A DNA stretch of 52,020 bases, taken from contig JAURFT010000006.1 of the NCBI GenBank assembly GCA_030834185.1, positions 1-52,020 on the forward strand. Reading direction: 5' to 3'. This stretch comes from Candidatus Nanopelagicales bacterium. Its GTDB lineage: Bacteria; Actinomycetota; Actinomycetes; S36-B12; UBA5976. The notes below the pieces were generated by a model that made no database searches, was not told the origin of the DNA, and was given only the letters and a program-made list of their open reading frames with translations. The translations under genes and the position numbers were made by a program. Of this stretch, positions 1-52,020 are shown piece by piece. How positions within the stretch are numbered: position 1 is the stretch's first letter; every line of letters starts with the position of its first letter.

Positions 1-83
1 AAAGTAAGGGTTACTGGCAAATACCGATTATTTAGTTAATCACTAAACCCCTACAATTAGGCCATCTGACCGATAGGAATTAA

Positions 84-599
84 ATGCATACTCAAACTGC
101 AGTTTTTCACACCACCCTTGGTGATATCACGATAAATCTTTTTGGTAATCACGCGCCAAAGACCGTTAAGAACTTTATTGGTTTAGCGGATGGTTCACAG
201 GAGTGGAGTAACCCGCGAACTGGTGAGAAACAATCTGGTCCACTTTATAAAGATGTGCCATTTCACCGAGTGATCGCTGGATTTATGATTCAAGGTGGCG
301 ACCCACTTGGAAATGGAACAGGTGGACCTGGTTATAAATTTGCTGATGAATTTCATTCAGAGTTAGTTTTTGATCGACCATATTTATTGGCAATGGCAAA
401 TGCTGGGCCAGGAACTAATGGTTCACAATTCTTTATCACGGTTGCGGCAACAAATTGGTTAAACAATAAGCACACCATTTTTGGTGAAGTGGCAGATCAA
501 GCAAGCCGAGATGTTGTTGATGCAATCGGTGCAGCAGCAACTAATGCCCAAGATCGACCATTAACTGAAATTTTATTAACTCACGTAACCATAAGTTAA
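84..599 (+). CDS. ppiA: Peptidyl-prolyl cis-trans isomerase, cyclophilin type
   Basis: ORF with cyclophilin motifs FHRVIAGFMIQGGDPLGNGTGGPGYKFADE and MANAGPGTNGSQFFIT. Confidence 0.95.
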   Translation: MHTQTAVFHTTLGDITINLFGNHAPKTVKNFIGLADGSQEWSNPRTGEKQSGPLYKDVPFHRVIAGFMIQGGDPLGNGTGGPGYKFADEFHSELVFDRPYLLAMANAGPGTNGSQFFITVAATNWLNNKHTIFGEVADQASRDVVDAIGAAATNAQDRPLTEILLTHVTIS

Positions 600-601
600 T
601 T

Positions 602-1273
602 GTGGTTAAATTTGTAAAGCGAAGGCCACAATCAACTGCCATAGTGCAGCTGATTGTGCTTTTGAATACATCTATTTTTTTATACTCTTGGCTAAATGGT
701 CAGGTTAATGAATTTGCTTTTGATTTTGGTTTACATCCACCTGCAGTTGCATTTAATGGTGAGGTTTGGCGACTAATTACAGCAGGGTTTTTGCACGGCT
801 CCTTCCTGCATCTGCTTTTCAATATGTATGTATTGTGGTTATTAGGCAGTGAATTAGAAGAAATACTGGGGCATTTAAAGTTCACTTCACTTTATTTAGT
901 TTCACTAATTGGTGGCTCAACTGCTTCTTATTGGTTTTCAGACCCAGGTTCATTCTCAGTTGGCGCGTCAGGCGCGGTGTTTGGTTTGATGGGAGCATTT
1001 TTAGTGGTGGGTTCCAAGCTGCGCCAAGATGTAGGGCAGGTCGCGGTGCTGATTGCGATCAATATTGGAATTGGTTTTGTGGTGCCAAGCGTGGATTGGC
1101 GGGCACATTTAGGTGGGCTGGTAACTGGAGCTGCGCTGGCTTGGTTCCTAGCTCGCAAGCCCGACCTCACCGGTAGGTTGCTGGCGATTACTGGGGTGCT
1201 GGGGATATTTGCCTTATTACAGCAAGCCGTAGCGGCTAGAACCGAGGAGCTGCTTAGACAGTTCGGTTTTTAG
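602..1273 (+). CDS. Rhomboid family intramembrane serine protease
   Basis: Multi-TM ORF with GASGAVFG (catalytic Ser), HLLFNMYVLW and DWRAHLGG (catalytic His) motifs; follows ppiA. Confidence 0.93.
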   Translation: MVKFVKRRPQSTAIVQLIVLLNTSIFLYSWLNGQVNEFAFDFGLHPPAVAFNGEVWRLITAGFLHGSFLHLLFNMYVLWLLGSELEEILGHLKFTSLYLVSLIGGSTASYWFSDPGSFSVGASGAVFGLMGAFLVVGSKLRQDVGQVAVLIAINIGIGFVVPSVDWRAHLGGLVTGAALAWFLARKPDLTGRLLAITGVLGIFALLQQAVAARTEELLRQFGF

Positions 1274-1277
1274 CTAG

Positions 1278-1286
1278 TTATCCACA
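1278..1286 (+). promoter_or_regulatory. Perfect consensus DnaA box TTATCCACA
   Basis: Exact match to TTATNCACA in the intergenic gap after the rhomboid gene. Confidence 0.5.
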
Positions 1287-1290
1287 GGAT

Positions 1291-1325
1291 CTCCACAAGT
1301 GTGGAGGAATTACAAGCGTGTAATT
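1291..1325. terminator. Two tandem hairpins (CTCCAC-AAGT-GTGGAG; AATTACA-AGCG-TGTAATT) between convergent genes
   Basis: Inverted repeats read directly; located between rhomboid (+) and crgA (-). Confidence 0.5.
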
Positions 1326-1569
1326 ATTTCCATCTGGTGGCGAAGAAGAAACCAACTGAGATAAATGCAAATCCAATCCCAATATTTCCCAACGCTGGCA
1401 GATCTCGCATCAGCGGAACTGAATTACCAGCTAAGTAATAAGTAACAATCCAGATTAGGCCCAGAATAAAGAAAACAATCATGGCTGGGGCCAACCATCT
1501 TGGGGAATCCAGTTTTACTGGCTTTGCCTTATGAGTACCTGCTGAATCTTCTGCCATAACACCCTCCAT
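1324..1569 (-). CDS. crgA: Cell division protein CrgA
   Basis: 81 aa, two TM segments, SPRWLAPAMIVFFILGLIWIVTYY...GNIGIGFAFISVGFFFATRWK typical of CrgA; conserved position. Confidence 0.93.
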   Translation of the reverse strand: MEGVMAEDSAGTHKAKPVKLDSPRWLAPAMIVFFILGLIWIVTYYLAGNSVPLMRDLPALGNIGIGFAFISVGFFFATRWK

Positions 1570-1607
1570 CGATCGACCAAACCGTAGCGTATCTCTACGC
1601 TAGGAGA

Positions 1608-2324
1608 ATGGTTGCGCGACTCCTGGTCTTTGGACTAATTGGTTTTGTATTGGTCTCAGTAGCTTCCCATGCCCAAATATCAGGTGACTTTAGAGATTCG
1701 AATGCCAGCGAGTTAAGAGAATTAATTCTGGAAAAAGTAAAAACAGTAGAGCAATACTCAAATCGCGAACAAATTTTGTTACGTCAGATTCAAGAAGCAT
1801 CAACAGGACCTGCTTCAGATCGAGTGCGATCGCTGCGCGCAAAAGTAGAATCACTAGCAATCTCAGTTGATCAGAAACAAGTAACTGGACCTGGTGTAAG
1901 AATTGTTATGCAAGATGCGCCCAGAAATGTTGGCGACCCAATTCCACCAGGCGCTGTTCCAGATGATCTAATTGTTCACGAACAAGATGTGCTCGCAGCG
2001 ATAAATGCCATGTGGCGCGGTGGCGCTGAAGCAGTATTAGTTATGGGAATCAGAATTGGCGTTAACTCAACAATTCTTTGCGTTGGAAACACCTTACTCG
2101 TTGAAGATCAAGTTTTTTCACCTCCATTTGTGATTCAAGGCATTGGCGATCAAGATCGATTACTTGCCGCAATTGAAACTGAGAATGGACTCAAACTTTA
2201 TCGACAGTATGTTCAGTTATATCGATTGGGTTATGAAGTTTCAAGGGAATCAGAGATTGTGGCGCCAGCTTACACAGGTAGAATAACGCTTAATCGCAAA
2301 ACTAAAATGCTGGAGAACTCGTGA
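1608..2324 (+). CDS. DUF881 family protein (secreted/membrane-anchored)
   Basis: N-terminal signal/anchor, coiled coil, VTGPGVRIVMQDAP and DLIVHEQDVLAAINAMWRGGAEAVLVMGIRI motifs of DUF881; between crgA and pabA/trpG. Confidence 0.9.
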   Translation: MVARLLVFGLIGFVLVSVASHAQISGDFRDSNASELRELILEKVKTVEQYSNREQILLRQIQEASTGPASDRVRSLRAKVESLAISVDQKQVTGPGVRIVMQDAPRNVGDPIPPGAVPDDLIVHEQDVLAAINAMWRGGAEAVLVMGIRIGVNSTILCVGNTLLVEDQVFSPPFVIQGIGDQDRLLAAIETENGLKLYRQYVQLYRLGYEVSRESEIVAPAYTGRITLNRKTKMLENS

Positions 2325-2941
2325 GCAAAATTTTAGTTATTGATAACTATGATTCTTTTGTTTACAACATTGTGCAATATTTAGCGCAACTCGGCGCTGA
2401 TGTTGAAGTGCTACGTAACGATGAAGTTAGCGCAGCTACAGCTTTGAAATATGACGGTGTGCTGCTCTCACCAGGACCTGGCACGCCAGAAGATGCCGGT
2501 GCATGTATCTCAATTATCCATGGTGTGGCAGATAAAATTCCAGTTTTTGGTGTTTGTTTAGGATTACAAGCAATAGCAGTTGCTGGTGGCGCAAAAGTAG
2601 ATCGAGCAGCTGAACTGCTACATGGAAAAACTTCAGATATTTACCACGAACAACAAGGTGTTTTTGCTAATTTACCTTCACCATTTAAAGCAACGCGATA
2701 TCACTCATTAGCTGTAAAAAGAGATACTGTGCCAGCGGAGCTGCAGATAACTGCTTGGACTGAAAATGATCTAGTAATGGGAATGCGTCACACTAAATTA
2801 GATGTAGAAGGCGTGCAATTTCATCCAGAGAGTGTTTTAACAGAACACGGCCACATGATGTTTGCAAATTGGTTAGTGCGAACTGGTGATTTATCAGCTC
2901 CAGAGCGAGCAAATTCACTAAATGCAGTTGCTGAAAATTAA
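2321..2941 (+). CDS. pabA: Aminodeoxychorismate/anthranilate synthase component II (glutamine amidotransferase)
   Basis: DNYDSFVYNIVQYL, LLSPGPGTPEDAG, VFGVCLGLQAIA and QFHPESVLTEHG motifs. Confidence 0.92.
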   Translation: MSKILVIDNYDSFVYNIVQYLAQLGADVEVLRNDEVSAATALKYDGVLLSPGPGTPEDAGACISIIHGVADKIPVFGVCLGLQAIAVAGGAKVDRAAELLHGKTSDIYHEQQGVFANLPSPFKATRYHSLAVKRDTVPAELQITAWTENDLVMGMRHTKLDVEGVQFHPESVLTEHGHMMFANWLVRTGDLSAPERANSLNAVAEN

Positions 2942-4611
2942 GGCGCTTGGACAGGCGCCGGTGGCTCTGGTACAACCTCGCCAGCTATCGCAACTGTAAT
3001 TGATACTCGCGAACCTATTTTCAATCTAGTTCCAGCAGCTGGAGATTGCGCTAAAACCGTACCTGGCAGCGCAGTTGCAGCTGGTTGATTCACAACCACA
3101 ACCTGATACCCCGCAGCCCCAAGGTCGCTTCTAGCTTGAGCTTCTGGCAATCCTTCTAGCGCAGGCACGACACCAAAACCATTTGAAATCTCAATTGATA
3201 CTCGAGTGCCAACGGCAACTGTTGTGCTAGCAGGTGGATTAGATGAAACTACATAACCTTCAGGTTGATCATTATCTACCGAAGTAATGTTGCCTAGCTG
3301 TAAATTAACAGAAGCTAAAACTCGTCTAGCATCTTCAGCACTAACAAGTCCAGCTAGGGTTGGCACAATAATTTGAGTTGCACCACCAGAGATCACGATA
3401 TTAACTGCGCTACCTTCATCAACTCGAGCACCGCTACCTGGATTTTGTCCAATAATGGTGTTGGCTGGGCGATCTGAATCCTCTGGTGAAATACTTCCAA
3501 GCACTAAGTCATAATCACTAAGCACTGTAATTGCTGCTTCAGCACTTAAGCCAGCTAGATCTGGCACTTCTACTTTATTAGCGCCACCCGGATTAAGTGT
3601 TGAGCCATAAATCCAAACAGCTAAAGCAGAAGTTAAAATCACACCAACTGCGCTAAGCACCCAGACCCATGGATTAATTTTTTTCTTAGTAGCCACAGGC
3701 GTAACGTTAGCGGCTCTGGAATTAAATGGCACAGTTGGCAATATTGCAGTTACTCGATCGCCAGCTAGAGCGCGATCAATATCAGCTCGCATCTCACTAG
3801 CGCTTTGATAACGCTCAGCTGCATCTTTAGCTAGCGCCATCTGCACTAAAGCATCAACACTTTGATTAAGCTCTGAGTTCAGCTCACTTGGTGGGATAAC
3901 AAGGCCGCTGACATGTTGGTATGCAATTGCAACAGCAGATTCACCAGTAAAAGGGGGCTTGCCAGTTAGCATTTCATATAACAAACATCCAAGTGAATAA
4001 ATATCACTTCGCGTGTCAGCTTCAGCACCACGAGCTTGTTCAGGTGAAAGATATTGCGCTGTTCCCATAACAGTTTGAGAAGCCGTTAGCGTATTTCCAG
4101 AATCTGACATCGCCCGAGCAATACCAAAATCCATCACCTTGATTGCACCATTTTTCGTGATCATCACATTTGCTGGTTTGATATCGCGATGCACAATGCC
4201 ATTGCGATGGCTGTAATCAAGTGCAGTTAAAACATCACGAGCAACTTGTAATGCGCGTTCAGCTGTAAAACCATTTCCGCTACGCAAAATGTCCCGCAGA
4301 GTTTGTCCTTCAACAAGCTCCATCACAATGTAAGGCAGCGAAGTAGCTTCAGTTCCGCTACCAACAAAATCTTCACCAGAGTCATAAACCGCCACAATTG
4401 TTGGGTGATTTAAACCAGCAGCAGCTTGAGCTTCGCGTCGGAATCGAGCTAGAAATAGCGGATCAGACGCAAGTTCGCGGCGCATTAATTTAATTGCAAC
4501 CTTGCGACCCAATCGAATATCACTGGCCTCAATTACATCGGCCATACCACCGCGACCGATGATCGCGCCAAGTTGATAGCGCCCACCTAATAAGCGTGGC
4601 TGATCGGTCAC
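2938..4611 (-). CDS. pknB: Serine/threonine protein kinase with three C-terminal PASTA domains
   Basis: Kinase motifs GRGGMADV, HRDIKPANVM, DFGIAR; single TM; three PASTA repeats. Confidence 0.95.
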   Translation of the reverse strand: MTDQPRLLGGRYQLGAIIGRGGMADVIEASDIRLGRKVAIKLMRRELASDPLFLARFRREAQAAAGLNHPTIVAVYDSGEDFVGSGTEATSLPYIVMELVEGQTLRDILRSGNGFTAERALQVARDVLTALDYSHRNGIVHRDIKPANVMITKNGAIKVMDFGIARAMSDSGNTLTASQTVMGTAQYLSPEQARGAEADTRSDIYSLGCLLYEMLTGKPPFTGESAVAIAYQHVSGLVIPPSELNSELNQSVDALVQMALAKDAAERYQSASEMRADIDRALAGDRVTAILPTVPFNSRAANVTPVATKKKINPWVWVLSAVGVILTSALAVWIYGSTLNPGGANKVEVPDLAGLSAEAAITVLSDYDLVLGSISPEDSDRPANTIIGQNPGSGARVDEGSAVNIVISGGATQIIVPTLAGLVSAEDARRVLASVNLQLGNITSVDNDQPEGYVVSSNPPASTTVAVGTRVSIEISNGFGVVPALEGLPEAQARSDLGAAGYQVVVVNQPAATALPGTVLAQSPAAGTRLKIGSRVSITVAIAGEVVPEPPAPVQAP

Positions 4612-4647
4612 TTGAGTACCCCTTTGATTTTCATTGCCAATCTTGCC

Positions 4648-6111
4648 CTATTTGCGCCCAAGTAGTTCTACCAGCAGGCGCTGGGCTATTGGTGCGGCAA
4701 GTTGATTTCCAGATATCTGGGATCCAGCTGGCTGATCTGTGGCGCCGCCACCTGCCAGCATCACCACAATGGCAACTTTTGGCGCATCAGCTGGGGCAAA
4801 TGCCACAAACCAGGCATGTGGGGCAGCTCCCGATTGAGTTTCAGCAGTCCCAGTTTTACCAGCCACCTTTACCCCAGCGATTCGAGCATTACTGCCAGTT
4901 CCAAGCTCAACCACAGCCTGCATCATCTGATTTAGCGCAGCTGCAGTTGTTGGCTTGATGGCGCGGTTATAAACATTTGAATCTAAAGACTTAAGCAAAG
5001 TTAAATCTGGTGCAAATGTTTCACTTATTAACTTTGGCTGCATAACCACACCTTCATTTGCAATTGCAGCAGTTACTAATGCCATCTGAAGTGCAGTGAC
5101 TCTGACATCAAACTGACCAATTGCAATTAATGCATTTTGAGCAGCGTCAGTTGTTTCAGGAACCAAACTCTTAACAACACTACCTGGTAAATCAAAATTG
5201 CTACCAAACCCAAATGCAGCAGCTACTTTTGATATTTGCTTACTGCCTAATTCAACACCTAATCGCGCAAATGCAGTATTACATGAAACCGCAATTGCTT
5301 CTTGCAGCGTAACTTCACCACTTGCACTACAAGGTGCGTTCTGCCAATTTGAAATTGTATTTTTTGTGCCCGGAATTTTATAAGTTGCAGGAGCTGGAAT
5401 TTTAGTAGTTTCGGTATATCTGCCAGATTCCAATGCAGCTGCTGCTGTGATTAGTTTAAAAACTGAGCCTGGTGCCCAAGTTTCGCGATAAGCTCGATTT
5501 AAAAGTGGGTTTGTTTTATCAGCAATTAATCTGCTCCAACTTTGTTGCATCGTTTGAGCATTTGTAGTTGCTAATAAATTAGCATCAAAACTTGGGGAAG
5601 ATGCGCTAATTAATATCTTGCCACTGCGCGGTTCTATCGCAACAACTGCACCTTCACGATTGCCAAGCAGCTGATAAGCCAGTAACTGCGCTGAGCTATC
5701 AAGAGTTAATGCAACTGAACCACCACGACGAGCGCCACCATCAAGTAATTGCCTAAATCGATCAACTACAAGCGAATCAGCGGTTCCAGCAAGTAATAAA
5801 TTTTCAGCTTGCTCAACACCTGCTGCACCATAAATCGAGGATAAATAACCAACTGGATGAGTAAAAGCTGGTGAAACATATCGACGTTCAAATTTAAATC
5901 GACCATCCGTTTCAACCGAATATGCAACTGGTTGACCAGAAACAATAATTGCGCCGCGATCAATGTCGTATTGTTTAAATAAACTTCGCTTATTATCGGC
6001 GCGATTATTTAAACTATTTGCTTCAAACACTTGTAAATAGGTGAGATTTGCAAACAAAAGCAAGAAAACAGCACCAAACCCAATAGCTAATTTATTCAAC
6101 TGAGGCTTCAT
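4648..6111 (-). CDS. pbpA: Penicillin-binding protein (PbpA-type transpeptidase)
   Basis: SVFK (SxxK), SCN (SxN) and KTGTAE (KTG) motifs; adjacent to FtsW/RodA. Confidence 0.95.
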   Translation of the reverse strand: MKPQLNKLAIGFGAVFLLLFANLTYLQVFEANSLNNRADNKRSLFKQYDIDRGAIIVSGQPVAYSVETDGRFKFERRYVSPAFTHPVGYLSSIYGAAGVEQAENLLLAGTADSLVVDRFRQLLDGGARRGGSVALTLDSSAQLLAYQLLGNREGAVVAIEPRSGKILISASSPSFDANLLATTNAQTMQQSWSRLIADKTNPLLNRAYRETWAPGSVFKLITAAAALESGRYTETTKIPAPATYKIPGTKNTISNWQNAPCSASGEVTLQEAIAVSCNTAFARLGVELGSKQISKVAAAFGFGSNFDLPGSVVKSLVPETTDAAQNALIAIGQFDVRVTALQMALVTAAIANEGVVMQPKLISETFAPDLTLLKSLDSNVYNRAIKPTTAAALNQMMQAVVELGTGSNARIAGVKVAGKTGTAETQSGAAPHAWFVAFAPADAPKVAIVVMLAGGGATDQPAGSQISGNQLAAPIAQRLLVELLGRK

Positions 6112-7436
6112 AATTTAATCGCCCGAGTTTGATCATCACTAAGTGGTGTGGTGATATTTGAAAGGGCATGGTCTTGATCTTGCAATACAAACAAAATCGC
6201 TATTAATATCCAACTTGCAACCAAAGATGAACCGCCAGCGCTCAGGAAAATAGTAGTTAGCCCGGTAATTGGTAACGCCCCACTTACGCCACCAACTGTG
6301 ATTAAAACTTGTAAGAACATAAAAATTGCTATACCGCTTGCAATTAATGAATTTCCTGGGCTGCGCCCAACAGCTGCAGTTTTAATAGCTTTAGTAATAA
6401 CTAAGCCATAAAGCAAAATTACAGCAGCAGCGCCAACTAAACCTAGCTCTTCAGCAATAGCTGCAAAGATAAAATCAGATTCAGCATATGGAACTAAATT
6501 AGAATTTCCTTTTCCTAATCCAGTACCAAAAATGCCGCCAGCGGCAAACCCATAAATTGCCTGCACTACTTGAAATCCGCTACCTGCTACATCTGCAAAC
6601 GGATCAAGCCAAATATTAAATCGTTGCTGCACATGATCAAATATCGCAGTTGCTGCAGCACCACCAAGAATAAGCAGCACAAAACCAATAACTAGCCAGC
6701 TACTTCTAGCTGTGGTGATATAAAGCAGCAATACAGCGCTTGCAAAAAATAACAGTGATGTACCAAGATCTCGCTGTCCAACCAAAATAATCAGCGAGAC
6801 TGCCCAAACAATTAACAACGGCAGAATATCTTTTGCTCTAGGTAGCTCGATTCCTAAAATCTTGCGCTGAATAAAGGTGAGCTGGGATTGGTGCTTGGCT
6901 AAATACCCAGCAAAACCAATAATTAAAACAACTTTTGCAAATTCAGCTGGCTGCAAACTTAGCGGACCAACTCGTAACCACAATGTCGCACCATTAATTG
7001 TGGCCCCAATAACTGGTAAAAATGGTGCAGCTAACAGCAACAATCCAGCTAACATAAAAACTAACGGGGTTCGCAGCAGCACTCTGGTGTTAGGTAATTT
7101 TATTAAAATAACTGCAGCTGCAATTAAACTGATAAAAACCCAAATTGTTTGCTGAAGCGCTCCCGTACCACCTGTCAGGCGATAAATCATTGCAACTCCA
7201 AGCGCAGTTAAAATCGCAGCTGCTGGTAGCAGTAATTGATCTGCTGCTGGACGATATTTGACTAAAATAAAATGAAAACCAAAAAATATACCTGCTAATG
7301 CAAGCGGTATTACAAAACCAATGACTGAGAAATAACCACGAGCAGATAAATCAATAATTAAAAATGATGCCAAGTTAACAAGCGAAGTTAAAATCAATAA
7401 CCGTTGTTCAGTGCGGCGCATAATTACGGCAGGCAA
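6108..7436 (-). CDS. FtsW/RodA/SpoVE family peptidoglycan polymerase
   Basis: Multi-TM SEDS protein with LQPAEFAKV, QRDLGTSLLFF and ITGLTTIFLSAGGSSLVAS motifs. Confidence 0.95.
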   Translation of the reverse strand: MPAVIMRRTEQRLLILTSLVNLASFLIIDLSARGYFSVIGFVIPLALAGIFFGFHFILVKYRPAADQLLLPAAAILTALGVAMIYRLTGGTGALQQTIWVFISLIAAAVILIKLPNTRVLLRTPLVFMLAGLLLLAAPFLPVIGATINGATLWLRVGPLSLQPAEFAKVVLIIGFAGYLAKHQSQLTFIQRKILGIELPRAKDILPLLIVWAVSLIILVGQRDLGTSLLFFASAVLLLYITTARSSWLVIGFVLLILGGAAATAIFDHVQQRFNIWLDPFADVAGSGFQVVQAIYGFAAGGIFGTGLGKGNSNLVPYAESDFIFAAIAEELGLVGAAAVILLYGLVITKAIKTAAVGRSPGNSLIASGIAIFMFLQVLITVGGVSGALPITGLTTIFLSAGGSSLVASWILIAILFVLQDQDHALSNITTPLSDDQTRAIKL

Positions 7437-8551
7437 CTATTTGGGTCACTAGCGCAAGTACTGGAGCGCTGCGCCAGTTGTTGCAGTGTTTGTTGGGCTT
7501 GCTCAAGTGATTCCACAATTACACCACGAGCTAATTGCTGTTGTTCAAATAGCGGCAGACTTGTAGCGGGAATTTTTGAAACTAGCGATGTTCGATATAG
7601 CCGCAATCCAAAAATTTCTTGCGAGATCCCTTGATTAACTACAACAACACCCGCGCTGCTAGCAACCTGCCACTGGCCCGCCCACCAACGCTGTGCGCCA
7701 AAACTAACTAGACCAATAAGTAATAAACCAACCAATCCCACCACAAATGGATTAAACCCAATATGCCGCGGCACTTTTACAGTTGGCGCACCTTCAGCAG
7801 CAGCACCGATCACTGTTACCCCACGAGCATCTGCAGCTTGAGTTGTAGCAACCACATCAGCCACAATGACGGTTACATTATCTGGCGCACCAGCAGCTTG
7901 AGCCGCTGCTACTAAATCACTAACTGCGCTATCTCGATCCTTTAGCAAAGCGCGCAACATAACGTCAGGTTCAACAACACCACTTAAGCCATCACTACAA
8001 ACCAAGATTCGATCTCCTGGCTCTACCTCAACTTCAATAACATCAGGACTGATATTGCTTTGTGCATCAACTGCTTGAGTTAGTAGTGAACGCTTTGGAT
8101 GTATTTTTGCTTCAGCTTCTGATATTTCACCACCATCAAGCAGCGTCTGCACATAAGTATGATCTCGAGTTAGCAGCAGCAGTGCGCCATTGTGATATCT
8201 ATAAACCCGTGAATCGCCAACATGCACAACTAAAATATTATTTCCATTAACTGATACGGCGCTTACAGTTGTTCCAAGTCCGGCTCTAGTTTGATCTGAT
8301 CGCGATAAATCGGCTAACGCAACTTTGGTGCGCTCAATTGCGCGAACTAAATTGTTATCACCAAGATTTCCTTTAACAGCAACTGCTGCTAGCTCACGAA
8401 TAATTGTGGTGCTAGCAATTTCACCGGCAGCATGGCCACCCATGCCATCTGCAACTGCTAATAGTCGCGGCGAGATAAGTCCAGAATCTTCGTTATGGCT
8501 TCGCACTACTCCAGGGTCACTGGAGCCGACGGCTAGAAATCTCAGACTCAT
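7424..8551 (-). CDS. pstP: PP2C-family serine/threonine phosphatase (PstP-like)
   Basis: SDPGVVRSHNEDSG, VADGMGGHAAGE, VHVGDSRVYR and APDNVTVIVADV motifs, C-terminal TM. Confidence 0.94.
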   Translation of the reverse strand: MSLRFLAVGSSDPGVVRSHNEDSGLISPRLLAVADGMGGHAAGEIASTTIIRELAAVAVKGNLGDNNLVRAIERTKVALADLSRSDQTRAGLGTTVSAVSVNGNNILVVHVGDSRVYRYHNGALLLLTRDHTYVQTLLDGGEISEAEAKIHPKRSLLTQAVDAQSNISPDVIEVEVEPGDRILVCSDGLSGVVEPDVMLRALLKDRDSAVSDLVAAAQAAGAPDNVTVIVADVVATTQAADARGVTVIGAAAEGAPTVKVPRHIGFNPFVVGLVGLLLIGLVSFGAQRWWAGQWQVASSAGVVVVNQGISQEIFGLRLYRTSLVSKIPATSLPLFEQQQLARGVIVESLEQAQQTLQQLAQRSSTCASDPNSCLP

Positions 8552-8997
8552 GCCTCAACCTTACGAATAGTTAAGGTATTTCGCCCCATTTTGATGCGAA
8601 CTCCTGGTTTTATTAAAACTGGATCAAGTAACCGCTCACCCTCAACCCAGGTGCCATTGGTAGAGCCTAAATCCTCAACCACATAACCATTGGCTTGCAC
8701 GCTAATTCGTAGGTGTCGACTTGAAATAAAGTCATCAGCAAGTGCCAAGTCACAAATACTTGCCCGACCAACTGTAATTGGCCGCTTAGCAATCATCACA
8801 CTGCTGCCAGCTGCTGGTCCCTCCACAACAACTAATTCGCGAGGTTCTAGCTCAACTCGCTTGGGTTTAATTGCACCATAAATCCCACCGCTAACTCCTA
8901 ATAAATCTGATCTCAGCACTAAAAACAATTTGATCACTGCAAACCAAAGCAGAGCTAAAAACCCAAATCGCAGCAGTGTTACTACTAAATCAGTCAT
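8548..8997 (-). CDS. fhaB: FHA domain protein FhaB/FipA-like
   Basis: N-terminal TM, FHA motif ITVGRASICDLALADDFISSRHLRI...DLGSTNGTWVEGERL. Confidence 0.92.
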   Translation of the reverse strand: MTDLVVTLLRFGFLALLWFAVIKLFLVLRSDLLGVSGGIYGAIKPKRVELEPRELVVVEGPAAGSSVMIAKRPITVGRASICDLALADDFISSRHLRISVQANGYVVEDLGSTNGTWVEGERLLDPVLIKPGVRIKMGRNTLTIRKVEA

Positions 8998-9668
8998 TTA
9001 TATTCAACTTCAATGCTGCCAAGATTAAATGTAGCGGAATTTTTTAATTCAACTTCTGAAATTCGCTCGCCATTTAGCCAAACTCCATTTGTGGAGTTCA
9101 AATCACGCAAAATAACTTCAGTGCCAATTGTGATCTCAGCATGAATTCGTGAAATTGCAGGATCGTTAATCACAATATCTGCATCAATAGATCTACCAAT
9201 TCGATTAATTGGCTTACCCAACAGATGGGTTACACCTCTTATTGTGATGCTATGCCCGTTATCTTGAGGTATAGCGGTTGTTGAGCTGGTACTTGTGGCA
9301 ATTTGCTCAAAACTAATTCGGAATACTCCTGCTTCAAGTTCTTTATCTTGCATTACTGTTATTACAACATCACCTGTTAAAGTGTAATTTTGAAAACTTG
9401 CATGTTGAGTTGCTAACTGTGCAAACTCGATTTCTAATGTTTTTAAATGATCTTGCATTCGAGAATAATCGTGTTTAGCTAAATCCACAATAAAGTGATT
9501 TGGTGCAATCAACCTGCCACTACTTAGTTCTTGTAGGTGCTCATCCATCTCGCGGGTAACCGCAGCAATAATTTCAACAGGTTGAACTTCATCATCAAAA
9601 GCTGCAGTTAGTGCGCCGTTGAGCAAATCATCTAAACGTTGCTCAAATTGATCTAATAGCCCCACCAC
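8994..9668 (-). CDS. fhaA: DUF3662 + FHA domain protein FhaA-like
   Basis: MVGLLDQFEQRLDDLLNGALTAAFDDEVQPVEI N-terminus and C-terminal FHA domain. Confidence 0.92.
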   Translation of the reverse strand: MVGLLDQFEQRLDDLLNGALTAAFDDEVQPVEIIAAVTREMDEHLQELSSGRLIAPNHFIVDLAKHDYSRMQDHLKTLEIEFAQLATQHASFQNYTLTGDVVITVMQDKELEAGVFRISFEQIATSTSSTTAIPQDNGHSITIRGVTHLLGKPINRIGRSIDADIVINDPAISRIHAEITIGTEVILRDLNSTNGVWLNGERISEVELKNSATFNLGSIEVEYK

Positions 9669-9692
9669 ACTCCTACCGTTATTGCGCTGCTG

Positions 9693-10049
9693 TTACAGAG
9701 ATTGCTCTAAAGGTTGCCGAGCTAATCTAACTCGGAGCGGATTAATTGGCAGCACACCTGGTGGCACTGCAATTAGCTCAGGCATGCGTTGCATCAGATC
9801 AGCAAATGCATCGCTGCTGCGATGCGCATCAAGTGCTTCTTGATCTGTAAACCATTCATATAGCCAAATCACATCTTCATCACCTGGATCAAGCGCAATC
9901 ATAAAAGCTTCAGTGCCAGGCTCTTGATCTAAGTTTTCGCAATAATCATTTAAAGTATCTATTAAAGCTAAGCGCTTTCCAGGGTGGGATTGAATGCGCA
10001 CCAGCAGCCCAATTCGCCCCACCAATAACGCATCCATTGCATCTGACAT
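9693..10049 (-). CDS. Antibiotic biosynthesis monooxygenase (ABM/quinol monooxygenase) domain protein
   Basis: LLVRIQSHPGKRLALIDTLNDY...LDPGDEDVIWLYEWFTDQEALDAHRSSDAFADLM; start trimmed to MSDAMDALLV from the longer ORF. Confidence 0.8.
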   Translation of the reverse strand: MSDAMDALLVGRIGLLVRIQSHPGKRLALIDTLNDYCENLDQEPGTEAFMIALDPGDEDVIWLYEWFTDQEALDAHRSSDAFADLMQRMPELIAVPPGVLPINPLRVRLARQPLEQSL

Positions 10050-10347
10050 AGGAGTAGTTTGCCCTACTTTTCTTATTCCACGAACCCGAGCCGCCGAACA
10101 GCACTCCACAATTGGATTTTGGCAGCAATATACCCGCAGCCAGCTATGAGCAAACTGCGCTATTCATGCAGCTTCTGACCAAATATGGATTCAACTGCCT
10201 GCGCGACCAAAGTTGGTAATCAATAATTGCAAAATCAGCCAAGGTGCGGCAGAGTTGTAACTAATTACCAATTTTATGGTTTAAGGAAGCTTAAATAGCG
10301 CATCTTGCAGTTGCTCAAATAAAATATTTTCCATTTAACTGAATTAT

Positions 10348-11181
10348 TTGCATCAAAACGACAATAATGCGCCAGTGAGCACATTTCTAGGGCAGCAGCG
10401 GCCGCTAGTAATCGCACACCGCGGTGCCAGCTCGCTTGCGCCAGAAATGACGATGGCGGCATATTTAAAAGCCAGACAAGATTTAGCTGATGGTTATGAA
10501 TGTGATGTGCAATTAACCAAAGATCTGCAACCGGTATGTTTTCATGATACTAATTTAAACCGAACCAGCAACGGCTTTGGTCGATTAGGCGCAAAAACCT
10601 TAGCTGAACTTAAAAGACTCGATTACGGAACTTGGTTTGGTGAACTACCAACTGAATTCACAATCGAGCAATGGTGTTCAATGTTAACCCTAAGTGAGCT
10701 TTTGGAGTTTGTTGCAGCGCAATCAACTGCTCCAATAATGTTGATTGAAACTAAACATATAAGTGCAAACGGCATCAAGTTAGAAGCTGCAACGATTGCA
10801 GCTATTAAAAAATTTGGCCTTGATAATCATGATTCAACTAAACCTAGAGCTGCGCTGATGTCATTTTCAATTCCAGCATTACGCCGAGCAAGAAGTATTG
10901 ATCCTGATTTATATACGGTATTTTTGCTAGCCAAAAAACTTCCTGCGCTGGATAAGTTAAGTAATTTTGTTGGTAGCAATGCCTGGGGGCTGGGTATTCA
11001 TCTGCTGCGAACAAATCCAGAGTTAGTTGAGCAAGCAAGATCAAATGGTATTCAGGTTTTTGTTTGGACTGTTAATACCCCTGAGCAAATTGAACTGTGC
11101 TTGAAATACAAGGTAGATGTGATAATTACAGATAATCCAGCTGCAACTAATCAAACCATCGCTCGGCTTGCCGCAAGCTAG
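10348..11181 (+). CDS. Glycerophosphodiester phosphodiesterase (TTG start likely)
   Basis: VIAHRGASSLAPEMTMAAY...YECDVQLTKDLQPVCFHDTNLNRTSNG, VFVWTVNTPEQIELCLKYKVDVIITDNP. Confidence 0.92.
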   Translation: MHQNDNNAPVSTFLGQQRPLVIAHRGASSLAPEMTMAAYLKARQDLADGYECDVQLTKDLQPVCFHDTNLNRTSNGFGRLGAKTLAELKRLDYGTWFGELPTEFTIEQWCSMLTLSELLEFVAAQSTAPIMLIETKHISANGIKLEAATIAAIKKFGLDNHDSTKPRAALMSFSIPALRRARSIDPDLYTVFLLAKKLPALDKLSNFVGSNAWGLGIHLLRTNPELVEQARSNGIQVFVWTVNTPEQIELCLKYKVDVIITDNPAATNQTIARLAAS

Positions 11182-11225
11182 TAATTGCAGGCAATTGAGT
11201 ACGCTAGGCATCGCAAGGGGGATAA

Positions 11226-12143
11226 ATGTCACTGGGATACCTAGGACCGCAAGGCACGTTTTCAGAAGCAGCAGCACTAACAGTTGCTAATGGCAAAACG
11301 CTGTATCCGTATCCAACGGTTGATCAAGCCCTAGATGCCGTGCGCCGAGATCGAGTAAAAGCAGCTGTGGTGCCAATTGAAAATTCGGTTGAAGGATCAG
11401 TTTCGGCAACGCTAGATTCTCTTGCAAGCGGAGATCCATTAGTTATAACCCAAGAAGTAGTGATCCCGGTTCGATTTGCACTGCTTAGTCGCACCCAGAT
11501 TCAGTTAGATGAAATTAGACAAGTATCAACTCATCCTCATGCTCATGCGCAATGCCGCGAATGGTTAGCAAAGCACTTACCGGCAGCAAATGTTCTGCAT
11601 GCAAGCTCAACAGCTGAGGCCGCCGCAATGCTTTCAGCAGGTGAAGGTCGAATTGATGCTGTAATTGCATCAAGCAGAGCAGCTGAGATTCATTCATTGC
11701 GGGTGCTTGTTGATGATATTGGTGATAACCGTGAAGCCACAACTAGATTCATCTCGGTTTCAAAACCAGGAAATATAAATCCAGTAACTGGTGCTGATAA
11801 AACTTCACTAGTGCTTTATATGAAAGAAAATCATCCAGGTGCGCTACTAGAAATTCTGACTGAATTTGCAGTGCGCGGAGTTGATTTATCTCGAATTGAA
11901 TCTAGACCAACCAGAAAATCAATGGGGGATTACACCTTTTCAGTTGATTTAATTGGACACATCAACGAAGCTCGCGTTGGTGAAGCCTTGATGGGGCTAC
12001 ATCGAGTTTGTGCAGATGTGCGGTTTTTGGGTAGCTATCCACGCCATGACAAAGTTGCCACAATTACTAAACCTGGCACCACAGACTCTGAACATTTAGA
12101 TGCAGAGCGTTGGTTAGAACAAATTCGAAATGGCGATTACTAA
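11226..12143 (+). CDS. pheA: Prephenate dehydratase
   Basis: GYLGPQGTFSEAAA, VVPIENSVEGSVSATLD, ATTRFISVSK, ACT-domain motif SRIESRPTRKSMGDYTFSVD; SD-like AAGGGGG upstream. Confidence 0.95.
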   Translation: MSLGYLGPQGTFSEAAALTVANGKTLYPYPTVDQALDAVRRDRVKAAVVPIENSVEGSVSATLDSLASGDPLVITQEVVIPVRFALLSRTQIQLDEIRQVSTHPHAHAQCREWLAKHLPAANVLHASSTAEAAAMLSAGEGRIDAVIASSRAAEIHSLRVLVDDIGDNREATTRFISVSKPGNINPVTGADKTSLVLYMKENHPGALLEILTEFAVRGVDLSRIESRPTRKSMGDYTFSVDLIGHINEARVGEALMGLHRVCADVRFLGSYPRHDKVATITKPGTTDSEHLDAERWLEQIRNGDY

Positions 12144-14299
12144 TTAAAATTTCGCATTCGAAGTGAATTTAAAACTACAGTAATGCTTGAAAAAGCCATA
12201 GCAGAACCAGCTAGAACTGGATTTAGCATGCCAGCTGCTGCAACTGGAATTAAAACCAAATTGTAAATAAAAGCCCAAAATAAATTTTGTCTAATTGTTC
12301 TTCTGGTGCGATGCGCCAATCGAATTGCAAATGGGATTAACTTAGGATCATCGCCAATAATGGTGAGATCAGATGCTGATTGGGCAGCGTGCGTTCCAGT
12401 GCCCATTGCAATTCCAATATCAGCACTTGCCAAAGCAGCAGTGTCGTTAATGCCATCGCCCACCATGGCAACAACTTCAGTCTCACGCAATTTATTGACC
12501 ATTTCATTTTTTTGTTCAGGTGTAACTGACCAATGCGCCTGATCTAATTGCAACGAACCTGAAATTGCCTTAACTGCCTGCTCGCTATCGCCAGAGAGCA
12601 AGATAGTTTTCAAATTTAGGTCTTTAAGCTCTGCAATTGCAGCGGCAGATGTTGGACGAAGCGAATCTGAAATTACTACAAAGCCATTTATATATCCAGC
12701 CCAACTTACCGCTACAACAACTCCTTGCAGTTTAAGTTTTTCATAACCAGCAAGTAAATCATCACTCATTGCAAGTTCAGCTTTGATTGGGTTACCAACA
12801 AAAACATCAGTATCTTTAACAACACCATAAATACCAACACCTGGCGTTTCCTTGATTTTGCTAGCCTGCATACTTAAATCAGCCGCAGCAATTGCTCGGG
12901 CAATTGGATGCGTGCTGCCGCGCTCAACAGCAGCAGCTACAGCTAGCACTTCTTGCGGCGAATTCATCCCAATGGCAATTACATCTGTTACCACCATCTG
13001 GTTACTGGTTAATGTGCCAGTTTTATCAAGCACAACTGCCGATAAGTCAGCTAGTTGATTTAGAGAATCTGGATTTCGAATAATGGCGCCTGCTTTAGCG
13101 CCAATTGATGCCGCCACTACCAAGCTAATTGGAACGGCAATACCCAGCGCACAAGGGCAAGCAATTACCAACACCGCAACTGCTGCAGTTATGGCAGCTT
13201 GGGTGTTGCCAGTGATGAAATACCACGCAAAAAACGTAGAGATCGCAAATAAAATAATTGCGGGTACAAATACTGCAGAAATTCGATCTGTTAATTGAGC
13301 TATTTTGGTTTTTTGACTAGTTGCTTCTCGAACTAATTTTGCAATCAGCGCAATGCGACTTGAATCTCCAGTTGAAGCAGCACTAATAATTAACACCGCT
13401 CCTAAATTAACCGTGCCAGCTGAAATGGCATCACCAATTGAAACATCAATTGGTAGCGATTCCCCAGTAATTGCAGCAGCATCTACAGATCCAATTCCTT
13501 CTACAGTTTTGCCATCAACTGCAAATCGTTCACCAGAGCGAACTACAACCAAATCTCCCACTTTAACTTCGGAAGTTTTAATTTCAATATCAGCGCCATC
13601 TTTACGTATTAAAGTTTTTTCTGGAACAGTTGCAAGTAATGCTTTAACAGCATCAGTTGCTGATCTTCGCGCCCGCACTTCTAACCATCTACCAAACAAA
13701 ACTACAGTTGGAACTACAGCTGCTACTTCAAAATATATTTCAGGCATATCATGTGCAGAGCTAAATAACTTAAACATCATTCGATAACTTGCAGCTCCAG
13801 CATCACCAAGCACAATTTGCCAAGCGCTCCAAAAATATGAAACTAATACACCAAGTGAAACTAACGTATCCATAGTGGTAGTTTTATGTTTTAAATTTAC
13901 GAGCGCTGCTTTATGCAGCGGAGCTGCTCCCCAGAACACAACTGGGGTTGCAAGCGCCATAGCTACCCATTGCCAATAATCAAACTGTGCTGATGGCACC
14001 ATAGATAAAACTGCAACAATAAAACTTAATACCGCAGAAATTATTACTCGGGTTTTAAGTTTGGCAGTCTCATTTTGCCCAGCTGTATTTATCAAAGCAT
14101 CATAACCAGTTTTAGAAATAACTTGGGAAATTTCAGTTAGATCAATTTGATTACTTGAATTTAGATGAGCAGTTTCAGTTGCAAAATCAACATAAGCTTG
14201 AATCCCAGGAATTTTATTTAATTGTTTCTCCACACGATTAGCGCATGCGGTGCAGGTCATGCCACCTATTGCTACTTCAGCTTCAAATGTCTTACTCAT
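12140..14299 (-). CDS. copA: Copper-translocating P-type ATPase
   Basis: N-terminal HMA MTCTACANRVEK, CPC motif VIACPCALGIAVPIS, DKTGTLT, MVGDGINDTAALASADIGIAMGTGTHAA. Confidence 0.93.
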   Translation of the reverse strand: MSKTFEAEVAIGGMTCTACANRVEKQLNKIPGIQAYVDFATETAHLNSSNQIDLTEISQVISKTGYDALINTAGQNETAKLKTRVIISAVLSFIVAVLSMVPSAQFDYWQWVAMALATPVVFWGAAPLHKAALVNLKHKTTTMDTLVSLGVLVSYFWSAWQIVLGDAGAASYRMMFKLFSSAHDMPEIYFEVAAVVPTVVLFGRWLEVRARRSATDAVKALLATVPEKTLIRKDGADIEIKTSEVKVGDLVVVRSGERFAVDGKTVEGIGSVDAAAITGESLPIDVSIGDAISAGTVNLGAVLIISAASTGDSSRIALIAKLVREATSQKTKIAQLTDRISAVFVPAIILFAISTFFAWYFITGNTQAAITAAVAVLVIACPCALGIAVPISLVVAASIGAKAGAIIRNPDSLNQLADLSAVVLDKTGTLTSNQMVVTDVIAIGMNSPQEVLAVAAAVERGSTHPIARAIAAADLSMQASKIKETPGVGIYGVVKDTDVFVGNPIKAELAMSDDLLAGYEKLKLQGVVVAVSWAGYINGFVVISDSLRPTSAAAIAELKDLNLKTILLSGDSEQAVKAISGSLQLDQAHWSVTPEQKNEMVNKLRETEVVAMVGDGINDTAALASADIGIAMGTGTHAAQSASDLTIIGDDPKLIPFAIRLAHRTRRTIRQNLFWAFIYNLVLIPVAAAGMLNPVLAGSAMAFSSITVVLNSLRMRNFN

Positions 14300-14504
14300 T
14301 TGAAAGTGAAACTAGGCGATAGCCAGCATCATCAATGGCGGCTGCAAGATCTTGTTCAGTCACCTCGCCGATAAATTGTGCTGTGCCAGCATCTGAGCTA
14401 ACTTGGATATCAGTTAAATTGCCAAGCTCAGTTAGGCTTTTAGTCACGGCACCTTCACAGTGACCGCAGGTCATTCCTTCAATAATTGCTACTTTTTTAC
14501 TCAT
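14292..14504 (-). CDS. copZ: Heavy-metal-associated domain protein (copper chaperone CopZ-like)
   Basis: MSKKVAIIEGMTCGHCEGAVTKSL; start moved to this Met with AAAGGAACC SD-like sequence; overlaps copA. Confidence 0.88.
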   Translation of the reverse strand: MSKKVAIIEGMTCGHCEGAVTKSLTELGNLTDIQVSSDAGTAQFIGEVTEQDLAAAIDDAGYRLVSLSNE

Positions 14505-14524
14505 TTTGGTTCCTTTGCAGGTTC

Positions 14525-15370
14525 CTATTCTGCCTGTTGATTCAGTATCTCGCTCAACCAGTGGGCAACGCCATCCTCTGCTGGCTTTGGCAAGATGCGA
14601 TCGGCTATTGCAGCGGCAGCTGGGTGACCACCTGAAATTGTGGCGGAGCTGCCAGCCCATTCGAGCATGGATAGGTCATTTGGCATATCTCCAACAGCTG
14701 CTACCTGCGCTGCGGTTAATCCCATTGAGTGCGCAAGTTTGGCGAGTGTTGCACCTTTATTAATTCCTCTAGGTGACATCTCAATTAAAAAATCATGACT
14801 TCCAGTTGTTGTTACTTCAACTAGATCGCTTAAATCATCTTCGATTAGCGAAATTTGTTCATCAACATGCAAAGTGGGGTTTACAACTCGCAATAATATT
14901 TTCACAATTGGCTCTGGATGTTTTATCCACTCTTCAATTGATTTATATTCACTTGCTTTTGGATCACGCAAGCGCTCTTCAAATCCAGGCTCTCGTCGGT
15001 ACCCTTCTAAATGTGACCACTTAGCTTCACCCTCAAATAGCACTTCAACTGCAAAAAGTGAATTTGGAACTTTTGCTCGAAGCAGCTCAACAGTTTGTGT
15101 AACAGTTGCTCTATCAATTTCACTAAACTCTAAAACTTCTCTAGTTGCAGCATCAATTAATATGCTGCCATTTGCTGCAATAATTAAATCAGCATGCATA
15201 GTTTCTTCAATAACTGTTGGTAACCATCTGGTTGGTCGTCCAGTTGCAAATACAACTTTTATACCAGCGGCAGTTGCTCGCTGAATAGTCTCGCGAGTAA
15301 AGTCACTAACTGAATGATCAGGGCGAAGCAATGTGCCATCTAAATCGGTTGCAAACAATTTAATTGTCAT
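14525..15370 (-). CDS. HAD superfamily hydrolase, Cof/YbiV-like
   Basis: [55 protein letters not shown] motifs. Confidence 0.92.
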
Positions 15371-16677
15371 ATGCGCTTTGCAACAGGAGTTAGCACTTCC
15401 ATTCCAAGATGTGGAATTAAGGCTTTAGGAACTTTAACTGAACCATCAGCCTGTTGATGATTTTCTAGCAGCGCCACAATTGTTCTAGTAGATGCCATTA
15501 AAGTGCCATTAAGTGTTGAAACGTACTCTGCACCTTCTGATACTTTAGAGCGAATTCGCAAGCGCCGTGATTGAAATGTTGTGCAATTACTTGTAGAAGT
15601 AACCTCACGATAGGCTGACTGTGATGGTATCCAAGCTTCACAATCAAACTTGCGAATCGCGCTCATTCCCAAATCACCCGTTGCGATATCAAGCACTCGA
15701 AATGGCAGTTCTAAAGCAGTTAAAAATTCTTTCTCGAATTCTAAAAATTTAGCATGCTCAGCTGCTGCATCTTTTGGATCACAAAAAGCAAATAATTCAA
15801 CTTTATCAAACCAATGCACACGAATAATTCCCTTGGTGTCTTTGCCATGTGATCCAGCTTCACGCCTAAAACATGGTGAAAATCCAGCATACCGAAGTGG
15901 CAAATCTCTACCATCTAAAATTTCATCCATATGAAATGCCGCTAGTGGCACTTCAGATGTGCCAACCAAATACAAATCATCTGCCGGCAAGTGATAAACA
16001 TCAACTGCAGCTTGTCCTAAAAATCCAGTGCCTTCCATGGCCTGTGGTCGAACCAGAGCTGGCGGAATAACAGCAGTAAAGCCCCATTTAGTTGCAAAAT
16101 CCATAGCCATTCGAACCAACGCAAGTTCCAACAGCGCGCCAACACCAGTTAGATAATAAAACCGAGAGCCTGACACTTTGGCACCACGCTCAATATCTAT
16201 CGCTCCAAGTAATTCACCTAGCTCAATATGATCTTTTGGTTCAAAACCGGCAGCTTTAAAGTCGCGCGGAGTTCCAATGGTCTCAATAATTTTAAAATCA
16301 TCTTCCCCACCGACTGGGGCATCGGCATCAACAATATTGGCAAAACCACCCATGATTTTATTAGCTGCAGCCTCAGCAGCATCTCGATCTACTGCTAGCT
16401 GAGTTAGTTCATCAGCTAGCGCTGTAGCTTTTTGCATCAACTGAGCTAATTCATCCTGCACAGCGCTATCGCCGCCTTTAAGTTTTCCTTGCAGCGGACC
16501 AATTGCTTTACTTAAATTTTTCTGCTCAGCTCGAATCAAGTCATATTTGGTGTTCAAGCTGCGCCAATTACTATCGGCAGCATGCCAAGCATCAACTAAA
16601 CCCTCATCAGCGCCGCGGGCACGCTGCGAAGCCTTAACAAGCTCTGGGGTCTCACGCAGTAATTTGGGATCAAGCAT
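15367..16677 (-). CDS. serS: Seryl-tRNA synthetase
   Basis: [22 protein letters not shown] coiled-coil start, class II motifs [59 protein letters not shown]. Confidence 0.96.
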
Positions 16678-16834
16678 TGGGTAAGACTACTTTGTCCAGA
16701 TATCAATATTGCTGCCATATTCATATCTAGCGCAAACCAAGCTAGAGGTTTGGCGCCTTGAGATTGGCAGCGCAGTAGGATTTTATGGTTGATAGGAGAA
16801 AATCCTGTCCAGCCAATCAAGATGCAGGAGTAAA

Positions 16835-17368
16835 ATGGGACAGCATGGATTAGTTCGACGACCAGCGTCAGTAATGCGTTGGGAAGGTGGAATTAAATCT
16901 GATTGGCAGTTTGTAGTTGGAAATCTGCTAATTCTTAGCTCACTTGCTGCAGGTGTGGTGCTGTTAATTACTGCTGGCATCGGCACTGACAGCGTTGATC
17001 TAGAGAGCGTGGTTGCAGGTGTGGCTTGCATTATTGCATCACAGGTGCTCGCTGCAATCATTGTGCTTTCGGCTAATAAAGTTGTAATTGATGGTGATTA
17101 CATCGCCTGGCAGCCAAGATTGCATCGACGAGCGCTGCGCAAATATCGCTGGCACCAGATTAAAGATGTGCAGCTATATAACGCTAAAGGCTGGATCTGG
17201 GGTTGGGGTTTTCGGTATAACCCAAAAATTGGTTGGGGTCATATTGTTAAAAGTGGTCCGGCAATTCGGATTATTAAAAATAATGGCCGTTCATTTGTGA
17301 TCACCGTAGTAGATGCCCAAACCGCGGTTGAAACTGCGCAGAATTATTTAGCCGGTAAGACTAATTAA
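16835..17368 (+). CDS. Membrane protein with PH-like C-terminal domain, unknown function
   Basis: Two TM helices then beta-rich [28 protein letters not shown]; family assignment uncertain. Confidence 0.6.
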
Positions 17369-18410
17369 ATTCTTTAGCAACTAACTCGGCAATCTGCGCA
17401 GTATTAAGTGCGGCACCTTTGCGTAAGTTATCTCCACAAACAAAAAATGTTAGTGTATTTGGATCGTCCAAACTTGCTCTAATTCGACCAACCCAGGTTG
17501 GATCAGTTCCAACTACATCTGCTGGAGTTGGAAACTGCAAATTTTCTGGATCATCAACAACAACTATGCCTTCACTATTTCGTAATGACTCACGTGCAGC
17601 ATTAACGTCAACTGGATTATCAAATCTAGCAACCACAGTTAGGCTGTGAGTTGTTATAACTGGCACTCGAACACAAGTTGCAGTTACTTTCAAATCAGCA
17701 ATACCTAAAATTTTTCGTGATTCATTTCTTACTTTCAATTCTTCAGACGTGTAGCCATCATTTTTTAAGCTACCAGCCCATGGCACCACATTTAAGGCAA
17801 GCGGAGCAGGGAATGGACCAAGATCCGTAATCACTTCCCGAGAATCACCAGGCTTGCTACCAACTTGGGTACCAGCAACAAGTTTGATTTGATCTTGCAA
17901 AGCATCAATTCCAGCTTGTCCAGCTCCTGATGCTGCTTGGTATGAAGAAACAATTAATTCAGCAACACCATATTTGCGGTGCAGCGCACCAACTACCACA
18001 ATCATCGAAAGGGTAGTGCAGTTTGGATTACTAATAATTCCTTTTGGTCGAAGTTTGGCATCTTCAGCATTCACTTCTGGCACTACCAGTGGAACCTCTG
18101 GATCCATTCGAAAAGCGCCAGAGTTATCAACTGCAATAGCTCCTCTAGCTGCTGCAATTGGCGCCCATTGTGCTGAGATTTCATCTGGCACATCAAATAG
18201 CGCAACATCAACACCATCAAAAACTTCGGGTGCTATTGCCTGCACAGTTACCGCTTCGCCGCGCACCATTAACTTTTTACCAGCGCTGCGAGCTGATGCA
18301 ATTAATCTAATCTCTCCCCAAACATCTTCGCGTTCAGTTAACAACTCAAGCATCACGGTGCCAACAGCACCGGTTGCACCAACAACAGCAAGGGTAGGCT
18401 TTTTTGACAT
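17361..18410 (-). CDS. asd: Aspartate-semialdehyde dehydrogenase
   Basis: [40 protein letters not shown] motifs; directly downstream of lysC. Confidence 0.96.
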
Positions 18411-19681
18411 TATCTTCCCGTTCCAGCATAAACAACTGCTTCGCCATCTGCATCTAAACCAAATGCGGTATGAACTTCCTGCACTGCTTTATCAGTATCA
18501 CTTGCACGAATTACAACTGAAATTCGAATTTCTGAAGTTGAGATTGCTTCAATGTTTACATTCGCACTTGCCAAAGCTCGGAAGAATGCTGCTGAAACTC
18601 CAGGATGTGAACGCATGCCTGCACCAATTAGCGAAACTTTGGCAATTTCTTCATCAAACTCAACTCGCTCAAATGCAATTAATGGCTTAAGTGATTCGAT
18701 TGTTTTAACCGCTAATTCTCTATCTGTTTTAGGACATGTGAAAGTAATATCTGTTGAAGCTGTAGCGGCAGTTGTTACATTCTGCACAATCATGTCAATG
18801 TTTATATGTGCAGATGCAATTGCCTCAAAGATGGTAGCCGCGTTACCAGGCTTATCTGGAACACCAACAATTGTGATCTTGGCTTCGGACAGATCGTGCG
18901 CCACACCTGAAATAATTGGCTGTTCCACTTTTCGCTCCTTGATTGCAGTTTGCGATAAAACCCAGGTTCCCTCTTGATTTGAAAATGATGATCTAACGTG
19001 AATTGGTAAATCAAATCTGCGTGCGTATTCAACGCAGCGCAGATGTAAAACTTTAGCTCCCATTGCAGCAAGCTCCATCATTTCTTCATAAGTAATAAAT
19101 GGCACATGAGCAGCTTTTGGAACTCTTCTTGGATCTGCGCTAAAAATTCCATCAACATCTGTGTAGATCTCACAGGCATCGGCATTAAGCGCAGCAGCAA
19201 GTGCGACTGCTGTGGTATCTGATCCACCACGACCCAGCGTGGTGATGTCTTTGGTGTCTTGCGCTACACCTTGAAAGCCAGCAACGATTGGAATTGCGCC
19301 ATCATTTAGCGCAGTTTGAATTCGGCCAGGAGTAACATCAATGATTCGAGCTCTACCGTGCACTGAGTCAGTGATAACGCCAGCTTGACTTCCGGTGTAA
19401 GACCTCGCCTCAACTCCAAGATCTGAGATCGCCATTGCTAGCACCGCCATGCTGATTCGCTCACCAGCAGTGAGCAACATATCAAGCTCACGTCCTGGGG
19501 GATTAGGACTTACCTGTTCAGCTAAATCAATCAACTCATCAGTGGTATCTCCCATAGCTGAAACCACAACAACTACTTGAGTGCCAGAGTTATGAGTGTC
19601 AACAATGCGTTTTGCCACGCGCTTAATGGCCTCGGCATCAGCAACTGATGAGCCGCCATATTTCTGCACAATTAGTGGCAC
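18410..19681 (-). CDS. lysC: Aspartate kinase
   Basis: [41 protein letters not shown] domains; GTG start preceded by AGGAAAT. Confidence 0.96.
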
Positions 19682-19727
19682 ACATTTCCTCAATTAGATC
19701 TGAGGCGTAAGTGTAACAATTGGCAAA

Positions 19728-20324
19728 TTACTGAACTTGTCGTCTGCCTTCAAAAGCGCGACCCAGCGTTACCTCATCGGCATATTCCAGATCCCCACCA
19801 ACGGGTAATCCGCTGGCCAGCCTTGAGACCGTTATCCCTAGCGGCACCAATAATCGAGTCAGATAGGTAGCAGTGGCTTCACCTTCTAAATTGGGATCTG
19901 TAGCCACAATTACTTCCATCACGCTGCCATCGGCCAGCCTAGTTAACAGCTCTTTAATGCGCAGGTCATCTGGGCCAATACCATCAATGGGTGAGATCGC
20001 ACCACCAAGGATGTGATAGCGACCTTTGAATTCGCGAGTTTTTTCAATTGCAATTACATCTTTGCTTTCTTCAACAACGCAAATAGTTTTTAGATCGCGC
20101 CTGGTATCAAGACAGATACGACATTGTTCTGCTTCACTTAAATTAAAACAAGTATTGCAAAATCTTACTTTTGCTTTAGCTTCTAATATGCTATTTGCCA
20201 ATTCGGATACATCTTCTCGATCAGCTTCTAAAATCCAAAATGCAATTCGTTGCGCACTTTTTGGACCAACGCCTGGCATACGACCTAATTTTTCAATTAG
20301 GTTGCCAATTACACCCTCATACAT
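19728..20324 (-). CDS. recR: Recombination protein RecR
   Basis: [21 protein letters not shown]4 zinc finger [31 protein letters not shown]. Confidence 0.96.
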
Positions 20325-22071
20325 CTTTATCCGTTATTGGTTTTGCACCAAGCTGTGCTTGCAGTAATTTCATGGTGTCAACTTCAGCTACTACTTCATC
20401 ATCAATGGTTGCACCTTGATCAACTTTTTGCTCCTGCCGCCCAAGGGATGGATTAGTAGCAGATAGCAGTGAGATTTCACCATCAGATTTTGTCACTTCA
20501 TTTATTGCCCGGCGCAATTTAGTTTCATGATCTGAGCCTTGCGCAAACTCCAAAACCTTTAAATCTGCAATTGCAATGGCAATTATTCCATCTTCAACTG
20601 ATAAAACTTCTGATTCATGAAATGTAGTCCACGCAACTCTGGAAGTTAACTTTAAGGTTTCCATTACTGCAGGCCATAGTGCTTTTAATTTTGCTAATTC
20701 TGCTGTTGGCAAATCAGCTTCTGGTTCTGGTTGAGTTTTGGCATCGTAGCGACGTGCTGCAACGGGAATAGTTACTTTTTTAGTTTCAGTCTTTGAACTT
20801 GATTTAATTGTTGAAATTTTCGGTGGCGCACCAGTTGGTTTTGCTGCTTCCGCTACAGGTGCAGGTGCTGGCGGATTTTGAGCAGCGGCTACAGGTGTAG
20901 CTGTAGCCGTTGTGGTAACACCATTTTTCTCCAGCAGCGCTAAGCGATGTTCAATGCCAGCTATACCTTCACTTGATGCAGCTAGCAGCAATCGGGCGGC
21001 TAACAGCTCAAGTTGCAGCCGCGGCGCTGTGGCGCCGCGCAATTGCGCAATTCCGCTAGTTAATAAATCAGCAGCTCGAGATAGTCGAGCAGCACCAATT
21101 TGCTTGGCTTGAGCTGTCATATTTGCTAACTCTTCAGCTGTAACGGCTAATAGTGGTTTAGCAGCTTCACTTGCAACTTCAATTAATAATAAATCTCGAA
21201 CGCGTTGTAATAAATCTGAAGCAAATCTGCGTGGCTCATATCCAGCATCTATTACTTGATCAATTACTTTAAATAATTCGTTTCCAGAATTATTCACCAC
21301 CGCATCAACAGCTGCGTTAACCAGATGTCGCGGTGTAAGTCCCAGCACGCTGCCAACTTCATCAACAGTTAAACCAGTTTTGCTAGCTCCTGCAATTGCT
21401 TGGCCTAATAAACTCAAACCATCCCGAACTGAGCCTGCTGCTGCTTCAGCTAATAATAAAACTGCAGCTGGTTCAGTTTTAATGTTCTCTTGTTTGCAAA
21501 TTTCAGCTAAGTGAGTTGCAATTGTTTTTGTTGAAACTAGACGAAAATTAAATTGATGCGTACGTGAACGAAGCGTGCTTGGCATTTTATCTGGCTCTGT
21601 GGTTGCAAAAATAAATTTTAAATGAGCAGGTGGTTCTTCGACCATTTTTAAAAATGCATCAATTGCTTTAGGGGATAACTGGTGTGCTTCGTCAATAATC
21701 ATGAATCGAAATCTAGATTCAGCTGGAATATAAACTGCGTTATCTCGCAGCGCCCTAACATCATCAACACTGCTGTGACTTGCGGCATCCAACTCTTCAA
21801 CATCTAAATTGCCAATCCCATTTGGTGCAAGCGCAATGCATGAATTACAAACCCCACATGGAGTTGCAGTTGGACCCTGCTGGCAGTTCAGTGATCTTGC
21901 GAGAATTCGGGCGGTAGAAGTTTTACCGCAGCCACGAGGTCCTGTAAATAAATACGCATGATGAATTCGATCATTTTCAATAGCTCGAGTGAGCGCAGTA
22001 ACCACATGGTCTTGCCCGATAACTTCACTTAGCTGGGCTGGCCGATGGGTTCGATATAACGCAATGCTCAC
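20317..22071 (-). CDS. dnaX: DNA polymerase III subunit gamma/tau
   Basis: [38 protein letters not shown]4 zinc module, [22 protein letters not shown]. Confidence 0.96.
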
Positions 22072-22116
22072 TGCGCCACAGTAGCGGTTACCACCAACGG
22101 GCTGAAGTTAAAGTGG

Positions 22117-22200
22117 CGGAGGATGCGGGATTTGAACCCGCGAGGGGTTGCCCCCAACTCGCTTTCCAAGCGAGCGCCATAGGCCACTAGGCGAATCCTC
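22117..22200 (-). tRNA. tRNA-Ser(GGA)
   Basis: Cloverleaf with long variable arm; anticodon stem-loop CTCGC-TTGGAAA-GCGAG; GGAGGAT/ATCCTCC acceptor; CCA encoded. Confidence 0.95.
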
Positions 22201-22241
22201 CGTCGCGAAGGGTACTTAACCCGCTCGCTACCCTTACCCCT

Positions 22242-22328
22242 GATCCCCCGTGCGGCATATTCGTGATCAATCCCCCAGGGTCGAAAGGCAGCAAGGGTCG
22301 TTGCGCTCTTATGGGTGTGCGGGGGATC
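22242..22328 (+). ncRNA. ffs: Signal recognition particle RNA, small (4.5S) type
   Basis: Conserved core CAGGGTCGAAAGGCAGCAAGGGT closed by GATCCCCCG...CGGGGGATC pairing; next to dnaX and tRNA-Ser. Confidence 0.92.
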
Positions 22329-23343
22329 ACTTTAAAACTGGCTCGCCAAGCAATCTGCCAATTGGCTTAGCTCGAACAACTAAGTGATAACTCGCAGTTG
22401 TTGCCACAACAGTAAAAATTAATACCAAAGCAAATCTTGCTAATAAGCTCAATTGGAAATTATCAAGCAGCGCCAGCGCTAATAACACAATTGGTAAATG
22501 CACGATATAAATCCAGTAACTGCTCTGAGCGAAATAACTAACAATTGCGCTATGTGAAGTTATTAATCGCATTGCTAATCCAAGAAATGCCAAACTTAAT
22601 GAAATTGCAGCTCCAAAATAAACTAGGCGATAATCAAAATCTAGCTGCTCACTAGTTGCCAGATGTCCAAAATATCCAATCAAACCAACTACCAAAAATA
22701 AATACCAAAATTGGGTGAAATTTGAGATTAATGTTGAGTTATAAAAACAAAGCCAACCAAAACCAAAGAAAATTAAATAAAAACCCAGCATGTAGATATC
22801 AGGTGTGATTTGTGATGCAATTTTAATAGCGCCATCTTCATCTAATGTATTTGGAATGATAGCTAGGCCTAAAACAAGTAATGCAAAAAATATCAGTTGT
22901 ATAAGTTTTGATTTTAGTAATTTAATTTCTTTAGTAAAAATAGGCTTAATAGATTTAGCAATAACAATCATAAAAAAATTTAAATAAATTAAATAACTTA
23001 AAAACCATAAGTGGTAAAATTCAGCATACTCTTGAGCTACTGGCTGCACTGATCCATTTTTTTGAAATTCAAAAACTAACTGAAACATCAGCGTGACAAC
23101 TGGCCAAAAAATCAACAGCGGCAACAAAATTCGCTTCAATCGATTTGATATCAGCCCAGCTGCACCATATTTTTCAAACAGCACTGCTGCAAAAAAGCCA
23201 GAGATAAGAAAAAAAGCTGGCATTCGAAAAGTATGAATGAAATCGTAAATTAGATATAAAACTTGCTCCTGGGCAGCATTGTCTATGGGGGCATAGGTTG
23301 TAGTAAAGATGGCGCTATGTAGCACTAACCCAAGTAGCATCAT
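22327..23343 (-). CDS. Acyltransferase family 3 (OafA-like) integral membrane protein
   Basis: ~10 hydrophobic segments, FIHTFRMPAFFLISGFFAAVLFEKYG, SSYWIYIVHLPIVLL; start uncertain. Confidence 0.85.
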   Translation of the reverse strand: MMLLGLVLHSAIFTTTYAPIDNAAQEQVLYLIYDFIHTFRMPAFFLISGFFAAVLFEKYGAAGLISNRLKRILLPLLIFWPVVTLMFQLVFEFQKNGSVQPVAQEYAEFYHLWFLSYLIYLNFFMIVIAKSIKPIFTKEIKLLKSKLIQLIFFALLVLGLAIIPNTLDEDGAIKIASQITPDIYMLGFYLIFFGFGWLCFYNSTLISNFTQFWYLFLVVGLIGYFGHLATSEQLDFDYRLVYFGAAISLSLAFLGLAMRLITSHSAIVSYFAQSSYWIYIVHLPIVLLALALLDNFQLSLLARFALVLIFTVVATTASYHLVVRAKPIGRLLGEPVLK

Positions 23344-23407
23344 CGCGGCGCGATAAGCATCTAGTGCGGGAATTCGTAACGTACTGATACTCGCTATTGT
23401 ACGTCGC

Positions 23408-23495
23408 GGTGGCGTGTCCGAGCGGCCAAAGGTACGCGCCTCGAAAGCGCGTGAGGGCGAAAGTTCTCCGAGGGTTCAAATCCCTCCGCCACCGC
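23408..23495 (+). tRNA. tRNA-Ser(CGA)
   Basis: Cloverleaf with long variable arm; anticodon stem-loop CGCGC-CTCGAAA-GCGCG; GGTGGCG/CGCCACC acceptor; CCA encoded (boundaries within 1 nt). Confidence 0.94.
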
Positions 23496-23497
23496 CA

Positions 23498-23959
23498 TTA
23501 GCGTTTTGTGTCAAAAAAATTATCAAGTAAAACTGTGGCTTGGGTTGCTCGCACATTTGCAACAACTTCAGCTCGATGCGGCAATCGACCATCTCGCATC
23601 ACATCAAACATGCTGCCAGCGGCACCATAATCTTTATTGTCAGCTCCAAAAATTAACCGAGCAATTCGAGCTTGCATGGCAGCGCCCGCACACATCGGAC
23701 ACGGCTCTAGCGTTACAACTAAAGTGCAGTTATCTAATCGGGCAGATTGCAGTTTTTCACAGGCTGCTCGAATAACTTCAATTTCAGCGTGCGCTGTTGG
23801 ATCAAATTTGGCTTCTTTCCAATTGCCAGATTCAGCCAGCACCTCACCTGTTTCGCTTAGCAGCAGCGCCCCAACGGGTATCTCCCCACGCAAACCAGCA
23901 GCAGCTGCCAGCTCTAAAGCCCGCTGCATTGCCAAATCATCCGCTGGTCGAACCTGCAT
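23498..23959 (-). CDS. tadA: tRNA-specific adenosine deaminase
   Basis: [11 protein letters not shown] and [16 protein letters not shown] deaminase motifs; start set at [11 protein letters not shown]. Confidence 0.9.
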
Positions 23960-23983
23960 AGACCCAAGTCTGGCATCTATTGT

Positions 23984-24622
23984 GTGCATATGAAAACTCT
24001 GGTCGTAGAACACCCGCTGATTGCTGCGAAAGTAACTGAGCTTCGAGACAAGCAAACCCCAATGCCAAGATTTCAGCAGCTAGCAACTGAACTAGTTGGG
24101 CTGCTAGCTTTTGAAGCAACTAAAGAGTTAGATGTTGAAAAAGTTGAAGTAATAACACCAGTATCACCAACAATGGGAGTGAAGTTAACTGAACCGCTGC
24201 CGTTATTAGTTCCAATTCTTCGAGCGGGTTTGGGGATGTTAAGCGGAATGCAACAAGTTATTCCAAACGCTGAAGTTGGATTTTTAGGCGTGGTAAGAAA
24301 TGAAGAAACGCTGCTGCCGGCAATTTATGCTGATCGAATGCCAGCGCGATTAGATAATCGAACCGTAATTGTGTTAGACCCGATGCTTGCAACTGGCGGC
24401 AGCTTGATTGCTGCAATTGAAATTATGTTAGCGCGTGGCGCTAAAAAAGTTATTGCGATCACTTTAATTTCAGCTCCTGAAGGCGTTGAAGCAGTTGGTA
24501 AAAAGTTTGCAAATCAAAACGTCACAGTTGTGACCAGCGCGCTTGATGAAAAACTAAATGAACACGGATACATCGTGCCAGGCTTAGGTGATGCTGGTGA
24601 CCGACTATTTGGAGCGTGCTAA
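23984..24622 (+). CDS. upp: Uracil phosphoribosyltransferase (start at 23984 or 23990)
   Basis: [51 protein letters not shown] motifs. Confidence 0.95.
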
Positions 24623-25705
24623 ATGACCAAGCTACATGAAATTGCATCACATGGTGTTTCGGTTTGGTTAGATGATTTATCACGTAATCGAATTCAATCT
24701 GGTGATCTAGCTAACCTGCGCGATCAAGGCGTGCTTGGTGTTACCACCAATCCTGCAATTTTCAAAGCTGCAATCACCGCTGGTGCTGCTGGAATTTATG
24801 GTGCAGATTTAAATCGATTAAAAGCAGATGGCGCAACAGTTGAAGAAATTGTGCGTGAACTTACCGTTGCAGACGTGCAGGCAGCTTGTGATGTGTTTAG
24901 TCAAACATATATAGAAACTGGTAATGATGGCTGTGTGAGTATTGAAGTTGATCCTCGCTTGGCCTTTGATGGTGATAACACCCTAAAACAAGCAGTAGAG
25001 CTTTATAAATATGTTAATCGTGCCAATGTCATGATAAAAATTCCAGCAACCAAAGAATCAATTCCAGCAATTACTGGCGCAATTGCACGCGGTATCAGCG
25101 TTAATGTGACTTTAATCTTTTCAATTGAGCGATACGCTGAAGTTATTCAAGCTTGGCTGGCGGGATTAGAGCAAGCAAAAGAAAATGGGCATGATTTAAC
25201 AACTATTAATTCAGTTGCATCATTTTTCGTTTCAAGAGTTGATACTGCAATTGACCCAATGCTAGATGAAGTAGGAACGCCAGCTGCGCTTGCGCTGCGC
25301 GGGAAAGCGGCTGTTGCTAATGCAGTTTTAGCCTATGAATTATTCGAACAGCTAAAAGCAGATGTGCGCTGGAAGCTACTTGCAGCAAGTGGTGCTCGAA
25401 TCCAGCGACCACTATGGGCATCAACTGGCGTTAAGAACCCAAATTACGACCCGCTGCTTTATGTTTCAAGTTTAGTTGCGCCAGATACCGTAAACACAAT
25501 GCCGCAGCCAACTATGAACGCACTGCTGGAGACAACTAGTGATTTTAAATTTGACCTTGATTATCAAAGCGCAGCTGACACCATAGCTGCGTTAAGCAGT
25601 CATGGTGTCAGCTTTGCTCAAGTGCTTGCTAACTTAGAAAGCGCTGGCGTCAAACAATTTGTCGATGCCTGGGGCGACTTACTAACTACTGTGGAGCAGG
25701 CTTAA
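24623..25705 (+). CDS. tal: Transaldolase
   Basis: GVSVWLDDLSRNRIQSGDL, GVTTNPAIFKAAI, VMIKIPATKESIPAI, NVTLIFSIERYAEV, LWASTGVKNPNYDPLLYV. Confidence 0.96.
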   Translation: MTKLHEIASHGVSVWLDDLSRNRIQSGDLANLRDQGVLGVTTNPAIFKAAITAGAAGIYGADLNRLKADGATVEEIVRELTVADVQAACDVFSQTYIETGNDGCVSIEVDPRLAFDGDNTLKQAVELYKYVNRANVMIKIPATKESIPAITGAIARGISVNVTLIFSIERYAEVIQAWLAGLEQAKENGHDLTTINSVASFFVSRVDTAIDPMLDEVGTPAALALRGKAAVANAVLAYELFEQLKADVRWKLLAASGARIQRPLWASTGVKNPNYDPLLYVSSLVAPDTVNTMPQPTMNALLETTSDFKFDLDYQSAADTIAALSSHGVSFAQVLANLESAGVKQFVDAWGDLLTTVEQA

Positions 25706-26928
25706 ACCTCAATACCTTCAGTAGATTCTTCACGCATTGCCCATGGTGATCCGTACTCGTTAATTTTTTCTAAAAACGGTACTGGATCAAACCATTCTGG
25801 ACCATTTACGCCTTCTGGTTTCCAAATTCCAGCATGGATTAACTCCATCGCCACAACTGGGTTTAACGCAGTTTGCCAAACTACAGCTTGATCACCGTAC
25901 TCTTTCATGGTCCATTCATTATCAACTACGTGATAAATATAAGTAGCTTTTGGTTTTCCTGCTTTATCTAATCCGCGAACTAGCGCTCCCGCACAAGTTT
26001 TACCTTTCATGCGTTCACCTAAAGTTGCAGGATCAGGTAGTGATGCGGCAAGTAGATCACGAGGTGAAACTGCAACACCTTTAACATCCACACGGTCAGT
26101 TCGATCTAAACCTAACTTATGGATAGTTTCTAAAATGTCAATAAACTCTTCACCAAGCCCATACTTGAAAGTTACTTTTTTAGCGTCAACTTTTCTAGGT
26201 ATGAGCAGCACTTCTTCGTGTTCTACGTTGACACATTCAACGGGGCCGATACCTTCGGGAAAATCGAAAATTTCGGGCTCGCTGAATGGTTCAGTTGTAT
26301 ACCAACCAACACCATCCTCCCAGATAACAGGAGGGTTTAAACATTCTTCAATGGTTGTCCAAATACTGAAAGACGGCGCGAACTCATATCCTTCAACAGT
26401 TAGATTTGAACCATCAAGTATTTTGACTTCATCAATTCGACTAAATAAATGATCTGATGCATATTTTGCAAACACATCACTTAGTCCAGGCTCAACTCCC
26501 ATTCCAACGACCGCATATAAATCGCGTTCGATCCAATTCCAATCGTGAGCAAACTGTTCATCACCTAGTTTGACTCCGCATTCGGTGTATGGATATTCCG
26601 GATGGGGACGAGATAAAGACATTGCCATATCCATGTAGTTGGCACCTTCAACTTCACATGCCCGGAAAATGGACATCACAAAGCGAGGGTCAACTGCATT
26701 GACCACAATGTCTGGCTTAACTTTTCGGATCAGTTCACGTAGCTGTTCTACGTCCCCTGCATCCACTTTGGCAGCTATAAATCGGTTGTCCTCAACACGA
26801 GCGGCTGCCTCTTCGGCACGTCTTAATTCATGGTCGGCAATGACCATTTCGGTAATAAAATCACGACGCGAAGCAATGTTCGCTATTGCTTTTCCGACTC
26901 CGCCCGCTCCAATTACGAGGGCTCTCAC
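25702..26928 (-). CDS. Saccharopine dehydrogenase/carboxynorspermidine dehydrogenase-like oxidoreductase
   Basis: N-terminal Rossmann VIGAGGVGKAIANIASR; VGMGVEPGLSDVFAKYA; LYS9-like overall. Confidence 0.85.
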   Translation of the reverse strand: MRALVIGAGGVGKAIANIASRRDFITEMVIADHELRRAEEAAARVEDNRFIAAKVDAGDVEQLRELIRKVKPDIVVNAVDPRFVMSIFRACEVEGANYMDMAMSLSRPHPEYPYTECGVKLGDEQFAHDWNWIERDLYAVVGMGVEPGLSDVFAKYASDHLFSRIDEVKILDGSNLTVEGYEFAPSFSIWTTIEECLNPPVIWEDGVGWYTTEPFSEPEIFDFPEGIGPVECVNVEHEEVLLIPRKVDAKKVTFKYGLGEEFIDILETIHKLGLDRTDRVDVKGVAVSPRDLLAASLPDPATLGERMKGKTCAGALVRGLDKAGKPKATYIYHVVDNEWTMKEYGDQAVVWQTALNPVVAMELIHAGIWKPEGVNGPEWFDPVPFLEKINEYGSPWAMREESTEGIEV

Positions 26929-27080
26929 GGATTTTCACCCCTTACGGTTAGGGACAAGATAGCCCAGAAACCGTTTTTGAGCCACCCCCACCCCCTAACC
27001 GAGCTCACAAATTTATGAATATTCGGGCATAACGAGCAGCATATTTAGCAGGATTTGATTCACAGAATTGATTTGGAAAG

Positions 27081-27113
27081 ACAAAACCCCGCCTCATAGA
27101 GACGGGGTTTTGC
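27081..27113. terminator. Rho-independent-type terminator downstream of csp
   Basis: CAAAACCCCG ... CGGGGTTTTG inverted repeat with flanking A/T runs, just 3' of csp stop. Confidence 0.85.
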
Positions 27114-27126
27114 AGTAACGCTAAGA

Positions 27127-27330
27127 CTAGATCGCGTTGACGTTTGAGGCCTGTGGGCCCTTATCGCCTTGGGTGATCTCGAACTCAACGCGCTGATTTT
27201 CCTGAAGTGAACGGTAGCCGCTTCCTTCAATCGAGCGGTAATGAACGAATACATCAGCACCACCATCATCAGGTGTGATGAAGCCGAAGCCTTTTTCATT
27301 ATTAAACCACTTCACGGTTCCAACGGTCAT
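27127..27330 (-). CDS. Cold-shock protein (CspA family)
   Basis: [39 protein letters not shown] motifs; SD AAAGGAAA. Confidence 0.96.
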
Positions 27331-27348
27331 GCGTATTTCCTTTATCTG

Positions 27349-27388
27349 TAACGGGTGAAGCACCCGTTAAGTGAAACACGCAACGGGT
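27349..27388 (-). promoter_or_regulatory. csp 5' leader with mutually exclusive hairpins
   Basis: TAACGGGTG-AAG-CACCCGTTA perfect 9-bp stem plus a second AACGGGT copy at 27382-27388 able to pair with the same ACCCGTT. Confidence 0.55.
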
Positions 27389-27569
27389 ACCGCAGCATCA
27401 GAGTTACTAATGCATCGCTGAGCATACGCGATCTGTATTGGGGACCTCGGCGGGTATCCAGATTGGGGGATAACAGCGGGGGGTATGGGCTAGGTAGCGG
27501 CAATTTACGCAGAAATCGCTTGGCTGCTAAAAAACAAATGCCAACTTGGATCTGGGCTAGCTGCAGCCC

Positions 27570-28523
27570 TTAGCCCCGCGAGACTTGATCAATTTGCTCC
27601 AGCAGATCGGCATGCAACAGCGAGAAATCTTTAATCTGGTGAATTGGTGCGATATCTCCTGCTAATGCTTGGCCAATATGTTCTAGTGCATGCTGCCAGG
27701 TAGTTTTTTCACCAGCAGGAATTTTGCGGGTGCTGCCGTTTTGTCGCACTAATACATAATCAGTTACAGCTGGACTAAATGGTTCTTCATAAACTACTGA
27801 TCCGTTTTCATATTCAATAACTAATGATTTATCTCGAACTTTTTTGCCGCTCCAGTGCATATGAAATGTGGCACCAGTTGGATATTCAAAAAATGCATTA
27901 CCTTCTAAATTTGCACCATACTCATTTAGTACCGCTTCAGCCTTAACTAATTTTGGTGTTTGATTCATAATTAGTTGCGCAGCTCGTAGCGAATATGTTC
28001 CAACATCTTGCAATGCACCACCACCAAGTGTGGGATCTTTTCGAAAATCATCAGGCTTTTCAGCTGTGTAAACATGATGGCTGTAAATATGTTTAATTGC
28101 ACCAAGCTCAGTTGTTAACGCGGCAGCAATCTGAGTTTGTGGATGAAATGCAAAAACTAACGCCTCCCAAGCTAAATGATCTGCTGGCGCCTTAGCTAAA
28201 AAGTTTGCAACGGCAGCTTTAGTTGTGGCAAATGGTTTTTCTACTAAAACGGCTTTCCCAGCAGTTACAGCTGCAAGTGCTAAATCTGCATGAAATATCG
28301 GTGGCTGCGCAATATAAATTGCATCAATATTTTCGCTATTAATTAATTCGTCATAGCTACCAAAAGTAGCTGCGATGTTGTGCTCTGCTGCATATGCCTT
28401 AGCTTTTGCCAAACTACTAGCACCAATTGCCACAATCTGGTTTGGTGGTGTAAGTCTTAGATTTGGGATAAACGCATTAGCTGCAATTCTCGAAGCCCCA
28501 ATAATTCCCCATCTAATGGTCAC
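27570..28523 (-). CDS. Gfo/Idh/MocA family oxidoreductase
   Basis: WGIIGASRIAANAFIPNLR, DAIYIAQPPIFHADLALAAVTAGKAVLVEKPFATT. Confidence 0.93.
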   Translation of the reverse strand: MTIRWGIIGASRIAANAFIPNLRLTPPNQIVAIGASSLAKAKAYAAEHNIAATFGSYDELINSENIDAIYIAQPPIFHADLALAAVTAGKAVLVEKPFATTKAAVANFLAKAPADHLAWEALVFAFHPQTQIAAALTTELGAIKHIYSHHVYTAEKPDDFRKDPTLGGGALQDVGTYSLRAAQLIMNQTPKLVKAEAVLNEYGANLEGNAFFEYPTGATFHMHWSGKKVRDKSLVIEYENGSVVYEEPFSPAVTDYVLVRQNGSTRKIPAGEKTTWQHALEHIGQALAGDIAPIHQIKDFSLLHADLLEQIDQVSRG

Positions 28524-28570
28524 ACTAACTCCAGTCCAATAGTTTCTAGAAGCTAAGAATTACTAGAACT

Positions 28571-29470
28571 TTATAGCTGACCGTTCTCCATTTTTCGCAG
28601 CAACGCGATTCTTTCCTCGATTGGGGGATGGGTGGCAAACAGTTTTGCAGTAGATCTGGCATCTAACGGGGACTCAATCCAGACATGTGCAACGGCAGTT
28701 GATTTTTGATTAACCACAGTTGAATCTTCAGCGAGCGTCTCAAGCGCTCTTCGTAATCCAGCTGGGTTTCTGGTGTAAGCAATTGCGGTGGCATCAGCTA
28801 GCGCTTCACGACGACGTGAGATTGCGCTACGCAGCAAAGTTGCTGCAATAGGTGCCAAGATCAGCGCGACCAGTGCTGCTACCAGGGCTAGCGGATTTGA
28901 ACCGCTGTTGCGTTGGCGATTTCCACCAAACCACATCATGCGAATTAATAAATCACTCATCAGCGCCAGCGCTCCAGCTGTGGTTGCAGCTACAGCTGAA
29001 ACTAAAGTGTCGCGATTTGCAACGTGTGCAAGTTCATGAGCTACCACGCCTTGAATTTGTTCACGATCCATCTTTTCAAGCAGGCCGGTTGTAAATGCAA
29101 TAACCCCATGCTCTGGGTTTCGACCTGTTGCAAATGCATTTGGTGCGGCATCACTAACGATTGCAACTTTTGGCATTGGCAAGCCAGATGCAATAACAAT
29201 TTCTTGCACCAAGTTATAAAGCTGTGGGTGATCTTCTTCGGTAATTACTTTGGCACCAGTCATGGTTAGCACTATCTTGTCTGAGGCCCAATAGCTTCCC
29301 CAAACTGATACCAACGCAATAACTACGGCAATTGGAACAATAGAGAAGCCAACTTGACCAAAGTAAAGACCAACTGCATAAACCACAAAAGCCACCAGCG
29401 AAAACATGCTGCCCAACAGCATCCAGGTTTTGCGCTGATTAACAGACTGCTGCGCTCTAAATGATGCCAC
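28571..29470 (-). CDS. htpX: M48 family zinc metalloprotease HtpX
   Basis: VVAHELAHVANRDTLVSAVAATTAGAL (HExxH) and TM segments; adjacent to LemA. Confidence 0.95.
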   Translation of the reverse strand: MASFRAQQSVNQRKTWMLLGSMFSLVAFVVYAVGLYFGQVGFSIVPIAVVIALVSVWGSYWASDKIVLTMTGAKVITEEDHPQLYNLVQEIVIASGLPMPKVAIVSDAAPNAFATGRNPEHGVIAFTTGLLEKMDREQIQGVVAHELAHVANRDTLVSAVAATTAGALALMSDLLIRMMWFGGNRQRNSGSNPLALVAALVALILAPIAATLLRSAISRRREALADATAIAYTRNPAGLRRALETLAEDSTVVNQKSTAVAHVWIESPLDARSTAKLFATHPPIEERIALLRKMENGQL

Positions 29471-29475
29471 AGTTA

Positions 29476-30033
29476 TTAGAAGTTGACTTTAGGAACTTGA
29501 CGATTTTGTGGATCCTCAATTTCATAAAACTCACGTTCGCCAACTTTCGCAATTCCCTTAAAGAAGGTTCCTGGAATTGTTACAACCGTCTGATTCAATA
29601 TTCGAACCGTGTCGTTATAGAACTGTCTGGCAAATGAAACCTTGTTCTCAGTTGCAGCAAGTTCTTCTTGAAGCTGAGCAAAATTGGCAGACGCTTTTAG
29701 ATCTGGATACGCTTCAGAAACTGCAAGTAAGCCACGCAGCGCTTGAGTTAGCATGCCATCAGCTGCTGAAACATCTTGAACGCCTTGGGCTGCCGTGGCA
29801 CGAGCTCGAGCCTGCACAACATTCTCTAATGCCTCTTTTTCGTGGGCGGCATAACCTTTAACGGTCTCTACCAAGTTTGGAATTAGGTCAGCACGACGCT
29901 GCAGTTGAACCTCTATTTGGGCAAAGCCCTCATCGACTGCGACATTCATGCGTAGTAATTTGTTGTATTGGGCGATTAACCAACCCAGAATTACAACGGC
30001 AATAACGATTGCAATAACAGTTGAAGTGCTCAT
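29476..30033 (-). CDS. lemA: LemA family protein
   Basis: VDEGFAQIEVQLQRRADLIPNLVETVKGYAAHEKEALENVVQARA, QFYNDTVRILNQ. Confidence 0.95.
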   Translation of the reverse strand: MSTSTVIAIVIAVVILGWLIAQYNKLLRMNVAVDEGFAQIEVQLQRRADLIPNLVETVKGYAAHEKEALENVVQARARATAAQGVQDVSAADGMLTQALRGLLAVSEAYPDLKASANFAQLQEELAATENKVSFARQFYNDTVRILNQTVVTIPGTFFKGIAKVGEREFYEIEDPQNRQVPKVNF

Positions 30034-30075
30034 GGCATAGATATTAGCGAATTTTGCTGTTAACTGCGATATGAC

Positions 30076-30444
30076 TTAGGCAATAAGGGTTTGGTATTGC
30101 GCTGCTGTGAGCAGATCACCAACAGCTTCAATTTCAATTTTGAACAACCAGCCAGAACCATATGGATCTAGGTTAATCAAAGCTGGATTATCAATAGCTG
30201 CCTGGTTGATCTCAGTAATCTTGCCAGCAGCAGGGGCGTAAAGGTCGCTGAGTGACTTAGTAGATTCAAGCTCACCACAAACTGCTCCTGCAGCAATCAA
30301 ACTGCCAACATCAGGCAGCTTTACAAACACCACATCACCCAGGGCGTCTGCTGCATAAAGGGTGATGCCAACGGTGGCAGTGCCAGCTGTTTTATCTAAC
30401 CATTCATGTTCCGCAGTGAAATTAAGATTTGCTGGAACTGACAT
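30076..30444 (-). CDS. gcvH: Glycine cleavage system H protein
   Basis: FTAEHEWLDKTAGTATVGITLYAADALGDVVFVKLPDVG, lipoyl-Lys motif ELESTKSLSDLYAP. Confidence 0.96.
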   Translation of the reverse strand: MSVPANLNFTAEHEWLDKTAGTATVGITLYAADALGDVVFVKLPDVGSLIAAGAVCGELESTKSLSDLYAPAAGKITEINQAAIDNPALINLDPYGSGWLFKIEIEAVGDLLTAAQYQTLIA

Positions 30445-31520
30445 CAGCTTTCCCTTCTATAAAATGGCAATGAAACCACTTTCGCAGCTTCTAACGTACC
30501 TCGAATATCAACCGAAATATTAGCGGTGGCCTGATCAACTGCCGCATCTAGATATGCCATCGCAATTGATTTTCCAAGCGTTGGCGAAAAAGCACCACTT
30601 GTTACTTGGCCAACCACAACTCCAGCTTGATCAACTAAATTAAATCCAGCTCGAGCAATTCGACGAGTTTCAAGCTCTATGCCAACTAGTCGGCGATCAA
30701 TTTTTGAACTTAACTCAACTAATGCCTGTTTGCCGATGAAATCTGATTTATCTAACGCCACAATGCGGGCCAACCCAGCATGAATGGGTGTGATCTCTAA
30801 ATTTAACTCATGTCCATAAAGCGGCATCCCTGCTTCAAGTCGCAGCGTATCGCGAGCAGCTAACCCAATTGGTGCAATTCCCGCTTTAATAAATAAATCC
30901 CAGATCTGCGCCACATGATCAATGCTGACAAATATCTCAAAACCATCTTCACCGGTGTAACCGGTGCGAGCCAACAAAACTGCAACACCATCAAGCTCAA
31001 CTTCAACACATGAATAATTTTTAAGAGCAGAAATTGTCTCTGCTGAAACCCATTTCAATAAATGAGTTGCAGCTTCAGGGCCTTGAATGGCAACCAGTGC
31101 AGTATCAAGTGAGCGATCCATGATTGTGACATCAAAGTTGTCAGCGCGCTTGATTAATTCTGCTGCGACAGTATTGGCATTTGATGCATTTGCCACAATC
31201 ATAAAATCAGTTTCAGCAAGTCGGTAAACAACTAAATCATCAATTGCGCCACCAGATTCATCACAAATCATGGTGTATTTAGCGCGACCTATTTTAACTT
31301 TTGCAATATCGCTTACTAATGCTTGATTTAAAAATTCAATTGCATCATTACCAAAAACATAAATCTCACCCATATGGCTTAAGTCAAAAAGTCCAACATC
31401 ACGTCTAACTGTGCAGTGCTCGCTGGTTTCAGAACCATATTTGAGCGGCATCTGCCAACCGGCGAAATCTGTTAGCTGTGCGTTTAAATCAACGTGTTGC
31501 TGGTGAAGTGGAGTTTCCAT
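30444..31520 (-). CDS. gcvT: Aminomethyltransferase, glycine cleavage T protein
   Basis: DFAGWQMPLKYGSETSEHCTVRRDVGLFDLSHMGEI, ARTGYTGEDGFEIF. Confidence 0.96.
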   Translation of the reverse strand: METPLHQQHVDLNAQLTDFAGWQMPLKYGSETSEHCTVRRDVGLFDLSHMGEIYVFGNDAIEFLNQALVSDIAKVKIGRAKYTMICDESGGAIDDLVVYRLAETDFMIVANASNANTVAAELIKRADNFDVTIMDRSLDTALVAIQGPEAATHLLKWVSAETISALKNYSCVEVELDGVAVLLARTGYTGEDGFEIFVSIDHVAQIWDLFIKAGIAPIGLAARDTLRLEAGMPLYGHELNLEITPIHAGLARIVALDKSDFIGKQALVELSSKIDRRLVGIELETRRIARAGFNLVDQAGVVVGQVTSGAFSPTLGKSIAMAYLDAAVDQATANISVDIRGTLEAAKVVSLPFYRRES

Positions 31521-34376
31521 CTAATTTACCGCAAATGCTTCAGGGGGCGGACACGAGCAAACTAAATTGCGATCTCCATATGCAGCATCAATGCGCTGCA
31601 CTGGCACCCAATATTTAGCTGTTGCAGTACCAGCTGGAAAAACTGCAACTTCGCGTGAGTATGGATGATTCCATTCCCCAACAATGTTTAGCGCAGTATG
31701 TGGAGCATTTGTTAGCGGGTTATCTTCACTGCTCCAAGTTCCTTTTGCTACTTGGTCAATCTCAGCTTTAATCATGATCATGGCGGTGATAAATCGCTCC
31801 ATCTCAGCTAAGTCTTCAGATTCAGTTGGCTCAATCATCATGGTGCCAGCAACTGGAAATGAAACTGTTGGAGCGTGAAAGCCATAATCCATTAAACGCT
31901 TTGCGACATCATCAACTGTAATTCCAGTTTGCTTAGTTATTTCACGCAGATCAATAATGCATTCATGGGCAATTAAATTGTTTTGGCCGGTATATAAAAC
32001 TGGGAAATACGGATTTAGTCTTTTTGCGATGTAGTTTGCAGATAAAATTGCAACTGAGGTTGCGCGTAGCAAACCTTGCGCGCCCATCATTTTGATATAA
32101 GACCATGAGATTGGCAAAATTGCAGCTGAGCCAAATGGTGCAGCGCTAATTGGCCCAACTCCAGTTGCAGGACCGGCTTGCTCAATCAATGGATGGTTTG
32201 GCAAAAATGCAGCGAGATGAGATTTAACTGCAACAGGTCCAACTCCTGGACCGCCACCACCGTGGGGAATGCAAAAAGTTTTATGAAGATTTAAATGGCT
32301 AACGTCAGCGCCAAATTTACCTGGCTTAGCAACACCAACTAACGCATTTAAATTTGCACCATCAACATATACCTGACCGCCAGCATCATGAATTTTTCCG
32401 CAAATTTCAGCAATTGCGCTTTCAAATACGCCATGAGTTGATGGATAAGTAACCATCAGCGCAGCTAATGAATCTTTATACTGCTCAATTTTTGCGCTCA
32501 GATCAGCTAAGTCAACATTTCCCTGCTCATCGCAGCTGATAACAACAACTTTCATACCAGCCATAACCGCACTTGCTGCATTTGTGCCATGGGCTGATGA
32601 GGGAATTAGGCAGATATCTCGTGCAACTTCGCCTTTGCTTTCTAAGTACTTTTTAATTGCTAACAAACCGGCAAATTCACCCTGACTGCCAGCATTTGGC
32701 TGCAGTGATACTGCGTCATACCCAGTTATCTCAACCAACCATTTTTCAAGTTCGCGAATTAATGCATAAGTGCCATCAGCTTGTGCAATTGGCACAAAGG
32801 GATGCAAATCTGCAAACTGCGGCCAAGTAACAGCTTGCATTTCGGTTGCTGCGTTTAGTTTCATAGTGCAACTACCAAGTGGAATCATGCCACGATCTAG
32901 TGCGTAATCTTTATCTGATAAAGATTTAATATAACGCAGCATCGCAGTTTCATTTTGATACTTGTTAAATACTTGGTGAGTTAAAAATTCACTGCTGCGA
33001 GCAACTGAAGTTGGGATTCGATTATCAAGCTTTAACCAAAGTTGCTCAAGATCAATTTTGGATTGGCTATATGTTTGCAATAACAGTTCAATTGTTTGTA
33101 ACTCAACAGTCTCATCAATTGAGATACCAATTGTATTTTTATCGAGCTGCAATACATTGATATTTTTTTCAGCTAGTTTTGCTACCCAGCCATCTGCATT
33201 ATTGGTTTTAATTCGTAGTGTGTCAAAAAAACTACTATGCACAACCTGCGCACCAAGCTCGGTAAGGCCGGTAGCTAGCAGTGATGTGTATTGATTTATT
33301 CGCTGTGCAATATCTCGCAAGCCATTTGGTCCATGATAAACCGCATACATGCTTGCCATTACTGCTAAAAGAACTTGAGCAGTACAAATATTAGATGTTG
33401 CTCGTTCGCGACGAATATGTTGTTCACGAGTTTGCAGCGCCAATCGATAAGCTGGTTTGCCAGCAACATCAACGGAAACCCCAACTAATCTGCCTGGCAG
33501 TGAGCGCTCTAATCCGCTTTTCACAGCCATAAATCCAGCATGTGGTCCGCCGTATCCCATCGCAACACCAAATCGCTGCGCTGAGCCAACGGCAATATCG
33601 GCATCAAATTCACCAGGGGATTTCAATAGTGTTAAAGCCATTAGATCTGTTACAACTGCAACTAGCGCACCTTGCTGATGCGCTGCAGTGACAAGTGATG
33701 TTAAATCATAAATATTTCCACTTGATGCAGGATATGAAATTAATAAACCAAAATATTTGTCAGTTATTGGCTTGCTTAAGTCTGCAATTTGAATTTCGAT
33801 TCCAAGTGGATTTGCTCTAGTTCGAATTACTTCAATTGTTTGTGGATGAGTATCAGCATCAATAATAAATAAATTTGAATCTGATTTAGCGTTTCGCATT
33901 GCTAGCGTCATGGCTTCTGCAGCAGCGGTTGATTCATCAAGCATGCTGGCATTGGCAATTGGTAGCCCAGTTAGATCTTGCACAACAGTTTGAAAATTAA
34001 TAAGTGCTTCTAATCGGCCTTGAGAAATTTCAGGTTGATACGGTGTATATGCGGTGTACCAAGATGGATTTTCCAATACGTTACGCAAAATCACAGTTGG
34101 GGTGTAAGTGTTGTAATAGCCAAGCCCAATTAGTGATTTATTAATTTGATTTCGGTTAGCTAAGCTGCGAAGTTCAGCTAGCGCCTGCGCTTCCGAGATG
34201 GCTTCGGGCAGATCTAGCTCTGCTTGCCATCTAATTGCACCTGGCACAACTGCTTCAAGTAGTTGATCAAGTGATTGATAGCCCAGCTCGGTAAGCATTA
34301 GGTCAATATCTGGTTGTGTTGGTCCGATGTGGCGATCTGCAAAAGATCTGCCCCTCGTGGTGTACCCAGAGCCCAT
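31521..34376 (-). CDS. gcvP: Glycine dehydrogenase (decarboxylating), P protein
   Basis: [33 protein letters not shown]-Lys motif [21 protein letters not shown]. Confidence 0.96.
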
Positions 34377-34486
34377 AGGTAGCTATCCATTTCGCTTGCA
34401 GTTGCTGCCAAACTTAGTGGCAGTAGCCTTAGCAAGCATGTTGAATAAATCAGCGAGTATGGTCTGCTGGTCGAAAAGGAGCTTCC

Positions 34487-36433
34487 ATGAAAAGCGGTAT
34501 TGACCTATCCCACGTTAACCAAGCGATCCGGCCACAAGATGACCTGTATCGCTATATGAATGGCAGCTGGATAGCCAATTCCGAGATCCCAGCTGACAGA
34601 CCTATCCATGGGGCTTTTCATGTGCTCCGAGATATCTCTGAAGAGCGCACTCGAGAAATTATTGAGCAGGCGGATCCAGCTAAAGGTTTTGAGGCAGCAC
34701 AAATTGCCCGGGTGTATCAGAGTTTTATGGATGAAGCTGCTATTGAAAAACTTGGCTTTACCCCAATTCAAGCTGAACTTGATTTAGTTGATTCAATCAC
34801 TGATAAGAAATCATTTTTTGAGGTGCTTGGCAAACTACAGCGACGCGGAGTAGGTGGCTGGTTTGGTTATTGGATCACAACTGATGATGGCAATGCTAAT
34901 GAAAATATTATGTATTTTTACCAATCTGGAATTGGATTACCAGATGAGGCTTACTACCGCGAAGCTCAACACCAAAAAACTCGCGATGCCTATCTACCTC
35001 ACATCACCAAGATGTTTGGATTAGCAAAGCAATCAAATCCTGCAGATCAGGCAAAATTAGTATTCGATCTTGAAACAAAAATTGCAGCTCAGCATTGGGA
35101 TGTAGTTGCAGATCGTGATGCAGTAAAGACATATAACAAGCTAACTAAAGCTGAGCTAATTGAGCTAGGTCCGCAAATTGATTGGGATATCTGGCAGCAG
35201 GCATATCAAATGCCAGATATTGCGCTAGCACAATTAGTGGTTAGACAGCCAAGTTATATAACTGGCATTTCAGATCTGGTTGGCAATTTTGATTTAGCTC
35301 AATGGCAGGCATGGCTGAAGTGGCGAGTTATTACTTCAGCAGCTTCACTGTTAAGCAGTGACTTTGTTAACGAAAACTTCAAGTTTTACGGAACTACACT
35401 TTCTGGTATTCCAGAACTACGTGCTCGCTGGAAGCGTGGTGTTGGCTTAGTTGAAGGTGTGCTTGGTGAGGCTGTTGGAAAGCTGTATGTTGAAAAGCAT
35501 TTCCCACCTGCAGCAAAAGCTCGGATGCTGGAGTTAGTAAATAACTTAATTGAGGCTTATCGAGTTGATATTCAAGCGCTGGAGTGGATGAGCCCTGAGA
35601 CAAAAGTTAAAGCTCTTGAAAAATTAGATAAATTCACGCCAAAAATTGGCTATCCAGATAAATGGCGTGATTATTCAACTCTTGAAATTAAAGCTGATGA
35701 TTTAGTTGGCAACATGAGACGTGCTGCAGCTTTTAATATTGATTACAACTTAAATAAGTTAGGTAAACCGGTCGATCGTTTGGAATGGTTTATGACCCCA
35801 CAAACTGTGAACGCCTACTACAACCCAGGCATGAATGAAATTGTGTTTCCAGCAGCAATTTTGCAAGCCCCATTCTTTGATTTAGACGCTGATGACGCTG
35901 TGAACTATGGTGGTATTGGTGCGGTGATTGGCCATGAAATTGGCCATGGCTTTGATGATCAAGGCAGTAAATATGATGGCGATGGCAACTTAAATAACTG
36001 GTGGACTGATTTCGACCGCCAAGAATTTGAGAAACGCGCTAATAAATTAATTGCTCAATATAACGAACTTGAACCAACTGAAGCGCCTGGCAACAAAGTA
36101 AATGGTGCGCTAACAATTGGCGAGAATATTGGTGACTTAGGTGGATTAACAATTGCGCACAAAGCATATGAAATTTCATTAGCTGGAAAACCTGCACCTG
36201 AGTTAGATGGTTTAACTGGCTATCAACGTTTATTCCTTGGCTGGGCACAAGTATGGCGAACTAAAACTCGCACAGAAGAAGTTATCCGACGACTAGCAAC
36301 TGACCCACATTCACCACCTGAGTTCAGATGCAATGCAGTTATTAGAAACTTGACCGAGTTTTATGATGCATTTGGTGTTACTGAAGCTGATGAACTTTGG
36401 TTGGCAGAAGAGCAGCGAGTTCGAATCTGGTAG
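34487..36433 (+). CDS. M13 family metalloendopeptidase (neprilysin-like, PepO)
   Basis: VIGHEIGHGFDDQGSKYDGDGNLNNWWT (HExxH), NAYYNPGMNEIVFPAAIL, GENIGDLGG. Confidence 0.95.
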   Translation: MKSGIDLSHVNQAIRPQDDLYRYMNGSWIANSEIPADRPIHGAFHVLRDISEERTREIIEQADPAKGFEAAQIARVYQSFMDEAAIEKLGFTPIQAELDLVDSITDKKSFFEVLGKLQRRGVGGWFGYWITTDDGNANENIMYFYQSGIGLPDEAYYREAQHQKTRDAYLPHITKMFGLAKQSNPADQAKLVFDLETKIAAQHWDVVADRDAVKTYNKLTKAELIELGPQIDWDIWQQAYQMPDIALAQLVVRQPSYITGISDLVGNFDLAQWQAWLKWRVITSAASLLSSDFVNENFKFYGTTLSGIPELRARWKRGVGLVEGVLGEAVGKLYVEKHFPPAAKARMLELVNNLIEAYRVDIQALEWMSPETKVKALEKLDKFTPKIGYPDKWRDYSTLEIKADDLVGNMRRAAAFNIDYNLNKLGKPVDRLEWFMTPQTVNAYYNPGMNEIVFPAAILQAPFFDLDADDAVNYGGIGAVIGHEIGHGFDDQGSKYDGDGNLNNWWTDFDRQEFEKRANKLIAQYNELEPTEAPGNKVNGALTIGENIGDLGGLTIAHKAYEISLAGKPAPELDGLTGYQRLFLGWAQVWRTKTRTEEVIRRLATDPHSPPEFRCNAVIRNLTEFYDAFGVTEADELWLAEEQRVRIW

Positions 36434-37267
36434 TTAGTTAAAAACTACAGTTCGATTAGCAACTAAAAAGATTTTATCTTCAGCATAAAGTTTTACTGCT
36501 TTTGATAAAACCCTGCGCTCAATATCTCGTCCAAGCGCAACCATTTCTTCAGCGGTAGCTGCATGGGTGATATGTGCAACGTCTTGTTCAATGATTGGGC
36601 CTTCATCTAAATCAGCGGTGACAAAGTGAGCTGTTGCACCAATAATTTTCACACCACGCTGGTGCGCCTGGTGATAGGGCTTGGCACCTTTGAAGCCTGG
36701 TAAAAATGAATGATGAATGTTAATGAGCTGGCCCGCAAATTTTTCACAAAATTCGGCAGAAAGTACTTGCATATATCGAGCTAACACCACAAGATCGATT
36801 TCATATTTTGAAATTAACTCAGTTAACTTAGCTTCAGTTGTAGTTTTATCATCAACTGAAAGGTGAATAAATTTCAATCCGTGTGATTCAACTAACTCTT
36901 TTAAAGATTCATGATTTGAAACCACAATTGGAATTTCAATATTAAGTTCATTTAATTCACTTAAATACATTAAATCTCTAAGGCAGTGACTTTCCTTACT
37001 AACCATAACTAAAGTTTTTAATGGTTGGTTAGTTTTTCGAAGATGTAATACTGGATTAAATTTATTTAGTTCATGCTGCCATGCAGATGTTGCACCAGCT
37101 AAATCTAGCTCTGATTCAAATCGGGTTCGCATTACAAAGATATTTGTCTGCAAATCAGTGAATTGTTGATTCTCAATAATGTTGCCACCGCAGGCCAGCA
37201 CGGCTTTGGTCATAGCGTGCACAATGCCTGGCTGGTCGGTGCATTTCAAGGTTGCAATTAGATCCAT
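36434..37267 (-). CDS. purU: Formyltetrahydrofolate deformylase
   Basis: ACT domain at N-terminus; NIHHSFLPGFKGAKPYHQAHQRGVKIIGATAHFVTADLDEGPIIEQ. Confidence 0.95.
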   Translation of the reverse strand: MDLIATLKCTDQPGIVHAMTKAVLACGGNIIENQQFTDLQTNIFVMRTRFESELDLAGATSAWQHELNKFNPVLHLRKTNQPLKTLVMVSKESHCLRDLMYLSELNELNIEIPIVVSNHESLKELVESHGLKFIHLSVDDKTTTEAKLTELISKYEIDLVVLARYMQVLSAEFCEKFAGQLINIHHSFLPGFKGAKPYHQAHQRGVKIIGATAHFVTADLDEGPIIEQDVAHITHAATAEEMVALGRDIERRVLSKAVKLYAEDKIFLVANRTVVFN

Positions 37268-37346
37268 TGGGAAAAGGTAACCAATAGGTGCCCAGATCTA
37301 GCGCAGCCGGCTTGCTAGGCAGGGCATCTTTAATAGAGTTGGGGGT

Positions 37347-37607
37347 ATGGAGCTAATTGAACTCAAGGCAGTTTGGAATGACGTACTTGATGAACTTGAG
37401 CGAGAAGCCCGAGTGGCATGGCTGGTTTTTTTTGATGCCAGGCTGGTTTCGCTGCAGGATGATCTCCTGACCCTGGACTTTTTAGATCGAAATAAGTTAG
37501 CAGCGGGCCATGATTTTGAAAGTCATATCTCAGAGTTACAACTAATCGCGCTGAGGTCAGCAATCACCGCAATTACTGGGAAAAACTTAGAAATTGGTTT
37601 TAGCTAA
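37347..37607 (+). CDS. Small free-standing protein resembling the C-terminal domain of the DnaX in this window
   Basis: LKAVWNDVLDELEREARVAWLVFFDARLVSLQDDLLTLDF aligns without gaps to Dna[41 protein letters not shown]. Confidence 0.7.
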   Translation: MELIELKAVWNDVLDELEREARVAWLVFFDARLVSLQDDLLTLDFLDRNKLAAGHDFESHISELQLIALRSAITAITGKNLEIGFS

Positions 37608-37652
37608 ATGGGTACTGAAACAGTTTTAAGTAAAAGCAGGTAGTTTTACGCC

Positions 37653-38895
37653 ATGACTGAGCCAACAAATCCCCCAATAAATGAACCAGACATCAGAGCC
37701 TTTGAGGCAATTGACACCATTGAGGAAGAGCGCTGGTTAACTCGAGCGCTTAAAGATGAAACCTTTGGCGGTTCATTATTGCTAGCAGCAGGTGTGCTGG
37801 CATTAATAGTTGCCAACTCACCAGCAGGCGATTGGTATGCAGAGCTGCTGCAAACCAAGCTGGGCTTTGAGCTGGTTGGCTTAAAACTCACAGTTGCGCA
37901 TTGGGCAGCTGATGGTTTGCTTGCTATTTTCTTTTTAGTTGCAGGGTTAGAGTTAAAACACGAGTTAGTTCATGGTTCATTATCAAAACCAAGACAAGCA
38001 ATGGTGCCACTTGTTGCAGCAATTGCAGGCATGACCTTTCCCCGCTTTAATTTATGTAATGATGTTGCGTGGCAACGCAGAAGCTATTGGTGGCTGGGCA
38101 ATACCTGTTGCAACTGATATCGCATTTGCGCTAGCAGTGCTTGCAGTAGCTGGGCGAGGATTGCCGGTTGAACTAAGAGCATTTTTATTAACACTAGCTG
38201 TTGTTGATGATTTAGGTGCAATCACAATTATTGCAGTTTTTTATTCTGATGATATTGATAAAAACATGTTATTTTTATTAGTAATTCTATTAGTTATATA
38301 TGGCTTGCTACAAAAATTTAATTTCACTCGTTGGTTTTACTTAGTGCCACTTGGTTTATTAATCTGGTGGGCAACATATCAATCGGGTATTCATGCGACA
38401 GTTGCGGGAATTGCAATTGCGCTACTAACTCGCATTCAACACCGAGATGAAGAAACAAGCTCACCTGCAGAAATTGCGGAGCTTCGGGCCAGGCCAATTA
38501 GCGTTGCGATTGCAATTCCAATTTTTGCTTTTACAGCAGCAGGTGTTGATCTAAGGGATCTTGGCTTTATGGATACGGTAAGCAGTGATATTTCAATTGC
38601 AATTATTTTGGGATTAGTTATTGGTAAACCGCTAGGTGTAATTGGATCTACTTATTTACTAACTAAATTTACTAGCGCCAGATTAAATGAAAATCTAAAT
38701 TGGTCTGATGTGCTTGCAGTTGGGCTGTTGGCTGGCATTGGCTTTACAGTGTCTTTGTTAATTGCTGAACTCTCATTTGCCACAGACATTGCAAATCTAT
38801 CTGCTGCGAAAGTGGGTGTTTTAGCAGGTAGCGTTCTTTCGGCAGTTGCTGCAATTGTGGTTATGCAGTTGCGAGCTCGAAAGGCTAGGGTTTAA
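37653..38895 (+). pseudogene. nhaA: Na+/H+ antiporter NhaA split by a +1 frameshift at CCCC (38040-38043)
   Basis: ORFs 37653-38117 and 38059-38895 are the N- and C-terminal parts of NhaA; removing one C restores ...[35 protein letters not shown]... (~413 aa). Confidence 0.9.
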
Positions 38896-40019
38896 TGCGA
38901 AAAAAACTCTTCACAGTTTTTCTAACCGCATTACTAGCTACACCCAGCGCAGTTGCTGCGCAATCGCCAAATAATGAATTAAATCTGGCTTTTAGCAGCT
39001 CTGATATTGCTGGTGCAGTAACGAACGGCGGTGGGTCACGTGGCCCAGCGCTGGCAGTTATGCAAGATGGCACCGTGCTGCTTGGTGGTGGAGATGCTGG
39101 TGGTGAGATTTTTTTAGTAAATGTAAAAACTCAAAAACTTCGTAAACTTGGCAGCTTAATTCCTGCTAACAAAAGACTAATTGATTCAAGATTTGCCATT
39201 ACAGATATTGGCGTTTTAAGTGAAAACAAAAAACGTGCAAATCTATTAATCTCTTATCCAAGATTAGGCAGTAATAATCGATGTGTGGAAGTTGCAGTCG
39301 ATCAAATTAGATATAACCGAGCCAAACAAAAAGTTAATCGAGTTGCTAATTGGTTTGTCACAAAACCCTGTGTGCCTATTTCAGCCGTGCAACATGCATC
39401 AGGCAGATTTGCTGTAATTGATAATAAATCAGCTTATGTCACTATTGGTGATCTGGGTTTTCCTGGAATTAATGATCGAGGCAAACGTGGCGATTTAGGT
39501 TCGATATTTAAAGTAAGTGCAACTAATGTTGAACGCATCTCCCAAGGGCATCGAAATGCTCAAGGTATATTGTTATTTAATGGCAAGGATTTACTTGCAG
39601 CTGAGCATGGACCTCGCGGCGGCGATGAACTAAATTTGATTAAACCTGGCAATGATTACGGCTGGCCATTCGTGACGTATGGCGAACCGTATAGCTCTGG
39701 GGATTACGTGAAGCCAACAAAAACTGGAACACATCAAGGCTATGTCGAACCATTTAAATATTGGACGCCATCAATTGCGCCAACCGAACTTGTACAACTA
39801 CCTGAAGTTGGTTGGGGAGAATGGAGCGGCGCGCTAGTGCTTGGCACGTTGCGTGAAAATGCGTTGGTCTTTATGAAACTAGATAACAAATTTAATGTTA
39901 CCCAAACCAAAATGGTAGATCTTGGTCAGCGAATTCGAGATCTAGAGATTAATAAAGCGGGTAATTTAGTAGCAACTACTGATGAAGGTAGATTGTTTGA
40001 AATAAAGCAGAAGAACTAA
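38895..40019 (+). CDS. Secreted PQQ-dependent glucose/sorbosone dehydrogenase-like protein
   Basis: Signal peptide; DLLAAEHGPRGGDELNLIKPGNDYGWPFVTYGEPY motif. Confidence 0.88.
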   Translation: MRKKLFTVFLTALLATPSAVAAQSPNNELNLAFSSSDIAGAVTNGGGSRGPALAVMQDGTVLLGGGDAGGEIFLVNVKTQKLRKLGSLIPANKRLIDSRFAITDIGVLSENKKRANLLISYPRLGSNNRCVEVAVDQIRYNRAKQKVNRVANWFVTKPCVPISAVQHASGRFAVIDNKSAYVTIGDLGFPGINDRGKRGDLGSIFKVSATNVERISQGHRNAQGILLFNGKDLLAAEHGPRGGDELNLIKPGNDYGWPFVTYGEPYSSGDYVKPTKTGTHQGYVEPFKYWTPSIAPTELVQLPEVGWGEWSGALVLGTLRENALVFMKLDNKFNVTQTKMVDLGQRIRDLEINKAGNLVATTDEGRLFEIKQKN

Positions 40020-40032
40020 CATATTAAACAAG

Positions 40033-40105
40033 TGCGCCTGGAGGGACTCGAACCCCCAACCGCCTGATCCGAAGTCAGGTGCTCTATCCGTTGAGCTACA
40101 GACGC
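40033..40105 (-). tRNA. tRNA-Arg(TCG)
   Basis: Cloverleaf GCGTCTG...CAGGCGC; anticodon stem-loop CCTGA-CTTCGGA-TCAGG. Confidence 0.93.
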
Positions 40106-40629
40106 GCGGGGCATAGTTTACGAAGTTCAATATTTGGTGCTGAATGGGGCAGGTAATTTTGCACATCTCAGCTGTGCCAGATGAAGTCAGGTTGCTAATT
40201 CAGTCGTAGGTACGCTTTTAAATTGGACGGCTTGAATATCACTGTTAACAAATTAGGTACTGATAGCAATATTGTTTTAACAACCAAACAAAGTGATGAG
40301 AGCTATAAAAAATGCTGCAATAAATCCAGATATTTATATGTGTTTTACGAAACCGAATTTCTGAAATATTGAGATTATTCCGTGGAGCGTTGGTCTTGGT
40401 GAAATTTAGCTATTTTGATTAAAAAGCCAAGCTTTTTGCAGCATCTCTACCACTAAGGTTTTTGTGACCTTTTTGTTATCAAATGGTGAAGAGATATGTA
40501 ACAAGATGTAAGGCGTTGCGCGATTGTGACTGGCTACCAATATCTATTTTTGCCTCATATTTCTAGGATTTAGCAAACCCATTTTGGGGTATGAGGTGCA
40601 TTCGGCCTCAATTTTTGAAAGGACAATGA

Positions 40630-41982
40630 ATGTCAATATTTCGTCGACGTGCAATAGGGCTAGGTGTAATTGTCACCGCGTCTTTATTGGTACTCGCTGG
40701 GTGTTCATCTGAATCAGATTCAGCAGGAGGCGGAACTGAAAATTGCGAGGCATATGCTGAATATGCTGGCAACGAAGGAACCACAGTAGAAATTTACACA
40801 ACCATTATTTCTCCTGAAGCAGACCTATTTGTTCAATCATTCCAGGAGTTTCAAGATTGCACAGGGATAACTATCAATTGGAATGGCTCACAGGAATTTG
40901 AAGCTCAAATTTCAGTGCGAGTTGAAGGTGGCACTGCACCAGATCTAGCAATTTTCCCACAGCCAGGCCTGCTAGCTAAGTTCGCTGGTAATGGATTGGT
41001 ACCTGCTCCTGCAAAGGTTGCAGACTCAGTGGATGCAAATTACACAGCTGACTGGAAAAATTATGGCACTGGCCCAGATGGTGTCTTTTATGCAGCACCA
41101 CTTGGTGCAAACGTAAAGTCATTCGTTTGGTATTCACCTAAGACGTTTGCAGATAATGGTTGGTCAATTCCAACAACTTGGGCTGAACTACTTGCACTAT
41201 CCGATGAAGTTGCAGCAGGCGGAGACATACAGCCTTGGTGTGCTGGATTTGGATCAGGCGATGCAACCGGTTGGGTTGGAACAGACTGGATGGAAGACCT
41301 AATGCTGCGATTCAGTGATGCTGCAACTTATGATGCATGGGTAAGCCATGACATTGCATTCAACGATCCAAAAGTACAAACAGTGATCGATGAAGCTGCA
41401 AAGATCCTAAAGAATCCAGATTATGTTGGTGACGTAGCTTCAATCGCTACCACTACATTCCAAGAAGGTGGCGCTGGCATTGTTGATGGAACTTGTGCAA
41501 TGCATCGTCAAGCATCATTTATTGGTGGAATTTTGGCCGCTGACTATGGAGCAACAATTGTTAATCCAGAAGATACCGATGTAGAGGGTGGAATTACAAC
41601 TTTCTACTTCCCAGGTGTATCTGCTGATCAAACTCCAGCTCTTGGCGGCGGCGAATTCGTTGGTGCATTCAGCGATCGTCCAGAAGTACAGGCTGTTCAG
41701 CATTATCTAACAACACCTGATTGGAACAACAAAAAAGCTGCACTTGGTGGCTGGTTCTCAGCCAACCTTGGATTGGATACTGCAAACGTGGCAGATCCAG
41801 TTAATAAGGTTGCTGTTGAAATCTTGCAGAATGCAACCACATTCCGCTTTGATGCATCAGATTTGATGCCAGCAGCAGTAGGCGCTGGATCTTTCTGGAA
41901 GGAAATGACTGCTTGGGTAGCGGAGAACAAGTCGAGCAAGGCTGTTCTAGATGCTATTGAAGCTTCATGGCCGGCGAACTAG
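40630..41982 (+). CDS. Sugar ABC transporter substrate-binding lipoprotein (alpha-glucoside type)
   Basis: Lipobox LLVLAGCSS; extracellular solute-binding family 1 features; followed by two permeases. Confidence 0.92.
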   Translation: MSIFRRRAIGLGVIVTASLLVLAGCSSESDSAGGGTENCEAYAEYAGNEGTTVEIYTTIISPEADLFVQSFQEFQDCTGITINWNGSQEFEAQISVRVEGGTAPDLAIFPQPGLLAKFAGNGLVPAPAKVADSVDANYTADWKNYGTGPDGVFYAAPLGANVKSFVWYSPKTFADNGWSIPTTWAELLALSDEVAAGGDIQPWCAGFGSGDATGWVGTDWMEDLMLRFSDAATYDAWVSHDIAFNDPKVQTVIDEAAKILKNPDYVGDVASIATTTFQEGGAGIVDGTCAMHRQASFIGGILAADYGATIVNPEDTDVEGGITTFYFPGVSADQTPALGGGEFVGAFSDRPEVQAVQHYLTTPDWNNKKAALGGWFSANLGLDTANVADPVNKVAVEILQNATTFRFDASDLMPAAVGAGSFWKEMTAWVAENKSSKAVLDAIEASWPAN

Positions 41983-42003
41983 TAATAGTTCTTTAAGAGT
42001 AAT

Positions 42004-42042
42004 AACACTTCAGGGGCTTGCGCTGCAAGCCCCTGAAGTGTT
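42004..42042 (+). promoter_or_regulatory. Perfect 18-bp stem-loop between binding-protein and permease genes
   Basis: AACACTTCAGGGGCTTGC-GCT-GCAAGCCCCTGAAGTGTT. Confidence 0.8.
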
Positions 42043-42056
42043 TACTGGGAAGTGAG

Positions 42057-43064
42057 ATGAAATTGACAGCACTAGTTCCTCAGCGATCGCTCTGGGACAC
42101 CGTGTTGCCAAATTTAGTGATGCTAGGTAGTGCCATCGCAGCTTTCCTTGGCATTATTTTTCTTTTATTTGTTTTAGCAGAGCGATCACCAAACAAAATC
42201 CAAAATATATTGAAATATGTAGTTTTTCTAGCACCTGCTGCAGTGCTGCTGCTTATTGGATTGATTTATCCTGCAATTCGCACACTGATCTACTCTTTCA
42301 TGAATGACGACAGTTCAAAATTTATTGGATTTGAAAATTACGTTTGGGCTTTTACGATTCCTGAGATTCGGATCGTTTTGCGCAATACACTAATTTGGAC
42401 AATTTTGGTTCCAGTTTTGGCAACTGGAACTGGTTTGGCCATCGCTTATATGACGGATCGAATGAAGCGCGCGGCTGTGATTAAGTCATTAATTTTTATG
42501 CCAATGGCTATCTCGTTTGTAGGGGCGGGAATTATCTGGCGATTTGTTTATACCTATGAAGCAAATCTAAAACGACCTGAGATTGGTTTGTTGAGTTCGA
42601 TCTGGCGAGCAATGGAGTGGGAACCTCGCAATTGGCTTCTTGAAGCACCGTTGAATACCTTGCTCTTGATCGTGGTTATGGTTTGGATTCAAACAGGCTT
42701 TGCCATGGTTGTGCTATCTGCTGCCATGAAAAACATCCCAGATGAAATTATTGAGGCATCTTTACTTGATGGCACTTCAAATTGGCGAAGATTTACAAAA
42801 ATCACAATTCCAATGATTAGGGCTACCATCGTGGTGGTATTAACAACAATTACAATTGGAACTCTAAAAGTATTTGACATTGTAAGAACTATGACTGGTG
42901 GCAATTTCAAAACTAATGTTATTGCAAATGAAATGTATTCACAGTCATTTAGGCAGATGAACTATGGCACTGGAAGTGCTTTGGCTATCATTTTATTTAT
43001 TGCCATTATTCCAATAATTATCTACAACGTTCGACAATTAAGACTTGAACGGACGGAAAGATAA
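42057..43064 (+). CDS. Sugar ABC transporter permease (MalF/AglF-like)
   Basis: EAA loop EIIEASLLDGTSNWRRFTKITIPMIRA; start moved to MKLTALVPQ because the upstream start lies inside the stem-loop. Confidence 0.92.
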   Translation: MKLTALVPQRSLWDTVLPNLVMLGSAIAAFLGIIFLLFVLAERSPNKIQNILKYVVFLAPAAVLLLIGLIYPAIRTLIYSFMNDDSSKFIGFENYVWAFTIPEIRIVLRNTLIWTILVPVLATGTGLAIAYMTDRMKRAAVIKSLIFMPMAISFVGAGIIWRFVYTYEANLKRPEIGLLSSIWRAMEWEPRNWLLEAPLNTLLLIVVMVWIQTGFAMVVLSAAMKNIPDEIIEASLLDGTSNWRRFTKITIPMIRATIVVVLTTITIGTLKVFDIVRTMTGGNFKTNVIANEMYSQSFRQMNYGTGSALAIILFIAIIPIIIYNVRQLRLERTER

Positions 43065-43975
43065 TGACCATAATTAATAGTAAACGTGCAAAAAATGCAT
43101 TTAGTTCTCCAATAGCCTCGGCTGCAGCTGTCGTAATTGCGATCCTATGGACCATACCTACGTTTGGACTTTTAGTTAGCTCGATTCGACCTGAAAAGTC
43201 AATAAATACATCTGGCTGGTGGACCTTTTTCACAAACCCAGAAGTATCACTAGAGAATTATGAAAAGGTTTTGTTTCAAGGCACTTTGATTCAACCACCA
43301 ATGGTGCAATATTTTTTCAACAGCTTGGCAATTACTTTGCCAGCAGTAGTTTTTCCAATAACTTTGGCAGTATTTGCAGCTTACGCCTTGGCTTGGTTTG
43401 ATTTTAAAGGTCGAGACTTTATATTTTTTACTATTTTCGCGCTTCAAGTAGTGCCTTTGCAGTTAACGCTAATTCCACTTCTTCAACTTTTTGCTAAAGG
43501 CTTATCAATAAATGGCATCACGATTATTCCTGATTTAGGAATCACTGGCACGTATATACCCATCTGGATTGCGCATACAATCTTTGGACTACCGTTGGCA
43601 ATATTTTTACTACATAACTTCTTACGACAGATTCCTCGTGAACTAATTGAGGCTGCTAAAGTTGATGGAGCTGGATGGTTCATAATGTTTCGTGCGCTGA
43701 TATTGCCGTTAAGCATTCCTGCAATTGCGTCATTTGCTATTTTCCAATTTCTTTGGGTTTGGAATGACTTATTAGTTGGTTTAACTTTTGGTGCTGGCTC
43801 TAAAGAAGTAGCTCCTATGACTGTTCGATTGGCGGAGATGGTTGGTACTCGTGGTGGTGGCTGGGAAGTGCTAACCGCGGGTGCATTTGTTTCGACAGTA
43901 GTACCACTGATTGTCTTTTTTGCCTTGCAGCGTTATTTCGTACGAGGATTATTAGCAGGCTCAGTTAAGGGTTAG
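43064..43975 (+). CDS. Sugar ABC transporter permease (MalG/AglG-like)
   Basis: EAA loop RELIEAAKVDGAGWFIMFRALILPLSIPAIASFAIFQFLWVWNDLL. Confidence 0.94.
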   Translation: MTIINSKRAKNAFSSPIASAAAVVIAILWTIPTFGLLVSSIRPEKSINTSGWWTFFTNPEVSLENYEKVLFQGTLIQPPMVQYFFNSLAITLPAVVFPITLAVFAAYALAWFDFKGRDFIFFTIFALQVVPLQLTLIPLLQLFAKGLSINGITIIPDLGITGTYIPIWIAHTIFGLPLAIFLLHNFLRQIPRELIEAAKVDGAGWFIMFRALILPLSIPAIASFAIFQFLWVWNDLLVGLTFGAGSKEVAPMTVRLAEMVGTRGGGWEVLTAGAFVSTVVPLIVFFALQRYFVRGLLAGSVKG

Positions 43976-45351
43976 CGTTTCCTACCAAGATTTAGCTCCC
44001 TTAGAAACTCCGCACTTAGTTTGGGTGTGCGCTTTTGATTGCTAAAGTCGTTATGAATAATTCCAAATTTTTTAGATATTCCTTCAGCCCACTCAATGTT
44101 ATCTAACAGCGACCAAGCAAAGTACCCCTTTAGATCTATGCCTTGAGCTACAGCTTCTAGTGCTGTTTTGATATGGGTGTAAAAATAATCAACTCGATCA
44201 AAATCTAAAACTTTGCCATCAATAATGTGATCAGGAAATGCTCCACCATTTTCAGTTATATATAGCGGAGTATTTGGTAGCCGAGCTGAAGTTTGCTGCA
44301 ACGTAGTTAATAGTGAACTGGCATCTATTTCCCAACCCATTTCGGTGGTTGGTGGTAGCGGATTAAAGCTTATTGGTTGTGGAGTTCCTGGATATAAGGC
44401 GAGATCTTGTCCTACAGCAGCGCTAGCTGGCGCTGCCATACCCAGCCTTGTTGGCGTGTAGTAATTAATTCCTAGCCAATCAATAGGTTTACTGATGCAA
44501 TCTAGCTCAGCTTGATCAACAAAGTCCCAATCCAAAATGTGTTTAGTGTTTTCAATCAAAACAGACGATACCCCTCGACCAGCTAATAGATCTAGCCAGA
44601 ATCGATTTTGTAAAATATCAATATGCTCTTGAGCAGCTGCTAACTCACTAGTTGCAATTATTGAAGTTAAATTCAAAACAGTGCCAGCATTTTTTACGCT
44701 GTGCTCTCGCAGTACCTGTAGAGATTTTCCGTGAGCCAACATTAAGTTATATGCAGCCCTAAACCCACTTGCCGCATCATTTCGACCTGGAGCATGAATT
44801 GCGGTTGCATAACCTAGGAATGCACTAACCCATGGCTCATTTAAAGTTGACCAAAAATCGATTCGGTCACTAAATTTTTCAGCTAAAATATTTGTGTATT
44901 CAGCAAAACTTTCTGAAATACCATCCCAAGTCCAACCACCCATGGCTTCTAGTTCAACTGGAAGATCCCAGTGATAAATTGTGAGTGATGGTTTTATGTT
45001 TCTAGCTAATAGGCCGTCTATTAACTTGTCATAGAAGTCAAGACCTACAGCTGAAGCTTTGCCACTTCCAGTTGGAATAACTCTGGGCCAAGAAACTGAG
45101 AAGCGGTAGGCGTCTACATTTAACCAGCTAAGTAGATCAAGATCTGTTTGATACAGTGAAACATGATCACAAGCTGGATCTGCTAGCGCTCCATCTTTGA
45201 TTCGGCCGGCATTAGCAAAATCATCCCAAATCGAAGCTCCTCGTGTGCTGCTATTACCTTCAATTTGCCAAGATGAAGTTGCCGCTCCAAAGATAAAATC
45301 AGTTGGTGTCATGGCAGCTAGTTCAAGGGCTTTTGCAGTTAACTCACTCAT
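43972..45351 (-). CDS. Glycoside hydrolase family 1 beta-glucosidase
   Basis: FIFGAATSSWQIEG, WSTLNEPWV (acid/base Glu), LYITENGGAF (nucleophile Glu), GYFAWSLLDNIEWAEG. Confidence 0.96.
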   Translation of the reverse strand: MSELTAKALELAAMTPTDFIFGAATSSWQIEGNSSTRGASIWDDFANAGRIKDGALADPACDHVSLYQTDLDLLSWLNVDAYRFSVSWPRVIPTGSGKASAVGLDFYDKLIDGLLARNIKPSLTIYHWDLPVELEAMGGWTWDGISESFAEYTNILAEKFSDRIDFWSTLNEPWVSAFLGYATAIHAPGRNDAASGFRAAYNLMLAHGKSLQVLREHSVKNAGTVLNLTSIIATSELAAAQEHIDILQNRFWLDLLAGRGVSSVLIENTKHILDWDFVDQAELDCISKPIDWLGINYYTPTRLGMAAPASAAVGQDLALYPGTPQPISFNPLPPTTEMGWEIDASSLLTTLQQTSARLPNTPLYITENGGAFPDHIIDGKVLDFDRVDYFYTHIKTALEAVAQGIDLKGYFAWSLLDNIEWAEGISKKFGIIHNDFSNQKRTPKLSAEFLRELNLGRKR

Positions 45352-45419
45352 GCCATAAGCCTATTTCGAATTACCCAAATTACAACCAATACAGAGATTA
45401 ATGAGATATCAAAGTGGGC

Positions 45420-45494
45420 TTAGACCTTTTCATTAAGTGATCTAATAACTAAGGTTGAAGGCATCAGGCCAGTTAATTTAGCTTGACTGCCAGA
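45420..45494 (-). pseudogene. Possible C-terminal relic of a LacI-family regulator
   Basis: Frame encodes SGSQAKLTGLMPSTLVIRSLNEKV*, resembling the LacI-family C-terminal P-[ST]-x-L-V-[IV]-R-x-S tail; no intact upstream coding. Confidence 0.4.
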
Positions 45495-45541
45495 TCAAAG
45501 ATCTCAAATGCGATGCAGTAGAACACGAAAACTATCACTTT

Positions 45542-46102
45542 TTATTTTGATGGCAGTTCAGTAAATCGTACTTTGACAAGAACTAAAAGTAATTGTTTAT
45601 CTATCTGCCAATCAAAAGGAACTCGAATGGTGTGTTTATTAATTTTGTAATCTTTTAATTTCGGCAGTGTCTTTTTGATTGCATCTGCACTGAATGGATT
45701 AAGTAAAATATGATTTTTTTGAACACCTAACCCAAAGACATATCCATTAGCTGCCTTGAGCATTGGCTGATTCCAAGCAATCACTAATTCAAGCTCTGGA
45801 TATTTGGTTTGAATGGCTTTAAATATTTCTGTTACTGTTTTTGCACATTGCTTATCAAGCTTCTTCAAGTAGTCAGCTGGATCTTTATGTCTTTTGGAAG
45901 ATACAGATCCTTTTGCAAACATAACAACAGCGTTTGCATGAGTTTGGCTAAATCCATGATTCTCTCTCAAAAAAGAAATTTGAGCTGGGTATTTCTGGTC
46001 ATCAAGATTAGCTAATTCAGAAAGCCAGTACTTTATTGGCTGGCCATACTTTTTTTCAATGGCAGGAAAGTGTTTAGCACGATCTCCAGAATCAGCTGCC
46101 AT
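45542..46102 (-). CDS. DUF4287 plus DUF1801/DUF5655-like protein
   Basis: YPAQISFLRENHGFSQTHANAVVMFAKGS (DUF4287-like) and YPELELVIAWNQPMLKAANGYVFGLGVQKNHILLNPFS (DUF1801/DUF5655-like). Confidence 0.75.
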   Translation of the reverse strand: MAADSGDRAKHFPAIEKKYGQPIKYWLSELANLDDQKYPAQISFLRENHGFSQTHANAVVMFAKGSVSSKRHKDPADYLKKLDKQCAKTVTEIFKAIQTKYPELELVIAWNQPMLKAANGYVFGLGVQKNHILLNPFSADAIKKTLPKLKDYKINKHTIRVPFDWQIDKQLLLVLVKVRFTELPSK

Positions 46103-46141
46103 AATTTGTCACATATCTGCTTTGGAAATTCAGAAACCAAA

Positions 46142-46927
46142 CTAGAGCGAACTTGTTGCCAATACACCTGCAAATATCTGCCAGGCTAAGGCTGACTTTG
46201 CTACAAATGAAAGTGTGATGTAAAGCCGTTCACCAACAAGATAGTCTTTAAATTTCCCGATTTGTTTATATTGCAACCACTGCACAATTGCAAAAGAATT
46301 GAACAGCACAAATAATGAAATAACGACACCATAAACAAAGCCTGGTGGCTGGTTAGTGCTACCTGGTGAGAACAACAGCCAGAACATGGCGATCCATGGC
46401 ACTATGCCAGCAATGCAGCCAAACCAAAATGGTAGTAAGCCGCCAGAGCCAGGCTCTTCATATTTTTCTTGCAACCAACCAAATAAAATCATTGTGACAT
46501 TGACACCAGCAATTGCAATTAGCGCGATGATGTCCCAAACCGCATTAATTAATGCGATAAGTATGATCATTATGGTTGAAGAGATGGAGTATTCAATCCA
46601 GCGTGCAATGTTGCGCTTATTAGCTAAATCAGTGGCATAGTTCTTAAAACCAGGTCCAACAATCCAAAAATGTGCAAGCGCGCTCAACAATGAGAATACT
46701 GCTACACCAGCTGCGATTGGAAAATTAAACAAATTTATGCTCTCAAAGGTTGCACCAGGTATTGGCGCATCTTGCAGATAATTCACAGATACCGGCAGCG
46801 CAAAGCTGTTAGAAAGCGCGATTATTGCAATTGCTTGGGCAAAGTGAAATATGCCCGCAATTAGGTTGTAGCGACGAAGGCCAGCTAGACGCTCGGCTGG
46901 AATTGCTAATAATTCAGAAGATGCCAT
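46142..46927 (-). CDS. Heliorhodopsin
   Basis: 261 aa, 7 TM; heliorhodopsin signatures ARWIEYSISSTIM (counterion Glu112) and ERLYITLSFVAKSALAWQIFAG (retinal Lys244); His28 and His86 at expected TM positions. Confidence 0.92.
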   Translation of the reverse strand: MASSELLAIPAERLAGLRRYNLIAGIFHFAQAIAIIALSNSFALPVSVNYLQDAPIPGATFESINLFNFPIAAGVAVFSLLSALAHFWIVGPGFKNYATDLANKRNIARWIEYSISSTIMIILIALINAVWDIIALIAIAGVNVTMILFGWLQEKYEEPGSGGLLPFWFGCIAGIVPWIAMFWLLFSPGSTNQPPGFVYGVVISLFVLFNSFAIVQWLQYKQIGKFKDYLVGERLYITLSFVAKSALAWQIFAGVLATSSL

Positions 46928-46934
46928 AAGGGTG

Positions 46935-46940
46935 AGCCTA
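46935..46940 (-). promoter_or_regulatory. Candidate -10 element TAGGCT of a leaderless heliorhodopsin promoter
   Basis: TAGGCT ends 7 nt before the heliorhodopsin ATG; no SD visible. Confidence 0.45.
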
Positions 46941-47018
46941 GCAATACGTAGCTCAACTTTGCAGGTATTTAGCCATTTATAAGGGCTTAAAAGTCTGTGA
47001 ACGAATTTGGGCTGAACC

Positions 47019-47028
47019 CGCTTAAGCG
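47019..47028. promoter_or_regulatory. Perfect palindrome CGCTTAAGCG in the divergent heliorhodopsin-sbtA intergenic region
   Basis: Read directly; adjacent to the candidate sbtA -35. Confidence 0.4.
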
Positions 47029-47053
47029 ATTGGGCTACTGATTGGTTCTCAGT

Positions 47054-47059
47054 TAGTAT
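47054..47059 (+). promoter_or_regulatory. Candidate -10 element TAGTAT of a leaderless sbtA promoter
   Basis: TAGTAT ends 7 nt before the sbtA ATG; no SD visible. Confidence 0.45.
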
Positions 47060-47066
47060 TTCGTCG

Positions 47067-48029
47067 ATGAATTCGTCACTGGATATCGCCCTGTCAAATC
47101 TGACGTCAGTATCGGTATTGATATTTCTATTTGGTTTGCTTGCTGGCGCTATTAAAAGTGATGTGAAGATTCCTGAACCTATTTATCAATTCATTGCGAT
47201 ATATCTACTTTTTGGCATTGGCCTTAAAGGTGGAGTATCACTGCGTGAGAGTGAAATTAGTGAAGCGGTAGTTCCCATTTTGGCAACATTAGTGCTGGGT
47301 ATCACAATTCCATTTTTAGCATATCTAACTTTGGGCAAAGCAACTAAAATTTCTTCAATTGATCGTGGCTCACTTGCTGCACATTATGGTTCAACATCAC
47401 TAGTTACATTTACTGCAGTACTAGTTTATTTAGATAGCAACAAAATTAGCTATGAAGGATTTGCCACAACCTTACTTACGGTTATGGAAGTGCCAGGAAT
47501 TGTAGTTGGTATATTTTTAGCTAAACGGCACTTAACACCAAAAGTGGATTGGTCAGAATCACTAAAAGAAATATTTTTAGGCAAAACATTAATGTTATTA
47601 GTTGGTGGTTTATTTATTGGCTATGTAGCTGGTGGAGAGGGATATGTTCGGGTTGAGCCATTCTTTGTGAACTTGTTGCCAGGTGTGCTTGCGCTTTTCT
47701 TGCTGCACCTAGGTTACTTAGCAGGCGAGCGGTGGAAATCAATTCTTGAAGTAGGTAAAGGTCTAATTGCTTTTGGTATTTTCTTCCCAATTGCAATGGG
47801 CTCGCTGGGTACTTTCGTTGGAACCTTAATTGGACTCTCTGTTGGTGGCGCTGTAATTTTAGGAATCTTGTCTGCTAGCGCATCTTACATAGCAGCACCT
47901 GCTGCAGTCCGTGTTGCACTCCCAGATGCAAATATATCAATAGCAGTTACAACAAGTTTGGTAATTACATTTCCCGTTAACCTACTGCTTAGCATTCCGT
48001 TATTAACACTGCTTGCACAAAATCTTTAA
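47067..48029 (+). CDS. sbtA: Sodium-dependent bicarbonate transport family permease (SbtA-like)
   Basis: 10-TM pattern; IYLLFGIGLKGGVSLRES, AAHYGSTSLVTFTAVLVYL, LLHLGYLAGERW, ASASYIAAPAAVRVALPDANISIAVTTSLVITFPVNLL motifs. Confidence 0.9.
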   Translation: MNSSLDIALSNLTSVSVLIFLFGLLAGAIKSDVKIPEPIYQFIAIYLLFGIGLKGGVSLRESEISEAVVPILATLVLGITIPFLAYLTLGKATKISSIDRGSLAAHYGSTSLVTFTAVLVYLDSNKISYEGFATTLLTVMEVPGIVVGIFLAKRHLTPKVDWSESLKEIFLGKTLMLLVGGLFIGYVAGGEGYVRVEPFFVNLLPGVLALFLLHLGYLAGERWKSILEVGKGLIAFGIFFPIAMGSLGTFVGTLIGLSVGGAVILGILSASASYIAAPAAVRVALPDANISIAVTTSLVITFPVNLLLSIPLLTLLAQNL

Positions 48030-48114
48030 TCTGCGAACATTATTAAGTTTGATACCTGCAAGATTGGATCTGTGTCATCCAAAATGTGTTGGTAAAAAGA
48101 AATTTGATATAAAC

Positions 48115-48142
48115 AAAAAACCCGCACTATGTGCGGGTTTTC
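48115..48142. terminator. Bidirectional terminator between sbtA and tRNA-Arg
   Basis: AAAAAACCCGCAC-TAT-GTGCGGGTTTTC. Confidence 0.85.
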
Positions 48143-48144
48143 AG

Positions 48145-48217
48145 CGCGCCCGAAGAGATTCGAACTCCTAACCTTCTGATCCGTAGTCAGATGCTCTATC
48201 CGTTGAGCTACGGGCGC
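48145..48217 (-). tRNA. tRNA-Arg(ACG)
   Basis: GCGCCCG...CGGGCGC acceptor; anticodon stem-loop TCTGA-CTACGGA-TCAGA. Confidence 0.94.
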
Positions 48218-48274
48218 AAACTCGGTGCAGTTTAGACCTTGTGAGATCGCCACAAGCAATACTGCATCGAACCG

Positions 48275-48363
48275 CGGAGACGAGGAGATTTGAACTCCTG
48301 AAGGGTTTGACCCCTTACCTCGTTAGCAGTGAGGCGCACTCGACCGGGCTATGCGACGTCTCC
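48275..48363 (-). tRNA. tRNA-Ser(GCT)
   Basis: GGAGACG...CGTCTCC acceptor, long variable arm, loop CTGCTAA. Confidence 0.92.
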
Positions 48364-48368
48364 TAGCG

Positions 48369-48458
48369 CGGAGGGCGTGGGATTTGAACCCACGAGGCCG
48401 GGTTCGCCGACCTGGCGGTTTTCAAGACCGCTGCACTAGTCCACTATGCGAGCCCTCC
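48369..48458 (-). tRNA. tRNA-Ser(TGA)
   Basis: GGAGGGC...GCCCTCC acceptor, long variable arm, anticodon stem-loop GCGGT-CTTGAAA-ACCGC. Confidence 0.94.
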
Positions 48459-48560
48459 ATGACTAAATCAGCGAACTGATTTAGGCAGGGGATAATCATG
48501 CCAAATCAATATTTTCTAGTTCACCCGCCTCGGGTTTTAGCGGATTTAACCCATATTCCA

Positions 48561-48582
48561 ACCTGTCCCGATTGGGGCAGGT
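48561..48582 (-). terminator. GC-rich hairpin downstream of the ABC-2 permease
   Basis: ACCTGTCCC-GATT-GGGGCAGGT imperfect (G-U) stem just 3' of the permease stop. Confidence 0.45.
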
Positions 48583-48601
48583 AGTGGAAATGGCGACTAA
48601 T

Positions 48602-49444
48602 TTAGGAAAGTATGTCTTTTCGATCAAACTTCAAAAAGGCCAATGTGATTAAGGTTGCGAACAATATTGCTGCGCTAGCAAAACCTTTTGCCATCCCATC
48701 CCAAACTATTTCTGGGCTTAAGACATCAGTCCAAGCTTGACTGTAATGGCCAGGCAACCAATTTCGCAAGTCACCTAGTGCTGAAATCGCATCTAAAATT
48801 GCAAACACAATTACCAGCAGCACTGCAGTTCCAACTGCACCAAGTGGCACATCAGTTCGAACGCTCATATAAAACGCAAGTCCGGAAACAAACAATAAAG
48901 TTATATAAACATACCCACCAATTATTGCCAACCTAAGAATTTGCTCAGCACCAGAAAAATTACCACCCAGCGGACTTATTAATGGTTCACTGCCAAATGC
49001 GAGTAATCCAATTAAATAAGAAACCAAAATTAAAATCATAATTGCCATTAAATTAAGCGTCATAGCAACAGCAAGTTTGATTCTAAGCAATCTGCGCCTT
49101 GGCACTGGAGCTGCTAATAAATAACGCAAACTTGACCAAGATGCTTCACTGGCAACAGTATCTCCTGCAAACAACGCAAATACAGTTGTTAATAAAAATC
49201 CAGTAGCAAAGAAAATCATAACAACTGTAAAGTTGCTAGCACCATTAGTTGCTAAACCTATTAAATCTAAATCGCCACCACCAAAATCACTTGAATCATC
49301 ATCACCTGATCCAAACTTAACAGCAGCTACCACAATTAGTGGTAGTAAAACCATCAGGCCAAATGCAACTAAAGTTCGTCGGCGTCTGAGCTGTCGGATG
49401 AACTCAACTTTGAAAGGTAAGGTTTTTCTAACTATGTAAGTCAT
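48602..49444 (-). CDS. ABC-2 type transporter permease
   Basis: Six TM pattern, FALFAGDTVASEASWSSLRYLLAAPVPRRRLLRIKL; overlaps the upstream ATPase gene by 4 nt. Confidence 0.9.
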   Translation of the reverse strand: MTYIVRKTLPFKVEFIRQLRRRRTLVAFGLMVLLPLIVVAAVKFGSGDDDSSDFGGGDLDLIGLATNGASNFTVVMIFFATGFLLTTVFALFAGDTVASEASWSSLRYLLAAPVPRRRLLRIKLAVAMTLNLMAIMILILVSYLIGLLAFGSEPLISPLGGNFSGAEQILRLAIIGGYVYITLLFVSGLAFYMSVRTDVPLGAVGTAVLLVIVFAILDAISALGDLRNWLPGHYSQAWTDVLSPEIVWDGMAKGFASAAILFATLITLAFLKFDRKDILS

Positions 49445-51915
49445 GACGTTTTTCCGATCGTTAAGTCATCGCCAACCACATCAAGGAAGAAATCCTCTAG
49501 TCGCATGTTGCTGTGGCTGGCCAGCAATTCGCTAACTTCACCAGCAGTAATTAATTGACCTCGATGCATCACCACCACATAAGAGCAGGTTTGTTCTACC
49601 TCACTTAATAAGTGAGAAGAAACAATTACTGTTTTGCCTTGAGCAACATAGTCATGCAGCACATCTCGCATAGCTTTAATCTGAGGGGGATCAAGTCCAT
49701 TAGTTGGCTCATCCAAAATCAAGAGATCTGGCATTCCGAGCATGGCTTGCGCAATGCCAAGCCGTTGTCGCATTCCTTGGCTGTAGGTGCGAACTTTTCG
49801 GTCTACTGCAGTACCTAGATCTGCAATTTTTAATACCTGTTCAAAATGCGGTTCAGAATTTCTGCCAGTTGCTCGCCAATACAACGCCAAATTTTCGCGT
49901 CCAGTTAGATGAGGTAAAAAGCCTGCACCTTCAACCAAAGATCCAATTCGAGATAGCACCGCAGCACCAGGAGTTACTCGCTCTCCAAACACAAACACCG
50001 AACCTGCAGTGGGCTGAATTAATCCCATCACCATTCGCATGGTGGTGGTTTTGCCAGCACCATTTGGACCTAGCAACCCAACTACTTTCCCTTGCGGAAT
50101 TTCATAGCTAATGTCGTTAACAGCTTTTGGACCATTTTTAAATTGCTTAACTAAGTTCTCAATTACAACTGGAGTTTCAGAAATTTCAGCACGAGTATCT
50201 GCTTTACGATGACGTGGTCGCAAGATAATTAAGACCAAACCAAGCAGCACAATTACACCAATAGTTAGCAGCACAAAAACCCAACCTGATTGTGTGGTTG
50301 TAGTAGGTGTTAGTGCTGTAGTTGAGATCGCAATTGTTGGGCTAGCTAACTCAATTAAATAATTTGCTGGCGTGGTAGGTAACCGATAAGCCAGATCAGT
50401 TGTGCTAATTACTACCTGCAAAATATCGCCGACCTTGGTAGCCACTGCAATTGCTGGCAGCTGAACTAGCACGGTTGTAGGTTCAGTTGAGATTAGTGGA
50501 ATTCGAATTGGGGCCACTAAACCACTTGGCAACGAGGATACTGCGTTAGCTCCCACAATTCGCAAACTTGCAAATAGCACTACATCTTGCTGCGGTGAAC
50601 TGCTAGAAACTTTAAGCTCAAGCTGCGAGCTACCAACAATTTTTAAAGTTTTAGTTAAGGGTGCAGTTTGAAAAATTGCGTTCTGGGCTGGGATCTGCTG
50701 CGTTAATAAACTACCAATGCTGCCAATTCCTGGGAAAGTTGAAATCGCAGCTGGAACTCCACCTGCTGGTGCCAGCACGCTTTGGGCTGGTCCGGCAATT
50801 GATAATTGTTCGGTTAAGTTTGCGATACCAGGATAGTTTTTACTTGATTCAATTCCAGTTGATTCATTAGCTTGATTTGCGCTAATTATGTTTGCTGGCA
50901 CAAAAGTAACTTCAAAATCAGAATTAATGCTGCCAGTGTCGCGAAGATATTTATCAAACCAACGCTGGGTCAATTCATCTAGCCTGGTGGTTTCGGATCT
51001 ACCACCATCATGCCCGCCGCTGTGCCAGACAAATTTAATTGGCAAAGCTGGATTGGCAGCTTTAAGCTGCTGATAATTAGCATCAGCTTCAGATAGCGGA
51101 AATAGTGAATCAGCTTGACCTGCTAATAAAAGTGTTGGCGCCGTAACGTTGGCATTAGTGCTTACCGGTGATGAGCTACGCATTAATTGCGCTTCTGAAT
51201 TGGTATAAGAACCTCGCTGCGCAACGCTTTCATATAACTGACACCAAGTGGGATCAAATCTGCCGCAACGAGGATTTGTTGGGTTTGGAATTACTAAACC
51301 ACGACTAAAGAAATAACCAGTCCATAATTGTTTAAATACACCTGCTGAATTTAAATTAACTACGCTTTGTGGAAATAGCGCAGTAGTTAGGTTATGCCAA
51401 GTGATATCTGATACCACAGCATCAACTCGAGGGTCAGTTCCTGCGATCATCAAACTTAACGCGCCACCGTATGAACCACCAGCAAAACCAACCCGAGGAT
51501 CGTTTGCATCGTCTTTAATTACCTCTGGTCGATTTGCCAGATAGTCAATTACTTTTGCCGCATCGGCAATTTCAAATTGCGGTGAGTTCATTGAGATTAA
51601 GCCAGTGCTTTTACCAAAGCCGCGTGCTGTGTATGCAACTACTACGTAACCTGCTGCACGCAAATTTTCAGCCTGTTTAGCAACTGCTGTTTTACTGCTA
51701 CCAAAACCATGGGCTAGTACAATTGCTGGCGCTGGAAGTGTGGTTGGCAGATACAAATCGCTATCTAACTGCACTGCAGTGGCATCAGAGCTGCTACTTG
51801 CAGCACCTGCAATAACTATTGCCAACGGATTAGTTTGGGCAGCTGCAGTGCTTGGTAGAAAACCAAAAATAAACAGCGCGGCCAAGCCATAGCTAAGCCA
51901 GTTACGAAACAACAT
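49441..51915 (-). CDS. Fusion: exported alpha/beta-hydrolase (X-Pro dipeptidyl-peptidase S15/CocE-like, with PepX-C-like domain) + TM helix + cytosolic ABC transporter ATPase
   Basis: Signal peptide; GGSYGG nucleophile (Ser148), Asp269, His302; TM GWVFVLLTIGVIVLLGLVLIILRPR; Walker A GPNGAGKTTT, signature YSQGMRQR, Walker B LLILDEPTNGLDP. Confidence 0.92.
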   Translation of the reverse strand: MLFRNWLSYGLAALFIFGFLPSTAAAQTNPLAIVIAGAASSSSDATAVQLDSDLYLPTTLPAPAIVLAHGFGSSKTAVAKQAENLRAAGYVVVAYTARGFGKSTGLISMNSPQFEIADAAKVIDYLANRPEVIKDDANDPRVGFAGGSYGGALSLMIAGTDPRVDAVVSDITWHNLTTALFPQSVVNLNSAGVFKQLWTGYFFSRGLVIPNPTNPRCGRFDPTWCQLYESVAQRGSYTNSEAQLMRSSSPVSTNANVTAPTLLLAGQADSLFPLSEADANYQQLKAANPALPIKFVWHSGGHDGGRSETTRLDELTQRWFDKYLRDTGSINSDFEVTFVPANIISANQANESTGIESSKNYPGIANLTEQLSIAGPAQSVLAPAGGVPAAISTFPGIGSIGSLLTQQIPAQNAIFQTAPLTKTLKIVGSSQLELKVSSSSPQQDVVLFASLRIVGANAVSSLPSGLVAPIRIPLISTEPTTVLVQLPAIAVATKVGDILQVVISTTDLAYRLPTTPANYLIELASPTIAISTTALTPTTTTQSGWVFVLLTIGVIVLLGLVLIILRPRHRKADTRAEISETPVVIENLVKQFKNGPKAVNDISYEIPQGKVVGLLGPNGAGKTTTMRMVMGLIQPTAGSVFVFGERVTPGAAVLSRIGSLVEGAGFLPHLTGRENLALYWRATGRNSEPHFEQVLKIADLGTAVDRKVRTYSQGMRQRLGIAQAMLGMPDLLILDEPTNGLDPPQIKAMRDVLHDYVAQGKTVIVSSHLLSEVEQTCSYVVVMHRGQLITAGEVSELLASHSNMRLEDFFLDVVGDDLTIGKTS

Positions 51916-52020
51916 GCCTTAAATCTACTGCGTATTCCTGATAGTCACCTGATTGGCTAAGTTTATAAACCAATTTTGTTAATTAGGTTAGGGAATTAAC
52001 GCCAACAGTTAACATCACTG

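Follow-up and report, generated by a model that had tools for sequence, protein, structure and literature searches.

A heliorhodopsin gene of a Candidatus Nanopelagicales bacterium and its recurrent neighbor, an Sbt_1-family transporter gene, as a candidate partner

The physiological role of heliorhodopsins (HeRs) is unsettled, and arguments about it have drawn, one case at a time, on the adjacent genes. One such case is posed by a stretch of 52,020 nucleotides from a Candidatus Nanopelagicales bacterium (contig JAURFT010000006.1, hereafter "the window"), in which an initial annotation, made from the letters alone, had recognized a heliorhodopsin gene and looked for its partner among the unusual genes around it. 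Is this gene a genuine heliorhodopsin, and which neighbor, if any, might it act on? The features that bear on both questions are collected in Table 1; the genome to which the window belongs (G000) amounts to 1.34 Mb in 142 contigs and is 86.6% complete.

Table 1 Features of the window around the heliorhodopsin gene (positions in the window).
Feature	Position	Strand	Basis or remark
Heliorhodopsin (HeR) gene, 261 aa, ATG start	46142..46927	minus	Profiles, PDB match, alignment, fold
Intergenic gap of 139 bp separating the start codons of the divergent HeR and Sbt_1 genes; probable promoter site	46928..47066		No consensus promoter above shuffles
Sbt_1 family (PF05982) transporter, 320 aa; candidate partner	47067..48029	plus	Profile and SbtA match
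DUF4287 + DUF1801 protein, 186 aa; probably co-transcribed with HeR	45542..46102	minus	Same arrangement in G002
Glucose/sorbosone dehydrogenase (PF07995)	38895..40019	plus	Conserved near HeR in relatives
Sugar ABC transporter (binding protein, two permeases) and GH1 glycosidase	40630..45351		Absent from syntenic L109
tRNA-Arg(TCG)	40032-40105		Adjoins the sugar ABC/GH1 block

The annotated open reading frame exists and lies on the minus strand, which had been left unstated; the plus strand across 46142-46927 is full of stops. In a Pfam profile search, one of the checks that the annotation had proposed, the 261-aa product matched Heliorhodopsin (PF18761) at 308.3 bits (cut-off 26.7) along positions 1-242 of the 242 in the profile, and the NCBIfam equivalog for HeR (NF038020) gave 306.3 bits (cut-off 100). 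A PDB sequence search returned 48C12, the crystallised HeR of an uncultured freshwater actinobacterium (PDB 6su3, 6su4, 6uh3; E = 6e-84), with which the window protein shares 56-57% identity over its full length (56.6% over aligned residues). The four residues singled out beforehand, His28, His86, Glu112, and Lys244, were placed exactly: they fall in the same alignment columns as His23, His80, Glu107, and Lys241 of 48C12 and do not vary across a 28-sequence HeR alignment, with Lys244 corresponding to the retinal Schiff-base lysine in the last helix and Glu112 to the counterion. Every retinal-pocket and cavity residue checked is identical in the two proteins. The comparison with solved structures, likewise proposed in the annotation, pointed the same way. 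For an AlphaFold2 model built from the 28-HeR alignment (pLDDT 90.1), the ten best PDB matches in Foldseek were HeRs only (TM 0.85-0.94), type-1 rhodopsins scoring far lower, and the predicted fold was like that of 48C12 (TM 0.87-0.92 to 6su3/6su4, 0.90 to 6su3; rmsd 1.6-1.7 Å).

Together, the profiles, PDB matches, and fold search rule out a chance reading frame or a membrane family other than HeR, and it is certain that the gene encodes a genuine heliorhodopsin. That the protein is able to bind the chromophore is well supported by its residues and predicted fold. Its topology should be inverted, with a cytoplasmic N-terminus, as follows from homology to 48C12, and it would presumably be loaded with chromophore and sense light. 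A second reference is AbHeR of Actinobacteria bacterium IMCC26103, which regulates glutamine synthetase (PMC9529153) and is 58% identical to the window HeR. Both proteins carry the lysine that follows a conserved tyrosine in the third cytoplasmic loop (LQYK), whereas the second lysine of the AbHeR YKK motif is replaced by glutamine in the window HeR. Gene context sets the window HeR apart from both references: unlike 48C12, it is flanked by Sbt_1 and DUF4287-DUF1801 genes, and, unlike AbHeR, it has neither glutamine synthetase nor NAD+ synthetase as a neighbor. A glutamine synthetase context for HeR was seen in other lineages only (g6 and acI loci). In agreement with the annotation, photolyase, glutamine synthetase, and retinal-biosynthesis genes were all found to be missing from the window.

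Overall, the gene is an ordinary, new member of a common and known family, since most genomes of the window's order carry one (118/166). Of 397 genomes drawn from the phylum, about one in four carries HeR. The closest HeR loci (72-85% identity) come from freshwater-type actinobacterial assemblies, several of them deposited as Candidatus Nanopelagicaceae. A second HeR is encoded in G000 (contig C81:5026-5784); it is 37-38% identical to the first and retains the four key residues. Its neighbors include a small MauE/DoxX-like membrane protein, with a SOUL gene also near, and comparable second HeRs are present in G018 (C9) and G146 (C76). The same genome carries one type-1 rhodopsin (contig C121), in which the stretch DWLLTVPLLLVE reads as the D-T-E motif of a proton pump, so that this small genome holds three rhodopsins in all.

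Next to the HeR gene, the DUF4287-DUF1801 gene lies 39 bp downstream on the same strand, while the Sbt_1 gene lies upstream and diverges across the 139-bp gap. Past the DUF4287-DUF1801 gene lie the genes for GH1 and the sugar ABC transporter, then tRNA-Arg, the glucose/sorbosone dehydrogenase gene, and an NhaA antiporter gene. In the sister genome G002 (locus L109/L041), the order Sbt_1, HeR, DUF4287-DUF1801, tRNA-Arg, dehydrogenase, NhaA, and M13 peptidase is preserved; between the two genomes, HeR and Sbt_1 are each 85% identical and the DUF4287-DUF1801 protein 60%. L109 shares the tRNA-Arg with the window and keeps the flanking order without the sugar ABC/GH1 block, and this block is therefore probably a local insertion in the window genome, or a loss in G002. 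Being absent from the syntenic locus, it was rejected as the HeR partner, for which it is a poor candidate, and it is no conserved indicator of HeR function. The glucose/sorbosone dehydrogenase, by comparison, lies near HeR both in the sister genome and at two more close HeR loci, and has been reported by others on HeR transcripts. The initial expectation of a partner among the unusual neighbors thus holds in part: the GH1/sugar-ABC block drops out, the DUF4287-DUF1801 and Sbt_1 genes are conserved, and the link to Sbt_1 recurs independently (see below). An NCBIfam search gave no match for the window Sbt_1 or DUF4287-DUF1801 proteins. No shared promoter motif could be upheld for the HeR-Sbt_1 gap, as the three sequences align poorly and promoter-like matches did not exceed those in shuffles.

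Elsewhere in the window, one frameshift near 38037-38041 divides the NhaA Na+/H+ antiporter gene (37653-38895) between two frames; the L109 homologue is intact, and the frameshift may reflect either a mistake in assembly or sequencing or a genuine lesion. An 824-aa reading frame at 49441-51915 joins an S15/X-Pro peptidase-like hydrolase domain to an ABC ATPase domain; the gene that follows it (48602-49444) encodes an ABC-2 permease.

We next evaluated which neighbors recur around HeR genes. Reading frames in the DNA around ~100 HeR genes of the order were clustered, and clusters within 1.5 kb of HeR were ranked by the number of genera. The photolyase-related DPRP ranked first (four genera), Sbt_1 second (three genera), and the SOUL heme-binding family third (three genera). 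Among the 47 genomes of the order with both genes, 6 have HeR and Sbt_1 no more than 1.5 kb apart; these 6 span 3 genera and 2 families, and most genomes with both keep them unpaired. The pair is divergent in one family (the window genome, G002 with L041, and G006 with L007) and convergent in another (G023, G121, and G119, the last with an Sbt_1 fragment only). A tandem arrangement on one strand, Sbt_1-CNNM-HeR, was found in a different family (G189, from the 397-genome phylum draw), two congeners of which have Sbt_1-CNNM away from HeR. The label "Sbt-linked" must change no fewer than three times on the HeR tree, and the Sbt_1 proteins concerned belong to separate subclades; for both reasons, a single inherited event does not account for the pairing, which arose more than once, with at least three origins. 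At ~45 loci outside the named lineages (acI/Planktophila, Nocardioides, Actinomadura, Cryobacterium, and others), no Sbt_1 was found within ~6 kb of HeR.

How far such recurrence exceeds chance depends on the yardstick. In a control ring at 2.5-7 kb from HeR, 4 of 371 clusters reached three or more genera, versus 3 of 246 within 1.5 kb. Because the control ring matches it, recurrence alone proves little, and a raw genus count is insufficient as proof of linkage. The recurrent clusters of the control ring look like multi-copy families, to judge by their sequences (ABC ATPases, low-molecular-weight phosphatase/arsenate reductase-like proteins, GGDEF proteins, and aminotransferases). Sbt_1, by contrast, is low-copy and present in 53 of the 166 genomes of the order. 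Random placement of Sbt_1 in the 47 genomes with both genes would make the two adjacent in ~0.12 genomes, against the 6 seen, and in 0.05 genera, against three. The weight of the argument rests only on this copy-number-aware expectation and on the independent origins. Co-occurrence of the two genes also exceeds expectation, both in the order (47/53 vs 71/113; Fisher p = 5e-4) and in the phylum (11/18 vs 96/378; p = 0.002), phylogeny being ignored in both tests. In the titles and abstracts returned by a full-text literature search, no report of a HeR-Sbt_1 or heliorhodopsin-bicarbonate link was found. Taken together, the link is a good lead, short of a result.

Other arrangements around HeR came to light in the same survey. 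In G006 (L116/L007), SOUL and Sbt_1 genes flank HeR on one side and a photolyase-related gene on the other; SOUL genes lie near HeR in G048 as well. In all eight genomes examined of genus g13 (L145, L146, L147, L179-L182, and L202), a gene for an AI-2E family transporter stands directly before HeR on the same strand and overlaps or nearly touches it, which is another HeR-transporter arrangement.

What the neighboring carrier transports can be approached through its relatives. The window Sbt_1 protein matches PF05982 at 336.9 bits and shares this superfamily with the Na+/HCO3- symporter SbtA of Synechocystis (PDB 7cye, 7egk; E = 2.8e-32 to 7cye). The bicarbonate ligands of SbtA are Ser114, Tyr140, Ser324, and Ser327 (PMC8352866). 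Ser114, Ser322, and Ser324 of SbtA are kept in the window protein, whereas Tyr140 is replaced by Leu and Ser327 by Ala, leaving two of the four ligands in place. Across the order, Sbt_1 proteins retain Ser114 and Ser324, carry Leu or Val at 140, and in nearly all cases carry Ala at 327 (one has Asn). Because all of them replace two of the four SbtA ligands, canonical bicarbonate specificity was not assumed, and bicarbonate is best regarded as a possible substrate.

A precedent for a HeR acting on a transporter is given by the HeR of O. cerasi (OcHeR), shown experimentally to modulate the ABC transporter OmrDE, which is encoded nearby (PMC11109279). Other HeRs have been reported to modulate glutamine synthetase, with bacterial HeRs described as non-pumping (PMC9529153), and modulation of a photolyase has likewise been reported (PMC9769723). 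As in the OcHeR-OmrDE pair, a model for HeR-modulated transport, the window HeR lies beside a membrane transporter; here, however, the transporter is a secondary carrier of the SbtA superfamily, divergently encoded and not in an operon, and the pairing is known from gene association. The same study sorted HeR operons into ten neighbor groups, with Sbt_1 in none; as it considered co-transcribed genes only, its survey would miss divergent or convergent pairs (PMC11109279). None of the ten groups is found on the strand of the window HeR, where the neighbor is DUF4287-DUF1801, and the HeR and Sbt_1 genes, being divergent, are not co-transcribed.

Given these precedents, we tentatively propose that the window HeR may be a photoreceptor that modulates the divergent Sbt_1 transporter in a light-dependent way, a reading based on gene association that we consider possible and short of probable. 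The HeR would bind retinal at Lys244 and serve as a light-activated, non-pumping regulatory photoreceptor, and in this genus its gene would be the first of a short HeR-DUF4287/DUF1801 transcription unit. The Sbt_1 neighbor, on the diverging side, would probably be a sodium-coupled anion transporter. Light would change the shape of the HeR, and this would alter the activity of the carrier, or the anion or carbon supply that it provides, with the effect passed on by direct intramembrane contact or via the cytoplasmic loops. We infer both a physical or regulatory interaction between HeR and Sbt_1 and an anion as the substrate. According to a proposal by Kovalev et al., as cited in PMC9529153, triangular anions, carbonate among them, could fit into a HeR cavity; because of this proposed carbonate-sized cavity, a carrier of the bicarbonate superfamily would be an attractive partner, which is speculation.

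Against this reading stands a serious rival, in which the HeR is a real photoreceptor and its pairing with Sbt_1 has no function: accessory genes of sunlit-water bacteria (HeR, Sbt_1, photolyase-related, and SOUL genes) would be inserted and lost in the same flexible regions, and chance meetings among them would exceed what a random-placement model allows. We regard such accessory-gene clustering as a real possibility that stops short of being probable. Most HeR neighbor clusters are indeed confined to one genus (233/246), the sugar ABC/GH1 block was inserted right beside the HeR cluster in the window genome, and HeR itself turns over, the HeR of the same-genus G001 being just 56% identical to that of the window. 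However, a low-copy gene such as Sbt_1 (53/166) meets HeR in three arrangements where 0.12 genomes are expected, and the other recurrent low-copy neighbor, DPRP, is a member of the photolyase group, and a function with HeR has been reported for that group. The functional partner could instead be the co-directional DUF4287-DUF1801 protein, a soluble protein that HeR would control at the membrane as AbHeR controls glutamine synthetase. The short same-strand gap, found in the same order in G002, is the very criterion by which published HeR partners were identified (PMC9529153, PMC11109279), but this immediate position was seen in a single genus; in other genera, members of the cluster lie 2-3 genes from HeR in varying orientation, and the protein is less conserved between the two genomes than HeR and Sbt_1 (60% vs 85%). 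On balance, we judge it unlikely to be the partner in this genus.

Two further alternatives were considered. The HeR might work in trans, its neighbors being irrelevant, with a protein encoded elsewhere, such as glutamine synthetase or the photolyase-related DPRP, whose gene is present on contig C58 of G000. DPRP adjoins HeR in four other genera, including in G006, which also has the Sbt_1 neighbor, and in G015, whose HeR is 74% identical to that of the window. Nevertheless, the window genome offers no evidence of linkage, and the known photolyase and glutamine synthetase cases are adjacent genes, which makes action in trans improbable here. Alternatively, the HeR might be mostly apoprotein in an organism that is unable to make retinal and reliant on retinal from the water. 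The genome search for blh and crt genes that the annotation had called for bears on this point and came out divided: crtB was found together with crtI (contig C78), while no gene of the BCD (blh) family was found in G000, nor in G001 and G002 of the same genus, by a search that detects BCD in 3 of 30 relatives. Yet the assembly is incomplete, the crt contig ends inside crtI, and the genome encodes both crt genes and a rhodopsin of the proton-pump type; we therefore consider a mostly retinal-free HeR highly improbable.

The new element at this locus is the recurrent HeR-Sbt_1 neighborhood, which appears in three gene arrangements in different actinobacterial lineages and provides a concrete partner candidate for a family whose members are otherwise interpreted one by one. 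Should the link fail, the gene is one more ordinary HeR. In its broadest form, which we consider doubtful, the proposal is that HeR and Sbt_1 make up a recurrent light-regulated module for sodium/anion transport, by which heterotrophic actinobacteria would couple anaplerotic or anion uptake to daylight; HeR would set the activity of the carrier, whose substrate would possibly be bicarbonate or another small anion, with a link to the anion-sized cavity seen in HeR structures. If the link is true, light sensing would be connected with the uptake of inorganic anions in abundant freshwater bacteria.

Follow-up and report, generated by a model that had tools for sequence, protein, structure and literature searches.

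The window, i.e., the whole 52,020-nucleotide stretch of DNA analyzed here, comes from a freshwater-type actinobacterium and harbors a gene for a heliorhodopsin (HeR) and a gene for a transporter of the Sbt_1 family (also named SbtA-type), which are located back to back on opposite strands (Table 1). The initial annotation had named these two proteins and had described them as divergent across 139 bp, where the identities are borne out by matches to family models (PF18761, NF038020 and PF05982) and the arrangement by the coordinates of the open reading frames. The HeR gene and the DUF4287/DUF1801 gene behind it probably form one operon. Between the latter gene and tRNA-Arg(TCG) the window also carries a block composed of a sugar ABC transporter and a GH1 glucosidase (40630-45351), which is missing in the sister species (G002).

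Table 1. Genes and landmarks around the HeR and sbtA genes, given as positions in the window
Feature	Position	Strand	Basis or remark
Heliorhodopsin (HeR) gene, 261 aa	46142..46927	-	Pfam PF18761, 4.1e-92; NCBIfam equivalog NF038020, 1.5e-91; ATG at 46927
Sbt_1 / SbtA-type Na+-dependent transporter gene (sbtA), 320 aa	47067..48029	+	PF05982, 1.6e-100; ATG at 47067
Divergent intergenic region HeR / sbtA, 139 bp	46928..47066		ORF coordinates
DUF4287/DUF1801 gene	45542..46102	-	39 bp behind HeR; order kept in the sister species
tRNA-Arg(ACG)	48144..48217	-	Landmark past sbtA; in genus g2 close to HeR with no sbtA there
tRNA-Arg(TCG)	40032..40105	-	Landmark on the other side; just past DUF4287 in the sister species
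TAGGCT, -10-like box	46940-46935	-	Exactly 7 nt before the HeR ATG
TAGTAT, -10-like box	47054-47059	+	Exactly 7 nt before the sbtA ATG
CGCTTAAGCG palindrome	47019-47028	.	Word search of the window; probably chance

The heliorhodopsin and the transporter

The HeR protein scores far above the cut-offs of the curated family models (308 bits against 26.7 for PF18761 and 306 bits against 100 for NF038020) and matches structurally solved 48C12-type heliorhodopsins at ~6e-84. In the alignment with 48C12, K244 and E112 take the positions of the retinal Lys and the Glu counterion, both of which are kept; the protein is presumably a light sensor that acts on partner proteins. In the HeR tree it falls into a fully supported clade made up of genera g1, g2, g5 and g8, distinct from the HeR of another member of the same genus (G001). 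The genome bin from which the window is derived (G000) contains two further, very divergent HeR genes (locus L118, contig C81, 5026-5784, and locus L119, contig C123), which are either paralogues or contamination.

The transporter is matched by the Sbt_1 model (PF05982) at 337 bits, where the cut-off is 27, and by the Synechocystis SbtA (7cye) at 2.8e-32. Cyanobacterial SbtA has four residues that contact bicarbonate, Ser114, Tyr140, Ser324 and Ser327, all of which are needed for full transport (PMC8352866). Two of these four are kept in the window's protein (Ser114 as S111 and Ser324 as S273) and the region of the inverted-repeat fold also aligns; in contrast, Tyr140 and Ser327 are replaced by L137 and A276, respectively, and both the Leu and the Ala are invariant in all nine of the actinobacterial proteins aligned. 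Because of these invariant replacements, bicarbonate is uncertain as the substrate, plausible but unproven. The protein presumably couples the uptake of Na+ to that of bicarbonate or a related small anion. It further differs from the cyanobacterial SbtA-SbtB system in that no SbtB was recognized beside the window's sbtA, that the linker between the two halves of Synechocystis SbtA is missing and that the host is not a cyanobacterium.

Promoter boxes and the intergenic palindrome

As the initial annotation had noted, a -10-like hexamer of the form TANNNT is found at the same distance from both start codons, and neither is preceded by a run resembling a Shine-Dalgarno sequence. This arrangement supports the earlier proposal that both genes are likely to have leaderless starts, and at the sequence level it shows no difference from the leaderless actinobacterial promoters, which combine TANNNT 6-7 nt before the ATG with the lack of a Shine-Dalgarno sequence and are frequent across the window. 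A sigma-70 promoter scan of the intergenic stretch found no -35/-10 pair inside it. In the window, the box is found 6-7 nt upstream of 11 of 46 genes (1.1 expected, P 2e-8), and the GH1 gene (43972-45351) carries a TAGGCT box identical to that of HeR. The same spacing is seen at 22 of 72 sbtA genes (3.7 expected) and 16 of 61 HeR genes (2.6 expected) in related loci, where the boxed genes are mostly not neighbors of each other. In the sister species the sbtA box is kept as TAGAAT at 7 nt, no TANNNT box is kept at this spacing before HeR in the intergenic region, and the HeR gene of the linked locus in G006 has a strong Shine-Dalgarno sequence in place of a box. The matched boxes are ordinary leaderless promoters of this genome, and since they are common both in the window and at unlinked sbtA and HeR loci, they are uninformative on co-regulation; the matched promoters were rejected as a sign of it because around one in four genes of the window carries the same box.

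The palindrome is present at the position given by the initial annotation, but is not conserved. The word CGCTTAAGCG is found once in the window, where 0.06 occurrences of this exact word are expected, while perfect 10-bp palindromes of any sequence number 68, i.e., 0.17 per region as long as the intergenic one, which makes the one found there unremarkable. It is absent from the 114-bp intergenic region of the sister species, which aligns poorly with the window's 139 bp, and from the other linked loci; among all fetched loci it is seen only at the window's own (L001) and on one contig of G012 (L111/L210), far from sbtA. The palindrome is thus probably due to chance and was rejected as an operator, being absent from the sister species and of a common kind. 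A 9-bp block, TCAACTTTG, is common to the intergenic regions of the window and the sister species.

Distribution and history of the gene pair

For the order Nanopelagicales, the distribution of the pair was surveyed across 167 genomes, where proximity is defined as a distance of up to ~2.5 kb, centre to centre. HeR is found in 126 and Sbt_1 in 54 of these genomes, and the two genes lie close to each other in only six of the 167, which belong to three genera, as well as in one genome of another actinobacterial class. Conservation of the adjacency across the order was therefore rejected. In the window's own genus, the pair is divergent in both G000 and the sister species (L104), where the downstream DUF4287 gene is kept as well. 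In genus g5 one genome (G006) has the genes divergent at ~1 kb with a gene for a SOUL heme-binding protein between them, and in genus g13 three genomes (G039, G140 and G138) have them in convergent orientation. The sbtA gene beside HeR is only a fragment in G138 (L108, contig C50, 3117-4549) and is whole in its relatives G039 and G140. In G006 (L105, contig C31, 8477-11909), HeR is followed by DUF2256 and photolyase-related (DPRP) genes, a combination that none of the other HeR loci fetched from the clade shows.

Genomes that harbor both genes mostly have them apart, including the same-genus members G012, G141 and G143. In the class outside the order, four of the 46 genomes with HeR have a clear Sbt_1, all unlinked, and in the rest of the phylum, where the survey covered 80 genomes with HeR and left out 14 further ones, eight have a clear Sbt_1, of which one is linked (G527). 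In this genome, from another class of the phylum (L141, contig C73, 4964-8140), the genes for SbtA, a CNNM/CorC protein and HeR are found in a row on one strand in an operon-like arrangement. In a search of 80 named SbtA loci together with as much as 10 kb of flanking sequence, the g13 pair alone had HeR within 2.5 kb, and two Aquiluna loci had it 6-9 kb away. The DUF4287 gene was rejected as an obligate partner; it is present in at least 131 of the 167 genomes and is mostly unlinked among the matches listed.

A chance model in which each genus is represented by one genome and genes are placed at random predicts 0.05 linked genera in the order and 0.03 outside, about 0.08 in all. Leaving out the window's genus and g5, two independent linked cases are seen where ~0.07 are expected (P~0.002, a rough value because the numbers and sizes of the genera were compiled manually from tables). 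NhaA, taken as a control family, was never seen within 2.5 kb of HeR in genomes of the order, as compared by eye, and DUF4287 gave one case near HeR outside the window's genus (G024) among the matches listed. HeR is also more common where Sbt_1 is found, both by genome (51 of 54 Sbt_1-bearing genomes vs 75 of 113 others, Fisher p 4e-5) and by genus (20 of 21 vs 9 of 19, p 0.001), a co-occurrence that is confounded by common descent and habitat. The recurrence of the HeR-SbtA proximity exceeds the chance estimate, as a weak statistical association. The adjacency to which the initial annotation had drawn attention is thus kept in the sister species and recurs in a few other actinobacteria beyond this estimate, but is rare across the order.

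The surroundings of the pair may point to how it was formed. In two g2 genomes, the only two from this genus compared, HeR and tRNA-Arg(ACG) share a strand and are 0.5-1.9 kb apart; an SRPBCC gene lies between them, but sbtA does not. In the window, sbtA fills the space held in g2 by other genes. Because HeR is found near the same tRNA-Arg without sbtA in these relatives, we infer that sbtA probably entered a variable site next to HeR that is flanked by tRNA-Arg genes. In the sister species no tRNA-Arg(ACG) was found in the 6.4 kb fetched beyond sbtA, and no tRNA gene was found in the stretches fetched around the linked loci of g5, g13 and G527. The SbtA tree accommodates either one or two origins of the linkages in g1 and g5. 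A genome from another family of the same class (G421) has an SbtA that is 61% identical to the window's, a likeness that suggests transfer. There (L150, contig C1, 6636-8228), the sbtA start codon is located almost directly behind tRNA-Arg(TCG), and DUF4287 follows right after sbtA; in G018, DUF4287 precedes sbtA.

Interpretations of the pairing

We favor, with somewhat better than even confidence, a reading in which the two divergent genes form a lineage-specific pair, each transcribed independently from an ordinary leaderless promoter and with no shared operator. Transcription of HeR, together with the DUF4287 gene behind it, and of the Sbt_1 gene would each start from a TANNNT promoter of its own. 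HeR would have been near tRNA-Arg(ACG) already in an ancestor within the family, and sbtA, elsewhere found beside DUF4287 or a tRNA-Arg gene, would have settled between the two. Because PEP carboxylase, which uses bicarbonate as a substrate, is present in the genome, the transporter could feed anaplerosis in this organism. Given the recurrent proximity and the higher frequency of HeR in Sbt_1-bearing genomes, the pairing may be functional instead of a neutral arrangement, and judged from the genes a link between light and transport is possible. The interpretation offered in the initial annotation is thus partly supported, but its regulatory argument fails.

That the two genes met by coincidence is quite possible, if not our first choice. 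Sites flanked by tRNA-Arg genes would gather accessory genes, and HeR and sbtA would simply be common accessory genes of actinobacteria in sunlit waters, which is consistent with the tRNA-Arg genes on both flanks, with the sugar-transport/GH1 block found in the window and not in the sister species and with the other genes next to HeR in g2. However, the lack of tRNA genes in the stretches fetched around the other linked loci (g5, g13 and G527), as well as the rough probability obtained for the independent cases, argue against it.

In a reading that we consider unlikely, the HeR protein itself would act on the SbtA-type transporter as a photosensory modulator, and the genes would for this reason be repeatedly drawn together in any orientation. 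Anion uptake would then be increased or decreased by light, and HeR would occupy the position of the cyanobacterial PII-like SbtB. The proximity in four genera and three orientations, where ~0.08 genera are expected, the co-occurrence of the two families by genome and genus, and the NhaA control all fit such a role. There is also precedent for a protein-level partnership between HeR and a transporter, since reports describe HeR as a binding partner and regulator of glutamine synthetase (PMC9529153) and as a modulator of the ABC transporter OmrDE (PMC11109279). These points are weakened by the separation of the genes in most genomes that have both (e.g., G012, G141 and G143), by the sbtA fragment in G138 and the intervening genes in G006 and G527, and by the small counts, the assumption of random positions and the confounded co-occurrence. 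Still less probable, in our view, is the general proposal that HeR would be a light-dependent regulator of an SbtA-type anion symporter in actinobacteria and would take over the part of SbtB, through which non-photosynthetic planktonic actinobacteria would tune the uptake of inorganic carbon or anions to light.

Transcriptional co-regulation by way of the palindrome in the intergenic region that the genes share, proposed in the initial annotation to serve light-linked bicarbonate uptake, is very unlikely, because, although the divergent arrangement is kept in the sister species and the 9-bp block is found in both intergenic regions, the palindrome is missing in the sister species, the boxes are generic, the sister species does not retain the box before HeR, which in G006 gives way to a Shine-Dalgarno sequence, and the occurrence of divergent, convergent and codirectional pairs argues against a shared promoter.

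The function of heliorhodopsins in most lineages has so far been approached best through their gene neighbors. As in the known pairs with glutamine synthetase and OmrDE, in the window a HeR gene is found beside a metabolic or transport gene in an actinobacterium, which suggests a partner; in contrast to those same-strand operons, the window's pair is divergent, probably has separate promoters and is a putative partnership. In surveys of HeR neighbors, same-strand genes were counted as possible operons (PMC8612252, PMC11109279), and the main texts of PMC8612252, PMC11109279 and PMC9529153 do not list Sbt_1 with the chief partner groups. A literature search found no paper naming heliorhodopsin together with sbtA, and the matches for heliorhodopsin and bicarbonate concern other topics. 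The Sbt_1 transporter is a candidate partner that surveys limited to same-strand operons would miss, and the weak but repeated proximity leaves room for a functional link, which, if true, would tie light sensing to the uptake of inorganic carbon or anions in abundant freshwater heterotrophs.

Two further features of the window concern genes outside the pair. In the window, the NhaA antiporter gene (37653-38895) is broken into two overlapping reading frames, whereas the sister species has it whole; the split is either a frameshift or an assembly error. Beyond the pair (49441-51915), a single 824-aa open reading frame combines an X-Pro-dipeptidyl-peptidase-like hydrolase with an ABC transporter ATPase domain, which is an unusual fusion.
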